Both the position numbers and the translations under genes were made by a program. A DNA stretch of 64,000 bases from an uncultured Paracoccaceae bacterium (GTDB taxonomy: Bacteria; Pseudomonadota; Alphaproteobacteria; Rhodobacterales; Rhodobacteraceae): NCBI GenBank assembly GCA_947501355.1, contig CANMVA010000002.1, positions 62,001-126,000 on the forward strand. The letters run 5' to 3'. The notes under the pieces were generated by a model. The model saw nothing but the letters and a program-made list of their open reading frames with translations. It made no database searches and was not told the origin of the DNA. Below are positions 1 through 64,000 of the stretch, piece by piece. Within the stretch, counting starts at the first letter, position 1. Every line of letters starts with the position of its first letter.

Positions 1-62
1 ACTTTCGCATCATCGTCTGCGCGCTCATCGGCGGGTTTGCCGCGCTTGAGATATTCGGCCAT
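1..62 (-). CDS. N-terminus of a histidinol dehydrogenase-like protein (partial)
   Basis: The minus strand starts an ATG at 62 after a strong GGGGAGAGAG ribosome site; the first residues are MAEYLKRGKPADERADDDAK and the frame runs off the window. This N-terminus resembles the HisD-like NAD-dependent dehydrogenases common in Roseobacter genomes, which oxidise amino alcohols or sulfonated diols as well as histidinol. It lies 59 nt downstream of the MFS carrier on the same strand, so it may be co-transcribed with a substrate importer. Only about 20 residues are visible, so the family call is tentative. Confidence 0.45.
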   Translation of the reverse strand, partial: MAEYLKRGKPADERADDDAK

Positions 63-121
63 GGTCTCTCTCCCCTATGAGGTGACGTTTGGAGGAGAGG
101 ATAGCGGATCGGTGACGGCGC

Positions 122-1480
122 TCAACCTATTTTTGCATACGCTTGCAATTTTTTGACCGAGGGGCGGTAGACGACCAAGAGCCCAGCGATGGCAAGGCCG
201 AGGATTGCGGCGGGCAGAAGCGACATGCACAGGCGCAAGACATTCAGCGCCGTGTCGGTCTGGGGCGCGCTGCCTTGGGTCGTCTCCACCCACCCGAAAG
301 CGCCAAGGATCAGGCCCAGCAGCAGCGGGGCGAGCGCGTTGGCCACCTTCTGACCAAAGAGCCACAGGGCTGAGAACGCGCCTTCGATCGCCTCGCCTGT
401 CTCGGCACGGGTCACATCCATCAGGTCGGGATAGATCGCCCAGGGGATTTGCTGGTAAGCGCCATTGGTCATGCCTGCGAGGACGAACATGCCGAACATT
501 GCGGTGACATTGACGGATGGCAGCACCGCATACATTCCAAAAAGCAGCGCGATATAGAGCGTCAGGCCAAGGATCAGGGCGTTCAGCTTGCCAAGTCTGG
601 CGGAGAGGATGACCCAGACCGCCTGGCTGAGGATCGAACCAATCACGAAAGCGGCGAACATGAGCGAGAGCGTGCCAAGAGCTTGGGCGGCACCGGAGAG
701 CGGCGTCTCCCCGGTATCGGTGATCAGGTAGAGGGCGGCGAAAGGCAGGCCTGCGGTCAGTAAGGCAACTGCGAGGGTCATAACGCCGTAAAGCACGGCG
801 AGGACCGTGAAAGGCTGATTGTTCATGACCAGTTTGAGCATGGGCAGGAAGGCGGCGGTGGAGGGCGTTTCGATCCGTGGCGCCTTACGGGTAGCAAAGA
901 TCGACAGCCAGATCGCACCGACGATCAGGGGGGAGACAGCGAGGGCGGCGCGCACGAACCCTTCACGGGCGTCCCCGGCCAGGATTGGGATCAGGGCACC
1001 GCCGATCAGGATACCGAGGGAGGCAAAGCCCATGCGGAAGCCTGTCATGGCAGAGCGTTCACGGGGGTCTTGGGTGATCTCTCCGGCCATGGCTCCGTAG
1101 GGGATCGCGACCATCGTAAAGCCTATGGTGGCGAGGACGAAGAACGCCGTGACCCATGCGAGATTGCCGATCATTGCAAAGCTCTGCGGCACGGCGAAGA
1201 GGCCGATCATTCCACCCGCGAGAACCAGCGCGCCCACCGCCATCCATGGCGCGCGGCGGCCAAAACGGCTTTGCGTGCGGTCGGACAGGTAGCCAATCAG
1301 CGGGTCGGTGATGATGTCAAAGAGAAGGACCGCTGTGGTGACCGCCCCGGCCAAACCGATGGGCACGCCGAGGTAATTCGTCAGAAACGCCAGCACCAGC
1401 AATTGCTTGACCACAACAAAGACGACAACGCCCATATCGGCCAGCCCCCAGCCCGCTTTTTGCGTGAGTGATAGTGGCAT
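122..1480 (-). CDS. MFS transporter, GPH (glycoside-pentoside-hexuronide/cation symporter) type
   Basis: A 452-residue integral membrane protein with about 12 hydrophobic segments. The N-terminal half has the family signature DIITDPLIGYLSDRTQSRFG near residues 55-75, followed by RRAPW, the conserved loop 2-3 motif of MFS_2/GPH carriers. These proteins import sugars, glycosides or related organic solutes by cation symport. The ATG at 1480 has a GGGGGAGGG ribosome site. It follows the hydrolase gene at a 46-nt distance on the same strand and precedes a HisD-like gene, so a small catabolic transcription unit is likely. The substrate cannot be inferred. Confidence 0.8.
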   Translation of the reverse strand: MPLSLTQKAGWGLADMGVVVFVVVKQLLVLAFLTNYLGVPIGLAGAVTTAVLLFDIITDPLIGYLSDRTQSRFGRRAPWMAVGALVLAGGMIGLFAVPQSFAMIGNLAWVTAFFVLATIGFTMVAIPYGAMAGEITQDPRERSAMTGFRMGFASLGILIGGALIPILAGDAREGFVRAALAVSPLIVGAIWLSIFATRKAPRIETPSTAAFLPMLKLVMNNQPFTVLAVLYGVMTLAVALLTAGLPFAALYLITDTGETPLSGAAQALGTLSLMFAAFVIGSILSQAVWVILSARLGKLNALILGLTLYIALLFGMYAVLPSVNVTAMFGMFVLAGMTNGAYQQIPWAIYPDLMDVTRAETGEAIEGAFSALWLFGQKVANALAPLLLGLILGAFGWVETTQGSAPQTDTALNVLRLCMSLLPAAILGLAIAGLLVVYRPSVKKLQAYAKIG

Positions 1481-1526
1481 GCGCCCTCCCCCGTTTGGCG
1501 GCGACGCTATGCGGGGACGGCTGCAA

Positions 1527-2282
1527 TCACATAGCGATACGCTGCGTCACATCCGTTATCGCGGTTTCGATGATCTGCAGGCATTCAGGGTCCGAGAAGC
1601 TGTGATCCTTGTCTTTGACAAGGGTCAGGCGGATGTCGTCGCAGGTGACATGATCCAGAAGGCGCAGCGCGGTTTCGGTCATCACGGCGTTGTCCGCCGT
1701 GCCTTGTAGGCAGCGCACCGGGAACGGCAAGGCGAGCGGGCTGCGCAGGACGAGGTTATCGCGCCCCTCTTCGATGAGGCGCTTGGTGATGATGTAGGGC
1801 TCGCCGTATTCCGACGGGAGCGCAACTTGCCCGTCCGCCTCCAATGTGGCGCGTTGATCCACATCGAAGCCCGCCCAGAAGCCGTCCTCGGTAAAGTCAG
1901 GGGCTGCGGCGATGGTCACGAGGCCCGCCACTTTCTGTGGCATGGCGCGCGCGGTCAGGAGCGATATCCAGCCTCCCATGGAGGAGCCGACCAACACTTG
2001 AGGCCCATCGGTCAGCTGGGTGATCGCCGCTTGTGCATCCGCTGCCCAATCGCCAATGCAGCCATCGGTGAAGGCACCGTCGCTCTCTCCATGCCCGGAA
2101 TAGTCAAAGCGCAGATAAGCGCGGTTTTGGGCGCGGCACCACGCCTCCAGATGAGTGGCTTTGGAGCCTTCCATGTCGGATTTAAACCCGCCCAGAAAGA
2201 CAACGCCCGGCCCTGTTCCTTCACTGCGGTGATAGGCGATGCGGCGCCCCGATTCGGTGGTCAGGAAAGATGGGTTGGGCAT
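1527..2282 (-). CDS. Alpha/beta hydrolase
   Basis: A 251-residue cytoplasmic protein with the alpha/beta hydrolase fold: oxyanion region VVFLGGFKSDMEG near 27-39, RFDYSGHGESDG near 58-69, nucleophile elbow GSSMGG with Ser101, and a C-terminal KDKDHSFSD segment giving the catalytic His near 227. The short compact length with no large cap insertion fits serine aminopeptidase/esterase-like hydrolases of Rhodobacterales. The ATG at 2282 has a GGAGGA ribosome site. It is divergent from the ArsR-SRPBCC gene and so may share the control region that contains the palindromic operator. The substrate is unknown. Confidence 0.8.
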   Translation of the reverse strand: MPNPSFLTTESGRRIAYHRSEGTGPGVVFLGGFKSDMEGSKATHLEAWCRAQNRAYLRFDYSGHGESDGAFTDGCIGDWAADAQAAITQLTDGPQVLVGSSMGGWISLLTARAMPQKVAGLVTIAAAPDFTEDGFWAGFDVDQRATLEADGQVALPSEYGEPYIITKRLIEEGRDNLVLRSPLALPFPVRCLQGTADNAVMTETALRLLDHVTCDDIRLTLVKDKDHSFSDPECLQIIETAITDVTQRIAM

Positions 2283-2349
2283 GATGTCCTCCGATTTGAA
2301 GTAGTAAAAACAGCGGTTTGAGCTGATTTACAAGTTACTCTATTGTCAC

Positions 2350-2365
2350 GTGACTATTTAGTCAC
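2350..2365. promoter_or_regulatory. Perfect palindromic operator upstream of the ArsR-type gene
   Basis: The 16-nt sequence GTGACTATTTAGTCAC is a perfect inverted repeat (7-nt arms around TT). It ends 13 nt before the ATG of the ArsR-family gene and lies 67 nt from the divergent hydrolase start. The arrangement is typical for an autorepressing ArsR/SdpR-type winged-helix dimer. The binding assignment is inference; the palindrome is directly seen. Confidence 0.6.
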
Positions 2366-2378
2366 CTATAGTCTTTCC

Positions 2379-3146
2379 ATGGATGACCTCTTCAAAGCCC
2401 TCGCCGATCCGGCCCGCCGCACCCTTCTTGACGCGTTGCGCGATAAGGACGGGCAAACGCTGTCACAACTTGAAGCGCATCTGGAGATGTCGCGTTTCGG
2501 CGTGATGAAACATCTCGGCGTTCTGGAAGATGCGCATCTGATTACCACGACCAAGCGCGGGCGTTTCAAGCATCACTACCTGAACGCCGCCCGTTTGCAG
2601 GCCGCCCTTGACCATTGGATCGAGCCCTACCGCGCCAAGCCTGCGGCGCGGGCCTTGCTCGATCTGAAAGAAACCTTGGAAGGAACCGCCCCCATGTCCA
2701 ACGATACCCCTGACTTCGTGATCGAAACGTTCATCCGGTGCAGCCATGCGGCGCTCTGGGATGCGCTGACCAAGGCCGACGCGGTCGCGCATTATCACTT
2801 CGTGGCCACCCACGGCGCTGGTGACATGACAGCCGCCGGAGACCGGTTGGCCTTTTGCGCGCCAGACGGCTCCGAGATTGTGGCGCATACGGTTAACGCG
2901 ATTGATCCCAAGAGTCGGATCGATGTGACCTTCGAGCCCAACTGGGACGAGGTGAATACGCATTCGCGCTGCGTGTTTCTGGTCGAACCCCTGACGGACG
3001 CCTGCAAGCTGCGGGTCGAGCATTACGCGATCCCTGCCGGGCATGATGGTGTCGCGGAAGGCTGGGCGCGCACGCTCTCGGGCCTGAAAACCTGGCTAGA
3101 GACCGGGGAAGACGTCCACTTTCGTCCAGAGGAGAGCGCAGCATGA
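2379..3146 (+). CDS. ArsR-family winged-helix regulator fused to an SRPBCC (START-like) domain
   Basis: The ATG at 2379 (MDDLFKALADPARRTLLDAL) begins at the conserved start of ArsR/SdpR repressors; an in-frame TTG at 2343 would put the operator inside the gene and is less likely. Residues 1-90 form the winged helix (LSQLEAHLEMSRFGVMKHL). A second domain begins near residue 107 with DFVIETFIRCSHAALWDAL and ends near 240 with GWARTLSGLKTWLETGE, typical of SRPBCC/AHSA1 proteins that bind small hydrophobic ligands. The two functions usually occur as adjacent genes; here they are one 255-residue chain. The next gene overlaps by 4 nt (ATGA). The regulator probably represses its own operon. The ligand is unknown; no metal-binding Cys motif is evident. 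Confidence 0.8.
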   Translation: MDDLFKALADPARRTLLDALRDKDGQTLSQLEAHLEMSRFGVMKHLGVLEDAHLITTTKRGRFKHHYLNAARLQAALDHWIEPYRAKPAARALLDLKETLEGTAPMSNDTPDFVIETFIRCSHAALWDALTKADAVAHYHFVATHGAGDMTAAGDRLAFCAPDGSEIVAHTVNAIDPKSRIDVTFEPNWDEVNTHSRCVFLVEPLTDACKLRVEHYAIPAGHDGVAEGWARTLSGLKTWLETGEDVHFRPEESAA

Positions 3147-3544
3147 GCATAGAGCTGACCTACCTGACCCTCAGCGCGCTGCTGGCGGCGTCGCTTTGGG
3201 TGCCGTTCATCATCGGGGTCAACGCGACCGAGGCGCGTGAGGTTGTGGATTTCAACCGCCCGCCCGATCTGAGCCGGATGCCCGCATGGGTGCACCGTGC
3301 GCACCGGGCGCATCTGAACATGATCGAGCAGTTTCTGCCCTTTGCTGCGCTGGTGATCATCGCGCATCTTCAAGGTATCTCGACCCAGGTCACTGTGATC
3401 GCGGCATCGGCATTTTTCTGGCTGCGGCTGGCCCATGCCATCGGCATGATTTCAGGGCTCGCAGGTTTTCCGGTCCGTCCGATCATCTTCACATTCGGCT
3501 GGGTCTGCGTTTTGTCTATCGGAGGCGCAGTGTTGCTGGCGTAG
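3143..3544 (+). CDS. MAPEG family membrane protein
   Basis: A 133-residue protein with about four transmembrane segments and the bacterial MAPEG pattern (NRPPDLSRMPAWVHRAHRAH near 37-56, then FLPFAALVIIAHLQG). Family members include microsomal glutathione transferases and related integral membrane proteins of unknown bacterial function. Its ATG overlaps the stop of the ArsR-SRPBCC gene (ATGA), implying translational coupling and shared regulation. Confidence 0.8.
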   Translation: MSIELTYLTLSALLAASLWVPFIIGVNATEAREVVDFNRPPDLSRMPAWVHRAHRAHLNMIEQFLPFAALVIIAHLQGISTQVTVIAASAFFWLRLAHAIGMISGLAGFPVRPIIFTFGWVCVLSIGGAVLLA

Positions 3545-3683
3545 GGCCTGCCTGCGGCGCGGATATTTTTGCCAAAGTGAAAGGGGCGGCGTTGACAGCG
3601 TGCGCCCCTTTCGGCATTTGAGCGCTACACATAACCCGCAACCGGGCGTTCCGTGGGCGCCAAACTGACGAGGAGTGCCTGTG

Positions 3684-5630
3684 ATGGCCCAAATCTCTCT
3701 GACTTTTCCTGATGGCAATGCGCGCGATTTTGATGCGGGGGTGACCCCTGCCGAGGTCGCTGCCGGCATCTCCAATTCGCTGGCCAAGAAGGCCATTTCG
3801 GCGACCGTGAATGGGGCGCATTGGGACTTGCAGTGGCCGATTGAGGCTGATGCGTCGATTGCAATCAACACGATGAAAGATCGCGAACCTGCCGAGGAAC
3901 TCGTGCGCCACGATCTGGCGCATATTATGGCGCGCGCCGTTCAGGAGATCTGGCCGGATGTGAAAGTGACCATTGGGCCGGTCATCAAGGACGGCTGGTA
4001 TTACGACTTTGACCGCGCCGAGCCTTTCACGCCGGAAGATCTGGGCCTCATCGAGAAGAAGATGAAGGAGATCATCAACCTGCGTGATCCTGTCCGCACA
4101 GAGGTCTGGGAGCGCGACCGGGCGCTTGCGCATTATGAGGCGTCGGGCGAGCCCTATAAGGTCGAGCTGATTGATGCGATCCCCGGCGATGAACCGCTGC
4201 GCACGTATTGGCATGGCGAGTGGCAGGACCTCTGCCGGGGTCCGCATTTGCAGCACACAGGACAGGTGCCTGCGGATGCGTTCAAGCTGATGAGCGTGGC
4301 GGGGGCCTATTGGCGCGGCGACAGTGATCGCGCGATGCTTCAGCGGATTTATGGTGTCGCCTTCCTGAACAAGGAAGAGCTGCGCAAGCATCTCCATATG
4401 CGGGAGGAAGCCGCCAAGCGCGATCACCGCAAGCTGGGCCGCGAGATGGATCTGTTTCACATGCAGGAAGAAGCGCCAGGCCAGATTTTCTGGCACCCGA
4501 ATGGCTGGCGCATCTACACCGAATTGCAGGACTACATGCGGCGGCGTCAGCAGGCCGGGGGCTATGTCGAAGTGAATACGCCGCAGGTTGTGGATCGGCG
4601 GTTGTGGGAAGCCTCCGGGCATTGGGAGAAATACCAGGAGCACATGTTCATCGTCGAAGTGGACGAGGAGCACGCGCGGGAGAAGTCGGTGAATGCATTG
4701 AAACCGATGAACTGTCCGTGCCACGTTCAGATCTTCAACCAAGGCCTGAAGTCTTACCGCGATCTGCCGCTGCGGATGGCAGAGTTTGGATCGTGCAACC
4801 GGTATGAACCTTCCGGCGCGCTTCACGGGATTATGCGGGTGCGTGGGTTTACGCAGGATGATGGCCATATCTTCTGCCGTGAGGATCAGATTGAGTCTGA
4901 GACGGCGGAGTTCATCGGCTTCCTGTCGAAGGTTTATGCCGATCTGGGTTTCGAGAGTTTTAAGGTCAAGTTCTCGGACCGGCCCGAGAAACGCGCAGGC
5001 TCGGACGATGTTTGGGACAAGGCGGAAGAAGCGTTGCTAAACGCGACCCGTGCCGCCGGGATCGAGCCAGAGCTGAACCCCGGCGAAGGCGCGTTCTATG
5101 GCCCGAAGCTGGAGTTCGTGCTGACCGACGCCATCGGGCGCGACTGGCAATGCGGCACTCATCAGGTCGATTTCGTGCTGCCGGAACGGCTGGACGCCAA
5201 TTACATTGCGGAAGACGGCGCCAAGCACCGGCCCGTGATGTTGCACCGCGCGACGCTGGGCTCATTCGAGCGCTTCATCGGCATTCTGATCGAGAACTCT
5301 GCCGGACGTCTGCCGTTCTGGCTGGCCCCGCGTCAGGTTGTTGTCGCGTCCATCGTGTCGGACGCGGATGACTATGTGCATGAGGTCGTCGCGGCTTTGC
5401 GCAAGGCAGGTGTGCGCGCCGAGGCCGATATTCGCAATGAGAAGATCAACTATAAAGTCCGCGAACACTCGGTTGGCAAGGTTCCAGTGATTCTGGCGTG
5501 TGGCCAGCGCGAGGTGGACGAACGCACGGTCTCCTTGCGCCGATTGGGCGAAAAGCAGACCTCGGTTCAGCAGCTTGACGATGTCATCGGTGACCTGAGC
5601 GCGGAGGCGAAAGCCCCCGACGTGGGGTAA
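3684..5630 (+). CDS. thrS: Threonyl-tRNA synthetase
   Basis: A 648-residue class II aminoacyl-tRNA synthetase that attaches threonine to tRNA-Thr in the cytoplasm. It has an N-terminal TGS domain ([20 protein letters not shown]), an editing SAD domain with [16 protein letters not shown], a catalytic core with the zinc-ligand motif MNCPCH near 342 and GTHQVDF near 489, and a C-terminal anticodon-binding domain. ATG 3684 was chosen because AGGAG lies 8 nt upstream; GTG codons at 3675 and 3681 lie inside or against that site. Length is normal for the family. Confidence 0.97.
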
Positions 5631-5639
5631 CAAATCCTG

Positions 5640-5664
5640 CCGCGCTTTGCACAAAGCGGTTTTA
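5640..5664 (+). terminator. Probable terminator of thrS
   Basis: Ten bases after the thrS stop, CGCTTTG and CAAAGCG form a 7-bp stem around a 2-nt loop, followed by GTTTTACTTT. The stem is short and the U-tract interrupted, so efficiency is uncertain. Confidence 0.4.
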
Positions 5665-5778
5665 CTTTAAAGGCTTAGCCCCTCAAGATCCTGCATTTTG
5701 AGGCGGCTGCGCCGTTTTTCCCCGTTCGGCACGCCGCTCTAAACGCCATTTTAACCTCAGCAACTCTATGAGGTTTCT

Positions 5779-6267
5779 ATGAGCTACGGTTTTTTGCATG
5801 GCACGGACGTGGAAACAGGCTACGGACCGCGCGCGATTGAAAATCTGGTGCCCGGTGACCGGGTTTTGACGCTTGCAGGCAAACTGACACGGGTTGCTTG
5901 GGTCGGGCAGACACAACTCTCTGCCCGCGAGGTTGCGCTTGCGCCGGATACCCGCCCGGTGCGCCTGCGTGCCGGTGCGTTGACGGACTGCGCGCCCACC
6001 CGCGATCTGGTTATGGCCCCGACCCAGGGGATCGTGCTCTGCGATGGGCCGGGACAGGCGGAGGCACGCGTCGTGACGGCCAAAACCCTGCTTTGCGGGA
6101 CAGAGCGACTGCCGGTGCTGCATGATTTGCGCTTTACCCAGCTGATGTTGGAACAAGACGGGTTCATGCTGGTGGGCGGTGTCTGGTGCCCATCCATGAC
6201 AGCCACGGCCAGCTCCGAATCCGTCGGTTATGAAACACAAATGGCAAAAATGCGCCTCGCCGGGTAG
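5779..6267 (+). CDS. Short Hint (Hedgehog/intein)-domain protein lacking the usual N-terminal Cys
   Basis: A 162-residue protein matching the Hint_2 domain that is abundant in Rhodobacterales: GTDVETGYGPRAIENLVPGD followed by RVLT at 8-31, then RPVRLRAGAL, DLVMAPTQGIVLC and a C-terminal LMLEQDGFMLVGGVWCPS. In most members the domain starts with Cys-Phe before the GT, where Cys drives an N-S acyl shift. Here the aligned position is Gly4, and no in-frame upstream start would restore a Cys. GAGG lies 6 nt before the ATG. The protein may be a non-splicing relic or a binding domain. It stands alone between thrS and the buf operon. Confidence 0.65.
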   Translation: MSYGFLHGTDVETGYGPRAIENLVPGDRVLTLAGKLTRVAWVGQTQLSAREVALAPDTRPVRLRAGALTDCAPTRDLVMAPTQGIVLCDGPGQAEARVVTAKTLLCGTERLPVLHDLRFTQLMLEQDGFMLVGGVWCPSMTATASSESVGYETQMAKMRLAG

Positions 6268-6487
6268 TAAAACTGCGCATCGGCAACGCGCCGTCCATTC
6301 GCTGAAAGCCTTATTTCTCTATATATTCAATGGCTTAAATTCTGAATGCCACGGTATGCCATTTGTTACAGTTCCTGACGGGGGCGTGTTACACAGGCAT
6401 GTGAGTGGTGTGTGAGATGATCGGGCTTCTAAGGTCTGGCTATCGCATGTCGCGACATTCATGACCAACACGAAGGAACTCTACCTC

Positions 6488-6793
6488 ATGTCGACCACCG
6501 CAAAAACTCTCGCCGTTGCTGGCGCCGTTGCCGCTGCTCTTTCCGTCCAGATGACCACGCCTGCACACGCACAAGCCCAGGAGAAGTGCTTCGGTGTTTC
6601 GTTGGCTGGCGAAAATGACTGCGCAGCAGGTCCTGGCACGTCCTGTGCAGGCACATCGACCGTCGATTATCAGGGCAACGCATGGACCCTCGTTGAGGCC
6701 GGCACTTGTGCCGATATCGAGCTGCCCGCAATGGCCGACGGCACCGCGCGCATGGGTTCGCTTGAAGCCCAGGACCGCGACCTGCCGGCATAA
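6488..6793 (+). CDS. bufA1: Bufferin-type RiPP metallophore precursor (DUF2282, BufA1-like)
   Basis: A 101-residue exported precursor. ATG 6488 is preferred over the in-frame ATG 6461 because AAGGA lies 10 nt upstream and a clean signal peptide follows ([14 protein letters not shown], cleavage after AHA at residue 28). The mature part has the four conserved cysteines of BufA1 proteins: Cys34 ([10 protein letters not shown]), Cys45 (ENDCAAG), Cys53 (TSCAGTS) and Cys74 (AGTCADIE). In described bufferins, cysteines are converted by an MNIO enzyme to sulfur heterocycles that bind copper in the periplasm. The adjacent bufB, bufC and DoxX genes support this role. About 220 nt of noncoding DNA precede it; TGTTACA occurs there twice, 23 nt apart (6364 and 6387), possibly regulatory. 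Confidence 0.85.
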
Positions 6794-6808
6794 GCCACAC
6801 CGCACCTT

Positions 6809-6838
6809 TGAGCCCTTGCCCCCAGTGGCGAGGGCTCA
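6809..6838 (+). promoter_or_regulatory. Intercistronic hairpin between bufA1 and bufB
   Basis: TGAGCCCT (6809-6816) pairs with AGGGCTCA (6831-6838); inner T-G, then GCC-GGC pairs extend the stem to about 12 bp around a CCCAGT loop. It starts 16 nt after the bufA1 stop. The 3' flank TTGCTTTG is only weakly U-rich, so partial termination or 3'-end protection is more likely than full termination. This would give more precursor than enzyme transcript. Function is inferred. Confidence 0.55.
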
Positions 6839-6864
6839 TTGCTTTGACGACAAAGAGACCCCTC

Positions 6865-7722
6865 ATGCTTGATGCGTCCTCCCCTTTCGACCGCCTGCCC
6901 AACAAACCCGGCGTGGGCTACAAACCCCAGCATTTCGCAGAGATCATGGAAGACCCCGGCCCCGTCGCCTGGCTGGAAATCCATGCAGAGAATTACATGG
7001 GTGCGGGTGGCCGCCCGCTCGCGCAGATGCGCGCTTTGGCGGAACGCTTTGCCATCTCGGTGCATGGCGTGGGCCTGTCGATTGGGGGTGAGGGTCGTCT
7101 TGATCCCGAACATCTCGCACGCCTCAAGCATCTGATCGGGTGGCTGAAGCCTGCGAGCTTTTCCGAACATCTGGCATGGTCCACCCATGACAGTCATTTC
7201 CTGAATGACCTGCTGCCCCTGCCCTACACGGCGGCGACTTTGGCACGGGTCTGCGATCACATCGACGAGGTGCAAGAGGTCGTGGGCCGGCAGATGCTGC
7301 TGGAGAACCCGTCGACCTACCTGGCGTTTTCCGAAAGCGATATGCTGGAGGTTGATTTCCTGTCGGAGATCGCGACGCGCACCGGGTGCGGGCTGCTCTT
7401 TGACGTGAACAACGTCTTCGTGTCTGCCACGAACCAGCAGACCGACCCGCTGAGTTATATCGACGCCTTTCCCCTTGATAAGGTTGGTGAGATTCATCTC
7501 GGTGGACATGATGAGGACGAAGATGATCACGGCGCAACCTTGCTGATCGACAGCCATGGCAAGCCCGTGGTTGACCCGGTCTGGGCGCTTTATGACCACA
7601 CGATTGCCCGCGGCGGTGCGAAGCCCACGCTGATCGAATGGGACAATGACGTGCCGGAGTGGCCGGTTCTGGCCGCAGAAGCCGCCCGGGCCGAAACAGC
7701 CCTCGCGCAGTTGGCCCAATGA
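6865..7722 (+). CDS. bufB: MNIO-family (DUF692) bufferin-modifying oxidase
   Basis: A 285-residue TIM-barrel enzyme of the multinuclear non-heme iron oxidase family. Family hallmarks are present in order: EIHAENYM (38-45), [11 protein letters not shown] (65-75), FSEHLAWS (99-106), LLENPSTYL (145-153), [14 protein letters not shown] (177-190), [10 protein letters not shown] (209-218), IDSHG (228-232) and [11 protein letters not shown] (254-264). These supply the His, Asp, Asn and Glu ligands for the iron cluster. In buf systems BufB oxidises precursor cysteines. ATG 6865 starts at the usual N-terminus ([13 protein letters not shown]). The gene overlaps bufC by ATGA. Confidence 0.93.
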
Positions 7723-8474
7723 CCGGTCAGGCCGACTTCACGCAGGCGCTGCTGGATCCCAAACAGGCGGTGCCAGAGGGCTTGGTTGATCCGCAAGGCC
7801 GCCCTGCCCCCAAGCGCTTCGACGTTTATCGGAACAATGTCGCCGTCAGCCTGACCGACGCGTTGGAGACCGCCTTTCCAGTGATCCACAAACTGCTGGG
7901 CGACGACTTTTTCCGCGCAATGGCAGGGGTTTATCTGCGCGCGCATCCGCCCAGCTCGGCGCTGATGATGTATTATGGTGCGGCCATGCCAGCGTTTCTG
8001 CGCAGCTTTGAGCCGGTCTCCCATCTGCCCTACCTTGCCGATGTCGCCCGTCTCGAAATCGCGATACGGGAGGCCTATCACAGTGCCGACAGCACCCCGA
8101 TTGCCCCTGAAACGCTCGGCGCATTGGCCCCCAATGACCTGATGCAGGCCCGCTTCACACTGGCACCGGCCCTGCGGATCGTGACCTCGGACTGGCCGAT
8201 CCACGCGCTTTGGCAGTTCAACATGGCCGGTGGCCCGAAGCCGCAAATGCAGGCGCAAGACGTGATGGTCGCGCGGCCTGAATTTGACCCGGTGCAAACC
8301 GTTTTGCCCGTGGGTGCTGCGATGTTCGTCACCGCACTTGGCCAAGACGAGCCCCTTGGCACAGCGTTTGAACGCGTCACCCAAACGCATTCCGATTTCG
8401 ATCTCAGCGCGACGCTGGGATGTCTCTTAGGCGCCAGTGTTCTGACGTCGCTCACGATTGGACCACCGACATGA
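7719..8474 (+). CDS. bufC: DUF2063 partner protein of the MNIO enzyme
   Basis: A 251-residue protein starting with [20 protein letters not shown]-like sequence and [19 protein letters not shown], typical of DUF2063 (often mislabelled a DNA-binding domain). It has [18 protein letters not shown] near 106-123. In bufferin operons this protein recruits the precursor to the MNIO enzyme, working as a substrate-presenting subunit. Its ATG overlaps the bufB stop (ATGA) and its own stop overlaps the next ATG, so stoichiometric coupled expression is expected. Confidence 0.88.
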
Positions 8475-9016
8475 ACAGCTTGATTTCCCTCCATAATCGC
8501 GCCGCCGCAGCGCTGGATCGCAGCGCCGATTGGGTCACGCCGACCCTTGCGCGTGTGCTTTTTGCGGCCGTGTTGTTCAGCTACTACTGGTCCTCGGCCA
8601 CCACGAAACTGGGCGACGGGGCGCTGGGGTTCCTCAGACCCTCCAGCGGGGCCTATATCCAGATTTTCCCCAAAGCGGTGGAAGCCGTGGGCTATGACAC
8701 ATCGCAGTTGAACGCGTTTCACTGGCTGGTCGTTGTGGCAGGCACCTGGGCGGAGTTCATCCTGCCCGTTCTGATCGTGCTTGGCCTGCTGACGCGCCTG
8801 TCGAGCCTTGGAATGATCGGCTTTATCGCAGTGCAGACATTGGTCGATATCACAGGCCACAATCTGGCCCCCGCCGATATCGGCGCATGGTTCGATAAAG
8901 GGTCCTCAAGCCTGATCGCAGATCAGCGCGCGATGTGGATTTTCCCGCTGCTGGTGCTGGTCTTTCGCGGAGGTGGTCCGCTGTCGCTGGACCGGCTGTT
9001 CACCCGATCAGCTTAG
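8471..9016 (+). CDS. bufD: DoxX-family membrane protein of the buf operon
   Basis: A 181-residue protein with about four transmembrane helices (PTLARVLFAAVLFSYYWSSA, LVVVAGTWAEFILPVLIVLG, GMIGFIAVQTLVDITG, WIFPLLVLVFRGGGPLSLD). DoxX-type proteins commonly close buf operons; their role is not settled (membrane redox partner or transport). The ATG overlaps the bufC stop (ATGA). The 3' end overlaps the convergent ArsC-like gene by 17 nt. The family call is firm; the symbol follows operon position. Confidence 0.8.
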   Translation: MNSLISLHNRAAAALDRSADWVTPTLARVLFAAVLFSYYWSSATTKLGDGALGFLRPSSGAYIQIFPKAVEAVGYDTSQLNAFHWLVVVAGTWAEFILPVLIVLGLLTRLSSLGMIGFIAVQTLVDITGHNLAPADIGAWFDKGSSSLIADQRAMWIFPLLVLVFRGGGPLSLDRLFTRSA

Positions 9017-9323
9017 CCTGCACGTCCTTGCCCCACCCCAGATAGAGCGCATCCGCTTCGATCACAGGGCGCTTCATCAATGTAGGGTGCTCCAGCAGCA
9101 ACTCGATCGGATCGCGCGCCCGGTCTTCATCGCTCAAGTCCCGCCATGTGGTAGAGCGCGTGTTGACCAGCGCATCGCCAAAAGCCGCGTGAAACCGCTC
9201 CAGATCGGCGCGCGAGACGCCGTCGGCGCGCACATCAGTCACTGTGACCGAATGCCCCGCCTCAGTGAGTAATTTTTGTGCTTTGCGACAGGTATCGCAG
9301 GTTTTTAGGCCGTAGAACTGCAT
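9000..9323 (-). CDS. ArsC/Spx-like thioredoxin-fold reductase
   Basis: A 107-residue protein with the ArsC-family N-terminal active-site segment MQFYGLKTCDTCRKAQKLL (Cys9 and Cys12), and the later region LLEHPTLMKRPVIEADALYLGW that is common to ArsC and Spx proteins. The start at 9323 has GGAG about 8 nt upstream; an upstream in-frame ATG would lengthen it without a better site. It probably acts as a glutathione- or thioredoxin-dependent reductase. Arsenate activity is not certain because no other ars genes are nearby. Confidence 0.75.
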   Translation of the reverse strand: MQFYGLKTCDTCRKAQKLLTEAGHSVTVTDVRADGVSRADLERFHAAFGDALVNTRSTTWRDLSDEDRARDPIELLLEHPTLMKRPVIEADALYLGWGKDVQAKLIG

Positions 9324-9383
9324 GATGGCTCCGTCTCCAAGAGGTTGTGCCATGAAAACCATGTTAACCCACGGGGCGCACCC

Positions 9384-9410
9384 TTGTTTTTTTGGTAATC
9401 GGTCTAAAAT
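9384..9410 (+). promoter_or_regulatory. Possible promoter of the cold-shock gene
   Basis: TTGTTT (9384) and TAAAAT (9405-9410) resemble -35 and -10 boxes, but the spacing is 15 nt, shorter than optimal. A leader of about 95 nt would follow before the cold-shock gene, as is common for this family. Confidence 0.3.
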
Positions 9411-9510
9411 TACATTCATGCTCTTGCGGGGGGCGGCCTCGTCCCGTGAGATCACAAGTCTGATCAAGGCCACGATCCGCTCTGGGGCGGCAAATTGAAG
9501 GAGAAGACGG

Positions 9511-9717
9511 ATGGCCACTGGCACCGTGAAATGGTTCAACACCACAAAAGGGTTCGGCTTCATCGAACCCGATGACGGCGGCAAGGACGTTTTTGTCCAT
9601 ATCTCCGCCGTGGAACGCGCAGGCATGACAGGCCTCGCCGACAACATGAAGATCGAGTACGAAATGATCGAAGGCCGTGATGGTCGTCAGTCGGCAGGCG
9701 AGTTGAAAGCACTGTAA
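9511..9717 (+). CDS. cspA: Cold-shock-domain RNA chaperone
   Basis: A 68-residue single cold-shock domain with RNP1 (KGFGFIEPDD, 13-22) and RNP2 (DVFVHIS, 26-32), starting MATGTVKWFN. It binds single-stranded RNA/DNA and melts RNA structure. AAGGAG lies about 8 nt upstream of the ATG, and a strong Rho-independent terminator follows, so it is monocistronic. Confidence 0.95.
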   Translation: MATGTVKWFNTTKGFGFIEPDDGGKDVFVHISAVERAGMTGLADNMKIEYEMIEGRDGRQSAGELKAL

Positions 9718-9740
9718 GCGTTCATCATCCCCCAAACCTG

Positions 9741-9773
9741 AAAAGCCGCGCCTTTCGAGGGGCGGCTTTTTTG
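9741..9773 (+). terminator. Rho-independent terminator of the cold-shock gene
   Basis: AAAAGCCGC...CC and GG...GGCGGCTTTT form a strong GC-rich stem around TTTCGA, followed by a run of T (TTTTTTG). Confidence 0.85.
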
Positions 9774-9883
9774 TGCCTAATTTCAAGGCATCAAGCCGCG
9801 GATTGCGGCGAATGGCCCGCGACTTGCTGCGTCGCAGCATTTTAGCGGCGATCCCTTAACCCTTTTGTGCCAGAGTAAAGAGG

Positions 9884-9953
9884 CGCGCAACGTCGCGCGG
9901 GGGAGGACACCGCAACCTGCGGGGGCCTGCCCGTCTCCGCATCAAGAGGAGAC
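9884..9953 (+). promoter_or_regulatory. Structured 5' leader with three successive hairpins
   Basis: Three perfect stems occur in the 75 nt before the next gene: CGCGC/GCGCG (9884-9899), CCGCA/TGCGG (9910-9922) and GTCTCC/GGAGAC (9933-9953). The last stem contains the AGGAG ribosome site, so pairing would hinder translation. No known riboswitch class was recognised. Confidence 0.35.
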
Positions 9954-9958
9954 GCGAT

Positions 9959-10246
9959 ATGTCCGATTTTCTTGCCGTTTTGGCGTTTTACTACATTTGC
10001 GACAGCACCGCAGCGTTACGTCCAATGTCGGGCGAAGAGGTCCTGCGCTGCACCGAGGCCTATGAGACTGTGAAGACCTATTTCGTGCCCAGCTTCGATC
10101 TGGCCCCACGCGGCAGCCTCGCCCGGTTCGAGCAGATGCAGCATGGCTATATGGGGTTCAAATCCTGGGAAGCCGACAACCCCGAACTTGTGGCCGATCT
10201 GCGCCAAAAAGCCGAACAGGCGACCCGCGTGGGCTTTGACGGCTAG
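9959..10246 (+). CDS. Conserved hypothetical protein
   Basis: A 95-residue soluble protein of unknown function (MSDFLAVLAFYYICDST..., then EEVLRCTEAYETVKTYFVP). It has a good AGGAG ribosome site 7 nt upstream, but that site lies in the last hairpin of the leader. It ends 3 nt into the convergent folA gene (both stops overlap at CTAG). Small proteins of this type seem restricted to Rhodobacterales; no function is claimed. Confidence 0.65.
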   Translation: MSDFLAVLAFYYICDSTAALRPMSGEEVLRCTEAYETVKTYFVPSFDLAPRGSLARFEQMQHGYMGFKSWEADNPELVADLRQKAEQATRVGFDG

Positions 10247-10719
10247 GCGCGGATCAACTCGCGCATGACAGCGGCGGGGCCGTCGCCAGTGATCGGGGTG
10301 CGGCCAAGTTCGCGCCAGTCGCCCTCATTGATATCGGGGAAGACGGCATCGGCATCGGCGATTTCTAGATCGACCTCGGTGATCAGCAGGCGATCAGCCA
10401 GCAGCAGCATCTCCGTGTAGATGCGCTGCCCGCCAATGCCGTAGACGCGCCGATAGCCTTCTGCGTAAGCGAGCGACACGGCCTCTTGCGGAGACGTCAC
10501 AACATGCTCGGCTAGGGACAGATCACGCGAGACGACGATATTCAGTCTGTTTTTCAATGGCTTATAAGGCAAGCTGTCCCAGGTCTTACGGCCCATGACA
10601 ATCGCCCCGCCAAGCGTTTCGCGTTGAAAGAGCTTGAGATCTTCGGGCAGATGCCACGGGATATCGTTGTCTTTGCCAATCGCCCCATTGCGCGCGCGGG
10701 CCACGATCAGGCTGAGCAT
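10243..10719 (-). CDS. folA: Dihydrofolate reductase
   Basis: A 158-residue cytoplasmic enzyme reducing dihydrofolate to tetrahydrofolate with NADPH. It shows [37 protein letters not shown] (substrate-binding W and acidic residue), VMGRKTWDSLP and GGQRIYTEML. The ATG overlaps the thyA stop by one base (TGATG), so it is translated with thyA, which generates dihydrofolate. Confidence 0.95.
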   Translation of the reverse strand: MLSLIVARARNGAIGKDNDIPWHLPEDLKLFQRETLGGAIVMGRKTWDSLPYKPLKNRLNIVVSRDLSLAEHVVTSPQEAVSLAYAEGYRRVYGIGGQRIYTEMLLLADRLLITEVDLEIADADAVFPDINEGDWRELGRTPITGDGPAAVMRELIRA

Positions 10720-11552
10720 CAGACGGCCACCGGCGCTTTGATCGCGGGATCGGGGTCGTAACCCTCGAATGCAAAATCATCGAAGGTGAAATCGAAAATC
10801 GAGGTCACATTGCGCTTGATGACCAGTTTCGGCAACGGCTTCGGGGTGCGGGCAAGCTGGGTTTTCACCTGCTCCATATGGTTGGAATAGATATGTGCAT
10901 CGCCGATGGAATGGACGAAGTCGCCTTGCTCATAGCCGGTCACATGGGCCAGCATCACCAAAAGCAGCGCGTAAGAGGCGATGTTGAACGGCACGCCGAG
11001 GAACATGTCTGCGGAGCGTTGATATAGTTGCAGATGCAGTTTACCGCCGATGATACGGACCTGCCAAAGCGTGTGACAGGGCGGTAGCGCCATATTATCG
11101 ACCTCGCCGGGGTTCCAGGCAGAGACGATCAGGCGGCGGCTGTCGGGCGTTTTGCGGATCGCCTCGACCAGTTTTTCGATCTGATCGACATGGTGGGCGA
11201 AGAACGTGGGCGCACCGTCCTGCGTGGCCTCTGTTGGCGTCAGCGCCGGAAAGCGCCGCCATTGGGAGCCATAGACCGGGCCCAAATCGCCGTTTTCATC
11301 CGCCCATTCATCCCAGATGGAGACGCCGTTTTCCTTAAGATATCCGATATTTGTATCGCCAGCGAGGAACCAGAGCAGCTCGTGCACGATGGATTTGAGA
11401 TGCAGTTTCTTGGTGGTCACAAGCGGAAACCCGTCAGCCAGCGGATAGCGCGCCTGCAGGCCGAAATAGCTGAGCGTGCCAGTCCCAGTGCGGTCGGTTG
11501 AGACCTCTCCGTGATCGAGGACGGTTTGAAGGGCATCGTGATACTGCTGCAT
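10719..11552 (-). CDS. thyA: Thymidylate synthase
   Basis: A 277-residue enzyme that methylates dUMP to dTMP with methylene-tetrahydrofolate. It contains [34 protein letters not shown] and the catalytic Cys region [11 protein letters not shown], plus the conserved C-terminal KAPVAV. The start at 11552 (MQQYHDALQ) has AAAGGA 10 nt upstream; the longer frame to 11768 has no family match. It forms a thyA-folA operon. Confidence 0.95.
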
Positions 11553-11712
11553 CTGGGCCGGATCCTTTGGAAAAGCACCGAGTCGTCGGATCACTATATC
11601 TTGAGGATATGCGCCCGTGAACCGCCATTGATGGTGTTTTGCACCCCCTTCAGAGCGGGTAGCAACACCGGCTCTTTGCGCTACATTTAATGCAACGAAA
11701 AGGGAGACAGGA

Positions 11713-12141
11713 ATGTCACTGAAATATCTGCACACCATGGTCCGCGTGAAGGACCTCGATGAATCCATTGCCTTTTACGGGCTTCTTGGCCTGAAAGAGA
11801 CGCGCCGTTACGAGAATGAAGGCGGGCGGTTTACGCTGGTTTTCATGGCGCCTCCTGGGCAAGAAGAATGCCCGGTTGAGCTGACCTATAACTGGGATGG
11901 CGACGATGCGCTGCCTGACGACAGCCGCAACTTTGGGCATCTGGCCTACCGGGTCGGCAATATCTATGAGATGTGCCAACACCTTATGGACAATGGCGTG
12001 ACGATCAACCGCCCGCCGCGCGACGGCCATATGGCTTTTGTGCGCTCCCCCGACAATATTTCCATCGAGCTTTTGCAAGAAGGCGACGCGCTTGAAAAAG
12101 CGGAGCCCTGGGCAAGCATGGAAAACACCGGTCACTGGTAA
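11713..12141 (+). CDS. gloA: Lactoylglutathione lyase (glyoxalase I)
   Basis: A 142-residue VOC-superfamily enzyme converting the methylglyoxal-glutathione hemithioacetal to S-lactoylglutathione. Metal-ligand positions are in [10 protein letters not shown] (His7), ELTYNWD (Glu), FGHLAYRV (His) and SIELLQ (Glu). GGGAGA lies 6 nt upstream. It is divergent from thyA and is followed after one base by a DUF1194 gene. Confidence 0.92.
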
Positions 12142-12142
12142 A

Positions 12143-12871
12143 GTGACCGCGCGGCTGGCATACGCGCTGGGGCTGCTGGTGGCTTTGCCATCCGCAGCCG
12201 ACGCCGTCTGTCGGCAAGCGCTTGTGTTGGGGCTCGATGTGTCGGGCTCCGTCGATGCGCAGGAATACAGCTTGCAACTCAACGGCTTGGCAGATGCCAT
12301 CGCCTCCCCCGGCGTTGCAGAGCGGCTTTTGGCGATGCCGGAAGCGCCTGTGCGGTTGGCTGCCTTTGACTGGAGCACAACAGAACGCCAGCGCGTGATC
12401 CTGCCGTGGAGGGAGGTGCGCACCCGTGCCGACATTACCGCCATCGCGGCCCAATTGCGCAGCACACGGCGGGCTTTCAACGCCGCCGCCACCGCAAACT
12501 CAACCGCGACGGCCCTTGGGACGGCGATGACCTTCGGGATCAGCATGCTGGAGCAGCAGGAGGAGTGCTGGAAACTGACCCTGGATATTTCGGGGGATGG
12601 CAAGAACAACACCGGCATCGCGCCAGAGAAGGTCTTTGTCGAAAATCGCTACACGATCAATGGCCTTGTCATCGGCGCAGACAACCCGCCCATCGGCGAT
12701 ATCCGCCTGATCGAGGTTGCCGATCTGTCCAGCTACTATCGCACAACTGTGCTGCGTGGACCCGGCGCCTTTGTCGAAACGGCACTGGGGTTTCGGGACT
12801 TTGAACGCGCGATGACGCGTAAGCTGATCCGCGAGTTGGAGGGCCTCGTGATTGGGCGGCTGATGCCCTAA
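12143..12871 (+). CDS. Secreted DUF1194 von Willebrand factor A-like protein
   Basis: A 242-residue protein whose GTG start follows the gloA TAA by one base. A signal peptide (YALGLLVALPSAADA) precedes VLGLDVSGSVDAQEY, where DVSGS is a MIDAS-type metal site. TLDISGDGKNN near 150 matches the second MIDAS loop. DUF1194 proteins are periplasmic, of unknown function. No strong ribosome site is visible, so translation may depend on reinitiation after gloA. Confidence 0.75.
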   Translation: MTARLAYALGLLVALPSAADAVCRQALVLGLDVSGSVDAQEYSLQLNGLADAIASPGVAERLLAMPEAPVRLAAFDWSTTERQRVILPWREVRTRADITAIAAQLRSTRRAFNAAATANSTATALGTAMTFGISMLEQQEECWKLTLDISGDGKNNTGIAPEKVFVENRYTINGLVIGADNPPIGDIRLIEVADLSSYYRTTVLRGPGAFVETALGFRDFERAMTRKLIRELEGLVIGRLMP

Positions 12872-12878
12872 GCGCGCC

Positions 12879-13376
12879 TTAGTAGATGTAGCGGATCTGG
12901 TCGGTCCAATACCGCTCCACCCGGCGCAGGGAGGTGTTGATTTCCTCAATCCCGTCCATGCCGATCACGCCCTTTTCCATCAGACCATCCGCATGCCGCG
13001 CAAAGAGTTCGGCTACGATATCCCTGATATTGCGGCCTTTCTCGGTCAGGCGCACGCGCACAGACCGGCGGTCAATCTCACAGCGCTGGTGGTGCATGTA
13101 GCCCATCTCGACCAGCTTTTTCAGGTTGTAGCTGACATTGGAGCCTTGGTAGTAGCCGCGGGTTTTCAGCTCCCCAGCGGTCACCTCATTGTCGGAAATG
13201 TTGAAGATCAGCAGCGCCTGCACTGCGTTGATCTCCAACACGCCGACCCGCTCGAACTCGTCCTTGATGACGTCCAGCAAAAGCCGGTGAAGCCGTTCGA
13301 CCAGCGCCAGACTGTCAAGATAGCCCGATATGAAACTGCTGTTCTGGCCTGTAGAAACCGTGTTCTGAAAACTCAT
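12879..13376 (-). CDS. MarR/LdtR-type winged-helix regulator
   Basis: A 165-residue regulator. VERLHRLLLDVIKDEFERVG, INAVQALLIFNISDNEVTAG and the winged region YYQGSNVSYNLKKLVEMGY then DRRSVRVRLTEKG match MarR-family proteins; the pattern is close to the alphaproteobacterial LdtR type, implicated in cell-wall transpeptidase control. The upstream 91-nt region carries two small palindromes: TCTGC-TT-GCAGA at 13396-13407 and TTCGCGCGAA at 13453-13462, either of which could be an autoregulatory site. LdtR assignment is inference. Confidence 0.7.
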   Translation of the reverse strand: MSFQNTVSTGQNSSFISGYLDSLALVERLHRLLLDVIKDEFERVGVLEINAVQALLIFNISDNEVTAGELKTRGYYQGSNVSYNLKKLVEMGYMHHQRCEIDRRSVRVRLTEKGRNIRDIVAELFARHADGLMEKGVIGMDGIEEINTSLRRVERYWTDQIRYIY

Positions 13377-13467
13377 GAGACATCCGCCTTATTGATCTGC
13401 TTGCAGACCAGTTACGGCGGAAATACCCAATATTCGGTTAAAGCCCGAAAAATTCGCGCGAAATAAG

Positions 13468-13728
13468 CTATTTCGTGCCTGCGTGATCGGAAATGTCAGA
13501 AATCAAATCAGAAAATTCAGCAGGAGGGGCGTTTTGGCCAGTCACCCACTGGTATAGATCCTGATCATTCTCGGACAAAAGCGCATCGTAATTGACGATT
13601 TGCTCCTCCGACATCTGCTCAAGCCGGTCGCCTGCATAGGCGCTCAGGATCAGGTCCATTTCCTTGATGCCCCTCCGCATGGAGCGCATTTTCAGCCGCT
13701 TGATGCGGTTTTGAGGCGTCTCTGACAT
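13468..13728 (-). CDS. sdhE: Succinate dehydrogenase flavinylation factor
   Basis: An 86-residue SdhE/YgfY protein. It assists covalent FAD attachment to SdhA. The diagnostic RGIKEMD motif (RGxxE) is at about 19-25, followed by YDALLSENDQDLYQWVTG typical of the family. Its ATG overlaps the stop of the upstream XRE regulator by one base. Confidence 0.9.
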   Translation of the reverse strand: MSETPQNRIKRLKMRSMRRGIKEMDLILSAYAGDRLEQMSEEQIVNYDALLSENDQDLYQWVTGQNAPPAEFSDLISDISDHAGTK

Positions 13729-14129
13729 CAGTTTTCCTTCAACTTCTGGCGCAGTTTCTTCTCAAGATAGCCCAGCTTTTGGACCGCATGGGACAACTCA
13801 CCTTTCAGGACGCGGATTTCAACCAGCACATCGGTCACGTCCGTCGACAGCGCTTCCTCGTCAGGTGGGCCCTCGGGGCCTTCGCCATCACCTGTCAGCA
13901 ACCAGCTCAGCGACACACCGACGAGGCCCGCCATCATCTGCAGCTTGTTGGCGCGCGGCTCTGACAGATCGTCTTCCCAATTGCGCACTGTGGCGTGTTT
14001 GACGCCCAATTGCTTGGCCAGTTGCACCTGGCTCAACCCGGCGCGTTCGCGGGCGGCGGCCATGCGGTCGCCAAATGTGGCCGTCTCTTCGTCATACCAG
14101 CCGTCCATCACATCTACCGCGTCGTCCAT
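13728..14129 (-). CDS. XRE-family helix-turn-helix regulator
   Basis: A 133-residue protein with an HTH_3 domain: FGDRMAAARERAGLSQVQLA, KQLGVKHATVRNWEDDLSEP, then LVGVSLSWLLTGDGEGPE; the C-terminus is a coiled-coil-like ELSHAVQKLGYLEKKLRQKL. ATG 14129 is chosen because AAGGA lies 6 nt upstream. It is coupled to sdhE (TGATG) and divergent from the aminotransferase gene. Targets are unknown. Confidence 0.82.
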   Translation of the reverse strand: MDDAVDVMDGWYDEETATFGDRMAAARERAGLSQVQLAKQLGVKHATVRNWEDDLSEPRANKLQMMAGLVGVSLSWLLTGDGEGPEGPPDEEALSTDVTDVLVEIRVLKGELSHAVQKLGYLEKKLRQKLKEN

Positions 14130-14172
14130 GTCCGTCCTTCCGGGTTGATTGGGTGGTGTCCGCATCCTATGA

Positions 14173-15408
<1,236 letters not shown>

Positions 15409-15421
15409 CGAGGGATCGAGC

Positions 15422-15829
15422 ATGGCCGGAGACCTGCCAGACTATTATTTCCGCGTCCGCGAAAACGGCGCAGCGGTATTTCGTGTGGACACCGAAAACC
15501 GTCAGCGCCGGATCGACATGGATCAGATCGCAGTGATCAACATCCGCAATGGGGAGGTCAAACCCCATGGCGACCGCACGCTCTCGGACACCGACCGCGA
15601 AGTGATTGACGACTGGATGACCGAGCGCCGCGCGATCCTTGCTGAGCGCGATATCGACGATATTCACCGGGCGGTTGATTACCTGAACCTGACCACCCAA
15701 TGGGTGCAGTCCAAAGCCACGGATGACGAGCTTGAGAACGTCACCGACGCGCTTTTGCTGGCCATGCATGATCTGCGCTCAACACTTGTGCGCAAGAAGG
15801 CCGACCGGCTGATGAAAGATAAGGGCTAG
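15422..15829 (+). CDS. Conserved hypothetical protein
   Basis: A 135-residue, highly charged soluble protein (RVRENGAAVFRVDTENRQRR, then TLSDTDREVIDDWMTERRA). It has a helical C-terminus ending in LVRKKADRLMKDKG. It starts 13 nt after aatA and is probably co-transcribed. No recognised domain. Confidence 0.7.
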   Translation: MAGDLPDYYFRVRENGAAVFRVDTENRQRRIDMDQIAVINIRNGEVKPHGDRTLSDTDREVIDDWMTERRAILAERDIDDIHRAVDYLNLTTQWVQSKATDDELENVTDALLLAMHDLRSTLVRKKADRLMKDKG

Positions 15830-15884
15830 GCGCCGGCCTCTTTCGCTTTTTTGGAATCCTTACCGGAAGCCGCGGCGCAAAACC

Positions 15885-17231
15885 TCACACAGCAGAGAGC
15901 CGCCGCAAGGTAGGTCCGTAAAACCGGCCCAGCAACAACACGGCCGCCATCGCCAAACCGACAACAAGCCCCATCCAGACACCCACCGCGCCAAATCCCA
16001 ACGGAAAGCCCAGCACATACCCAGCGGGCAAGCCCAAGCCCCAATAGCTGAGCGTGGCATGGATCATCGGCACGCGTGTGTCCTGCACACCGCGTAATAG
16101 GCCAAGTGCCATCACCTGCGCGCCATCGACAAACTGAAACAGCGCCGCCATCGCCAAAAGCCCAACCCCGATGGCAAGGATTGCCGGGCGTTGCGGATCA
16201 TCTGGATCGACGAATAGGCTCAACAGAAACTCCGGCACCAGCAAAAACGCAGCAATCGTCACGGCGGCAAAAGCAAAGGACGCCCCCACCGCGACCCCAC
16301 CACCTTGCCGCAGCCCACCGATATCCTTGCGCCCCAGCGCGCGGCCCGCGCGCACTGTCGCCGCTTGTGACAACCCTAAATGCACCATGAACGTCATGGA
16401 CGCCAGTTGCAGCGCAATGCCATGCGCGGCCAGTTCCACCGCGCCGATGGTGCCGACCATGATCGCGGATGCGGTAAAGAGGCCGGTTTCGGCAAAGCTG
16501 GTGACCCCGATGGGCCAGCCCAGACGAAACACGGTGCCCAGTGCCTCTGGATCGCTGCGCCAGATGCGCTGGAACAGGGCAAAATTTGGTAGGACCCGCA
16601 GCACGTAAAGCGTCAACAACGCGCCGGAGGCCAGTTGCACCACAACGGACGCAATCGCAGCCCCCTGCACACCCAGTTCAGGTGCGCCCCAGCGGCCAAA
16701 GATCAGCGCGTAATTGATCAGCGCATTCAGAAAAGCGGCTGCGATCGTGACCCAGAGGATCACTTGCGTGCGCTCCAGCGCGGACAGGAACGCTTTCAGC
16801 ACCATCACAAAAAGCGCAGGCAAAATGCCCCAACCCGCGATGCGCAGATAGGTCTGCGCCAAGGCGGCCACATCCGGCTCCTGCCCCAGCGCGCGGAAGA
16901 TCGGCTCCGAGAAATACATCGGCAGGATCATCACCCCGCCATAGATCATCGACAGCCACAGCCCCATGCGGGTGACGCGGCGGGCCTGCACCTCATCGCC
17001 GTTCTCCGAGGCCGCAGCGACCAGTGGCATGACCGCCCAGGCAAAGCCGCTGCCCACAATAAAGAGGGTGAAAAAGATCGACGAGGCCAAGGTAACAGCA
17101 GCCAGCTCGGTCACTCCATACCAACCCAACATCACCGTGTCGGTCGTCGTGATCGCCATCTGAGCGATGTGACTGCCGATCAAGGGCAGCCCCAACACGA
17201 GAAGCGATTTGAGATGTTGCAGACGGGTCAT
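15885..17231 (-). CDS. MATE-family multidrug/Na+ efflux protein
   Basis: A 448-residue protein with about 12 transmembrane helices and the two-fold MATE pattern: HIAQMAITTTDTVMLGWYG in the first half and GLFTASAIMVGTIGAVELAAHGIALQ in the second, with SQAATVRAGRALGRKD. It exports cationic compounds by Na+ or H+ antiport at the inner membrane. Length fits NorM/DinF-like members. Confidence 0.92.
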   Translation of the reverse strand: MTRLQHLKSLLVLGLPLIGSHIAQMAITTTDTVMLGWYGVTELAAVTLASSIFFTLFIVGSGFAWAVMPLVAAASENGDEVQARRVTRMGLWLSMIYGGVMILPMYFSEPIFRALGQEPDVAALAQTYLRIAGWGILPALFVMVLKAFLSALERTQVILWVTIAAAFLNALINYALIFGRWGAPELGVQGAAIASVVVQLASGALLTLYVLRVLPNFALFQRIWRSDPEALGTVFRLGWPIGVTSFAETGLFTASAIMVGTIGAVELAAHGIALQLASMTFMVHLGLSQAATVRAGRALGRKDIGGLRQGGGVAVGASFAFAAVTIAAFLLVPEFLLSLFVDPDDPQRPAILAIGVGLLAMAALFQFVDGAQVMALGLLRGVQDTRVPMIHATLSYWGLGLPAGYVLGFPLGFGAVGVWMGLVVGLAMAAVLLLGRFYGPTLRRLSAV

Positions 17232-17281
17232 GCCTTCTGCTTTGGATCAATCCAAAGCAACTGGCAACAGGTTACGGAACC

Positions 17282-18223
17282 CTAAAGAGCGCGCAGCAGG
17301 AATTGGCTTGCCACAACCAGGATCAAGCCGCCCCCCAGAATTTCCAAGACCGGAGCCACACGGGCCAGCTTGCCGGACCCGCTCAATTGGGTCAGCGCCC
17401 CTTCGCGGGCGGAAACCGCCAGCAGCGCCACCAATATTGTGATTGTCGCTGTACCGAGCCCCATGGCGAACGCTCCCGCGATGCCCGCGGCCTCGACCCC
17501 TAGCCGCCATGTGAGGACCAAGAGGAACAGCGCGCCCGTGCACGGCCGGATTGCAACCGATCCAACCACCAAAACCGCATCGCGCAAAGAGCGCACGCGT
17601 TCGACCTCCTCGACCGTCGGGGCATGTTTGTGTCCGCAACTGTGGCATGTGCCATCGTCGTTGGTCCCATGGTCGTGATGATGGTCGTGGTCGTGCCCAT
17701 GGTCATGATCGTGATGGGGCTCATGGCTGTGTTTTTCCCTGCGCAACAAAGCGCGCGTGCCTCGCCAAAACAGCCAAAGGCCGATCAACGCAATCGCGCC
17801 ATAACTGATGGGCGCCATGATATCTTCGCTGACCGCCTCAACGCGCTCCCGCCCCCAACCCAAAGCGGTGGCTACGCCGTAAACAAGGATTACCGCCGTT
17901 GCGGCCTGCGCAAGGCTCGAGGCCAGTGCCAGACCCGACAACCGCAACGCCGTAACCCGCCGCGCGGTGCCGTAGCCGCCAATTACCATCTTGCCATGGC
18001 CCGGCCCGGCTGCGTGGAAAAATCCATAGGCAAAGCAAAGCCCCATAAGGCCCCAGAACGCGCCGGGATCACCGGTGCGCAATCCTCGCAGGTAAGACGC
18101 CATTGCGCCTTGCACCTCGCGCTGGCCATTGGCCGCCCAGATCGCAATCCGGTCGTCCACGCCGCTCAGCCAAAAGCCAAGCGCCGCCGCCACAAGCAAG
18201 CCCAGCGCTATCCAGAGACGCAT
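17282..18223 (-). CDS. NicO/RcnA-type nickel-cobalt exporter with His-rich loop
   Basis: A 313-residue membrane protein with the NicO signature GFFHAAGPGHGKMVIGGYG near 68-85. Its cytoplasmic or periplasmic loop at 164-200 is unusually His/Asp-rich, interrupted by CHSCGHKH, apt for metal capture. Later RPCTGALFLLVLTW and the final transmembrane helices match the family. The start overlaps the DUF1007 gene by 16 nt, suggesting a coupled two-component metal-handling unit. Ni2+ or Co2+ is usual for the family; zinc is possible. Confidence 0.88.
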   Translation of the reverse strand: MRLWIALGLLVAAALGFWLSGVDDRIAIWAANGQREVQGAMASYLRGLRTGDPGAFWGLMGLCFAYGFFHAAGPGHGKMVIGGYGTARRVTALRLSGLALASSLAQAATAVILVYGVATALGWGRERVEAVSEDIMAPISYGAIALIGLWLFWRGTRALLRREKHSHEPHHDHDHGHDHDHHHDHGTNDDGTCHSCGHKHAPTVEEVERVRSLRDAVLVVGSVAIRPCTGALFLLVLTWRLGVEAAGIAGAFAMGLGTATITILVALLAVSAREGALTQLSGSGKLARVAPVLEILGGGLILVVASQFLLRAL

Positions 18224-18849
18224 GTCAGGGTGACCGTATCGGAAAAATGCTCGCCCACTGCGGGGAAATCGTATTCAAGCTGGGCCTGTGGCACGGTGAA
18301 AAGAAGCTCCTCCAGAAGGTCAGAGGCGGCTGCGAAATCAGCGACTTCCAGATCGGCCTCGCACCCGTCGCGGCCCTCGATGCCCACATCAAGGGTCACG
18401 GCATAGGCCGTGAAATAGCCCGGATCAAACGGGCGCACTTTGACGGGCGTGTTGACTGTCAGAGGGGCTGCCAAGGGACGCCGGTGCACAGACACGATCT
18501 TCTCGCCATCCAACCGGGTTTCGATCGGCACGGGCGGGGACAAGGCGATGGGGCCATCGGCATCAAGGTAAAGATCGCCCTCGAACCCCTCGATCCAGTT
18601 CATGTCAAAGCCTTGCAGCTGCGCCAACTCGGCAGGTTCCAATTTGCCGTCCAGATCGGGATCCAGACGCATATCTTCCAGCAAAAGCAGCGTGTAAAGC
18701 GGGTCATAGGCCCAAGTGACATCAACAGCGCTCAACTGACCTTCGTCGTCGAAGACCAGCTTCAGACCGGTGTCGATAAACACATGCGGATGCGCCCCGG
18801 CGACCGGGGCAGCACAACATAATGCAAAAGAGAGCGCGCGCGTCCACAT
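18208..18849 (-). CDS. Periplasmic DUF1007 protein, partner of the NicO exporter
   Basis: A 213-residue secreted protein with a signal peptide (ALSFALCCAAPVAGA) followed by HPHVFIDTGLKLVFDDEG, the DUF1007 hallmark with a metal-like HPH. DPDLDGKLEPAEL resembles a calcium-binding loop. DUF1007 genes often precede NicO exporters and probably deliver or receive metal in the periplasm. It overlaps the exporter gene by 16 nt. Confidence 0.87.
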   Translation of the reverse strand: MWTRALSFALCCAAPVAGAHPHVFIDTGLKLVFDDEGQLSAVDVTWAYDPLYTLLLLEDMRLDPDLDGKLEPAELAQLQGFDMNWIEGFEGDLYLDADGPIALSPPVPIETRLDGEKIVSVHRRPLAAPLTVNTPVKVRPFDPGYFTAYAVTLDVGIEGRDGCEADLEVADFAAASDLLEELLFTVPQAQLEYDFPAVGEHFSDTVTLTCVSG

Positions 18850-18888
18850 TTCCCTGAAATAGGGGGTCGCGCGCGCAGGCTCAAGGCA

Positions 18889-19806
18889 TCATTCCGCAGC
18901 AGGCACCGGTTTGGCAGCCTTTCGCTGCGCCGGGTGCAACGAGGCCCCCAGAATATGATCTGCCTTGTGGATCACCTGACCGGCCCGGCCCACGATCAAC
19001 GGATCGGGGGCCTTCACGATTTTCAGGTCCTTGCCCGGATAGTCGATACTGTTGAGGAAGTGCAGCATGCAGTTCAGGCGCGCGCGCTTCTTGTCGTTGG
19101 ATTTGATGACCGTCCACGGCGCATCTGCCGTGTCGGTGTAGAAGAACATCGCCTCCTTGGCTTCGGTATAATCATCCCACTTGTTGAGGCTGGCCTTGTC
19201 AATCGGGCTCAGCTTCCACTGCTTGAGCGGGTCTTCGGCGCGGCTATCAAAGCGGCGCTTTTGCTCGTCGCGGGTGACCGAGAACCAGTATTTATACATC
19301 CGGATGCCGGAGTTGACGAGCATCCGCTCCCATTCGGGGGTCTGGCGCATGAACTCCAGATATTCGCCCGGCTCACAGAACCCCATGACCCGTTCCACGC
19401 CCGCGCGGTTATACCAGCTGCGGTCATAAAGAACCATTTCACCCTTGGTGGGCAAATGGTCCACATAGCGCTGAAAATACCACTGGCCGCGTTCCTCATC
19501 CGTGGGCTTGTTCAACGCGACAACGCGGGCGGCACGAGGATTCAAATGCTCGGTAAAGCGTTTGATCGTGCCGCCCTTGCCCGCTGCATCGCGCCCCTCG
19601 AACAGAAGAACAAACTTCTGGCCCGTCTCCTGCGTCCACAGCTGAACCTTCAACAATTCTGCTTGCAGCTTCGCTTTCTGCGTCTCGTAAGAGCGACGCG
19701 AGAGCTTTGTCTCATACGGGTATGTCCCGGTTTCAAACGCATCCGCCTCAATCCGAGGGGGAACGTCTTTGAGGGCGGGTTTGCTTGCGGAATTGGGGGT
19801 GGCCAT
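18889..19806 (-). CDS. ppk2: Polyphosphate kinase 2
   Basis: A 305-residue PPK2-family enzyme that transfers phosphate between polyphosphate and nucleoside diphosphates. Walker A is FEGRDAAGKGGTIKRF, Walker B/lid region YDRSWYNRAGVERVMGFC, then RFDSRAEDPLKQWKLSP. The single-domain length matches class I enzymes. ATG 19806. It stands alone; ppk1 lies 15 kb away. Confidence 0.94.
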   Translation of the reverse strand: MATPNSASKPALKDVPPRIEADAFETGTYPYETKLSRRSYETQKAKLQAELLKVQLWTQETGQKFVLLFEGRDAAGKGGTIKRFTEHLNPRAARVVALNKPTDEERGQWYFQRYVDHLPTKGEMVLYDRSWYNRAGVERVMGFCEPGEYLEFMRQTPEWERMLVNSGIRMYKYWFSVTRDEQKRRFDSRAEDPLKQWKLSPIDKASLNKWDDYTEAKEAMFFYTDTADAPWTVIKSNDKKRARLNCMLHFLNSIDYPGKDLKIVKAPDPLIVGRAGQVIHKADHILGASLHPAQRKAAKPVPAAE

Positions 19807-19889
19807 CTCTGTCTCCTAGTCGTGTCGACAGAGCCTTATCGCTTTCAGGACGTGTCTACTTTGCGCTGAATCAAGTGAGACAGAATGTC

Positions 19890-20717
19890 TCAAATCGGCA
19901 AAAATCCTTTAAGATCATGCTCTTCAATCAATTTATTATAGGTATCACGATATCGTGGGTGCCCGCTGCGCGCCGCATAAGAGCCTGCAATGACAGCCGC
20001 ACGGGCCTGACGCCCCTTCGGCTGGCACAGGGCCAATAACCGCCGGATATAACGCTGATCATCGCGCCGGGCGCGCAGACCTGTATAAATCACCTGTGGC
20101 GTGACACCATCGCCCATGGCCCCGTCCAGCAGAGTCCATAACACGCCATAGCGCAGCAAACGCGCTTCGGCCTGCGGGGCCAGAAATCGTGTTGTCAGCA
20201 CCTGAGCGGCCGCGTCAGGTGCGATCGCATCTGCATATGTCGGATCCTGCAGCCACACGATACGGGACGCGACCGCAAGGTTCGCAGGGTCAGGCAGATA
20301 CCGGGCCTGCGGCGGCCGAGCGGGCGCTTTGGGTGTCACACTCACAATACGCGCGCCGGGGGCGGCCAACGCATAGCACAATGCTGCATAGCCGCCATCC
20401 TCATCGCCATAGAACAGCGTTTGCTCAAACGGATCGAACACTGCGCCATCCACGCAACGATCAAAAAGGTCAATCACCGCATCGGCGCGAAAATCATGGC
20501 CAGCCTGCGCCACGATAGTCAGCAAGGACCAACCGCGCTGACGCGCCTGCGCTTCGAGCGGGGAATGATGTTGGCCCTCATCCATTCCTTTCGGCGCAGT
20601 CGCAAAATGCACAAGAAGTTCAGGCCCTTGCCCCACGAAGCGCGCATGGTGATGCGCGCCCAACGGGCCTGTCAGGCTATCAGGATCAAGGTTGAAAATC
20701 GTCTGGGTCACAGTCAT
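19890..20717 (-). CDS. Conserved unknown protein with degenerate alpha/beta-hydrolase-like elbow
   Basis: A 275-residue protein. FYGDEDGGYAALCYALAAPGA near 100-120 resembles the nucleophile elbow of alpha/beta hydrolases (GxSxGGYAAL), but the expected Ser is Asp/Glu. QAGHDFRADAVIDLFD and LLTIVAQ are other recognisable strand-like pieces. Homologous Roseobacter proteins are variously named. The C-terminus (YRDTYNKLIEEHDLKG) is charged. Function is not assigned. Confidence 0.55.
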   Translation of the reverse strand: MTVTQTIFNLDPDSLTGPLGAHHHARFVGQGPELLVHFATAPKGMDEGQHHSPLEAQARQRGWSLLTIVAQAGHDFRADAVIDLFDRCVDGAVFDPFEQTLFYGDEDGGYAALCYALAAPGARIVSVTPKAPARPPQARYLPDPANLAVASRIVWLQDPTYADAIAPDAAAQVLTTRFLAPQAEARLLRYGVLWTLLDGAMGDGVTPQVIYTGLRARRDDQRYIRRLLALCQPKGRQARAAVIAGSYAARSGHPRYRDTYNKLIEEHDLKGFLPI

Positions 20718-20930
20718 CTCGTTTCACTCGTCACGCGCGGTCTGACAGGGCTCAAACACAGCCACAACGCGCATATCGCCTCGTCGTATTTCTCTTATCC
20801 GACAGGCGTTCTGGCGTCAAAATATGGCACCGGCAGGGCAGGATTGGACCCATCTGGTGCCGATCCGCCTTCCCCCGCCCAGCCAAACCTGCTTTATTAG
20901 GGAAAACCCTTAAGAATAAGAGCAGCTGCC

Positions 20931-22892
20931 ATGGCCGACGATCTTCTTTCCGGCACCCCAGAGCCGACCGATTACGATGCCTCCTCCATCGAAGTGCTGG
21001 AGGGGCTGGAGCCGGTGCGCAAACGCCCCGGCATGTATATCGGCGGTACGGATGAGCGCGCGCTGCATCACATGGTGGCCGAAGTGTTGGACAACTCCAT
21101 GGATGAGGCCGTCGCCGGCTTTGCCAACCGGATTGAGGTTGAGCTGCATGCGGACTACGCCCTGACCGTGCGCGACAATGGACGTGGCATCCCGATTGAT
21201 CCACATCCCAAGTTTCCCGACAAATCCGCTTTGGAGGTGATCCTCTGCACCCTTCACGCGGGGGGTAAGTTCTCGGGCAAGGCCTATCAGACATCGGGCG
21301 GTCTGCATGGTGTGGGGGCGTCGGTCGTCAACGCGCTTTCCGACAGCATGGTCGTGCAGGTCGCGCGCAACAAGGAAGTCTACGAGCAGCGCTTTTCCCG
21401 TGGCGTCCCTTTGGGCGGCGTCGAGAAGATCGGCGTCGCCCCCAACCGCCGCGGCACGACTGTGACCTTCCACGCCGACGAGCAGATCTTCGGCAAGCAC
21501 CGGTTCAAGCCCGCGCGGCTGTTCAAATCCATCCGCTCCAAGGCCTACCTCTTCTCCGGCGTCGAAATCCGCTGGAAGTCCGAGATCGACGATGGCGAGA
21601 CGCCAACCGAGGCTGTCTTCCACTTCCCCGGCGGCCTGTCGGACTACCTGTCCGAGACGCTGGGCAGCGCGTCGACCTATGCCGAACAGCCCTTCGCGGG
21701 CACCGTCGATTTTCAGGAAAAGTTCAACACCCCCGGCAAGGTCGAATGGGCGATCAACTGGACCCCGTCCCGCGACGGGTTCATCCAAAGCTACTGTAAC
21801 ACCGTGCCCACCCCCGAAGGCGGCACCCATGAGGCGGGCTTCTGGGCGGCGATCCTGAAAGGTATCCGCGCCTATGGTGAATTGATAAATAACCGCAAAG
21901 CGGGCCAGATCACGCGTGATGATTTGATTACCGGCGGTTGCGCGCTGGTATCCTGCTTTATCCGCGAGCCGGAGTTCGTCGGCCAGACCAAAGACCGCCT
22001 GGCCACGGTCGAGGCGCAGAAACTGGTCGAAAACGCGGTGCGCGACCACTTCGACAACTGGCTCGCGGCGGACACGAAATCCGCAGGCGCAATCCTCGAT
22101 TTTCTGGTGCTGCGCGCGGAGGAACGCCTGCGCCGTCGCCAGGAGAAAGAGACCGCCCGCAAATCCGCCACCAAGAAGCTGCGCTTGCCCGGCAAGCTGG
22201 TGGATTGCTCCGCCACATCGCGCGACGGGACGGAGTTGTTTATCGTCGAGGGGGACAGCGCCGGCGGCTCCGCCAAGATGGCCCGTGACCGCAAGACGCA
22301 AGCCCTTCTGCCTCTGCGCGGCAAGATCCTGAACGTGCTGGGGGCGGCCTCGTCAAAGCTGGGCTCCAATGCCGAGATCAGCGATCTGACGCAAGCGCTG
22401 GGTGTCAGCCTCGGCACGCGCTTCAATGTCGATGATCTGCGCTATGACAAGATCATCATCATGACCGACGCCGATGTCGACGGCGCGCATATCGCATCGC
22501 TTCTGATGACGTTCTTTTTCACCCAGATGCGCCCGATGATCGACGCAGGGCATCTCTATCTGGCCTGCCCGCCGCTCTTCCGTCTGACCCAAGGCGCGAA
22601 ACGGGTCTATTGCCTCGACGAGGTCGAGCGCGACGACTGGCTAGAGAAAGGTCTGGGCGGAAAAGGCAAAATCGACGTCAGCCGGTTTAAAGGCTTGGGC
22701 GAGATGGACGCGAAGGACCTTAAAGAGACCACCATGGACCCGTCATCGCGCAAATTGATCCGCGTGACGATTGACGAGGACGAGCCGGGCGAGACGGGTG
22801 ATCTGGTTGAGCGGTTGATGGGCAAGAAGCCGGAGATGCGGTTCCAGTATATCCAGGCGAACGCGCAGTTCGTTGAGGAGTTGGATGTTTGA
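20931..22892 (+). CDS. parE: DNA topoisomerase IV subunit B
   Basis: A 653-residue type IIA topoisomerase subunit that drives chromosome decatenation with ParC. The GHKL ATPase region has EVLDNSMDEAVAGFA near 50, GRGIPIDPHPKF and GGLHGVGASVVNALS; the TOPRIM domain has EGDSAGGSAK near 440 and MTDADVDGAHI near 513. The length lacks the GyrB C-terminal insert, supporting ParE. Confidence 0.93.
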   Translation: MADDLLSGTPEPTDYDASSIEVLEGLEPVRKRPGMYIGGTDERALHHMVAEVLDNSMDEAVAGFANRIEVELHADYALTVRDNGRGIPIDPHPKFPDKSALEVILCTLHAGGKFSGKAYQTSGGLHGVGASVVNALSDSMVVQVARNKEVYEQRFSRGVPLGGVEKIGVAPNRRGTTVTFHADEQIFGKHRFKPARLFKSIRSKAYLFSGVEIRWKSEIDDGETPTEAVFHFPGGLSDYLSETLGSASTYAEQPFAGTVDFQEKFNTPGKVEWAINWTPSRDGFIQSYCNTVPTPEGGTHEAGFWAAILKGIRAYGELINNRKAGQITRDDLITGGCALVSCFIREPEFVGQTKDRLATVEAQKLVENAVRDHFDNWLAADTKSAGAILDFLVLRAEERLRRRQEKETARKSATKKLRLPGKLVDCSATSRDGTELFIVEGDSAGGSAKMARDRKTQALLPLRGKILNVLGAASSKLGSNAEISDLTQALGVSLGTRFNVDDLRYDKIIIMTDADVDGAHIASLLMTFFFTQMRPMIDAGHLYLACPPLFRLTQGAKRVYCLDEVERDDWLEKGLGGKGKIDVSRFKGLGEMDAKDLKETTMDPSSRKLIRVTIDEDEPGETGDLVERLMGKKPEMRFQYIQANAQFVEELDV

Positions 22893-22903
22893 AGACTTAT
22901 GAT

Positions 22904-23350
22904 TTAAATTTGTCTTTTTGGGATTGTCGCAATTTCAAAACCATTCAAAGACCCAGGCAAACCAACACTTTGGACGTGCCAAGCATATGTCTCTGAGCAG
23001 ATCCTCACCCTTACCGCGTATTCATGAATGTTAAAGGTGACCAGACCGGTCTTAAGCTTTGCCAATATATTAGTATCGGCTTTGTGAACAAATGTTTGGA
23101 TATTCATAGTTAGCAAAAAATTCAGGCATCTCACATACACAACTACCAGCCCGTCTGCGATTTTCTTCTGCTCACCTAAGGGCAAATTACTGATCTGAGA
23201 ACTCGCGGGAAAGGAATAAGTGATCGGATGTCTATCCCCGGCTTTCGGCCAATACTCGTCGTCTTCTGTCTTCGGTGCTTGTCTAATCGCACTTCTCCTT
23301 GCGCGTATTGCCTGCTCGCGGTTAGTGATAATGTAAAATGTATGTGAAAA
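22904..23350 (-). other. ATG-less open frame in an AT-rich island (possible gene remnant)
   Basis: A frame of 148 codons without a stop, unusual for this AT-rich stretch. It has no ATG; the first plausible initiators are an ATT at 23287 with AAGGAG about 7 nt upstream and a TTG at 23185. The product would read DRHPITYSFPASSQ near its start; ITYSFP resembles the first strand of serralysin-like metallopeptidases, but no HExxH zinc motif follows. A minus-strand promoter lies just upstream. It may be a truncated or frameshifted gene. It occupies most of the 715-nt gap between parE and the ribbon-helix-helix gene. Confidence 0.3.
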
Positions 23351-23371
23351 TCAACTGTTATTTCTGTAAAT

Positions 23372-23401
23372 ATTAATGATTTCTTAAATAACCCTTGTCA
23401 A
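23372..23401 (-). promoter_or_regulatory. Sigma70-like promoter reading into the ATG-less frame
   Basis: On the minus strand, consensus TTGACA lies at 23401-23396 and ATTAAT at 23377-23372 with 18-nt spacing. Transcription would begin just before the open frame ending at 22904. The -35 box is perfect, the -10 is 4/6. Confidence 0.45.
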
Positions 23402-23529
23402 TTTGGGAGGCCAAGAGTAGGTAAGAAATACAAAAAGTGTAAAGGAAATATTACACGTTACCGCCAAGCCCCCTTAGAAATAAGGAGCAAGTCAAAGAAA
23501 GAGCTTATCATGTAGAGTGAAGCCTGGTC

Positions 23530-23555
23530 GTTCCATAGATGCTCATCTATGGAAC
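23530..23555. repeat. 11-bp perfect inverted repeat upstream of the ribbon-helix-helix gene
   Basis: GTTCCATAGAT (23530-23540) and ATCTATGGAAC (23545-23555) are perfect inverted copies around GCTC. The centre lies about 65 nt before the ATG of the RHH gene. It could be its operator or a 5' hairpin. Confidence 0.65.
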
Positions 23556-23607
23556 ATTCTTACCTACAGCATCATTAAATGAGAGACTCTGGCTTAGGAG
23601 TGTAGAC

Positions 23608-23856
23608 ATGAAAATCAAAGAACGGACCGCAAATGATAACGGAAAGTACCGGTTTACAGTGGACGTATCCCGCCGACTAGCTGAGGAAATCGAGAAGATG
23701 GCCCAGGACACCGGGCGCACGAAAGCGGAGGTTTTTCGGCTGGCGATCGAGTTGTTGTCAACAGCTCGCGAAGCTCAAAAAGATGGAATGCACGTGGGTG
23801 CTTGGGATGAGACCCCAGAGCAAAGACGCGAACGCGAATTTGTGAATTTCGGCTGA
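23608..23856 (+). CDS. Small ribbon-helix-helix (CopG-like) DNA-binding protein
   Basis: An 82-residue protein. YRFTVDVSRRLAEEIEKMA, then DTGRTKAEVFRLAIELL gives a beta strand and two helices as in CopG/MetJ-fold proteins. ATG 23608 has AGGAG 7 nt upstream; an earlier in-frame ATG at 23539 lies within the inverted repeat and has no ribosome site. A membrane-protein gene follows at 25 nt. It may repress this two-gene unit through the inverted repeat. No toxin gene is recognised next to it. Confidence 0.65.
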   Translation: MKIKERTANDNGKYRFTVDVSRRLAEEIEKMAQDTGRTKAEVFRLAIELLSTAREAQKDGMHVGAWDETPEQRREREFVNFG

Positions 23857-23881
23857 TTTTTGGACTTGGTTTCGTGGGATA

Positions 23882-24193
23882 ATGAGTAAGCCGAAAAGAG
23901 ACACCATAAAAGAGGATTCTGTCGATATTGGCAAGGAATCTAGTGACCTCCCTGTTTATTCAGAGGGGTCACTAGAGTATTTGGACGAGCGGACGCGTAT
24001 AGAAACCTATTGGTTCAAGGAAAAAGGCATCTTTTATCTGTCATGTGTTGTCATTATGGCGATTATGACCTGCGCATTGATGCTCGTTTTCTTCTCTGAA
24101 GACGCTGAAGCATTGGATTGGAGCAGACAGACCCTGTCTGCACTTTTGGGGTTTGCAGCGGGGGCGATTTGGCAAGCTAAATCAAGCAAATAG
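23882..24193 (+). CDS. Small membrane protein of unknown function
   Basis: A 103-residue protein with a polar N-terminus (about 45 residues) and a hydrophobic segment GIFYLSCVVIMAIMTCALML, plus a weaker second helix LSALLGFAAGAIWQA near the C-terminus. It follows the ribbon-helix-helix gene by 25 nt and is probably in the same unit. Base composition is AT-richer than its flanks, suggesting acquisition by transfer. No domain recognised. Confidence 0.6.
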   Translation: MSKPKRDTIKEDSVDIGKESSDLPVYSEGSLEYLDERTRIETYWFKEKGIFYLSCVVIMAIMTCALMLVFFSEDAEALDWSRQTLSALLGFAAGAIWQAKSSK

Positions 24194-24226
24194 TATCTTT
24201 TTGTTGCGGCAACCACTCTTCCACAT

Positions 24227-24871
24227 TCACCGCAAAACCAACCCACTCACCTCGGCCCGGATCGCGGTCTCGGTATCGTCGCTATCCGCTGACACAGCCA
24301 CCCCCACCAAAGCATCCGGCGACCCGCCAAACGCCTTGGCGTAATCCGCGGCTAGATCAACGCTCTCGCTGAACGATCCCGTCCCCGCCGCGCGCCTTAT
24401 CAATGTCTTGCCGCGGTTGTCCAGATACGGCGAGGCCAGTACTTGCCCGCGCGAATGATCTCCGCCCCAGACATAGACCAGCATCCGCGCGTTCTTGTTG
24501 CCCAGCAGCGAGCGCAAACGCGGGTTCGGCCCCGCACGCTCGGCGCTCGACCGGTCCATGAACACAAAATACAGCGAGATGTTCCGGTCATCGCCGCCTT
24601 TCACGCGCAGATCGGTGGGCGGCACGGATTGCGACACGCTCCAATTCCAGGACGCGGCGCGTTTATCCCACATGTCCTGGCCCAGCGCAGAATAAGCGAC
24701 CGAGACGCCCTGATCCGACGCGATCCCCAGCGACCCGCCCCGAAAGGCATAGTCATTATCGGACACGCGGAAGAATTTCTGCTCTTTCCAGCCGGAGAAT
24801 GACACAGGTCCCGCCAAAGCGGGCAAGGTGGCGAGCGACAGGGTAAGAGCGAGGGCGGAACGGTATAACAT
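24227..24871 (-). CDS. Secreted DUF3047-type protein
   Basis: A 214-residue protein with a signal peptide (LALTLSLATLPALA) and the DUF3047 pattern: FRVSDNDYAFRGGSLGIASD, WNWSVSQSVPPTDLRVKGGDD and SLYFVFMD, then YVWGG. It is periplasmic with unknown function; the fold is probably beta-rich. The ATG at 24871 is followed by a short n-region. No partner gene is evident. Confidence 0.75.
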   Translation of the reverse strand: MLYRSALALTLSLATLPALAGPVSFSGWKEQKFFRVSDNDYAFRGGSLGIASDQGVSVAYSALGQDMWDKRAASWNWSVSQSVPPTDLRVKGGDDRNISLYFVFMDRSSAERAGPNPRLRSLLGNKNARMLVYVWGGDHSRGQVLASPYLDNRGKTLIRRAAGTGSFSESVDLAADYAKAFGGSPDALVGVAVSADSDDTETAIRAEVSGLVLR

Positions 24872-24947
24872 GAAGGTCTCCTTTACCCCGGTTAAACAGC
24901 GCGCGGGCGCTCACATGCAACGCACGTTCCCGCGAGAGATATGTCAG

Positions 24948-25343
24948 CTAGCCCTGGATCGTCTCAAGATAGGCCACCAGATCGGCAATCGCGGGGCTGG
25001 TCAGGATCGGCGTGCCGTCAGGCGCGCTGAGCGCAGCACTCGCGGCGCCATCCAGATAGGGGCCGAAGATCGGCATCGGGCCGCCATGGGCGATCATCGG
25101 GTCACGACCGTCGATCTGAAAGACCACGCGGACGATGGGGAATACACCGTCATTGCCAGCTGAAAGCTGCGTCAGATCGGGCGGCGAGATGGTGAGCGCC
25201 TCGACCATCGGGCCGTCACCGGTGGCATCAAGACCATGGCAGGCGGCGCAAATATCCATGTAAAGCAGGCGTCCAGCTTCAACATCCTGCGCCGAGACGG
25301 GGGCGGCAAGAAGCAAGGTCAGGGCTAGGGTCAGGCATCGCAT
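24948..25343 (-). CDS. Small periplasmic cytochrome c
   Basis: A 131-residue class I cytochrome c. After a signal peptide (LALTLLLAAPVSA) the haem motif CAACH is at residues 32-36; GGPMPIFGPYL near 85 supplies the probable axial Met. GGAGG lies 6 nt before ATG 25343; the upstream open frame has no matching sequence. It transfers electrons in the periplasm; the partner is unknown. It is divergent from the YdcZ gene. Confidence 0.88.
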   Translation of the reverse strand: MRCLTLALTLLLAAPVSAQDVEAGRLLYMDICAACHGLDATGDGPMVEALTISPPDLTQLSAGNDGVFPIVRVVFQIDGRDPMIAHGGPMPIFGPYLDGAASAALSAPDGTPILTSPAIADLVAYLETIQG

Positions 25344-25481
25344 ATGGGGTCCTCCGGGGTTGGATATGAGATCAATGTAGCAGTGTTGCGCGGGCGCGCT
25401 TTGATCCGGATCAGACGAGATGCGGAGGGTGCTTGCACCGCGCCGCCCGCTGGCACAGGATGCGCGGGAAAGGGGAGTTCC

Positions 25482-25916
25482 ATGCCGTTTTACGCCCTCA
25501 CTATGCTGACCGCCGGGATCGGCATCCCTATTCTGGCGGCCCTGAACGCCGCCCTTGGTGCACGGATCGGGTCGCCCGCCAGCGCGTCGGTGGTTCTGTT
25601 TGCGGTCGCCTTCCTGTGCGCCTGCGTAGTGGCCCTGACCCAAGGGCCAAGTGCGCTGGGCAAGGTTGCGGCAGCCCCCAAATACCTGCTTCTCGCAGGG
25701 GCTTTGATCGCATTCTATGTGCTGACGATCACCGCCATCGCGCCGCGTTTCGGGATCGGCAACGCGGTGTTCTTCGTGCTGTTGGGTCAGTTGATCTCTG
25801 CTGCGGCCATCGACCATTTCGGGCTATTTGGGGCGCAGGTCAGCGCTCTGGGGCCCATGCGGGCGGCGGGGATTGCTTTGATGGCGGTGGGCGTTTTTCT
25901 TACGCAGAAAGCCTGA
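25482..25916 (+). CDS. DMT-superfamily YdcZ/DUF606 membrane protein
   Basis: A 144-residue protein with about five transmembrane helices; LTAGIGIPILAALNAALGAR, GSPASASVVLFAVAFL and the C-terminal AGIALMAVGVFLTQK match DUF606/YdcZ half-size DMT transporters, which work as dimers. ATG 25482 is preceded by AGGGGAG. The stop overlaps the convergent Ldh gene by 17 nt. Substrate unknown. Confidence 0.8.
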   Translation: MPFYALTMLTAGIGIPILAALNAALGARIGSPASASVVLFAVAFLCACVVALTQGPSALGKVAAAPKYLLLAGALIAFYVLTITAIAPRFGIGNAVFFVLLGQLISAAAIDHFGLFGAQVSALGPMRAAGIALMAVGVFLTQKA

Positions 25917-26874
25917 ACGTCAGGTCCCAGAGCGCGTCTGGCACTTCGACCTTTGTCATCGCTTGGCGACGTGCGCCTGGGATGCGCGCGCCCTCTTGTG
26001 CCTCGACCGCATCGACAACCCGCGCCATGCGGGCGCCAAAATCCGGTGAGACGGTCGGATCAAGGATCAGATAGGTCTGCCCCAGCCCGTGCGGCGGCCC
26101 GTCCGGCAACTTCAGCCCGCCTACGTCGAGCGAGTTGACCGACCCGGTCAACGCGGCGGCCATGACCTCTCCCATCAGGCCAAAGCCCCAGCCTTTATAG
26201 CCACCCGTGCTGACCAATGAGCCTTTCAACGCGGCGTCCGGGTCCGTTGTCGGCTTGCCATCGCCATCCACAGCCCAACCCAACGGGATCGCCTCGCCTG
26301 CCGCTTTGGCCATGGTGATCTTGCCCAAAGCCACGGCGGAGGTCGAGAAATCGAACTGCATCGCAGGCGCGCCATCACCCGGCACCGCCATGGAGATCGG
26401 GTTGGTGCCGATCACACGCTCTTTGCCGCCCGGAGGGGCCACGATGGGCGAGGCATTGGTAAACCCGATCGCGATGAACCCGGCTTGCGCAATCTGTTCA
26501 GTGAAATACCCCAGCGATGTGCAGGTATGGGCATGGGCGACGGCCAGGGTCGCAGTGCCGTTGGTTTTTGCCGCGTCAAGCGCCATAGGCAGCGCGCGTG
26601 TGAAGGCAGGCTGAGCAAAGCCGTATCGCGCGTCGGATTTTATGAAGCCAGGGCGGATCGCCTGCACATCTGGCTCCACATCACCCTTCACGCGACCGGA
26701 TTCAAGCTGGGTGCAATAGCTCTCCAGATAGTAAAGCCCGCAGATGATATTGCCGAGCGCCTCGGCACGGGCTACGGCCTTTGCAACCTCCTCGGCGATC
26801 CAGGGTGCTGCGCCGTGATTGGTTAACGCCTTGCGGCTCGTTTCATGGATGTCAGTGACGGAGACCTGCGGCAT
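25900..26874 (-). CDS. Ldh-family (malate/L-sulfolactate/ureidoglycolate) NAD(P)-dependent dehydrogenase
   Basis: A 324-residue enzyme of the MDH2/Ldh_2 family: YYLESYCTQLESGRVKG, VAHAHTCTSLGYFTEQIAQ, NPISMAVPGDGAPAMQFDFST and GYKGWGFGLMGEVMAAALTG. These oxidise 2-hydroxy acids (malate, sulfolactate) or reduce cyclic imines. ATG 26874 is one base after the lolD stop; an in-frame GTG at 26883 would overlap lolD. It is thus translationally linked to the lipoprotein-export genes, with no evident functional link. Confidence 0.82.
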   Translation of the reverse strand: MPQVSVTDIHETSRKALTNHGAAPWIAEEVAKAVARAEALGNIICGLYYLESYCTQLESGRVKGDVEPDVQAIRPGFIKSDARYGFAQPAFTRALPMALDAAKTNGTATLAVAHAHTCTSLGYFTEQIAQAGFIAIGFTNASPIVAPPGGKERVIGTNPISMAVPGDGAPAMQFDFSTSAVALGKITMAKAAGEAIPLGWAVDGDGKPTTDPDAALKGSLVSTGGYKGWGFGLMGEVMAAALTGSVNSLDVGGLKLPDGPPHGLGQTYLILDPTVSPDFGARMARVVDAVEAQEGARIPGARRQAMTKVEVPDALWDLTFRLSA

Positions 26875-26875
26875 A

Positions 26876-27556
26876 TCATTCACTCAGATGCCCTTGATCG
26901 AGACGCAGAACACGGTCCATCCGTGCAGCCAGATCAAGGTTATGGGTTGCGATCAAGGCCGACAGGCCAGTGGTGCGGACGAGTTCCATCAGCGCGCCGA
27001 ATACCCGGTCAGAGGTGGCTGGATCGAGGTTGCCTGTCGGCTCATCGGCGAGCAAAAGCTGGGGTTCATTGGCCAAAGCGCGGCAGAAGGCGACGCGCTG
27101 TTGCTCGCCGCCTGAAAGGGCAGCAGGGCGGTTATCCGCGCGATGTTCGACGCCGACACGGGTCAGAAGATCGGTCGCGCGGGCCTCCGCCTTGGCCTTT
27201 GAGACCCCATTGGCAAGCTGGGGGAGGATGATGTTCTCCGCGGCTGTGAACTCCGGCAGAAGGTGGTGAAACTGGTAGACAAACCCGACATTTTCGCGCC
27301 TTGCCGCCGTGCGGCGGCGGTCAGACAGCGTTGTCAGATCGGTTCCCGAAATCTCGACCGTGCCAGCGTCTGCCGTGTCCAACAGCCCCGCGATATGTAA
27401 AAGTGTCGACTTGCCCGCGCCCGACGGTGCGACCAAGGCCACGACCTCGCCCTGCCCAACCTCCAGATCAAGGCCACGCAGCACAGAAACCTCGTTCGAC
27501 TTGCCTTTGTTATAGGCTTTCTCGATGCCCTTCAGGCGCAGCGTCACATCACTCAT
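26876..27556 (-). CDS. lolD: Lipoprotein-releasing ABC transporter ATP-binding subunit
   Basis: A 226-residue ATPase with Walker [10 protein letters not shown] near 44, Q-loop [13 protein letters not shown], signature LSGGEQQR, Walker [13 protein letters not shown] and a switch His (ATHN). It powers release of outer-membrane lipoproteins from the inner membrane with LolC/E. Its ATG overlaps the end of the permease gene by 8 nt (ATGAGTGA). Confidence 0.93.
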
Positions 27557-28835
27557 ACCGCAGCGCCTCAACCGGGTTCAGGCGCGCCGCCCGGCGCGCC
27601 GGAAAGATCGTCACGATGAAAGACAGCCCCAGCGACAGGCCCACAGCAGACATTACATCCGCGAACTCCAGCTTGGCCGGCAAGGCGTAGATCCCACGGA
27701 TCGACGGGTCCCAGACACCGCCGCCAGAGATCATGTTCACCACGCTGAAAATCGGGTCGATATAGATGGCGAAAAGACAGCCAAGGATCACGCCCAGCGC
27801 CGTGCCAATCAGGCCGGTAAACGCGCCGCAGATGAAAAAGACGCGCAGCAAAGAACCCTCCGTCAGCCCCATCGTGCGCAAAATGCCAATATCGCGCCCC
27901 TTGTTCTTCACCAGCATAATAAGACCGGAAATGATGTTCATCGCCGCGATCAGAACAAGGATCGACAGGATGATGAACATCACGTTGTCCTCGATATCCA
28001 GCGCGCGCAGGAAGCTGCCGGAGGCGTCGCGCCACGTCCAAAGCAAGGCGCGCTCTCCGGCGGCTTGCAGCAGCGGCAAGGTCAGATCGTCGATCGCTTC
28101 AGGCTCTTCGACCATGACCTCCAGCTCGTCGGCCACGCCGTCACGGTTGAAGTAAAGTTGCGCCTCCTCAAAAGGCATATAGACCCGCGTGCGGTCGATG
28201 TCGTAGCGCCCGGCAGTGAAAATATAGACGACTTCATAAGCGTTCACACGCGGGCTGGTGCCAAACGCGGTCTTCACCCCGTTGGGAGAGATCAGCTTGA
28301 TCGGATCGCCAAGCCGCAGCCCCAACTCGCGCGCCACGCCAGAGCCGATGGCGACCCCTTCGCTAAACCGTGCGATGTCGCCCTGAAACTCCTCAGGGTT
28401 TGCCACGCGCGGGATCGTGTTCAGATCCTCAGCCCAGATGCCAAAGACCTGCACGCCGCTGTTGTTCTGCCCCGCATTTGCCATCACCTGGCCTTTCACC
28501 AAAGGGGCCACGCGCGTCACACCGGGGATCGCGCGGATCCGCTCGGCCATTGCCTCGTAGTCGTCAATTGTGCGCGATTGAACGCCAAATTCGTTGACCA
28601 CGGTCGTGTTGTAGACCGTCACATGGGCATTCGCGCCAAGGATCGTGTCGACGAATTCCGCCCGAAATCCAGATCGCACGGCCAAAGTCGCGATCAGTGC
28701 AAACACCGCCAGCGTGATGCCGATCAAGCTGATCCATGTCATGGTGCTGACGCCACCTTCGGCCTTTTTTGCCCGCAGGTAGCGCCACGCAATCATCCAC
28801 TCGAACGGGGCGAAAGGAGCTGTTTTGCCAGCCAT
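27549..28835 (-). CDS. lolC: Lipoprotein-releasing ABC transporter permease
   Basis: A 428-residue permease with one N-terminal and three C-terminal transmembrane helices around a large periplasmic MacB_PCD-type domain. [20 protein letters not shown] and [20 protein letters not shown] are characteristic. Alphaproteobacteria often have one such permease acting as a homodimer (LolF-like), so the symbol is approximate. Start at 28835 has GAGGA 5 nt upstream. Confidence 0.9.
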
Positions 28836-28923
28836 ATTGTCCTCAATCTGCGCGATCTGCCTTTGGGGGCGGACCGTGGGGCGTTTGCGCGCGATGGTCA
28901 AGGCAAAGGGGCGTTATCCGCCG

Positions 28924-30465
28924 CTAGCTCGCAGGCAAATGGATGGTGAAGCGCTCGCGAATGGCGAGGTCAAGGTCAGGTGCCAGCCGCGCCCGACTGC
29001 CTTGCGCGAGGATTTCGTTCATCTTCGCCGTGGCGTTTTCCAGAAGATCAGGCCGCCCCATTTCTTCCCATTCCTTGGGGGAGGATCGGTCGGCTGTGGC
29101 GGGATAAACGTATTCGGTCTGCATCAGCCGAAGGGTCTGGTCACTGCCCAGATAATGGCCCGGCCCACCCACGCATGTCGCCGCCATCGTCTCAAGGCTG
29201 AGCGTGTCGTCATTCACTTCGATGCCGCGAATGCAGCGCAAAGCCTGCCCAAGAAGATCGTCCCCAAGCACCAGAGATTGCTGGCAAAATCCCAGAAGGG
29301 AGGCATGCATCCCCGCCGCCTCATAGACCATATTGAGCCCGGAGAGACCGGCCATCACGTTCGACATGGCCTGCTCCCAACCCGCCTGCATGTCGGGCAG
29401 TTTGGCATCGGCGATGCCAGCCGCGGCACCGCAGGGCAGGCCGTAAAACCGGCCCATCTGCGCGCAGCCCGCCGTCAGCAATGCCTGCTCGCCTGAGCCG
29501 CCCGACATCGCCCCTGTGCGCAGATCGCTGACAAAGGGCCATGTCCCGAACACCGCCGGATGGCCCGGCGCAATCGCGTTCACATAAACGACACCGGCCA
29601 GACATTCAGCCACAGCCTGTACAATCGCGCCGGCAATCGGCGCAGGCGCCGTTGCCCCCGCCTGCCCTGCTGACAAGAGCAGAACCGGCATCCCGCCCCG
29701 GATCATCGCCTCCATGGTTTCGCAGGATTCGGTGGCGAATTTCATCGGCGGGACAACAAAACAGTTGGAGTTCAGCACGAAGGGTCGCGCGCGCCATGCT
29801 TCCTCTGAGCCTGCGATCATGTGCAAAAGCTCAAGGATGTCGTCGCAGAAATCCGGTTCGGAAATCGAGGTGCCGATATGTTTCGTGGTGCCGCTGACAC
29901 AGGCATAGATCGTGTTCAGATCCATCTCGCGATTGTCCGCGATATCCCGCGCCACCATGGGGCGCTGCAAAAAGTGGACGTTGTCTAACCGATCGACCAG
30001 ACAGGCGGCCTCATAGAGGTCCTGCAAGGTGCTCTCGCGATAGCTGCCAGTGACAGGATCGGCGATATGCACGGCCGCCCCTGCGGTGCCGAAATGGACC
30101 TTGGCACCGCTGAGATGCAGATCATGCCGTGGATCACGCGCCCATAAGGTCAGATCCTTGGCGGCCACCGCCAGCATGTCCTCAACCAACGCGCGGGGAT
30201 ACCGCAAGCGGCCATCCTCGCCCAGAATTGCACCGGCCTTGGTCATCACATCGACACCGCTTTGCGGCGCGTCCGCCAGACCGATGGTCTCAAGTGCTGT
30301 GAGCGCCGCTTCGTGAATGCGCGCGATATCGGCCTCGCTCAGAGGGTTATACGTGCCCCCTTCGAGGCCTGCGCGCACCGGGCGCACATCTTCGGTAAGC
30401 GGAGCGGCACGCAACGCTTTGCGGGCGGCGCGACCTCCGGAACGGCGGGGTTTCAACTGGTTCAT
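28924..30465 (-). CDS. mttB: MttB-superfamily (trimethylamine/glycine-betaine-type) methyltransferase, non-pyrrolysine
   Basis: A 513-residue methyltransferase (MNQLKPRRSGGRAARK start). It has YRESTLQDLYEAACLVDRLDN, KHIGTSISEPDF, GGMPVLLLSAGQAGATAPAP, and VYVNAIAPGHPAVFGTWPF, typical of MttB TIM barrels. There is no in-frame amber codon, so it is of the non-Pyl class acting on quaternary amines such as glycine betaine, usually giving the methyl to a corrinoid protein. The ATG at 30465 lies 6 nt after AAAGGA, which is the 3' arm of a hairpin. A leader-peptide gene precedes it. No corrinoid partner is in the window. Confidence 0.88.
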   Translation of the reverse strand: MNQLKPRRSGGRAARKALRAAPLTEDVRPVRAGLEGGTYNPLSEADIARIHEAALTALETIGLADAPQSGVDVMTKAGAILGEDGRLRYPRALVEDMLAVAAKDLTLWARDPRHDLHLSGAKVHFGTAGAAVHIADPVTGSYRESTLQDLYEAACLVDRLDNVHFLQRPMVARDIADNREMDLNTIYACVSGTTKHIGTSISEPDFCDDILELLHMIAGSEEAWRARPFVLNSNCFVVPPMKFATESCETMEAMIRGGMPVLLLSAGQAGATAPAPIAGAIVQAVAECLAGVVYVNAIAPGHPAVFGTWPFVSDLRTGAMSGGSGEQALLTAGCAQMGRFYGLPCGAAAGIADAKLPDMQAGWEQAMSNVMAGLSGLNMVYEAAGMHASLLGFCQQSLVLGDDLLGQALRCIRGIEVNDDTLSLETMAATCVGGPGHYLGSDQTLRLMQTEYVYPATADRSSPKEWEEMGRPDLLENATAKMNEILAQGSRARLAPDLDLAIRERFTIHLPAS

Positions 30466-30474
30466 GTCTTGCAT

Positions 30475-30512
30475 CCTTTGATCTGAGAGAGGGGGAAGGG
30501 TCAGATCAAAGG
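30475..30512 (-). promoter_or_regulatory. 12-bp hairpin sequestering the mttB ribosome-binding site
   Basis: On the plus strand CCTTTGATCTGA (30475-30486) and TCAGATCAAAGG (30501-30512) are perfect inverted copies with a 14-nt spacer. In the mRNA the 3' arm contains the AAAGG Shine-Dalgarno of mttB, while the 5' arm contains the last codons and TGA of a 28-codon leader frame. Ribosomes terminating there should open the helix, giving translation-coupled control. Confidence 0.65.
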
Positions 30513-30587
30513 GGCCCCGCGCGCGGCGCGGCCACGTTGCGCACCAATGGTGCGGATGGTCAGTATAAGACGCCAAAAGATGTGCAT
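30501..30587 (-). CDS. 28-residue leader peptide upstream of mttB
   Basis: ATG at 30587 follows a near-ideal GGGAGGA site at 8 nt. The peptide begins MHIFWRLILTIRTIGAQRG, then Arg/Ala-rich, ending in GAPLI. Its stop codon lies in the 5' arm of the hairpin that blocks the mttB ribosome site, 36 nt before the mttB ATG. This arrangement supports a regulatory leader ORF rather than an ordinary small gene. It is too short to be judged by domain comparison. Confidence 0.6.
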   Translation of the reverse strand: MHIFWRLILTIRTIGAQRGRAARGAPLI

Positions 30588-30621
30588 GGCGGTCCTCCCA
30601 CTTGTTAGGATGCCACGAAAG

Positions 30622-30648
30622 ACGACACGCGCACGTCTAAATGCGACA
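30622..30648 (-). promoter_or_regulatory. TGTCGC-type direct repeats upstream of the mttB leader
   Basis: On the minus strand TGTCGC (30648-30643) and TGTCGT (30627-30622) repeat in the same orientation with a 21-nt period. A 21-nt-periodic TGTCGC half-site is known for ArgR/GbdR-type AraC-family regulators, which control arginine and glycine betaine catabolism. The match is short, so this is a hypothesis. Confidence 0.35.
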
Positions 30649-30674
30649 GAGCGTCGTTTTCAGCCTGTGCGCCC

Positions 30675-30718
30675 CAGAGTTTTCAGAAAACTCTGTCAAA
30701 ACTTTTAGCAAAGTTTTG
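30675..30718. repeat. Tandem pair of AT-rich palindromes after proS
   Basis: Palindrome 1: CAGAGTTTTC/GAAAACTCTG arms (30675-30684, 30686-30695) around A. Palindrome 2: CAAAACTTT/AAAGTTTTG (30697-30705, 30710-30718) around TAGC. They begin 8 nt after the proS stop on the minus strand and have no T-run. They may act as a terminator/3'-end stabiliser or belong to a dispersed intergenic repeat family of Rhodobacterales. Confidence 0.6.
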
Positions 30719-30725
30719 GCCCAAC

Positions 30726-32063
30726 TCAGAGCGAGGCGTAGATTTTGGCAACCTTTTCAACAGCCTGTTCGGGTGGAAGCTCTTCGCTTTCCCCGGTGCG
30801 ACGGCTGGTTAGCTCGACCACACCGTTCTTCAGCCCGCGCGGCCCGACGGTGATGCGCCATGGCAAACCGATCAAGTCCATTGTCGCAAACTTGCCACCT
30901 GCCCGCTCACTCCGGTCATCATAAAGCGGCTCCAGTCCCAGCGCGGTCAGCGACGCATAAAGCGCGTCGCAAGCTGCATCGGCCTCTTCATCCCCTTGCT
31001 TGAGATTGACGATCCCGCAATGAAACGGCGTCACACCTTCGGGCCAGATGATGCCCTTATCGTCATGGCTGGCCTCAATGATCGCGCCCAGCAGTCGCGA
31101 CACACCAATGCCATGGCTGCCCATATGGACCGGCACGCGCTCACCTTTATCGTTCACGACATTGGCGCCCATCGCATCGGAATACTTGGTGCCAAAATAG
31201 AAAATCTGACCCACCTCGATCCCGCGCGAGGTCTTGCGCCGGTCCTCGGGAATAGCGTCAAACAAAGCCGCATCATGGGTCTCGTCCGTGCGTGCATAAG
31301 GTGTTGTCCATTCATCCACGATGGCCTTGCACGCATCCCAATCATCGTAATCCACGTCACGGTCGCCAAAAGTCAGATCGGTGATCGCGCTGTCATAGAA
31401 CACCTCGCTTTCCCCGGTCTCGGCCAGCACCAGAAACTCATGCGTGTCGTCGCCGCCAATCGGGCCACTATCGGCGCGCATCGGGATGGCTTGTAGCCCC
31501 ATCCGCTCATAGCTGCGCAGATAGCTGACCATATGGCGGTTATAGGCATGCATCGCGCTGTCATAGTCGATGTCGAAGTTATAGCCGTCTTTCATATAGA
31601 ACTCGCGGCCCCGCATGACACCGAAACGCGGGCGGATCTCGTCGCGGAATTTCCACTGGATGTGATAGAGCGTCAGCGGCAGGTCCTTGTAGCTGCCCAC
31701 ATGGCTGCGGAAGATATCCGTAATCAGCTCTTCATTGGTCGGACCATAAAGCATATCGCGCCCATGCCGGTCCGACATGCGCAGCATTTCCTCGCCGTAA
31801 TCTTCATAGCGCCCGCTTTCACGCCACAAATCCGCCGATTGCAACGTGGGCATCAGCATCGGGATATGGCCCGCGCGGATTTGTTCCTCATGGACGATGT
31901 TTTCAATGTTCTTCAATACCTTGAAGCCCATCGGCAGCCACGAATAGATCCCTGCACTGGCTTGCTTGATCATGCCCGCCCGCAGCATCAGCCGGTGGCT
32001 GACGATCTGCGCCTCGGCGGGGTTCTCTTTCAAAACGGGCAGGAAATAGCGGCTCAGGCGCAT
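30726..32063 (-). CDS. proS: Prolyl-tRNA synthetase (short alphaproteobacterial type)
   Basis: A 445-residue class II synthetase for tRNA-Pro. Start at 32063 ([19 protein letters not shown]) matches the family; an in-frame ATG 9 nt upstream is less likely. Motifs include [60 protein letters not shown] and [14 protein letters not shown]. The absence of the large editing insertion between motifs 2 and 3 is typical of the alphaproteobacterial form. Confidence 0.95.
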
Positions 32064-32233
32064 CGGGGTCATCCAGTGTCAAAGAACGGTCCCAAGCGGT
32101 GTAGCGGCGCGCATCGGCACAAACAAGAGATCACGCGTGATAACAGACGCGTCAGACCGGTGAACCGATATGACGCGCCTGCCGTAACCCCTTGCACATG
32201 CAAAGAGCATGGTTTGCAAAACAAGGGATAAGA

Positions 32234-32758
32234 ATGATGAAAGACATCTTCAAGATGACGGTGGCCGCTGCTGCGTTCGCCGCAACCACAGCTGCCACGA
32301 CAGCGAGCGCCAACACCGTTGTTGATATCGCCGCGGGAGACGAGCGGTTCAGCACCCTCGTCGCCGCCGTCACCGCCGCCGGTCTGGCCGAGACGCTGTC
32401 CGGTCCCGGCCCGTTCACCGTCTTCGCACCCGTCAATGACGCGTTTGCCGCCCTGCCCGAGGGCATGGTCGAGACGCTTCTGCAGCCCGAAAACAAGGAT
32501 CAGCTGACCAACGTGCTGCTCTACCATGTGGATGACCGCAACCTGAGTGCCGCGCAGATCCCTGCCGGCTCCAACTATTTCAAGCCGATCCTGGCGTCGG
32601 AGCGCACCTGCATCACCAAGGGTGCAAACGGTGTGACCGTGGCCGATGGCACCGGCGAGATGGCCAATGTCATCATCGCCGATATTCAGGCCGATAACGG
32701 CGTGATCCATGTGATCGACAAGGTGCTGCTGCCCGGCACACGGCCCGCCTGCCACTAA
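32234..32758 (+). CDS. Secreted fasciclin-domain (FAS1) protein
   Basis: A 174-residue protein with a signal peptide (AAAAFAATTAATTASA) and one FAS1 domain: VDIAAGDERFSTLVAAVTAA, PGPFTVFAPVNDAFAALPEG, LLYHVDDRNL and a C-terminal NGVIHVIDKVLLP. FAS1 domains mediate adhesion or surface interactions. AAGGGA lies about 6 nt upstream; a second ATG follows directly at 32237. It is divergent from proS. Confidence 0.88.
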   Translation: MMKDIFKMTVAAAAFAATTAATTASANTVVDIAAGDERFSTLVAAVTAAGLAETLSGPGPFTVFAPVNDAFAALPEGMVETLLQPENKDQLTNVLLYHVDDRNLSAAQIPAGSNYFKPILASERTCITKGANGVTVADGTGEMANVIIADIQADNGVIHVIDKVLLPGTRPACH

Positions 32759-32765
32759 AAGAGCC

Positions 32766-32791
32766 GCTCCGCCCGCCCCGGCTGGCGGAGC
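32766..32791 (+). terminator. Hairpin downstream of the fasciclin gene
   Basis: GCTCCGCC (32766-32773) and GGCGGAGC (32784-32791) form an 8-bp GC stem 7 nt after the stop. No U-tract follows, so it may be a weak or Rho-assisted terminator. Confidence 0.4.
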
Positions 32792-32853
32792 AACCCTTGC
32801 AAGCCCGACCGCAACGCGCAATGTAGATCACAACAGATATCGTTGAGGCACTT

Positions 32854-33933
32854 ATGGGCTTACCCGTCGAACAACAGGCGAAATACTGGGGCATCGCGAC
32901 GGCGGTGCTTTTTGTCCTTCTTTGGTTTCTGGGCGATGTGATCCTGCCCTTTGTGCTGGGCGGCGCTCTCGCCTACTGCCTTGACCCCATCGCGGATCGG
33001 CTTGAAAAAATGGGGCTCAGCCGGATCGCGGCGACCATCGTCATTACCCTTGTGGCGTTGATGGTCTTTACCATCCTGATCCTGCTGGTTGTCCCCACAT
33101 TGATCCAGCAAACCAGCGCACTGATCCGCTCCGCGCCCGAGATTTTCAACAATCTGCAGACCTTCCTGGCCGAACGCTTTCCCGCGATCATGGTCGAAGA
33201 CAGCACGATCCGGCAGCAATTGCTCAAGATCGGCGAGGCGATTGAATCCCGCGGGGCAGAGCTTCTGAACACCGTCGTGACCTCTGCTGCGGGGTTGGTG
33301 AATATTCTCGTTCTGGTCGTGATCGTCCCTGTGGTGACGTTTTATCTGCTGCTCGATTGGGACAATATGACCGCCAAGATCGACGATCTACTGCCACGCG
33401 ATCACGCCCCCACGGTGCGTCATCTGGCCAAAGAGATCGATAAGACACTGGCGTCATTCATCCGCGGGCAAGGCACGGTCTGCGTGATCCTAGGCACCTA
33501 TTACGCGATCGCCCTGATGCTGATCGGGCTGAATTTCGGCCTTGTCGTGGGCTTCATCGCCGGGCTGATCTCTTTCATTCCTTATGTCGGCGCGGTCGTC
33601 GGCGGAGGTCTTGCGCTGGGTCTGGGCATTTTCCAGTTCTGGGGCGAGTGGTACATGCTCGCCGCCGTCGCCGCCGTCTTCTTCTCGGGCCAGATGGTCG
33701 AGGGCAACATCCTGACGCCGAACCTCGTGGGCAGCAGCGTCGGGCTGCACCCGGTCTGGCTGATTTTCGCACTGTCCGTCTTCGGCTCGCTCTTTGGGTT
33801 TGTCGGTATGCTGGTGGCCGTTCCGGTGGCCGCGATGATCGGCGTCATCGCCCGGTTTGCAATCAGCCGGTATAAAGACGGGCGCCTCTATAATGGCGTC
33901 TCGGGCCAGCAAGAGCCCGAAACCGACGACTGA
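32854..33933 (+). CDS. AI-2E family (PerM-like) permease
   Basis: A 359-residue membrane protein with about eight transmembrane segments. VEQQAKYWGIATAVLFVLLW, VILPFVLGGALAYCLDPIAD, YYAIALMLIGLNFGLVVG, FIAGLISFIPYVGAVVGGGL and NILTPNLVGSSVGLHPVW match the family. Members export small molecules or ions; the substrate is unclear. GAGG lies 6 nt upstream. hda follows after one base, so the pair is co-expressed as in many alphaproteobacteria. Confidence 0.9.
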   Translation: MGLPVEQQAKYWGIATAVLFVLLWFLGDVILPFVLGGALAYCLDPIADRLEKMGLSRIAATIVITLVALMVFTILILLVVPTLIQQTSALIRSAPEIFNNLQTFLAERFPAIMVEDSTIRQQLLKIGEAIESRGAELLNTVVTSAAGLVNILVLVVIVPVVTFYLLLDWDNMTAKIDDLLPRDHAPTVRHLAKEIDKTLASFIRGQGTVCVILGTYYAIALMLIGLNFGLVVGFIAGLISFIPYVGAVVGGGLALGLGIFQFWGEWYMLAAVAAVFFSGQMVEGNILTPNLVGSSVGLHPVWLIFALSVFGSLFGFVGMLVAVPVAAMIGVIARFAISRYKDGRLYNGVSGQQEPETDD

Positions 33934-33934
33934 T

Positions 33935-34618
33935 ATGGCAGAACAACTCGCTTTTGACCTGCCCAGCAAAACGGCTTTGGGGCGCGAGGATTTCTTTGTC
34001 TCGCCCGCGAATGCGACCGCCGTCGCGACGTTGGAAACCCCTGCGCTCTGGCCCAATGGCAAACTTGTGCTGACGGCGCCACATGGAGCGGGCAAAACCC
34101 ATCTCGCCCATGTCTGGGCCAGTGATGTGGATGCCCGGTTGATCGCCGCGACAGAGCTTGCGACACAGGATATCGACGCGCTGGCCACTCGCCCCCTCGC
34201 GGTCGAGGATGCCGACCAGATTGCGACAGATCCCGCCGCCCAAACAGCGCTTTTCCATCTGCACAACCTTATGGCCGAACGGGGTCAGCCGCTGCTTTTG
34301 ACCGCCAATGCCGCGCCTGGCCAATGGGCTTTGACGCTCCCCGATCTGGCAAGCCGGATGCAGGCGACCAATACGGTCGCCATCACCTTGCCCGATGACG
34401 CTTTGCTCAGCGCGGTGCTGCTCAAGCTCTTTGATGATCGCCAGCTCAAGCCTGCCCTGACCGTCGTGAAATATCTGGCCGCCAATATGGACCGCTCGTT
34501 TGCACAAGCCGGGGCGATTGTGGCGGCGATGGATGCCGAAGCCTTGCAATCGGGGCGCGAGATCAATCGTGGCTTGGCCATTGATATACTGGACAAAATC
34601 GCCATCTCAGGTGCATGA
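33935..34618 (+). CDS. hda: Hda-like DnaA-related ATPase
   Basis: A 227-residue protein homologous to the AAA+ core of DnaA without the DNA-binding domain. Start [20 protein letters not shown] contains the clamp-binding QLAFDL peptide; Walker A is [10 protein letters not shown] near 49; VEDADQI is the Walker B region; [14 protein letters not shown] is the sensor region. It stimulates DnaA-ATP hydrolysis with the sliding clamp, limiting replication initiation. It overlaps ppk1 by 4 nt. Confidence 0.88.
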
Positions 34619-36825
34619 TTGTCACTTCCCTGATACAAAGCGCCGCCATGAAACCCGTTATGAGCCCTGCCGATTTTCTGAAAGCGCCGTTTCCCGAGCC
34701 TGTCGAGGTCGAAGGCGACCTGACCAGTCCCACCCGGTTTTTCAACCGCGAACTCAGCTGGGTTGGCTTCAATTGGCGCGTGTTGGAAGAGGCCGAAAAC
34801 CCGCGCGTCCCCTTGCTGGAACGGCTGCGCTTTTTGTCGATCTCGGCCACCAATCTGGATGAGTTTTTCACCGTCCGCGTCGCTGGCCTGCGCGAACTGG
34901 CCAATGCGGGCAATTCGACCCCCGCCGCTGATGGACTGACACCCGCCGAGCAGCTGAAACTGATTAACGCGGATGCACGCAATCTGATGGAGCGTCAGCA
35001 AAGCGTGTTCCAGAAAATCCGGGCCGAGATGGAAGCCGAAGGCATCACCATCATGGCCCCCGACGCTTTGGAAAAAGACGACAAGGCCTTCCTGACAGAG
35101 CATTTTTTGACGCAAGTGTTCCCGGTCCTGTCGCCCCTCGCCATCGACCCGGCGCACCCGTTCCCGTTCCTGCCCAACGAAGGCTATTCGCTGGCCCTGC
35201 AACTGGAACGCAAGACCGACAAGACGCCTTTGCAGGCGCTTTTGCCGATCCCCCATCAGATCGACCGCTTCGTGAAGCTGCCCGGAGATGCAGCGCGGTT
35301 CCTGCTGCTCGAAGACCTGCTTTTGCTGCATTTCGACAGCCTGTTCCCCGGCTATAAGCTGAAAGGCCACTGCACGTTCAGAGTTCTGCGCGACAGTGAT
35401 CTTGAGGTCGAAGACGAAGCGGAAGACCTTGTTCGCGAGTTTGAAACGGCCCTGAAACGCCGCCGCCGTGGCGAGGTCGTGCGCATGAAGCTGTCGCATG
35501 CAGCGCCCGAGGCGTTGAAAGCCCTGCTGATGGAAGAATTGATGGTCTCGGACGAGGAGGTTGTCGAGGTCGATGGCATGATTGGCGTCTCCGATCTGTC
35601 GGAATTGGTTCTGGATGATCGGCCCGATCTGCTCTGGCCGCAGTTTACCCCGCGCGTGCCGGAACGGGTCAGCGACCACGAAGGCGATATGTTTGCTGCC
35701 ATCCGCCAGAAAGACATGCTGCTGCATCACCCCTATGAGACCTTCGATATGGTCGTGCGCTTCATCCGCCAAGCAGCCCGCGACCCCCATGTCGTCGCGA
35801 TCAAGCAAACGCTCTACCGCACCTCCAAGAAATCTCCGATTGTCGAGGCGCTCTGCGAAGCGGCAGAAGACGGCAAATCCGTCACTGCGCTGGTCGAGCT
35901 TAAAGCGCGCTTTGACGAGGCCGCCAATATCCGGCAATCGCGCCGTCTGGAGCGTGCAGGCGCCCATGTGGTCTACGGCTTCATCAACTACAAAACCCAC
36001 GCCAAGATCAGCACTGTGGTGCGCCGTGAGGGCGATAAGCTGGTGACCTACACCCATTACGGCACCGGCAATTACCACCCGATCACCGCGCGCATCTACA
36101 CAGATGTATCGCTTTTCACCTGTGATCCCGCATTGGGGCGCGATGCCACCAAGGTCTTCAATTACCTCTCTGGCTACGCCCAGCCGGACGAGTTGGAAAA
36201 CCTCTCCATCTCGCCATTGACGCTGAAATCCACCCTGCTGGAGCGTATTGCGGACGAAGCGGAGTTCGCCAAAGCCGGAAAACCTGCCGAGATCTGGGCC
36301 AAGATGAATTCCCTCATCGACAGTGATGTGATCGACGCGCTTTACGCGGCCTCTCAGGCAGGCGTGAAGATCAACCTCGTGATCCGTGGCATCTGCGGCC
36401 TACGCCCCGGCATCAAGGGTCTCAGCGAGAATATCCGTGTGAAATCAATCGTCGGGCGCTTTCTTGAGCATTCGCGCATCGTCTGTTTCGGCAATGGTCA
36501 CGGGCTGCCCTCGAAAAAAGCGCGGGTCTATATCTCGTCCGCCGACTGGATGGGCCGCAACCTCAACCGGCGCGTCGAAACGCTGATCGAGATCGAAAAT
36601 CCTACTGTCAAAGCCCAGATCGTCAGTCAGGTCATGGCCGCCAATCTGGCCGATGTCGCCCAAAGCTGGGTCATGGGGCCGGATGGCAGTTTCACCCGCG
36701 CGACGATCCCCGATGGCACGTTCGCGTTCAACTGCCACCGCTTCTTCATGGAGAACCCATCGCTGTCGGGTCGCGGCTCTGCCGGGGCCAGCGATGTGCC
36801 AAAGCTCACCCATACCGAGGATTGA
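34615..36825 (+). CDS. ppk1: Polyphosphate kinase 1
   Basis: A 736-residue enzyme that polymerises polyphosphate from ATP. It has an N-terminal helical domain ([20 protein letters not shown]), head domain, and phospholipase-D-like catalytic halves with [38 protein letters not shown] (autophosphorylated His near 480) and VCFGNGHG. The ATG at 34615 overlaps hda (ATGA); ATG 34648 ([10 protein letters not shown]) is an alternative start. It precedes ppx by 48 nt. Confidence 0.95.
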
Positions 36826-36873
36826 CGGAACGGCTGCGCTGTCGCATCAAAGGACAGCCGCCCGGGGGACTTC

Positions 36874-38436
36874 ATGGACGACGCACGCGCCGAGCCATCC
36901 GTAGATATCGCTCAATCCGAAGATTGGGGGCCATTCGGTCGCCCGCTTTTTGAAGATCCGTCCGCCCGCGCGCTCAGCCGTGTCGGCGTGGTGGATGTCG
37001 GCTCGAACTCGGTGCGTCTGGTCGTGTTTGACGGCGCGGCCCGGTCGCCCGCCTATTTTTACAACGAAAAGATCATGTGCGCGCTGGGGGCGGGTCTGTC
37101 TGACACCGGCCATCTGAACCCCGAAGGTCGGGTGCGGGCGTTGTCAGCCATCAAGCGTTTCCAACGTCTTGCCGAAGGCATGGGTATCACACCGCTGACG
37201 GCCGTCGCCACCGCCGCCGTCCGGGAGGCCAGCGACGGCCCTGAGTTTCGCGCCGAAGTTGAACGAGACACCGGCCTGCGCCTCTGGGTCATTGATGGCG
37301 AAGAAGAGGCGCGCCTCTCTGCCCAGGGCGTGTTGCTGGGCTGGCCCGGCAGCTACGGTCTGGTCTGCGATATCGGTGGCTCGTCGATGGAGCTTGCCAC
37401 CCTTTGGGAGGGCCGCGTCGGCAAGCGCGTCACCTCCCCCCTCGGTCCGTTGAAGCTGAAGGACATCAAGGGCGGCAAGAAAGGCGTGAAAACCCATATC
37501 AAAGAGGTCATGACCGGCCTGAAGGACGAGATCGACTGGACCAACCAGCGCCTGTTCCTCGTCGGCGGCTCGTGGCGTGCCATTGCCCGACTGGATATGG
37601 AACGGCGCGGCTACCCGCTTCACGTTCTGCACGAATACCGAATGACCGCGAAATCCATGCGTGAAACCGTCAAATGGATCGCCGATCAGGACCTGGAAGA
37701 GCTACGCTCTCGTGTCGGGATTTCATCGGCCCGCATGTCGCTGATCCCGCTGGCCTCGCTTGTGTTGAAGGAACTGGTGCGCCAGTTCAAACCCCGCGAT
37801 ATCGCCGTCTCAAGCTACGGCATCCGCGAAGGGATGCTGTATGAACAGATGCCTCAACGCCTGCGCGACCGCGATCCGTTGATCGAGGCCTGCCGCTTTG
37901 CCGAGGCCAAAGACGCCCGTTTGCCCGGTTTTGGCAAGACGCTGCACACCTTCATCAGCCCGCTTTTCCGTGCCGCGAACCCGCAGCGCAAGCGCATCAT
38001 CAAGGCCGCCTGCCTGCTCCATGATGTGAGTTGGCGCGCCCATCCCGATTACCGGGCCGAAGTCACATTCGACAACGCGACCCGCGCCAATCTGGGCGGG
38101 TTAAAGCATTCCGAACGTGTCTTCTTGGGGCTGTCCTTGCTGCACCGCTACCGCAACAAGCGCGAGGGTACCCGTTTTGAAGAGCTGTGTGAGCTGCTGA
38201 CGGAGAAAGAGCAACTCGAGGCCGAAATTCTTGGGAAAGCCATGCGCTTCGGCGCCATGCTGTGGCTGCAACCAGGCGGCCAGATGGGTGAATTGCGCTG
38301 GTTTCCGAAAAAGAAACTGCTTGAGCTGATCCTGACGAAAGACGCCGTGGCGCTTTACGGCGAAGTGGCCGAGGCGCGCTTTAATTCGCTGGCCGCCTCG
38401 CTGGAAGCGGAAACGAAAGTGCGCGTCGCGCGTTAA
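36874..38436 (+). CDS. ppx: Exopolyphosphatase (Ppx/GppA family)
   Basis: A 520-residue actin-fold phosphatase hydrolysing terminal phosphate from polyphosphate or pppGpp. Phosphate loops are VVDVGSNSVRLVVFDG near 39-54 and VCDIGGSSMELATLW near 164-178; GIREGMLYEQ matches the family and the C-terminus holds an HD-like region (ACLLHDVSWRAHPDYRAE). It forms the ppk1-ppx pair for synthesis and breakdown of polyphosphate. Confidence 0.93.
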   Translation: MDDARAEPSVDIAQSEDWGPFGRPLFEDPSARALSRVGVVDVGSNSVRLVVFDGAARSPAYFYNEKIMCALGAGLSDTGHLNPEGRVRALSAIKRFQRLAEGMGITPLTAVATAAVREASDGPEFRAEVERDTGLRLWVIDGEEEARLSAQGVLLGWPGSYGLVCDIGGSSMELATLWEGRVGKRVTSPLGPLKLKDIKGGKKGVKTHIKEVMTGLKDEIDWTNQRLFLVGGSWRAIARLDMERRGYPLHVLHEYRMTAKSMRETVKWIADQDLEELRSRVGISSARMSLIPLASLVLKELVRQFKPRDIAVSSYGIREGMLYEQMPQRLRDRDPLIEACRFAEAKDARLPGFGKTLHTFISPLFRAANPQRKRIIKAACLLHDVSWRAHPDYRAEVTFDNATRANLGGLKHSERVFLGLSLLHRYRNKREGTRFEELCELLTEKEQLEAEILGKAMRFGAMLWLQPGGQMGELRWFPKKKLLELILTKDAVALYGEVAEARFNSLAASLEAETKVRVAR

Positions 38437-38780
38437 ATTTCGATCTCGCCTTCCTGCAATGGCTCGGGCTTCCGGCGAATGATGATATCGCCATTGTCGA
38501 GCATCTCGGGCGCTTCATAATTGCTGAAATCATCGACCATCTCGGCCAAGTCGGCCAGTGCAGGCCCCATCTTGGACATCAAATCGCGAAACTTCGGCTC
38601 CAGCTCGCGGGTCATGTTTTCCAACTCATCCAAGCGAGGCTGCATCTCTTGCATCAGCCCCTCAAACAGCATCTGCGCCCCACGTTCCATCAGGCTCAAA
38701 CCCTCCTCCACCTCGCTGTCCTGGGCGACAGCAGGGGTCAGGGTCAAAGAAAGGGCTAAGGCAGCTGCGATCTGTTTCAT
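38433..38780 (-). CDS. Small secreted protein of unknown function
   Basis: A 115-residue protein with a signal peptide (AAALALSLTLTPAVA) and an acidic helical mature part (LFEGLMQEMQPRLDELENM, then MGPALADLAEMVDDF), ending in GDIIIRRKPEPLQEGEIEI. Such proteins are common in Rhodobacterales and sometimes mislabelled as ATPases. It overlaps the ppx stop by 4 nt in convergent orientation. Confidence 0.7.
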   Translation of the reverse strand: MKQIAAALALSLTLTPAVAQDSEVEEGLSLMERGAQMLFEGLMQEMQPRLDELENMTRELEPKFRDLMSKMGPALADLAEMVDDFSNYEAPEMLDNGDIIIRRKPEPLQEGEIEI

Positions 38781-38816
38781 GCCCTTAACATAGGCGAAAA
38801 CCGCGACGATTTTAAG

Positions 38817-39818
38817 TCAAAGCTGCAAATCGACCGTAACCGGGAAATGATCCGACGCGATCAATAATGCCTCGCGCAACTCAGGCATATGAAAGCAACC
38901 TGCATCCTCGAACGGGTGCCAGATGCGCCAGCGCGGATTGGTCTTGCGGATATCGGCTGAGACCATGATGTAGTCCAGCAAAGCCTGTAAATATCTGTTT
39001 TCATACGCAAGAAAGAACCGGGACGAGGTTGGCACCGCCCCGATCCGCTGCGTCAGGGCGGCGCGCGCATGGGGGTCAAAAAGCGCGCTGTCGCCCTCCC
39101 CCAAGACAATCTCGACGCTGGAGCGGCCAAAGAGTTTTTCATACTCGTCCAGCCCCGGACCATCGTTGAAGTCCCCCAGCACGATCAGCGGGTCGCCCGC
39201 CTCCAGATGTTGCGTCACCCGCCCGCGCAGCCAGATGCACTGCGCCAGTTGCTTGCGCCGGTTCGCGATCGAGATGCGCATCACCTCATCAGGCGTCCGC
39301 GCGCCATGGGGCGCTTTGGACTTCGCATGCACCCCGATCATCCGAAAAGCAAAGCCCGACGCCGCCTCCACCGCGACCTCCGAGGGTGGTTTCGAGAAGG
39401 ACACAACCTCCGCTGCCGCGTCGATATCCAAATCAATCGCGAACTCCGTGTCAAACGCAGGCGCTGCATCGCTCGCCAGCGGATCATGCCGCGCGCTCAG
39501 TACATCCGGGTCATAGAGAAGGGTAATCTCCTGCTGCGTGTCATTGGCAAAGCCCATCAGAGCCACCCGCGCCCGCAAATCAAACTGTGCAGCAAAGCCT
39601 TCCAATGCGCGCACGCCGTCACGCTGACGGTTCGTGTCCGGCGCTTCGATCACCATGATCGCATCGGCATCCAGCGCGCGAAACACCTGCCCCACGGCCT
39701 GCGTTTGCTGTGCTTTCGTCACGTTCCGGCGCGACGACCAGCTGGTGCTGCCGATCAGCGCACCTGAATCGTCAAACAGGCTGTTGAACCACTCCACATT
39801 ATAGGTCGCGATCCGCAT
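38817..39818 (-). CDS. Endonuclease/exonuclease/phosphatase-family protein
   Basis: A 333-residue soluble protein with the EEP fold: RIATYNVEWFNSLF (Asn/Glu), MVIEAPDTN, MIGVHAKSK, LIVLGDFNDGPGLDEYEKLF (Asp/Asn) and IASDHFPVTVDLQL (the final Asp-His pair). It hydrolyses phosphodiester or phosphate ester bonds with a divalent metal. It lacks a signal peptide. Its start overlaps the stop of the DjlA-like gene. Confidence 0.85.
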   Translation of the reverse strand: MRIATYNVEWFNSLFDDSGALIGSTSWSSRRNVTKAQQTQAVGQVFRALDADAIMVIEAPDTNRQRDGVRALEGFAAQFDLRARVALMGFANDTQQEITLLYDPDVLSARHDPLASDAAPAFDTEFAIDLDIDAAAEVVSFSKPPSEVAVEAASGFAFRMIGVHAKSKAPHGARTPDEVMRISIANRRKQLAQCIWLRGRVTQHLEAGDPLIVLGDFNDGPGLDEYEKLFGRSSVEIVLGEGDSALFDPHARAALTQRIGAVPTSSRFFLAYENRYLQALLDYIMVSADIRKTNPRWRIWHPFEDAGCFHMPELREALLIASDHFPVTVDLQL

Positions 39819-40492
39819 CAGCTGGCCGAAATCGTTTCCCAGGCGCGGTTGATTGCGATCATGCGTTTTTCGGCCATGCGGATCGCTTCCTCCGGCACGC
39901 CGCGCGCCATCATCCGGTCAGGATGCGTCTCGCGCACCTTGTCACGCCAGGCTTTACGGATTTCGTCTATCGGCGCGTCCGATGCCACGCCCAACACCTC
40001 GTAAGGGTCCGGTTCCGCATCCGGCACAAACCGCGTGCGCACGCCTTTGAAATCCCGCTCGGACATGCCGAAAATATCGGCCACCTGTTGAAGGAACTGA
40101 TCCTCGTTCGGGTGATATTCGCCATCCGCCATGGCGATATGAAACAGCCCTTCGATCAGATCGGTCAGCGTATCGCCATCATCGCCAAACATGCGTTTGA
40201 TGCGCACCGCATAATCCTCAAACCCCGCAACATCTTGCCGGGCAAGGTTAAAAACCTTGGCAGCATTCGCCTCTTCCTCGCGCGGGATGGTGAACACTTC
40301 ACGAAAGGCGGTGACCTCGTCGCGGGTCACCAGGCCGTCGGCCTTGGCCATTTTGGCGCCCAGGGCGATCACCGCAATGGCGAAGGCCACGCTCCGCTCC
40401 GGCGGGCTGCGCAACGTGTCAAAAACAGCCGACAGACCCTCGCCCGAAGCGAGGGCCGAAAGCGCGTCACCGATGCGGGTCCAAATCGACAT
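39818..40492 (-). CDS. TerB-DnaJ co-chaperone (DjlA-like)
   Basis: A 224-residue protein with an N-terminal TerB-like helical domain (AIAVIALGAKMAKADGLVTR, DEVTAFREVF) and a C-terminal J domain (DPYEVLGVASDAPIDEIRKA, RDKVRETHPDRM) with the HPD that stimulates Hsp70/DnaK. Unlike enteric DjlA it shows no clear transmembrane helix. It overlaps the EEP gene (TGATG). Confidence 0.85.
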   Translation of the reverse strand: MSIWTRIGDALSALASGEGLSAVFDTLRSPPERSVAFAIAVIALGAKMAKADGLVTRDEVTAFREVFTIPREEEANAAKVFNLARQDVAGFEDYAVRIKRMFGDDGDTLTDLIEGLFHIAMADGEYHPNEDQFLQQVADIFGMSERDFKGVRTRFVPDAEPDPYEVLGVASDAPIDEIRKAWRDKVRETHPDRMMARGVPEEAIRMAEKRMIAINRAWETISAS

Positions 40493-40534
40493 GGGCGCAG
40501 GATATCCCCTCGGCGCGGGGATGTCAGTGCGGCG

Positions 40535-41020
40535 TTAGAGCATCTTCTGCATCAGCACCAGATCGAACCAGCGGTTGAACTTGAAGCCAACCTCGCGCAG
40601 CGTCGCGACCTCCGCGTAGCCCAAAGCTGCGTGGAATTTGACCGCGTTGGGATTTTCGCCACTGACGCCTGCGAACATCGAATGAAAGCCTTGCGCTTTG
40701 GCATCAGCTTCCAGGGCCGCCATCAAAGCCCGCCCCACACCTTGTCCGCGCGTGTCCGGGCCAAGAATGATCGAATGCTCCGCCGTGCGGGCATACCCGA
40801 CGCCGCCGCGAAATTGCCCATAGGTTCCAAGGCCTTGGAGGGTATCGCCCTCGGCGACCAAGAACGCATAGCCCTGCGCAGTTTTCTCTTGGATCATCGC
40901 CCGCACGTCATCCGGCGTCTTCACGACCGCGTTGAACGTGATGCCGGTGTCGCGGATCACCGGGTTCCAGATGGCGCAGATCGCATCGGCATCCTGCGCG
41001 GTCGCCGGGCGGATTTTCAT
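40535..41020 (-). CDS. GNAT acetyltransferase (phosphinothricin acetyltransferase-like)
   Basis: A 161-residue GNAT protein. MKIRPATAQDADAICAIWNP is typical of PAT-like enzymes; acetyl-CoA binding motif GPDTRGQGVGRALMAAL is near 90-106, followed by GENPNAVKFHAALGY. The ATG overlaps the stop of the VOC gene by ATGA. It probably acetylates an amine or amino-acid analogue. Confidence 0.87.
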   Translation of the reverse strand: MKIRPATAQDADAICAIWNPVIRDTGITFNAVVKTPDDVRAMIQEKTAQGYAFLVAEGDTLQGLGTYGQFRGGVGYARTAEHSIILGPDTRGQGVGRALMAALEADAKAQGFHSMFAGVSGENPNAVKFHAALGYAEVATLREVGFKFNRWFDLVLMQKML

Positions 41021-41631
41021 GTAAGCACCCGCGTGCCATGGGGCGTCGCAATCTCTGCCGTTAACCGCTTTTGCACGCTTTCGACAAAGGAGACACGCGA
41101 ATCTGCGAAACGATCCGCCAACGCGGCGGTCACGTCCGCGATCCGGGGGTGAGCGATCTCCAGATGGGTCAGGCGGCATCCCCGCTCCGGCAAACGTTTG
41201 GCCGGATGCGCATCGCCCTCCCATGCGATCACAGCGGGAAACGCGCCGTCACAGGGCAGTTTACCATTCGCAGGCACCGCCATCTGCCAGCGCAAATCGC
41301 CGCGTTCCAGGGCAACCGGGTCCCCCACCCCATCCGGCAATTCCGCCAGAGCCGCAGCCAGATCCGACGTCTGCACGATCCAGTTCGTCACCCGCGTCGG
41401 GCCGTCGAAATTGTCCATATCGAACCACCTCGATGCCGCTGGCGATGGCGCATCGGGATCAATCGCGATGACCTCCATATAGATATCGCCCAATCCCAGC
41501 AGCCGGTTATGGGTGCCGAAATGAGCATGCTGACCGCCTGCGTCCAAATGCAGTCCCAACGCTTCTTCCACCTCAGCGACGCCGTCTTCCAACCACGTGG
41601 TCGTGATCGCGAAGTGATCGAGTGTCAGCAC
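41017..41631 (-). CDS. VOC/glyoxalase-like protein
   Basis: A 204-residue protein of the Glyoxalase_3-like group. TLDHFAITTTWLEDGVAEVE and GTHNRLLGLGDIYMEVIAID are metal-binding-like strands; ERGCRLTHLEIAHPRI begins a second module. GTG 41631 is chosen as start because GAGG lies 9 nt upstream and the gene begins 5 nt after scpA. The function is unknown. Confidence 0.75.
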   Translation of the reverse strand: MLTLDHFAITTTWLEDGVAEVEEALGLHLDAGGQHAHFGTHNRLLGLGDIYMEVIAIDPDAPSPAASRWFDMDNFDGPTRVTNWIVQTSDLAAALAELPDGVGDPVALERGDLRWQMAVPANGKLPCDGAFPAVIAWEGDAHPAKRLPERGCRLTHLEIAHPRIADVTAALADRFADSRVSFVESVQKRLTAEIATPHGTRVLT

Positions 41632-41635
41632 CCGC

Positions 41636-43777
41636 CTAGCCTCGCGCCTCACGGATCAGCCGCAGGATATCCTGCGCCGCTTCAGGGATATTCGTTCCTG
41701 GTCCAAAGATCGCCTTCACACCAGATTTATACAGGAAATCATAGTCTTGCTGCGGAATGACGCCGCCGCAAATGACGATGATATCGCCTGCCCCTGCCGC
41801 CTCCAACGCGGCCACCAGCTTGGGCGCCAGCGTCTTGTGGCCCGCCGCTTGAGAGCTGATGCCGATCACGTGCACGTCGTTGTCAACTGCGTCCTGCGCG
41901 GCTTCATCAGGGGTCTGGAACAAGGGGCCCACATCTACATCAAAACCGATATCGGCAAAGGCCGTCGCAATCACTTTCGCGCCGCGGTCGTGTCCGTCCT
42001 GGCCCATCTTCACGACCAGCATCCGAGGGCGGCGGCCCTCATCTTCGGCGAAATCCTCAACCGATTTCTGGATCGCGGCGAACCCTTCGTCGCCTTCATA
42101 GGCCGCGCCATACACACCCGCGAGGGTTTTCACTTCGGCGCGGTGCCGGCCGAATACTTTTTCCATCGCCATGCTGATCTCTCCTACCGATGCCCGTGCG
42201 CGCGCGGCCTCGACCGCGCCTTCCAACAGATTACCGCCCTCGGACGCGCGGCGTTCCAGTTCCGCCAAGGCCGCGTCGCAGGCCGCCTGATCGCGGATGC
42301 TGCGGATATGCTCCAGCCGAGCCACCTGGCCTTCGCGCACCTTTGCGTTGTCGATATCGAGGATGTCGATCTCGTCTTCCTTCTCAAGCCGGTATTTGTT
42401 GACGCCGACGATCACATCCTCACCCCGGTCGATCAGAGCCTGACGACGGGCGGCGGATTCCTCGATCCGCAGCTTGGGCATGCCGGAGTTCACGGCCTTG
42501 GTCATGCCGCCCATTTCTTCAACTTCCTCGATCAGCTTCCACGCTTCCTCGGCCAGCTCATGGGTCAGACTTTCGACATAGTAGCTGCCAGCCAGCGGGT
42601 CGACGACATTGGTGACACCGGTTTCTTCCTGCAAAATCAATTGCGTATTGCGCGCGATGCGGGCGGAGAATTCGGTGGGCAGGGCAATCGCCTCGTCCAG
42701 AGCATTGGTGTGCAGTGACTGCGTGCCGCCCAACGCCGCGGCCATCGCCTCATAAGCGGTGCGCACGACGTTGTTGTAAGGGTCCTGTTCCTGCAACGAC
42801 ACGCCTGAGGTCTGGCAGTGCGTGCGCAACATCATCGAGCGTTCGTTTTTGGGCTCAAACTCCGACATGATCCGGTGCCAGAGCAGACGTGCTGCGCGCA
42901 GCTTGGCCGCCTCCATGAAGAAGTTCATGCCGATGGCGAAGAAGAACGAAAGACGGCCCGCGAACTTGTCGACATCCATGCCCCGATCAATTGCGGCGCG
43001 CACATATTCGCGCCCGTCTGCCAGCGTATAGGCCAGCTCCTGCACAAGGTTCGCGCCGGCTTCCTGCATGTGGTAGCCGGAGATCGAGATCGAGTTGAAC
43101 TTCGGCATCTCGTTCGAGGTGTATTCGATGATGTCAGCAATAATCCGCATCGACGGCTCAGGCGGATAAACATAGGTGTTGCGGACCATGAATTCCTTCA
43201 GAATGTCGTTCTGAATCGTGCCCGCGAGCACACTACGATCATGGCCCTGCTCTTCCCCAGTCACGATGAAATTCGCAAGGATTGGGATCACCGCCCCGTT
43301 CATCGTCATCGAGACGGAGACCTTGTCCAACGGAATACCGTCAAAGAGGATCTTCATATCCTCGACGCTATCAATCGCCACACCCGCCTTACCGACATCG
43401 CCTTCCACACGCGGGTGGTCGCTGTCATAGCCCCGGTGCGTCGCCAAATCGAACGCCACCGAGACACCTTGCTGACCCGCCGCCAGCGCCTTGCGGTAAA
43501 ACGCGTTGCTTTCCTCGGCGGTGGAGAAGCCCGCATATTGCCGGATCGTCCAGGGGCGGCCCGCATACATCGTGGCTTTGACGCCGCGCGTGAACGGTTG
43601 CTCCCCGGGCAGAGAGCCCAGATGGCCGACGCCTTCAAGATCCTCGTTCGTATAGACCGGCTTGACCTTGATGCCTTCCAGCGTGTCCCAGGTCAGATCC
43701 TCCACGGGACGCCCGCGGAGTTCCTTTTCGGCAATTTCAGCCCACTTGGCGTGGGGCTTTGCTGTCTTGTCCGTCAT
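41636..43777 (-). CDS. scpA: Methylmalonyl-CoA mutase
   Basis: A 713-residue adenosylcobalamin enzyme isomerising methylmalonyl-CoA and succinyl-CoA, the last step of propionyl-CoA assimilation. The N-terminal barrel has [39 protein letters not shown] and the C-terminal B12 domain has [20 protein letters not shown] near 593 (DxHxxG). It is single-chain, not a split enzyme. GAGGA lies 7 nt before the ATG. pccA and pccB are nearby. Confidence 0.96.
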
Positions 43778-44726
43778 CGAATTGTCCTCGTGTTGGGCTT
43801 GCGCGCCGCTCTGCGGCGGCGTCGGCAAGCCATTGATCTTCCTCATTTATCTCTGTCATATCGGGGTTTTGAACGAAACTTGCACAGCCGTCCGCCCCGT
43901 TTTTGAGCCAGCGGATATCGCTGGCATATTGTGCACGCAACGCCATGCGCTGCGTCCCGTCAAAAGGCATCCACCGCTCCGCCTTGCCGGAAAAAAGCGG
44001 CAGCGCCTCGTCCTCCCCGCGCTCGGCGACAAGCGCGCGCAAATCAGCATCGGTGCGGCCTTTGTGATGCCAGGCGCGTGCCCCTTTCAGCGGCAGGGGA
44101 GCATCCGTGCCCGTCATCAGGCGCAATTGCTTTTCAGGCTGGCCAACAACCGCCTCGAACGGCCAGATGACCAGATGTGCTGCGGGAAAGGCATCCGACA
44201 ACTCCGTCACAAGGTGCCGCCAGCGGCGCGGCTGTGTGACCAGACGGTCCAACTGGCCCTTCATCGGCACCGAATGGCCCGCCGCCACCGCGAACCCCAG
44301 ACTAGAGGCCCAGTATTCGTCATAACTGCGCACCGCCAGCACGATCCGCGTGCATTTCTCCGCAAAAGCCCCGCGAAACCGGTCCATCCGGGCGGCGAGG
44401 TTGGGGTAAAGCCTTTCGTGCCGCAGATTGTTGCGCATCGCGCCGATCATGTTCTCTTCTGACACAATCAGGTGCTCAACCCCCAGTTTCTCCATCCGGT
44501 CGGTCTCCATGCGGATCAAGCCACAAGCCCGTTGCGCGCGTCTGAACCCGTCCGGCGTGACCCGATCAGGGCGCCCCAAAAGCCCGCTCATCATGCCATT
44601 GCGCAACCGTTTCGGGCGCCACGAGACAATGCCCCGCCGCTTGAGCGCCTGCTCATTCTGCGCCAGATAGCTTTGAAATGTGGTGGTCCCCGTGCGGTGG
44701 GAGCCAAGATGCAAGATCACATCCAT
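43737..44726 (-). CDS. Sulfotransferase-like P-loop protein
   Basis: A 329-residue protein beginning [20 protein letters not shown], where GSHRTGTTT resembles the 5'-phosphosulfate loop of sulfotransferases. [10 protein letters not shown]-like [20 protein letters not shown] is the second conserved region (3'-phosphate-binding Arg/Ser). Its 3' end overlaps the start of scpA by 41 nt on the same strand. Target probably a polysaccharide or lipid; unproven. Confidence 0.65.
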
Positions 44727-44903
44727 GAGGGCGCATGCCTTATGGTAAAGGGCGGCCCAGACCGCCGGTCGCAGTTGATACTGCACCTCCATTACCAGCG
44801 CCCCCCTAAGCATCGGGTTAACCTTGGGGCAGCTTTAAACATCACATTTGATCTATTCGTTTTTTGCGCCAAAGCCCCTATATCCCGTTGAGAAGGAGCG
44901 CCC

Positions 44904-45380
44904 ATGAAAACACTTGCCTCTCTGGTGCTTAGCGTCGGGCTGATTGTCCCCGCCTTTGCCGAGGACACAGCCTCGACCATGTCTGTGCCGTCGCCGCTTG
45001 AAGCCTGGCAGGCGGACCCGACCGTCATTTTCAACGGCGCAGACGTTAACATTGACGATTTCAAATGGATCGCACGCCCGGTGGTGGTTTTCGCCACGTC
45101 GCCCGCAGACCCGCGTTTTGCAGAACAGATGGAGCTGTTGGCTGACCGGGTCGAAGAATTGGTGGTTCGGGATGTGGTTGTCATCGTGGATACCGATGAC
45201 GAGACACTCTCAGACCTGCGCCGCAAGCTGCGCCCACGCGATTTCATGATGGTTCTGATCGGCAAGGATGGCGGCGTCAAGCTGCGCAAGCCGTTCCCAT
45301 ATGACGTGCGAGAGCTGACCCGAAGCATCGACAAGATGCCGCTGCGGCAACAGGAAATCCGGGAAAGACGGGGCAGTTGA
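44904..45380 (+). CDS. Secreted DUF4174 protein
   Basis: A 158-residue protein with signal peptide (LASLVLSVGLIVPAFA) and a thioredoxin-like DUF4174 domain without the CxxC pair: RPVVVFATSPADPRF, LVVRDVVVIVDTDDETLS, and DFMMVLIGKDGGVKLRKPFP. AAGGAG lies 7 nt upstream. It is periplasmic with unknown function. It is opposite to and converges with the GT-C-like gene. Confidence 0.8.
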   Translation: MKTLASLVLSVGLIVPAFAEDTASTMSVPSPLEAWQADPTVIFNGADVNIDDFKWIARPVVVFATSPADPRFAEQMELLADRVEELVVRDVVVIVDTDDETLSDLRRKLRPRDFMMVLIGKDGGVKLRKPFPYDVRELTRSIDKMPLRQQEIRERRGS

Positions 45381-45384
45381 GCCA

Positions 45385-46932
45385 TCAGCTACCCCCTCCG
45401 AACCCATCCATGAAATAAATGCCGGTGCCGTCGGGCAGCTTTGGCGCGAAGGCGATCAGGGCTTGCTCGATCATGGCGGCATGTTCTGGGTCCGTCGCGT
45501 AGACCCCCACGAACGGTGCACCAAGAAAGCCGCGGGCAAGGTCCAGACGGAACTCCGCCACGCGGACCCAATCGGCCCCGACAGCGCCCGCCAGCCAGTC
45601 CTCAGTGTCATAGATCAGCGCGACGGGTACGTCCCGTGCCTCTGTCAGCGCGTCCGCCCAACCGGGGGTGGGATTGAAGATCCGCGTCTGGCGCGCCTCA
45701 TGAGAGGCCAGCCCCCACAGATCCAGTACGTAATTGGGGTTGCGCCACGCGACCCAGCCCAGATCGTTCACCGCCACATCGGTCTGCAGATGCTCTTTGA
45801 CAAAGCGCGAGGTCTGCGCCTGCTGCAAGTGAATGGCGCGCGGGTTGAAACGGTATTCTTCCCACGCGTGGGGCATGTAATTGGCCCCGGCACCTGCGAG
45901 CAAGACGACCGGCAGCATCGCCGTTAACCGCGATCCCGCGCCTTGGGCCAGCACCAAAGCACCAGCGGCCAGCGCCATCAGAATGTAGTTCTCATAACGC
46001 TCCATCCAGCCGATTTGGCCAAAGAAAAGATGCGCCACCCCCGCCGCCGCAAGCCCCAAAGCCACCCAGCGCCGCGTGCCGGTTGCCGCACTCGCCAAAG
46101 CGCCCAGCACGGCAATCAGGCCCAGCATCAACAGGCCGGGAACTTCCAGCAAGTTCAATCGAAACGTCCCGATCGTCCGCGCAAGACGTCCGACATCCGC
46201 ATCCTCGGCGCCCACCAGTTTGGCCTGCACCGAATTGGGCAGCGGGTCGAGGCCCACCGACGTCAGATACCATACGAAAAGCGCAATCGGCGCGATCGCC
46301 AAAGCTGTCGCCAAAGCCCCCACCGCGATCCGTCCCGAGACCACCAGCACGCCTGCCCCAACCAGCGCAAGCGCAAGCCCCTCCAGCCGCAGCGCCGGGG
46401 CGAGCAGAATACCCGCCAGCAAGACCCATGAGACACGCTTTTCATCGGCCAGCACGAAAAGCCCATACACAATCGCGAGCGAGGCCGCGGCATGTAGGGC
46501 ATGCTCCATCCCCGTCATCGCGGCCCCTGCCGTGTTCAGCGCCACAGGCCCCAACAGCGCCAGCAGCCCGCCCATCGCCCCACGATAGCCTGCATGGGCG
46601 ATCAGACGGCCCCACAAAAGGCCCACAGCCGCCAAGCCGACGATGTTCCAGATCAGCGGCAACCAGCGCTGCGTATCCGTCCCGGCAAAGGGCGTCAGCA
46701 ACAGCGGATACAGCGGCGAGGAACCGGGTGAGGTATACTCGCCCGCATTCACACCATAGCCTCCGCGCGCGATCTGCTCGGCGATGGCAAGGTGGATATA
46801 GACGTCGTCCAGCGGATACTCGAAAACCCCGTGCGACCACGCCAATCCCCGCGCCTGAAGCACGGCAAACCACACCGCCACACCCAACAGGGCAAGCAGC
46901 GGATACAGGATATGAGACCGGTCCGAGATCAC
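45385..46932 (-). CDS. GT-C-like polytopic membrane protein
   Basis: A 515-residue protein with about ten transmembrane helices. PLDDVYIHLAIAEQIARGGY near 40-59 has the acidic pair expected in the first extracytoplasmic loop of GT-C glycosyltransferases, followed by YTSPGSSPLYPLLLTPF. It could transfer a sugar from a polyprenyl carrier. Its GTG start overlaps the pccA stop by 4 nt (GTGA), an unexpected coupling. Substrate unknown. Confidence 0.7.
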   Translation of the reverse strand: MISDRSHILYPLLALLGVAVWFAVLQARGLAWSHGVFEYPLDDVYIHLAIAEQIARGGYGVNAGEYTSPGSSPLYPLLLTPFAGTDTQRWLPLIWNIVGLAAVGLLWGRLIAHAGYRGAMGGLLALLGPVALNTAGAAMTGMEHALHAAASLAIVYGLFVLADEKRVSWVLLAGILLAPALRLEGLALALVGAGVLVVSGRIAVGALATALAIAPIALFVWYLTSVGLDPLPNSVQAKLVGAEDADVGRLARTIGTFRLNLLEVPGLLMLGLIAVLGALASAATGTRRWVALGLAAAGVAHLFFGQIGWMERYENYILMALAAGALVLAQGAGSRLTAMLPVVLLAGAGANYMPHAWEEYRFNPRAIHLQQAQTSRFVKEHLQTDVAVNDLGWVAWRNPNYVLDLWGLASHEARQTRIFNPTPGWADALTEARDVPVALIYDTEDWLAGAVGADWVRVAEFRLDLARGFLGAPFVGVYATDPEHAAMIEQALIAFAPKLPDGTGIYFMDGFGGGS

Positions 46933-48929
46933 TCGAATTCCATGATCACATCATCCACCGCAAGGCTGTCACCCGCCTCTGCGTTGATCTTGGTCACGGT
47001 AGTGGTCTTCTCGGCACGCAGGATGTTCTCCATCTTCATGGCCTCGATCGTGCAGAGCGCCTGACCCTCCTGCACACTGTCCCCCACGGCCACATCGACC
47101 TTCACGACCAGACCGGGCATCGGGCAAAGCAACATCTTGGATGTGTCCGGTGGCAGCTTTTCAGGCATCAAAGCGGCCAGTTCGGCCTGACGTGGGCTGC
47201 GCACGTAGACGCGCAGCTCGGCCCCGCGGGTGCGCAGGCGGAAGCCACCCGATGTCTTGTCGACCTTCAGCACCAAGGGGCTGCCGTCGATGTCGATCAT
47301 GGCCAGACTGTCCCCCGGCGTCCAATCAGAGGCGACGCGCATCACCGTGCCATCCTCGAACGATACGGACGCACCTTCGCGATCCGCGCCAATGCTGACC
47401 GAGAAATGGTGGCCTTGGGCCTGCACGACCCAATCGGTGCCAACGACACGTTCGTGATTGTCCATCCGGCCCGACACGCGGGTGCGCCGGATTTCAGCCA
47501 CGCGATACATCGCAGCGGCAGCCGCCGCCACGCGGCGCAGATCCGGCTCAGGCAGGGTCACGCCTTCAAAGCCGTCGGGGTATTCTTCCTCGATAAACGC
47601 AGTGGTCATATCGCCCAAGATGAATTTGGGATGATCCATCACCGCCGACAGGAACGGCAGGTTGTGCCCGATCCCTTCGACCTCGAAACTGTCCAGCGCC
47701 ACGCGCATTTCCTCAATCGCCGCCTCACGGGTCGGTGCCCATGTGCAGAGCTTGGCGATCATCGGGTCGTAATACATGCTGATCTCGCCGCCCTCATAGA
47801 CGCCGGTGTCGTTGCGTACGATTGCGGTCTCTGTCGCCTCTTCCGCGGGCGGACGGTAGCGGGTCAGTCGGCCAATCGAGGGCAGGAAGCCGCGATAGGG
47901 GTCTTCCGCATAAAGACGGCTCTCAATCGCCCAGCCATCGCGCTTCACATCGCTTTGCTTGATCGAGAGCTTTTCGCCATAGGCCACGCGGATCATCTGT
48001 TCGACCAGATCGACACCGGTGATCAGTTCGGTCACCGGATGCTCCACCTGCAAACGCGTGTTCATCTCAAGGAAGTAGAAATTCTTGTCGCCATCGACGA
48101 TGAACTCGACCGTGCCAGCGCTGGCATAACCCACGGCCGCAGCCAAAGCGCAAGACTGCTCGCCCATGGCCTTGCGGGTGGCCTCATCCAGGAACGGACT
48201 CGGCGCCTCTTCGATCACCTTCTGGTTGCGGCGCTGGATCGAGCATTCGCGCTCGTTCAGGTAAATCGTGTTGCCATGGGTATCGGCCAGCACCTGAATT
48301 TCGATATGGCGCGGCTGGGTGACGAACTTCTCGATGAAGATCCGGTCATCCCCAAAGCTGGAGGCCGCCTCGTTCTTGGACGACTGAAACCCTTCGCGCG
48401 CCTCATCATCGGACCATGCGATCCGCATCCCCTTGCCACCGCCGCCAGCAGAGGCCTTGATCATCACAGGATAGCCAATCTCATTGCTGATCTTCACGGC
48501 TTCTTCGGCGTCTTCGATCAACCCCATATACCCTGGCACCGTGGAGACATTGGCCTCCTGCGCGATCTTCTTACTGGTGATCTTGTCGCCCATGCTCTCA
48601 ATCGCACCTTTGGGCGGGCCGATGAAGGCAACGCCTGCGGCTTCCAGAGCCTCGGCAAACTTGGCGTTCTCCGACAGGAAGCCGTAACCCGGATGCACGG
48701 CCTCAGCCCCGGTCTGGCGGATGGCCTCCATGACCTTGTCGATCACAATGTAGGACTGATTGGCAGGCGGCGGACCGATATGCACCGCTTCATCCGCCAT
48801 TTTCACATGCAATGCGTTGCGGTCGGCATCCGAATAGATGGCAACCGTCTGAATGCCCATGTTGCGCGCGGTCTTGATGACACGGCAGGCGATTTCCCCT
48901 CGGTTGGCGATCAGGATTTTCTTGAACAT
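46929..48929 (-). CDS. pccA: Propionyl-CoA carboxylase alpha subunit
   Basis: A 666-residue biotin-dependent subunit combining biotin carboxylase and carrier domains. N-terminal MFKKILIANRGEIACRVIKT, ATP-grasp GGGGKGMRIAW, and NTRLQVEHPVTE are present. The C-terminal biotinyl domain has EAMKMENIL with Lys near 632. It carboxylates biotin for PccB to make methylmalonyl-CoA from propionyl-CoA. pccB lies 1.9 kb upstream with four small genes between. Confidence 0.96.
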   Translation of the reverse strand: MFKKILIANRGEIACRVIKTARNMGIQTVAIYSDADRNALHVKMADEAVHIGPPPANQSYIVIDKVMEAIRQTGAEAVHPGYGFLSENAKFAEALEAAGVAFIGPPKGAIESMGDKITSKKIAQEANVSTVPGYMGLIEDAEEAVKISNEIGYPVMIKASAGGGGKGMRIAWSDDEAREGFQSSKNEAASSFGDDRIFIEKFVTQPRHIEIQVLADTHGNTIYLNERECSIQRRNQKVIEEAPSPFLDEATRKAMGEQSCALAAAVGYASAGTVEFIVDGDKNFYFLEMNTRLQVEHPVTELITGVDLVEQMIRVAYGEKLSIKQSDVKRDGWAIESRLYAEDPYRGFLPSIGRLTRYRPPAEEATETAIVRNDTGVYEGGEISMYYDPMIAKLCTWAPTREAAIEEMRVALDSFEVEGIGHNLPFLSAVMDHPKFILGDMTTAFIEEEYPDGFEGVTLPEPDLRRVAAAAAAMYRVAEIRRTRVSGRMDNHERVVGTDWVVQAQGHHFSVSIGADREGASVSFEDGTVMRVASDWTPGDSLAMIDIDGSPLVLKVDKTSGGFRLRTRGAELRVYVRSPRQAELAALMPEKLPPDTSKMLLCPMPGLVVKVDVAVGDSVQEGQALCTIEAMKMENILRAEKTTTVTKINAEAGDSLAVDDVIMEFE

Positions 48930-48972
48930 TATCAGGTCCTTTCCAGACGGCCCGCGGGCCGCAATACATGCA

Positions 48973-49007
48973 AAAAGGCCGCGCCAAGCATTGCTTGGGC
49001 GGCCTTT
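48973..49007 (-). terminator. Terminator between the small lipoprotein gene and pccA
   Basis: AAAGGCCG / CGGCCTTT and CCAAGC / GCTTGG stack into a long hairpin. On the minus strand it is followed by TTTTTG, so it should stop transcripts from the upstream 68-residue lipoprotein gene before pccA. Confidence 0.75.
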
Positions 49008-49034
49008 CCAGATTTGTGAATTTCAGATGTTCGG

Positions 49035-49241
49035 CTAGCGGAGCGCGCGCTCGACATCATCGGCGAGGGCGCCAGCCGCTGCACCGACAAGGGCACCGGT
49101 GCCCATGTTGCCACCAACGGCTGCAGAGCCAACACCGCCAACTGCCGCGCCAACGGCCGCACGTTCGACATCATTGCCCATACAGCCTGCCAGCAGGGCC
49201 GAAGCGGCGAAGGCCGCCATTGTGAATTTGAGTGAGCGCAT
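49035..49241 (-). CDS. Glycine-zipper lipoprotein
   Basis: A 68-residue lipoprotein. MRSLKFTMAAFAASALLAGC ends in the lipobox Cys, followed by a Gly/Ala-rich zipper (AAVGAAVGGVGSAAVGG, then GALVGAAAGAL) typical of small outer-membrane proteins. GAGGAGA lies 6 nt before the ATG. A terminator follows. The 288-nt upstream region to 49530 has no further gene that I can support. Confidence 0.8.
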   Translation of the reverse strand: MRSLKFTMAAFAASALLAGCMGNDVERAAVGAAVGGVGSAAVGGNMGTGALVGAAAGALADDVERALR

Positions 49242-49529
49242 TGATTTTCTCCTCGATATGATTGGTTACAAAACGCCTCTTGATCGGGAGATGTTCCCCC
49301 ACCCTTACGGAAAAATGGCGACCTGTCCGGGGTAAGAACAGGCCGCCAAGAAGGGGAAGGGGTACGGTTTTGACAATACCCAGCAGGCCCGAAACGGGGT
49401 GTGCCTGCTATGACACTGACATTGGCAGCGGTTTCGGCCTCCGCATAGCACGCGGTTTTCGCAGCGCTTTTTTGGGCCAATTTGCGCCGATACACGGTGA
49501 GGTTGAGCGAATTCATGCCGATTCCAGCC

Positions 49530-49871
49530 TCAAAATAGGTCCGGAAACGCGGCTTGAGCCCGCTTCACGTCAATTTGCAGAAGCGCGTCATAGGACGCCG
49601 GATCGAACGGATCCTCCGCCGGAATCACTTCACGCCCGAAAAACCACGACAAACGGCCTGCATCGAGATTGCCGCGTTCGAACGGCTGATCCCCGAAATG
49701 CGCGTAAAGCGATTGCAGAAAGAACGCATCGGCCCGGCGATCCGCCGGTTTGCGATCCGGGCGCCGTTCGCGGGACGTCAAAGGGGTGACCCCGCGCGGG
49801 TTCGGACGCCGAATGGTGAACTGGAAATCTGTTCCGGGATATCGGCCCGGAAAACCGCGATGCTTCAACAT
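49530..49871 (-). CDS. Conserved hypothetical protein
   Basis: A 113-residue, basic protein starting MLKHRGFPGRYPGTDFQFTI and ending DALLQIDVKRAQAAFPDLF, with FFLQSLYAHFGDQPFERGNL in the middle. It has no signal or membrane segment. It lies between pccA and pccB on their strand. No domain is recognised. Confidence 0.55.
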   Translation of the reverse strand: MLKHRGFPGRYPGTDFQFTIRRPNPRGVTPLTSRERRPDRKPADRRADAFFLQSLYAHFGDQPFERGNLDAGRLSWFFGREVIPAEDPFDPASYDALLQIDVKRAQAAFPDLF

Positions 49872-49946
49872 GCCAGCCCCCGATCAAGATCGCGCATCCA
49901 TGGGGCTTGGGGTGGGACGGGCCGCAAGGCCCGCCCCGGGAATGAC

Positions 49947-50096
49947 TTACTTGTATTTGCCGGTGTAGACCGGCTCAGTCGAAATGGGCTCAGGGTCCAC
50001 AACGACGAATTCTTCTTCAACTGTATTGTCCCGTGCGCAGGCTGCGGCCAGAACGATGAGGCCCAGGGCCACGACTGCTTTGATGCTCTTCGACAT
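49947..50096 (-). CDS. 49-residue lipoprotein
   Basis: A short gene with AGGAG 6 nt before its ATG at 50096. MSKSIKAVVALGLIVLAAAC has a lipobox (LAAAC, Cys20), and the mature part is acidic (ARDNTVEEEFVVVDPEP) then VYTGKYK. It is probably an inner- or outer-membrane-anchored lipoprotein. It is one of several small genes between pccA and pccB. Confidence 0.65.
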   Translation of the reverse strand: MSKSIKAVVALGLIVLAAACARDNTVEEEFVVVDPEPISTEPVYTGKYK

Positions 50097-50307
50097 CTGT
50101 CTCTCCTATTGTTTTCCTCGCAGAAAAGAGGGCCGAAAAGCCCCCCACTCCACACCAAGGTCCAGGCCGCTTGGGTGCAACCTGACGCTAAGATACGTAA
50201 ATTGCGGAGAAAAAGATATCCACAACTCCGGCTTGGGCGGTTTTGTGGCGTGATTGCATCAATCAAGTGGCGGGCGCCCGCGTATGTCGCAAGATATAGT
50301 GCTCGCA

Positions 50308-50799
50308 TCAGAACTGATCCCAGATGCAGGTGTCACCATCGACGGTGAACGCCTCAAAAAGCTGCGTGGCCTCTGCGTTCGGAACGCCGAACTCGGTTGC
50401 GCGATCCGACAGGGACACGACGATGCGCGCGGGGGTAAAGCCATCGCCCCGGATCACTGGCAGCGCATGCGCTTCGCACAGTGTCACGAAGTCCTCGGCC
50501 ACGTCGGCATAGCTTAATGTGCCGGTCTCCCGCGCGATGGCGGGCATCACATAGCGCGCCCGAAAAACCACGTCATCCGGGTCGGTTGCGTCTTGCAGAA
50601 TTTCCAGCACATCGACCACTGCGAGGGAGGGCACGGTCGGCACATCGTCAAACAGAATTGAAGCGGAAACAGGCAGCGTACAGAGCGCCATCAAAGCCCC
50701 AACTGCGCAGCCCCGACCCCCACAAAGGGTCCTCCCGATCGGGGCCGCGACGCCACTCAATGGGGCGTGTTGGAATCTCTGTGCCGCTATCTGAAACAT
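50308..50799 (-). CDS. Secreted DUF6497-type protein
   Basis: A protein of up to 163 residues. The C-terminal half (YVMPAIARETGTLSYADVAE, RIVVSLSDRATEFGVPNAEA, then CIWDQF) matches a conserved Rhodobacterales periplasmic family. The start is uncertain: ATG 50799 gives a long n-region, while ATG 50691 (MALCTLPVSAS) gives a short one; neither has a strong ribosome site. It is downstream of pccB on the same strand. Confidence 0.65.
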   Translation of the reverse strand: MFQIAAQRFQHAPLSGVAAPIGRTLCGGRGCAVGALMALCTLPVSASILFDDVPTVPSLAVVDVLEILQDATDPDDVVFRARYVMPAIARETGTLSYADVAEDFVTLCEAHALPVIRGDGFTPARIVVSLSDRATEFGVPNAEATQLFEAFTVDGDTCIWDQF

Positions 50800-50856
50800 G
50801 GGAAGGTCATGATGTGCAAGGGATTTTTCGGATCAATTACGCCGCAACGCAGCAAT

Positions 50857-52389
50857 TCAAAGCGGGATGTTATCGTGCTTTTTCCACGGCACATGCACCT
50901 GCTTGTTGCGCAGAGATGCAAAGGCCCGGCACACGCGCTTGCGGGTGGTTTGCGGCGCGATCACCTCATCCACAAAGCCACGCTCTGCGGCGACAAAAGG
51001 ATTGGCAAACCGCTCTTCATAATCCGCCGTGCGCTGCGCGATCTTCTCGGCATCGCCCAGTTCGGAACGATACAGGATCTCTGTCGCACCTTTCGCGCCC
51101 ATCACAGCGACTTCCGCCGTGGGCCAGGCATAGTTGAAATCGCCCCGCAGATGCTTGGACGACATCACCACATACGCACCGCCATAGGCCTTGCGCGTGA
51201 TCACCGTGACTTTCGGCACCGTCGCCTCGCCATAGGCATACAGCAGCTTTGCGCCGTGCTTGATGACGCCCGCATATTCCTGGCTTGTCCCCGGCAGGAA
51301 GCCAGGCACATCAACCAGCGTCAGCAGCGGAATTTCAAAGGCATCGCAGAAGCGCACGAACCGCGCGGCCTTGCGGGAGCTGTCGATGTCCAGACAGCCC
51401 GCCAGCACCATCGGCTGGTTGGCCACAACACCGACAGTCTGGCCTTCAAGGCGCACAAACCCGGTGATGATGTTTTTCGCGAAGTCTTCCTGAATTTCGT
51501 AGAAATCGCCTTCATCCGCGAGCTTCAGGATCAGCTCCTTCATGTCATAAGGCGTGTTCGGATTGTCCGGGACCAGCGTATCAAGGCTGGTATCCAAGCG
51601 GTCCGGCTCGTCAAAGAAAGGCCGCACCGGCGCTTTGGAGCGGTTGTTCTGCGGCAGGAAATCGACCAGACGGCGGACCTCGGCCAGCGCCTCCACATCG
51701 TTTTCGAACGCGCTATCGGCGACCGAGGATTTGCGCGTGTGGGTCGTGGCCCCACCCAGCTCTTCTGCCGTAACCTGCTCATTTGTCACGGTTTTCACCA
51801 CGTCAGGACCGGTGACGAACATGTAAGAACTATCCTTCACCATAAAGATGAAGTCCGTCATCGCAGGCGAATAGACCGCACCGCCCGCGCACGGCCCCAT
51901 GATCAAGCTGATCTGCGGCACCACGCCGGAGGCGCGAATATTACGCTCGAACACCTCACCATAACCAGCAAGCGAGTCGACGCCTTCCTGAATACGCGCG
52001 CCGCCGGAATCGTTGATCCCGATCACAGGCGCACCGTTTTGCACGGCCATATCCATGATCTTGCAGATCTTCTGCGCATGGGTGGCCGAGACCGAGCCGC
52101 CCAGCACCGTGAAGTCCTGACTGAAAACATAAACCAGACGCCCGTTGATCGTACCCCATCCGGTGACAACCCCGTCGCCCGAGGGCCGCGTCTCTTCCAT
52201 GCCGAAATCGGTGCAACGGTGAGCGACAAACATGTCGAACTCTTCGAAAGACCCGTCATCCAGCAACAGTTCGACACGCTCTCGCGCGGTCAGCTTGCCC
52301 TTGGCGTGCTGCGAGGAGATGCGTTTCTCACCACCCCCCATCCGCGCCGTCTCACGGCGGGTTTCGAGCTGTTGCACGATGTCTTTCAT
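50857..52389 (-). CDS. pccB: Propionyl-CoA carboxylase beta subunit
   Basis: A 510-residue carboxyltransferase. [40 protein letters not shown] (first oxyanion region), [16 protein letters not shown] and [20 protein letters not shown] match PccB. It transfers carboxyl from biotin to propionyl-CoA, feeding scpA. AGGGGA lies 8 nt before ATG 52389. Its promoter region contains TTTGCAAA-type boxes for PccR. Confidence 0.96.
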
Positions 52390-52454
52390 AGCGATCCCCT
52401 TCATGGCTTTGCTGCGTTCTATCGAAAGGGCGCTGCGCGACAAAGACCAAAGTA

Positions 52455-52504
52455 GCAAATTTGCAAAATTCGCAAAGTCTGAATGCCTATAATTGCAAAT
52501 TTGC
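52455..52504. promoter_or_regulatory. PccR-type operator cluster between pccB and the MFS gene
   Basis: Two perfect GCAAATTTGC palindromes occur at 52455-52464 and 52495-52504. The first is followed directly by TTCGCAAA (52469-52476), giving paired TTTGCAAA-like boxes known for ScfR/PccR regulators. They lie in the divergent promoter of pccB and the MFS gene. Confidence 0.7.
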
Positions 52505-52620
52505 GTATTTTACTGATATCCCTGAAGAACCGCACCTTTTCAGCTTTACCAAAAGTCAATCTGTTCCCGGCAGGGAACATCCCGTTGGACAGCCCTCGCC
52601 CAGCGACCTACAACCATGCC

Positions 52621-53835
52621 ATGACGACGCTTGCCAAGGCGCGGTTTCTGGACCCTGCCTCTCCCCCTCATATCTCGACGCTGATCTTGCTGGCCGGGCT
52701 TTCTGCCCTCTCGATGAACGTGTTTCTGCCGTCCTTGCCAACGATGACGGCTTACTTCGAGACCGACCCGCGCATCATGCAATTGGCAGTAGCCCTCTAT
52801 TTAGGCGTGAACGCAGTGCTGCAGCTGGTGGTCGGCCCACTGTCCGACCGCTACGGACGTCGCCCGGTGATCCTGTGGGGCACCGTTTTGTTCATTCTCG
52901 CCACGATCGGCTGCCTGATCGCCACCTCGGTCGAGATGTTCTTGCTGTTTCGCATGCTGCAAGCGGTGATCGTCGTCGGCATGGTGCTGTCCCGCGCCAT
53001 CGTGCGCGATATCGTTCCGCAGGCCGAGGCCGCCTCGATGATCGGCTATGTCACCATGGGGATGGCCGTCGTGCCGATGATCGGCCCCGCCATCGGCGGC
53101 GTGCTGGACGAAGTCTTCGGCTGGCGCGCAAACTTCTGGATGCTTTTGTTCGGCGGCGCGGCACTTTGGATCCTCGCCTACCGCGATCTGGGCGAGACCG
53201 CGACCACCCGCCCCACGAGCTTTCGCGCGCAATTCAGCGAATACCCCGAGCTTCTGACCTCTCGCCGCTTCTGGGGCTATTGCGCTGCCGCCGCCCTCGC
53301 CTCCGGCGCGTTCTTTGCCTATCTGGGCGGCGCGCCTTTCGTTGGCTCCGAAGTCTTTGGGCTCTCTCCTGCGATCCTGGGCATCTATTTCGGCGCGCCC
53401 GCAGTTGGCTACATGCTTGGAAATTATATCTCCGGGCGCTTCTCTGTTCGTTTCGGGATCAACCAGATGGTGCTTTGGGGCACGATCATCTCTTCCGCAG
53501 GCCTGGGCGTGTCGCTGATCCTGTTTCTGTCGGGCTTCAAAACGGCCGAAATCTTCTTCTCGTTCATGACATTCGTAGGGATCGGCAACGGGATGGTGCT
53601 GCCCAACGCGACCTCCGGCATGCTGTCGGTGCGACCCCATCTGGCAGGCACAGCCTCAGGGCTCGGCGGGGCGATCATGATCGGGGGCGGCGCGATCCTG
53701 TCGGCCTTTGCCGGCGCGATGCTGACGCCGGGAACCGGGGCGCTGCCGCTGGTCTGGATCATGTTCATCACCTCGGTGCTGTCGATCGGCGCGATCCTTT
53801 ACACGATCCGGCGCGATGCGCAGGTTTGCCAGTAG
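52621..53835 (+). CDS. Bcr/CflA-type MFS drug exporter
   Basis: A 404-residue protein with 12 transmembrane segments: LAGLSALSMNVFLPSLPTMT, GPLSDRYGRRPVILWG (MFS loop 2-3 motif), LSRAIVRDIV and GYVTMGMAVVPMIGPAIGG (motif C). These export drugs or small metabolites by H+ antiport. ATG 52621 is chosen over upstream starts that would place the operator inside the gene. It ends 49 nt before pccR and shares its upstream boxes with pccB. Confidence 0.85.
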   Translation: MTTLAKARFLDPASPPHISTLILLAGLSALSMNVFLPSLPTMTAYFETDPRIMQLAVALYLGVNAVLQLVVGPLSDRYGRRPVILWGTVLFILATIGCLIATSVEMFLLFRMLQAVIVVGMVLSRAIVRDIVPQAEAASMIGYVTMGMAVVPMIGPAIGGVLDEVFGWRANFWMLLFGGAALWILAYRDLGETATTRPTSFRAQFSEYPELLTSRRFWGYCAAAALASGAFFAYLGGAPFVGSEVFGLSPAILGIYFGAPAVGYMLGNYISGRFSVRFGINQMVLWGTIISSAGLGVSLILFLSGFKTAEIFFSFMTFVGIGNGMVLPNATSGMLSVRPHLAGTASGLGGAIMIGGGAILSAFAGAMLTPGTGALPLVWIMFITSVLSIGAILYTIRRDAQVCQ

Positions 53836-53837
53836 GC

Positions 53838-53874
53838 TTTGCAAAGGCTAAAAGCCACTTAGCAAACTTGCGAA
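53838..53874 (+). promoter_or_regulatory. PccR-type boxes upstream of pccR
   Basis: TTTGCAAA (53838-53845) and GCAAACTTGCGAA (53862-53874) lie between the MFS stop and the pccR ATG at 53885. Their similarity to the pccB boxes suggests autoregulation. Confidence 0.55.
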
Positions 53875-53884
53875 GGCAGCGCAG

Positions 53885-55276
53885 ATGGCAACCCAGAAAC
53901 TCTATGCAGGCGTCAAGCTGCGCGAAATTCGCACCCGGCACGGGCTGACTCAAAAGGCCTTTGCCGAGAAATTGGACGTGTCGCTGCCTTATCTGAACCA
54001 GATGGAGAACAACAACCGCCCCGTCTCCGCCGGAGTGGTTCTGGCGCTGGCCCATTCGTTTGATTTCGATCTGAGCGAGTTGAGCGTCGGCGAGGCCGAA
54101 CGCGTGGTGTCAGACATGCGCGAGGCTCTGGCGGACCCGCTTTTCAGCGACACACCGCCTCTGGCCGATCTACAACTCGCTGCCTCCAACGCGCCTGCGC
54201 TCAGCCGCGCGTTTCTGGACCTGCATCGCGCCTACCGCGACGCCCATGAGCGCCTTGCCTCCCTCGATGAGGCCCTGGGCCGCGCAGACGCCCCGCGCAC
54301 CGCCTCACCCTGGGAAGAGGTGCGCGACTTCTTCCATTATTGCGATAATTACATCGATGCCGTGGACCGCGCGGCCGAGCGCTTTGTCACCGGCGGGGAC
54401 CCTGAAGCGCGGGCAATGGCGCTGCTGTCAGAGCATGGCATCACCGTTGAAATCGCAGGCGATAACGCCCCCCTGCGCGGCTTTGATCGTGACAGCAAGA
54501 CGCTGATCCTGTCGGCCCGCGCCCATGCGGCAACCCGGCGGTTTCAGATGCTCCACCAAGTGGCGCTGCTGACGCAGGAGCAGTTGTTCGACGCAACCCT
54601 CGACCTGGCGCGCTTTCAAACGGATGAGGCCCGCGCCATCGCGCGGATCGGCCTTGCAAACTACTTCGCAGGCGCGGCTTTGCTGCCCTATTCGGCCTTT
54701 CTGGCCGCCGCTCAAAGCACCCGCCACGATCTGGAGCAACTCTCCGACCGCTTCGGGGCCTCCATCGAACAAGTCGCCCATCGTCTGTCCACTTTGCAAC
54801 GTCCCGGCGCGAAAGGTGTGCCGTTTTTCTTCGTCCGCGTCGATCAAGCCGGGACGATCACCAAGCGCCACTCCGCGACCCGCCTGCAGTTTGCGCGGTT
54901 CGGCGGCGCCTGTCCGCTCTGGAACGTCCACCGCGCATTTGAGACGCCGGGCCGTTTTTTGCGCCAATTGGCAGAAACCCCTGATGGCGCACGCTATTTC
55001 TGCCTTGCCCGCGATGTGCAGAAATCCGGCGGAACCTATAAATCGCCTGTGCGCCGCTATGCGATCGGGCTCGGCTGCGAGCTGCGCCACGCAGCGGATC
55101 TGGTCTATTCAGACGGTCTGGATCTCGACAATGATGCGGCTTTTGAACCCATCGGCATCTCGTGCCGGATTTGCGAACGTAAAGGATGTCATCAACGCTC
55201 GGTCCCGCCGCTGGAGAAGCATCTGCGCTTTGACCCGGATCGCCGAGGGTTGCTGCCCTATGAGATAGACGGCTAA
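53885..55276 (+). CDS. pccR: Short-chain fatty acyl-CoA regulator (ScfR/PccR)
   Basis: A 463-residue regulator. An N-terminal HTH (LREIRTRHGLTQKAFAEKLD, VSLPYLNQMENNNRP) is followed by an IrrE-like middle where the zinc HExxH is replaced by HQVAL near 222, so it is not a peptidase. The DUF2083 C-terminus ends in ISCRICERKGCHQRS with conserved Cys near 427-437. In Rhodobacter, PccR activates propionyl-CoA carboxylase genes. Boxes occur upstream of itself and pccB. Confidence 0.93.
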   Translation: MATQKLYAGVKLREIRTRHGLTQKAFAEKLDVSLPYLNQMENNNRPVSAGVVLALAHSFDFDLSELSVGEAERVVSDMREALADPLFSDTPPLADLQLAASNAPALSRAFLDLHRAYRDAHERLASLDEALGRADAPRTASPWEEVRDFFHYCDNYIDAVDRAAERFVTGGDPEARAMALLSEHGITVEIAGDNAPLRGFDRDSKTLILSARAHAATRRFQMLHQVALLTQEQLFDATLDLARFQTDEARAIARIGLANYFAGAALLPYSAFLAAAQSTRHDLEQLSDRFGASIEQVAHRLSTLQRPGAKGVPFFFVRVDQAGTITKRHSATRLQFARFGGACPLWNVHRAFETPGRFLRQLAETPDGARYFCLARDVQKSGGTYKSPVRRYAIGLGCELRHAADLVYSDGLDLDNDAAFEPIGISCRICERKGCHQRSVPPLEKHLRFDPDRRGLLPYEIDG

Positions 55277-55292
55277 CGGAGGAGGTTTGCCC

Positions 55293-55757
55293 ATGGAAAT
55301 GTCCGGAACCCGCGTGATCGCGGCGGATCGCGAAACGGTGTGGGAGGCGCTTAACTCGGCCGAGGTCTTGAAAGAGTGCATACCCGGCTGCACCGAGCTG
55401 ACCGGCAGCCCGGAAGAGGGCTTTGATGCCGTGGTCACTCAGAAAGTCGGCCCGGTGAAGGCGACCTTCAAAGGGGCCGTGACCCTGTCGGACGTTGTCC
55501 GCCCCGAAAGCTATCGGATCAGCGGCGAAGGCAAAGGCGGCGTGGCGGGCTTTGCCAAGGGCGGCGCGTCGGTCGTCCTGAACGAGGTCCCCGAAGGGAC
55601 GGAACTGGTTTATGATGTGGATGCCAAAGTGGGCGGCAAGATCGCCCAGTTGGGCAACCGGATCATCAACGGGTTTGCGACCAAGATGGCGAATGCGTTT
55701 TTCGACAATTTCCAGGCGCATGTGCAGGGCGATAACGCGGAGGCTGAAACCGCCTGA
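55293..55757 (+). CDS. SRPBCC/CoxG-like protein
   Basis: A 154-residue protein with the CoxG pattern: MEMSGTRVIAADRETVWEAL, EVLKECIPGCTELTG and GFAKGGASVVLNEVPEGT. CoxG helps CO dehydrogenase maturation in some species, but no cox genes are nearby, so a general ligand-binding role is equally possible. GGAGGAGG lies 6 nt upstream; the gene follows pccR at 16 nt. Confidence 0.8.
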   Translation: MEMSGTRVIAADRETVWEALNSAEVLKECIPGCTELTGSPEEGFDAVVTQKVGPVKATFKGAVTLSDVVRPESYRISGEGKGGVAGFAKGGASVVLNEVPEGTELVYDVDAKVGGKIAQLGNRIINGFATKMANAFFDNFQAHVQGDNAEAETA

Positions 55758-55852
55758 CGGCGGTGCCTTCGGCGAGGATATCTGGAAAAAGCGAAGCGGC
55801 TTCGGGTTAGACAGGCCAAGCCACAACGTCGCGCGTTAACCTTAATGCGAGG

Positions 55853-56725
55853 CTAAAGAAGCGCGTTCCGTGCGGCCGCGCGGATCTCCTCAGTGAGCTT
55901 TTTCAACGGCTTAGCGGTAATGCGACTGATCTGCCAATAAAGGGGCGTCTCCAGCGGCGAATCCGCGATCACCTCGACCAATTGCCCGTCTTCCAACATA
56001 TCGCGAACCAGCGGCTCCGGGTTCATGCCCCAGCCAAGCCCCAGCAGCGAGGCCGTCACAAAACCCACCGTGCTGGGCAGCAGATGGGTGGCAAGCGGCA
56101 CACGTTTACCGAGCTGTGCAGCCGCCCAGTCCTGTTGCAGCCGGTCGCGACGGGAATAGGTCAGCGCAGGAGCGGCGCGTAGGGCTGTGTCGGTCACGCC
56201 ATCTGAAAAGTGGCGCGCCATGAAGGCCGGGCTGGCCGTGGCGCGGTAACGCAGCGCGCCCAGCGGAAAGCTGTCGCAGCCCTGAATCGGATCGGCGCGG
56301 CTGGTGATGGCCGCCGCGACATCGCCCTGACGCAGCCAGCGTGCCGAATGGTCCTGATCATCGACAACCAGATCGAAAAGCAGCCCATCGCAGTTCGCCA
56401 AAGCGGGCAGCACCCAGGTATCAAGACTGTCCGCGTTGACTGCGATGCGCACAGGGGCGGCTTGCGCCTCTGCCAAAGCCATATCGCGGGCAAGCTGTTG
56501 TTCCAGAAGGGAAACCTCATCAGCATGGCGGATCAGGCGCGCGCCAGCGGCTGTGGGCAAGCTGGGCGTTCCGCGTTCGATCAGAACCGTGCCGACGCGA
56601 TCTTCGAGCGTTTTGATCCGTTGCGACACCGCCGATTGCGTGATCGACAGTTGCGCGGCAGCCAAATCGAAGCTGCCACATCGCGCGACCGCGCTGAGCG
56701 TGGTCAGAAGAGCTGGATCATACAT
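55853..56725 (-). CDS. argP: LysR-family regulator ArgP-like
   Basis: A 290-residue LysR regulator. The HTH is YDPALLTTLSAVARCGSFDL, AAAQLSITQSAVSQRIKTLE; the C-terminal effector domain continues to residue 280. The sequence and divergent lysE gene support ArgP/LysG, which activates lysine/arginine exporters. The intergenic region has two inverted repeats. Confidence 0.85.
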   Translation of the reverse strand: MYDPALLTTLSAVARCGSFDLAAAQLSITQSAVSQRIKTLEDRVGTVLIERGTPSLPTAAGARLIRHADEVSLLEQQLARDMALAEAQAAPVRIAVNADSLDTWVLPALANCDGLLFDLVVDDQDHSARWLRQGDVAAAITSRADPIQGCDSFPLGALRYRATASPAFMARHFSDGVTDTALRAAPALTYSRRDRLQQDWAAAQLGKRVPLATHLLPSTVGFVTASLLGLGWGMNPEPLVRDMLEDGQLVEVIADSPLETPLYWQISRITAKPLKKLTEEIRAAARNALL

Positions 56726-56771
56726 AAGTAATTCTTATATGAGATAATAAACATTCACTAGAAGAATGTTT
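56724..56771. promoter_or_regulatory. Inverted repeats in the argP-lysE intergenic region
   Basis: ATAAG-TAATT-CTTAT (56724-56738) and AAACATTC / GAATGTTT (56749-56756, 56764-56771) are perfect inverted repeats. They lie just upstream of argP and in the lysE promoter region, as expected for LysR activator and autorepression sites. Confidence 0.55.
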
Positions 56772-56809
56772 GACTCCAAGATAAGCCGTTGCCGTTAAAA
56801 GGAGTCTTC

Positions 56810-57409
56810 ATGAGCACCGCCTACTTTGCCGGTTTCTTTCTCGGCCTGTCTTTGATCCTCGCCATTGGGGCGCAAAACGCGTTTCTGCTGCGCCAGGGGC
56901 TGCGGCGCGAGCATGTGTTGCCGCTTGTGCTGACCTGCGCGATCAGCGACGCAATCCTGATCGCGGTGGGCGTTGGCAGCTTCGGCGCGCTGTCAGAGGC
57001 GGCTCCGTGGATCGGAACGGTGTTTCTGTATGGCGGGGTCGCGTTCCTGCTGGTCTACGGGGCAATGAGCTTTCTACGGGCGCGCAAAGGCGGCGATGCG
57101 CTGAAGCCAAGCTCCGAAAGCGCCGGATCGGTCTGGGCGGCTGTGGGGACATGTCTGGCGATCACCTGGCTCAACCCGCATGTCTATCTAGACACCGTCG
57201 TCATGCTCGGCTCGATCTCGGCACAATATGACAGCCGCCTCGGCTTTGCGCTGGGGGGCATGTCGGCGTCGTTCGTTTTCTTCTTTACGTTGGGCTATGG
57301 CGCGCGGCTGTTGGCACCGGCCTTTGCGAACCCACGGGCGTGGCAAGTGCTTGAAATCATTATCGGTTGCGTGATGTGGGCGATTGCGCTGAAACTGCTG
57401 CTCGGCTAG
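56810..57409 (+). CDS. lysE: LysE/ArgO-type amino-acid exporter
   Basis: A 199-residue membrane protein with about six transmembrane helices; SLILAIGAQNAFLLRQGLRR and TWLNPHVYLDTVVMLGSIS are family signatures. It exports basic amino acids such as lysine or arginine. ATG 56810 has AAAGGAG 5 nt upstream. It is divergent from argP, its probable activator. Confidence 0.92.
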   Translation: MSTAYFAGFFLGLSLILAIGAQNAFLLRQGLRREHVLPLVLTCAISDAILIAVGVGSFGALSEAAPWIGTVFLYGGVAFLLVYGAMSFLRARKGGDALKPSSESAGSVWAAVGTCLAITWLNPHVYLDTVVMLGSISAQYDSRLGFALGGMSASFVFFFTLGYGARLLAPAFANPRAWQVLEIIIGCVMWAIALKLLLG

Positions 57410-57447
57410 GGCTTGCGCGCGCCGCCGGTTTCCGGTCAGGTCGCGCT

Positions 57448-58332
57448 ATGGAGCCAAGCGCACACCGCCCGGCGGCGGGAATTTTCTGGCAGATCATGAC
57501 GGGGCTGAACTTTGTGGCCGTCACCGCCATCGTCAAACATGTGGGCAGCGATGTGCCTGCCGCGCAGGCCGCGTTTCTGCGCTATCTGCTTGGTCTGATC
57601 TTTGTGATCCCAATGATCCGTCCGATCCTTCAGGCCCATTTGACGCGCCGCCAGATGACACTGTTCGGGGTCCGCGGCGTGCTGCACACGGGCGCTGTGA
57701 TCCTGTGGTTTTACGCCATGACACAGATCACCATCGCCGAGGTCACGGCGATGAATTACCTCGCGCCAATTTACGTTACGATTGGCGCAGCGGTGCTGCT
57801 GGGCGAGAAAATCGCGATCCGCCGGATCATCGCGATTCTGGCCGCGCTGATCGGAGCGCTCATTATACTGCGTCCCGGCTTTCGGGAGCTGTCACCGGGC
57901 CATATCGCGATGCTGGGCACGGCGCTTGGATTTGCGGGCGGCTATCTGATCATGAAAGTGATGAGCACGGAGGTGAACGCCGCCGTTGTCGTGGGCATGC
58001 TGTCGCTGTTCGTGACGCTGGGCCTTGCGCCCTTTGCGTGGGCGGTTTGGGTGCCGGTCACGTTTGAGCAGCTCTTTTGGCTTTTCCTTGTCGCGGTCTT
58101 TGCCACCGCAGGGCACTACACCATGACGCTGGCCTTCGCCGCAGCACCATTGGCGGTCACGCAGCCCGTCACGTTCCTGCAACTGATCTGGTCCGTGATC
58201 TTAGGCGCCGCATTTTTCAACGAAGCAATCGACGGCTGGGTTGTGCTGGGCGGCACGCTGATCATGGCTGCTGTCAGCTTTATCGCCTGGCGGGAGCATG
58301 CGGCGAAAAAGCAAGCGATGGCAGAGGGTTAG
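57448..58332 (+). CDS. EamA/DMT-superfamily transporter
   Basis: A 294-residue protein with about ten transmembrane segments in two EamA repeats: [40 protein letters not shown] in the first half and [20 protein letters not shown] in the second. It probably exports metabolites. It follows lysE by 38 nt and its stop overlaps the convergent yebC gene. Confidence 0.88.
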
Positions 58333-59069
58333 AGCTGCTCCAACACCTCGTCGGACGCCTCAAAGTTTGCTGTCACGCGCTGGATGTCGTCATCATCTTC
58401 CAGCGCATCAATCAGCTTCATCAGCTTCTGCATGCCATCCAGATCAAGTTCTGTCGTGGTGGTCGGTTTCCAGATCAACTTAGTGGATTCGGACTCACCC
58501 AGTTCCGCTTCCAACGCACTGGACACCGCGCCCAGATCGGTATCTGCGCAATAGATCGTGTGGCCGTCTTCCGAGCTTTCGACATCCTCAGCCCCCGCTT
58601 CAATCGCGGCCATCATGACGGTATCGGCATCGCCCACTTCAGCGGTATATGTCACCTCGCCCTTGCGCTCGAACATGAAGGAGACGGAACCGGTTTCCCC
58701 CAGATTGCCGCCATTCTTGGTGAAGGTAGAACGCACTGTTGATGCCGTTCGGTTCTTGTTGTCAGTCATCGCCTCGACGATCACGGCCACGCCGTTGGGG
58801 CCATAGCCCTCATAGCGGATTTCGTCGTAATTCTCGGCGTCGCCGCCTTGGGATTTCTTGATCGCGCGGTCAATCACGTCCTTGGGCACAGATTGCGACT
58901 TGGCTTCTTTGACGGCCAGACGCAGGCGCGGATTGTTGTCGGGATCAGGGTCGCCCATCTTGGCGGCCACGGTAATCTCCTTGGCCAGTTTCGAGAACAG
59001 CTTGGAGCGCAGCTTGTCCTGCCGCCCCTTGCGGTGCTGGATATTTGCCCATTTTGAATGGCCTGCCAT
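58329..59069 (-). CDS. yebC: YebC/PmpR-family protein
   Basis: A 246-residue protein ([57 protein letters not shown]-like region). The family includes PmpR transcription regulators and TACO1-like translation factors that relieve polyproline stalling. It is monocistronic. The family assignment is certain; the exact role is not. Confidence 0.93.
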
Positions 59070-59221
59070 GGTGCGGCTCCCTTGGTATCGCGAACGTGTG
59101 CGGAGCTATAAAGGAAAGCGCCGCCGGGGTGCAATCCTAGGCCCGTAGGAAAAGCCCGGTCAATTGAGCCGTTTACGAAACGCCGTTCCGCGTTAGGATA
59201 TGCAAAAACGAGGCAGAGCGC

Positions 59222-61003
59222 ATGACCAGTGACCAGATTATCCTGTTTACCCTCTTTGGCGGGGTCTTTGCGATGCTGCTTTGGGGCAAGTTTCGCTATG
59301 ACATCGTCGCCTTCTCGGCGCTGATGATCGGCGTGGTCCTGGGTGTGGTGCCCGAAAAGGACGCGTTTTCGGGCTTTGGACACCCTGCGACGCTGGTGGT
59401 GGCGCTGGTGCTGGTCGTGTCGGCAGGGCTAGTGCGCTCAGGCGCGGTGTTTCTCATCACCCGCACGCTGGTGGACAGCACGCGCGGGCTTGGCGCGCAC
59501 ATCGCGCTGATGGGCGGCATCGGCGGGGTGCTGTCGGCCTTTATGAACAACGTGGCCGCGCTGGCTTTGCTGATGCCAGTTGATATCCAGACCGCCCGCA
59601 AGGCTGGCCGCGCACCCTCGCTGTCGCTGATGCCGCTGAGCTTTGCGACCATCCTTGGCGGTATGGTCACGCTGATTGGCACACCGCCCAATATCATCAT
59701 TGCCACGATCCGGCAGGACACGCTGGGCGAGCCGTTTCGGATGTTCGATTTCGCGCCCGTTGGCGGCATCACGGCCCTTGCGGGCATGGCCTTTGTCGCA
59801 CTGATCGGTTGGCGGTTTATTCCCCAGCGCACCGGAACCCATCAGGCGGGCGACCCGATGGAGGATTATGCCGAATACATCGCCGAGCTGACCGTCCCCG
59901 AAGGCAGTAAGCTGATCGACCAGCGGTTGCGCGACCTCTACGAGGTGGCCGAGAAGAACGACGTCGCCATTCTGGGCCTGGTGCGCGATGGCAAGCGGCG
60001 CTATGGCACCGCAGCCAGCACACGGCTGCAGGCAGGCGACGCGCTGGTGCTGGAGGCCACGCCGGATGCGCTGGACGAATATCGCGCGGCAGAGAGCCTC
60101 GATTTTGCCGATGCCAAGCGCGAGGAATTGCTGCGCGCGGAGGGTCAGGGGCTGACCGTGATCGAGGTCGTGGTGACAGATCAGTCGCGCCTCAACGGGC
60201 GCACGGCGCAGTCCATCGGGCTGGCCTGGCGGCAGCGCACGGTGCTGATGGGCATTTCCCGGCAAGGTAAATCCATCCGGCAACAGATCCGCAAGACGCC
60301 CATTCGCACAGGCGATATCCTGTTGCTTCTGGTCCCACAGGACAGTGCCAGCGACGTGACAGAGTGGCTGGGCTGCTTGCCTCTTGCTGATCGCGGGTTG
60401 GCGGTGACCGAGGATAAGAAAGTTTGGTGGGCCATCGGCATGTTCGGCGTGGCGGTGATCGCGGCCTCTCTGGGCTTGGTCTATCTGCCGATCGCTCTGG
60501 GCATTGTCGTCGTGGCCTTCGTGCTGTCGAAAATCGTCCCGCTGTCCGAGCTTTATACCCATATCGAATGGCCGGTGGTGGTCCTTCTCGGCTCCATGAT
60601 CCCGCTAGGGGCGGCTTTGGAAACATCGGGCGGCACCGAACTGATCGCGGGCGCATTGGTCGGCCTGACCGAAGGGCTACCCGCATGGATGATCCTGACC
60701 GTGTTGATGGTCGTGACGATGACGCTGTCAGATGTGCTGAACAACACCGCTACCACCATTGTGGCCGCGCCCGTGGGTATCCAGATGGCCACATCCCTGG
60801 GCGTGAATCCCGACCCATTTCTGATGGCTGTGGCGGTTGCGGCAAGCTGCGCGTTCCTCACCCCGATTGGCCATAAGAACAACACCTTGATCCTGGGTCC
60901 GGGGGGCTACGGCTTTGGTGATTACTGGCGCATGGGGCTGCCGCTGGAAATCCTTGTGGTCTGCGTCTCCATCCCCGCCATTCTGGTGTTCTGGCCGCTT
61001 TGA
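59222..61003 (+). CDS. SLC13/DASS-type permease with TrkA-C domains
   Basis: A 593-residue permease. Membrane halves flank two RCK_C/TrkA-C domains near 205-380 (ELTVPEGSKLIDQRLRDLYE, QSRLNGRTAQSIGLAWRQRT). Transport motifs include GGVLSAFMNNVAALALLMPV and LIGTPPNIIIA in the first half and LNNTATTIVAAPVGIQ in the second. It may transport sulfate, dicarboxylates or other anions with Na+. It stands alone and has a terminator. Confidence 0.9.
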   Translation: MTSDQIILFTLFGGVFAMLLWGKFRYDIVAFSALMIGVVLGVVPEKDAFSGFGHPATLVVALVLVVSAGLVRSGAVFLITRTLVDSTRGLGAHIALMGGIGGVLSAFMNNVAALALLMPVDIQTARKAGRAPSLSLMPLSFATILGGMVTLIGTPPNIIIATIRQDTLGEPFRMFDFAPVGGITALAGMAFVALIGWRFIPQRTGTHQAGDPMEDYAEYIAELTVPEGSKLIDQRLRDLYEVAEKNDVAILGLVRDGKRRYGTAASTRLQAGDALVLEATPDALDEYRAAESLDFADAKREELLRAEGQGLTVIEVVVTDQSRLNGRTAQSIGLAWRQRTVLMGISRQGKSIRQQIRKTPIRTGDILLLLVPQDSASDVTEWLGCLPLADRGLAVTEDKKVWWAIGMFGVAVIAASLGLVYLPIALGIVVVAFVLSKIVPLSELYTHIEWPVVVLLGSMIPLGAALETSGGTELIAGALVGLTEGLPAWMILTVLMVVTMTLSDVLNNTATTIVAAPVGIQMATSLGVNPDPFLMAVAVAASCAFLTPIGHKNNTLILGPGGYGFGDYWRMGLPLEILVVCVSIPAILVFWPL

Positions 61004-61008
61004 GAACG

Positions 61009-61026
61009 CCCGTTTGACGGGTTTTT
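61009..61026 (+). terminator. Terminator of the SLC13-type gene
   Basis: CCCGT (61009-61013) and ACGGG (61017-61021) form a short stem with a 3-nt loop, followed by TTTTT. It separates the permease from the protease gene. Confidence 0.6.
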
Positions 61027-61080
61027 CACGGGATATGAAAACTTCAAACGTGTGCCGGGGTCAGGTGCTAATCTTGCCCT

Positions 61081-62289
61081 ATGACCGGCTTTGAAACAGA
61101 ACGCGACCCGCGCCCGCAAACGCTGACAGATGTGCTCAGGCGCGCGATCCGTGACCGCCCTGATGGGCCTTTGCGCCCATTCGGTGCTGCGGGGCCGCTC
61201 GATCCGCAAGTGGTTCCGAACGGATTAGGGCGCCTCTCATATGGCGTTGAAGGGTCCGTATCACAGCCTGACCTGACCCTGCCGGGCAGCATGTCCCAAG
61301 TCCCGAATGACCCCGACCCGTTCAACCGGCTCTTCGGCACAGAGCTTGGGTCGCGCGCAGCCAGCGAAATCGGCAATGAAAGCCTGACGCTCGAGCGAAG
61401 CCGCCTGCTCGCCCTGGAAATCCTCGCCGATGCCATGAGCTTTTTGGCGCAAGGCGCACGCCTTGTCTTGATGCAAGGGGACTACGATCTGCCCCCCACG
61501 CTCTTTGTCATGAGCCCGCTGATGGACGACATCGCCGACAGCCAATTGGTGACAGGGCGTCTTCCGGTTTCCAACGCGGCCTTGCTGGAGGCAGCAGCCC
61601 GGCTTCAGGACATCATCGATCCTGAAGCGCGCGCCGCCTTGGAGATTTACCGCTCTGGCGGTCTGGAGGGGATGGCCCAGCTTTTCGCCATCGCCCAGCC
61701 CGAAATCACCTATACGCGCCTGCCGAGGATGGAGCCGCTCGCCCTGCCCGATCCGCGCCTTTCGATCGCCGCCCCGCAACTGTCCACGGCGGGGTTGCTC
61801 TGCCGCGATGCAAACGGCGTTCTGGGGGTGACGGCGGCCCTGCACGGCACCGGACCGACAGGCGCAACTGTCGATCTGGAGGGGCATCCGGCCAAGGTCA
61901 CGGCCCATAACCCGATCCACGACATCGCCTTCGTGCCGGTCCCCGACAGCCTTGCACCCCCGGCCCGCAAGGCCCGCATTGCCGATGCCTACGGCCCGCC
62001 GCCCAATGTCCCGGTAGAGTTTGACGGGGTGACAACCGGCCTCGCGACGACCCATATTCAATCTCAGGATCCGTCCTTGGCGCAAAGGCGCCCCAACACC
62101 CAACAGCGCGTCCAGACGACGCTGTCTGCCAGCCCCGGCGACAGCGGCTGCGCGCTGCGGCTGGGTGATCAGGTGCTGGGCTTCGCGTTCGAGAACTCCG
62201 CGCCTGGCGATGTGCCGCAATTCACCGACTGGATCTGGGCCGCCAATGCCTTGCACGCGATGGACCTGACCCCCGAAACCCTGCCCTGA
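61081..62289 (+). CDS. Trypsin-like serine protease with a novel helical N-terminal region
   Basis: A 402-residue protein. The C-terminal half has all three elements of a chymotrypsin-fold protease: His255 in VTAALHG, Asp281 in HDIAFV, and Ser355 in SASPGDSGC, followed by LGFAFENS and an ending helix (WIWAANALHAM). The N-terminal about 230 residues include a Gly/Pro-rich segment and helices (RSRLLALEILADAMSFLAQG) that I do not recognise. No signal peptide is seen, so it is probably cytoplasmic. No Shine-Dalgarno is visible; TAATCT 6 nt before the ATG could be a -10 box for a leaderless transcript. The next gene starts after 24 nt. Confidence 0.7.
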   Translation: MTGFETERDPRPQTLTDVLRRAIRDRPDGPLRPFGAAGPLDPQVVPNGLGRLSYGVEGSVSQPDLTLPGSMSQVPNDPDPFNRLFGTELGSRAASEIGNESLTLERSRLLALEILADAMSFLAQGARLVLMQGDYDLPPTLFVMSPLMDDIADSQLVTGRLPVSNAALLEAAARLQDIIDPEARAALEIYRSGGLEGMAQLFAIAQPEITYTRLPRMEPLALPDPRLSIAAPQLSTAGLLCRDANGVLGVTAALHGTGPTGATVDLEGHPAKVTAHNPIHDIAFVPVPDSLAPPARKARIADAYGPPPNVPVEFDGVTTGLATTHIQSQDPSLAQRRPNTQQRVQTTLSASPGDSGCALRLGDQVLGFAFENSAPGDVPQFTDWIWAANALHAMDLTPETLP

Positions 62290-62313
62290 ACCACTGACAA
62301 GAGGACTTCTTTC

Positions 62314-63321
62314 ATGGGATTTCTGAGCCGCGTCTTCACCCGCATCAAGGGCGAGCCACCCACAGATTACCTGCTGGTGCGCAACCTGCCCGATCCTGTC
62401 GGAAAAATCGCCGGGCAGCCGATGCCTCCGGACGAGGTCTATGTCGAGGTCTTCGTGGAATCCCTGCGCCTGAAAGCAGCGCGCCGGTTCACGACGCGGT
62501 TTCACGGGATGATCTACAGCTTCATCACGCTGGCCCGCGATGGGGAACCCAATGCAGAACTGGCCGCGATCACGAAGCCAGGAAACCTCGCCGATCTCGA
62601 TCCCAGAAACCTAGATCGGGTCATCACCGTGGAGCGTCAATTGCTGGGTGCTGTGCCGTGGCGTGGCGGCACGCTCAGCCTGGAACTTGGGCTCTTTTCG
62701 GTGAAATCCGGCAACCTGCTTAGCCCGGTTCTGGACTATGTCACCCGCGTCTCCGATCAGGCGGGCATCAGTTTCGTGGGGAGCGTGAAGCCGTTCCTGC
62801 CGCTGATCACCGAAGGGCTTGATCTGATTGCAGGCCAGTCAGCCGATGTCGAGATCGAGGTCGCGCTGGACACCGACATGACGCTTAGCCGCAGCGAAAT
62901 GCTGGCCCTTGTGGCTGTGCCGAAAGACCAGATCGCGCCTGCAGATTTGAGCGTTGATCCCACCGACCGCAAGCTCTTGTGGAAAGGCAAGCCACTGCAG
63001 GAAGCCTATTGCGTGCTGTCGCTGCGGCGCGTGGATCACAAGGCTGATTTCGGCGAAATTCCGGAGCTGGCAGAAGGGTTCAAGCATTTTCGGGATGCGT
63101 TAAAGACGCGCCGCCGCACCTTGTCAGAGGAGGCCAAAGGCGCCCTTGTCTCGGCGATTTATCTGTCGCCGGACCTGATCGAGCGGGACAAGACCCGGCT
63201 GGTCAAGCTGGTTGAGGAAGAGTTCAACCGCATCGTCACAGGCGGCGGTATCTCGACCGGAACGACCGCGCCCGAACCGCTGGGGGCGCTGGCCGATCTG
63301 CCGCTCTATCCCGATCAGTAA
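62314..63321 (+). CDS. Unknown protein paired with the trypsin-like protease
   Basis: A 335-residue soluble protein (MGFLSRVFTRIKGEPPTDYL). Strand-rich sequence EVYVEVFVESLRLKAARRFT is followed by LITEGLDLIAGQSADVEIEV and a C-terminal helical basic segment FKHFRDALKTRRRTLSEEA. No domain is recognised. GAGGA lies 8 nt upstream. Its position 24 nt after the protease gene implies joint function, either substrate, inhibitor or effector. The stop overlaps the convergent aldo/keto reductase by 7 nt. Confidence 0.65.
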   Translation: MGFLSRVFTRIKGEPPTDYLLVRNLPDPVGKIAGQPMPPDEVYVEVFVESLRLKAARRFTTRFHGMIYSFITLARDGEPNAELAAITKPGNLADLDPRNLDRVITVERQLLGAVPWRGGTLSLELGLFSVKSGNLLSPVLDYVTRVSDQAGISFVGSVKPFLPLITEGLDLIAGQSADVEIEVALDTDMTLSRSEMLALVAVPKDQIAPADLSVDPTDRKLLWKGKPLQEAYCVLSLRRVDHKADFGEIPELAEGFKHFRDALKTRRRTLSEEAKGALVSAIYLSPDLIERDKTRLVKLVEEEFNRIVTGGGISTGTTAPEPLGALADLPLYPDQ

Positions 63322-64000
63322 GGCATAGGATGGGCGCGATGGGCTGTGTTGATCGCGTCCAGCACCTCGTCTGATAAGGTGACCTCGACCGAGCCGAGCG
63401 CGCGGTCGAGTTGCGCCATCGTGGTGGCCCCGAAGATCGCCGAGGTCATGAAAGGCCGCGTCCGACACCACGCCAGCGCCATCTGCACTGGATCAAGTCC
63501 GAAGATATCCGCGATATCCAGATAGGCCTGCACCGCCGCAAAGGCCCGATCGGTCTTGCGCCCTCCCAGATCGCCGTTCAGGTCCATCCGGCTGCCTTTT
63601 GGCACGGCACCATTTTGATACTTGCCCGTCAGCAGACCTGCCGCGAGCGGGGAAAATGCCAAAAGCCCCACATCCTCATTGAGGCTCATCTCGGCCAGAT
63701 CGGTGTCATACATCCGGCAGAGCAGCGAATACTCGTTCTGGACAGACGCAACGCGCGGCCCATGCCCGTCCTCGGATTTGCGCAGCCATTGCGTCGCCCC
63801 CCACGCGCTTTCGTTCGACAGGCCAAAAGCGCGGATTTTCCCTGTATCCACAAGCCGTTGCAGCGCGCCCAGCGCGTCTTCCATATGCGCCATCGTGGCG
63901 GCTTTGTCTTGCGCGCTGGGGTCAAACACCCAGTTCTGGCGGAACATGTAGCTGCCGCGATTGGGCCAGTGAAACTGGTAAAGATCAATATAGTCGGTCT
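63315..64000 (-). CDS. Aldo/keto reductase (partial; N-terminus beyond window)
   Basis: About 228 residues of the C-terminal part of an AKR (Tas/YajO-like). TDYIDLYQFHWPNR is the strand with the family's Gln-His, SNESAWGATQWL and VQNEYSLLCRMYD are typical, and CRTRPFMTSAIFGATTMAQL is the cofactor region. It reduces carbonyl substrates with NADPH. The start lies beyond 64000. Confidence 0.92.
   Translation of the reverse strand, partial: TDYIDLYQFHWPNRGSYMFRQNWVFDPSAQDKAATMAHMEDALGALQRLVDTGKIRAFGLSNESAWGATQWLRKSEDGHGPRVASVQNEYSLLCRMYDTDLAEMSLNEDVGLLAFSPLAAGLLTGKYQNGAVPKGSRMDLNGDLGGRKTDRAFAAVQAYLDIADIFGLDPVQMALAWCRTRPFMTSAIFGATTMAQLDRALGSVEVTLSDEVLDAINTAHRAHPMPY

Follow-up and report, generated by a model that had tools for sequence, protein, structure and literature searches.

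A conserved leader peptide upstream of mttB in Rhodobacteraceae and its predicted action through ribosome arrest

The studied locus lies in a stretch of 64,000 nucleotides, hereafter the window, and its features listed below are all on the minus strand. Its main gene belongs to the mttB family and is presumed to be the regulated gene. A class-II aminoacyl-tRNA synthetase gene, taken as proS on account of its Pfam domains (tRNA-synt_2b and HGTP_anticodon), is located upstream of mttB, and genes for an FtsX-type permease and an ABC ATPase are located downstream. Between the synthetase gene and mttB sits a short frame, the leader, which starts with an ATG at 30587 and ends with a TGA stop at 30503-30501. 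The features of the region are as follows:

28924-30465, minus strand: mttB-family gene, 513 aa (PF06253, 375.9 bits)
30474-30479, minus strand: mttB Shine-Dalgarno AAAGGA (mttB ATG at 30465)
30475-30486, minus strand: hairpin 3' arm TCAGATCAAAGG, including AAAGG of the mttB Shine-Dalgarno
30487-30500, minus strand: C-rich loop CCCTTCCCCCTCTC, 14 nt
30501-30512, minus strand: hairpin 5' arm CCTTTGATCTGA, formed by the Pro26, Leu27, Ile28, and stop codons; seen in the sequence and in family-wide complementarity past the Pro codon
30501-30587, minus strand: leader ORF MHIFWRLILTIRTIGAQRGRAARGAPLI*, 28 aa by translation, with homologues preceding mttB
30510-30521, minus strand: RGAP codons, a SecM/RAPP-like end by motif alignment with published arrest motifs; putative arrest site
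30510-30554, minus strand: conserved 15-residue core R12-P26 RTIGAQRGRAARGAP, 8 residues of which are invariant in 105/105 leaders
30593-30599, minus strand: leader Shine-Dalgarno GGGAGGA
30644-30656, minus strand: dyad CGAC-N5-GTCG upstream of the leader, candidate promoter or operator element

The solved structures nearest to the window MttB by sequence are 2qne (putative methyltransferase, 8.2e-59) and 9yce (glycine betaine methyltransferase, 8.4e-59), and the protein is 93% identical to MttB of Cognatishimia sp. MH4019, of which the source of the window is a relative. Since 9yce is among the nearest solved relatives and two pfam06253 proteins of Ruegeria pomeroyi, neither of them linked to the window gene, increase on glycine betaine (PMC12478193), the product is probably a vitamin-B12-linked glycine-betaine:corrinoid methyltransferase of the mtgB type. 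The genome from which the window was taken contains four MTTB-family genes, and the leader profile described below matches it at one place, before the window gene. A search of the whole window with Rfam at gathering scores yielded a single match, PYLIS_3 (pyrrolysine insertion sequence mttB), inside mttB at 29316-29414 (minus strand, 46.1 bits); no stop interrupts the mttB frame, and the match probably reflects coding similarity only. The N-terminus of the window MttB, RSGGRAARKALRAAPL, and the leader core have the pentamer GRAAR in common, by chance or by kinship. Two A/T-rich inverted repeats, one of the CAAAACTTT..AAAGTTTTG type and the other CAGAGTTTTCTGAAAACTCTG, follow the synthetase gene at 30718-30675 (minus strand), with near-copies in locus L006.

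The original prediction placed here a 28-codon leader with a near-perfect Shine-Dalgarno and a perfect 12-bp hairpin, the leader ending inside the 5' arm and the mttB Shine-Dalgarno lying in the 3' arm, and this description of the window proved accurate. GGGAGGA (30599-30593) precedes the ATG, the encoded peptide is conserved, the leader stop makes up the final three bases of the 5' arm, and AAAGG of AAAGGA lies inside the 3' arm. Neither Pfam nor NCBIfam matched the window leader peptide; that the frame is not a chance ORF follows from conservation of the peptide across the family. Inverted repeats of 12 bp without a mismatch and with loops of 3-30 nt occur only twice in the 64 kb of the window, whereas 20 2-mer shuffles averaged 0.1 (maximum 2); the second of them, with a loop of at most 30 nt, is at 52455-52504. 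The 201-nt fold around the hairpin has z = -2.19, with 6/200 shuffles folding equally well.

The distribution of the leader was studied at mttB loci and in whole genomes. A locus was considered leader-bearing if at least 10 of the 13 fixed core residues were found close upstream, and the best 80 of 583 relatives were taken together with two genus members (81 loci examined, MH4019 being counted once). The frame, whose conservation in relatives the original prediction had proposed as a check, is present at 54 of the 81 examined loci and absent at 27. A profile built from 38 leaders was searched in 198 genomes of the family and at E <= 0.01 gave matches in 85 of them; 68 of the 92 places were kept as clear. 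Four of the 24 places dropped had lower E-values than the weakest one kept, these being 13-residue matches inside frames of 856-903 aa. By coordinates, 66 of the 68 kept places lie before a same-strand mttB orthologue, with 38-113 nt between the two matches, and tblastn shows the other two to precede mttB as well, in each case one whose frame looks broken. In these two loci (L112 and L116) mttB is found behind the leader as two tblastn pieces, which may reflect a sequencing error or a decaying gene. Order-wide, matches at E <= 1e-6 were observed in 127/292 genomes, one per genome, and a class-wide draw contained matches in 4/385 genomes, all of them from the window's own family. The leader is a conserved peptide family of many members of one mostly marine bacterial family.

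In the 198 genomes, 48 of the 114 mttB orthologues are without a kept leader (at least one of them, in G024, starts at a contig end; four second matches with 47-51% identity were excluded from the orthologue matches), and thus the leader is dispensable in some lineages. At 19 of the 27 leaderless loci, mttB starts within 175 nt of a preceding same-strand gene. Seventeen of these 19 genes have a similar C-terminus, exemplified in L040 by an FAD oxidoreductase fused to a GCV_T domain, and two correspond to a 276-aa gene that is PEP_mutase-like in L092. Seven leaderless loci have no close same-strand neighbor, and one more (L028) has almost no upstream sequence. At leader-bearing loci (row L007 excluded), no same-strand ORF of at least 150 aa ends less than 205 nt from the mttB match. 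A quickly built tree with 82 MttB rows groups 24 of the 26 rows labelled as leaderless and requires 3 changes versus 22.1 in shuffles, which we read as inheritance of the leader with a stand-alone mttB and a few losses.

These data bear on the suggestion that the leader is a trans-acting conserved microprotein, acting for instance on MttB or a corrinoid partner and merely co-transcribed with mttB. Extreme conservation of the peptide and the repetition of GRAAR at the MttB N-terminus favor this, but all 68 kept places directly precede mttB, and the leader is not seen upstream of those mttB genes that closely follow another gene (19 of the 27 leaderless loci). The lack of conservation after Pro and the attachment of a helix to the Pro codon, both characterized below, also argue against a microprotein, and we regard it as improbable.

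Conservation within the leader was analyzed for 123 leader-bearing loci. Removal of 8 loci without a recognised mttB motif or start and of 6 exact duplicates gave 109 rows, and the exclusion of four rows with long tails (L035, L087, L154, and L158) from the structure and codon counts gave 105, made up of 51 from the window and from named or genus loci and 54 from other genomes. The consensus of the core is RTIGAxRGRAARGxP, where G4, A5, R7, G8, A10, R12, G13, and P15 are invariant in 105/105 non-identical leaders. The third codon positions of these eight residues are near random, with pairwise identities of 0.26-0.34 over the 105 leaders, whereas R1, T2, and I3 are slightly variable, with third positions that vary less freely (0.50-0.60). 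In the codon directly after Pro, identity falls to 0.25-0.32 at each of the three positions in the 105 leaders, which is the background level. Selection acts on the peptide and ends abruptly at Pro.

The tail after Pro contains 0 residues in 24/109 leaders, 3 residues in 45/109, and other numbers in the rest; it amounts to 0-8 unconserved residues in 105 of the 109 and is long in 4, and 3/109 frames overlap the mttB start as assigned in this analysis. The position of the stop relative to Pro, which the original prediction had also proposed to check, differs among the leaders. Upstream of the core, the mainly hydrophobic positions -5, -3, and -2 are partly retained, and the leader start is found 12 codons before the core in 79/105 rows and 11 codons before it in 10/105. 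The leader Shine-Dalgarno matches at 5 or 6 of 6 bases in 51/105 rows, with the start picked partly by the same score. The 11 residues that precede the core were judged by eye to be too short for an N-terminal export or membrane signal. A fixed length and a fixed core followed by a free tail past Pro are expected of an elongation-arrest peptide, whereas a free-standing protein needs none of these. A hairpin in the RTIGA codons, considered separately, retains 5 or 6 of its 6 pairs in 44/105 rows and was put down to codon choice.

The same alignment is informative about two mechanisms that would operate without arrest by the peptide. Plain translational coupling, in which any translated uORF ending at this place opens the mttB start whatever its sequence, agrees with the short distance between the leader and mttB and with the helix at the frame end, but it leaves both the 15 conserved residues and the end of conservation at Pro unexplained, and is very unlikely. 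Codon-based attenuation, in which slow decoding of Arg (or Pro) decides between a terminator and an antiterminator, could draw on the five Arg codons and one Pro codon of the window leader, and a cysS leader of Rhodobacterales with tandem Cys codons has been proposed to operate like this (PMC8632094, in part). Against it, the choice of synonymous codon is free at the conserved Arg, Gly, and Pro positions, core Arg codons 7 and 12 included; invariance is no greater for Arg than for Gly and Ala; no terminator-like site is found in the window between 30380 and 30800; and T-runs of at least 5 occur in only 5/105 spacers. Attenuation is accordingly the least credible of the alternatives, being extremely unlikely, and was rejected on account of the free synonymous codons and the missing terminator; an intrinsic terminator is not supported. 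The Arg-rich leader had been proposed to sense either a nascent-peptide or a codon signal; dependence on the peptide sequence is retained, and the codon signal is contradicted by the synonymous changes at Arg codons 7 and 12.

The core ends in RGRP in 80/105 leaders, RGAP in 13/105, RGGP in 6/105, and RGSP in 6/105, with Arg always three residues before Pro. The family thus matches R-[A/G]-x-P, where Arg is at -3 from an A-site Pro, and exact RAPP, RGPP, RAGP, or RAPG ends were found in 0/105 leaders. In the SecM/RAPP structures, as described in parts of PMC10951299 and PMC10951233, Arg occupies a pocket of the 23S rRNA; the second residue, through its backbone carbonyl, binds the nitrogen of the A-site Pro and so blocks bond formation. 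RGPP produces the most stable arrest reported among such ends, and an arrest motif alone is insufficient, as the preceding residues matter (both from excerpts of PMC12992588); the RG-x-P motif is thus a pointer to arrest and not a proof of it. Of the leader ends found, only RGSP (6/105) appears in the part of PMC10987492 that lists ends shown to stall, as the end of a SecM with experimentally shown stalling. RGRP and RGAP are absent from PMC12992588, and RGRP is absent from PMC10987492.

Pairing between the leader end and the spacer was assessed by comparing nine bases at a set distance from the Pro codon with their own spacer and with spacers of other genomes. The excess of complementarity peaks at Pro+3 to +11 (z -10.7, n=105), corresponding to an arm at about Pro+0 to +11 nt, and is lost from Pro+9 onward, where a deficit follows. 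Windows within the core display a weaker excess (z about -3.5 at -12 and -6). In non-redundant rows with GC-matched swaps, the excess persists at z -9.2 (101 rows, 0/2000 permutations). The partner bases are in excess at -40 to -11 of the mttB start, and those at -10 to +14 are at or below control. Uninterrupted stems of -9 kcal/mol or better that touch the stop region are present in 31/105 rows versus 10.4 in swaps, and the arm is paired with a probability above 0.5 in 62/105 rows versus 36.8.

The distance of the arm from Pro is equal in leaders with a tail of 0 residues (z -4.9, n=24) and in those with a tail of 3 (z -6.1, n=45), for which reason the anchor looks like the arrest site and not the stop. 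The stop codon as an anchor was rejected on account of this split and of the long tails in 4/109 rows. The helix is divergent in sequence but self-complementary, and it starts at the conserved Pro. The original prediction had the leader stop melting the hairpin; its tie between the helix and the leader end stands, with the conserved Pro taking the place of the stop. The mRNA structure is placed where a stalled ribosome would alter it.

Masking of the mttB Shine-Dalgarno, the second part of that prediction, is clear in the window and in MH4019, where the 3' arm takes in AAAGG. In the window fold, the unpaired share of the mttB Shine-Dalgarno is 0.34 and becomes 0.58 once the leader end is covered. 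L007, the third genus member, has compensated changes in the helix and a 3' arm ending just before AGGAG; the full fold nonetheless pairs the mttB Shine-Dalgarno (unpaired 0.08, rising to 0.49 with the leader covered). Across the family, masking was tested in three ways and is weak. Stalling gives a gain in the unpaired share of the Shine-Dalgarno of 0.017 versus 0.025 in swaps, a ribosome at the stop gives 0.063 versus 0.047, and for the wider initiation region the gain is 0.126 versus 0.097 (z 2.7). Hiding of the mttB ribosome site by the hairpin therefore holds for the window and MH4019 and is weak across the family.

Given this weak family-wide masking, we keep translational opening as the first reading for the window, with the shielding of a Rho site as an alternative. 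According to the latter, which presupposes the same arrest and in this respect overlaps with the preferred explanation, the arrested ribosome covers a C-rich Rho-loading stretch and thereby prevents Rho-dependent termination, as in the readout of TnaC. The weak masking itself counts in its favor, as does the composition of the leader-mttB spacers (37% C and 14% G, versus 31 and 28% in 352 control spacers, a rough contrast because the controls derive from mechanical ORFs); a C-over-G surplus of at least 7 in 20 nt is found in 49% of the spacers versus 19% of the controls. On the other hand, a Rho mechanism has no need of a Pro-anchored helix, and a spacer of 28-80 nt (105 rows) is short for a Rho site. 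We consider this readout rather unlikely, although more credible than the other alternatives discussed here.

Upstream of the leader, a CGAC-N3-8-GTCG dyad is found within 120 nt in 48/104 rows versus 2.3% of shuffles. A box resembling GTCGCAAACAGGACAGAC matches at 12 or more of 18 positions in 81/104 rows versus 3.8% of shuffles, often 60-70 nt before the leader start, and is weak in the window (9/18). The dyad and the box are possibly a shared promoter or operator.

Taken as a whole, we consider it probable that the leader is a regulatory ribosome-arrest peptide using SecM/RAPP chemistry, for which the conserved peptide and its end motif predict a stall at Ala25/Pro26 that would open the hairpin before mttB. 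On completion of the core, the chain ...RTIGAQRGRAARG-A would lie in the exit tunnel with Arg23-Gly24 beside the peptidyl-transferase center. Ala25 would be carried by the P-site tRNA and Pro26 by the A-site tRNA, and the motif, together with the published structures, suggests that the bond to Pro would fail or form slowly. With Pro in the A site, the usual footprint of the ribosome extends about 10 nt beyond that codon. An arrested ribosome would cover the Pro codon and about 10 nt, i.e., the 5' arm of the hairpin, and would keep the hairpin open. If no arrest occurred, termination would usually take place 0-8 codons later, the ribosome would depart, and the hairpin would close. Once closed, the hairpin would cover the mttB Shine-Dalgarno or lie immediately before it and would be expected to lower mttB expression.

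At the predicted stall the chain is 25-26 residues long and would be wholly enclosed in the tunnel, which points to a small molecule or the state of the tunnel as the effector rather than to an export force. Our guess is that the signal is a metabolite of the pathway, such as glycine betaine, dimethylglycine, or a signal from the methionine/SAM side. More tentatively, we suggest as a possibility that a cytosolic peptide sensor of about 30 residues, enclosed in the tunnel, uses an RG-x-P variant of SecM/RAPP arrest to detect a one-carbon metabolite or quaternary amine (glycine betaine or one of its demethylation products) and so controls the B12-dependent glycine-betaine methyltransferase of Rhodobacteraceae.

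TnaC, the short leader of the E. coli tna operon, ends exactly at a Pro-stop. The mttB leader resembles it in being a short leader, and arrest on TnaC is metabolite-dependent and occurs before a catabolic operon, but TnaC is read out by Rho (PMC9973294, in part), whereas the present leader usually has 0-8 residues past Pro and an anchored helix. In the literature searched, which included no preprints and few subscription articles, four stretches of the consensus leader peptide did not occur, nor did RGRP together with nascent-peptide arrest. The matches listed for mttB, betaine, or order names included no description of such a leader or arrest, and in a paper on mtgB the word "leader" is absent and the passages containing "regulat" do not concern mtgB control.

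Several other systems share individual properties with the leader, as far as the excerpted articles describe them. CutF-cutO of Rhodobacter capsulatus, a member of the same taxonomic order, combines an upstream ORF that has a proline-rich end with a stem-loop over the downstream Shine-Dalgarno, but CutF is an exported copper sensor whose proline-rich end alone gave no stall in the authors' test (PMC9973294). The conserved uORFC-8-2 before cysS likewise belongs to this order, Rhodobacterales; the mechanism proposed for it, in contrast, relies on tandem Cys codons and a terminator, neither of which is seen here (PMC8632094). SecM, which ends in RAGP, has an essential A-site Pro with Arg at -3, a small residue directly after that Arg, and a regulated downstream gene, as the leader is proposed to have. 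Unlike the 28-aa leader, which is predicted to be wholly in the tunnel, SecM is exported and its stall is relieved by pulling on the N-terminus (PMC10951299 for both points). Further parallels in the motif are ApdA, ApdP, and the RQH family, where R-[A/G]-x-P is found near the C-terminus of a small upstream ORF, although the described RAPP/RGPP peptides tend to be small secretory or membrane proteins (PMC10951233, PMC10987492, PMC12992588). Arrest leaders are known as a kind; the novelty appears to lie in the variant of the motif, in the short cytosolic form, and in the pathway that is targeted. If the proposed arrest is true, the leader would be a testable sensor for the glycine-betaine pathway, and SecM/RAPP arrest would extend to a short cytosolic, probably metabolite-sensing leader with a new end motif, RG-x-P.
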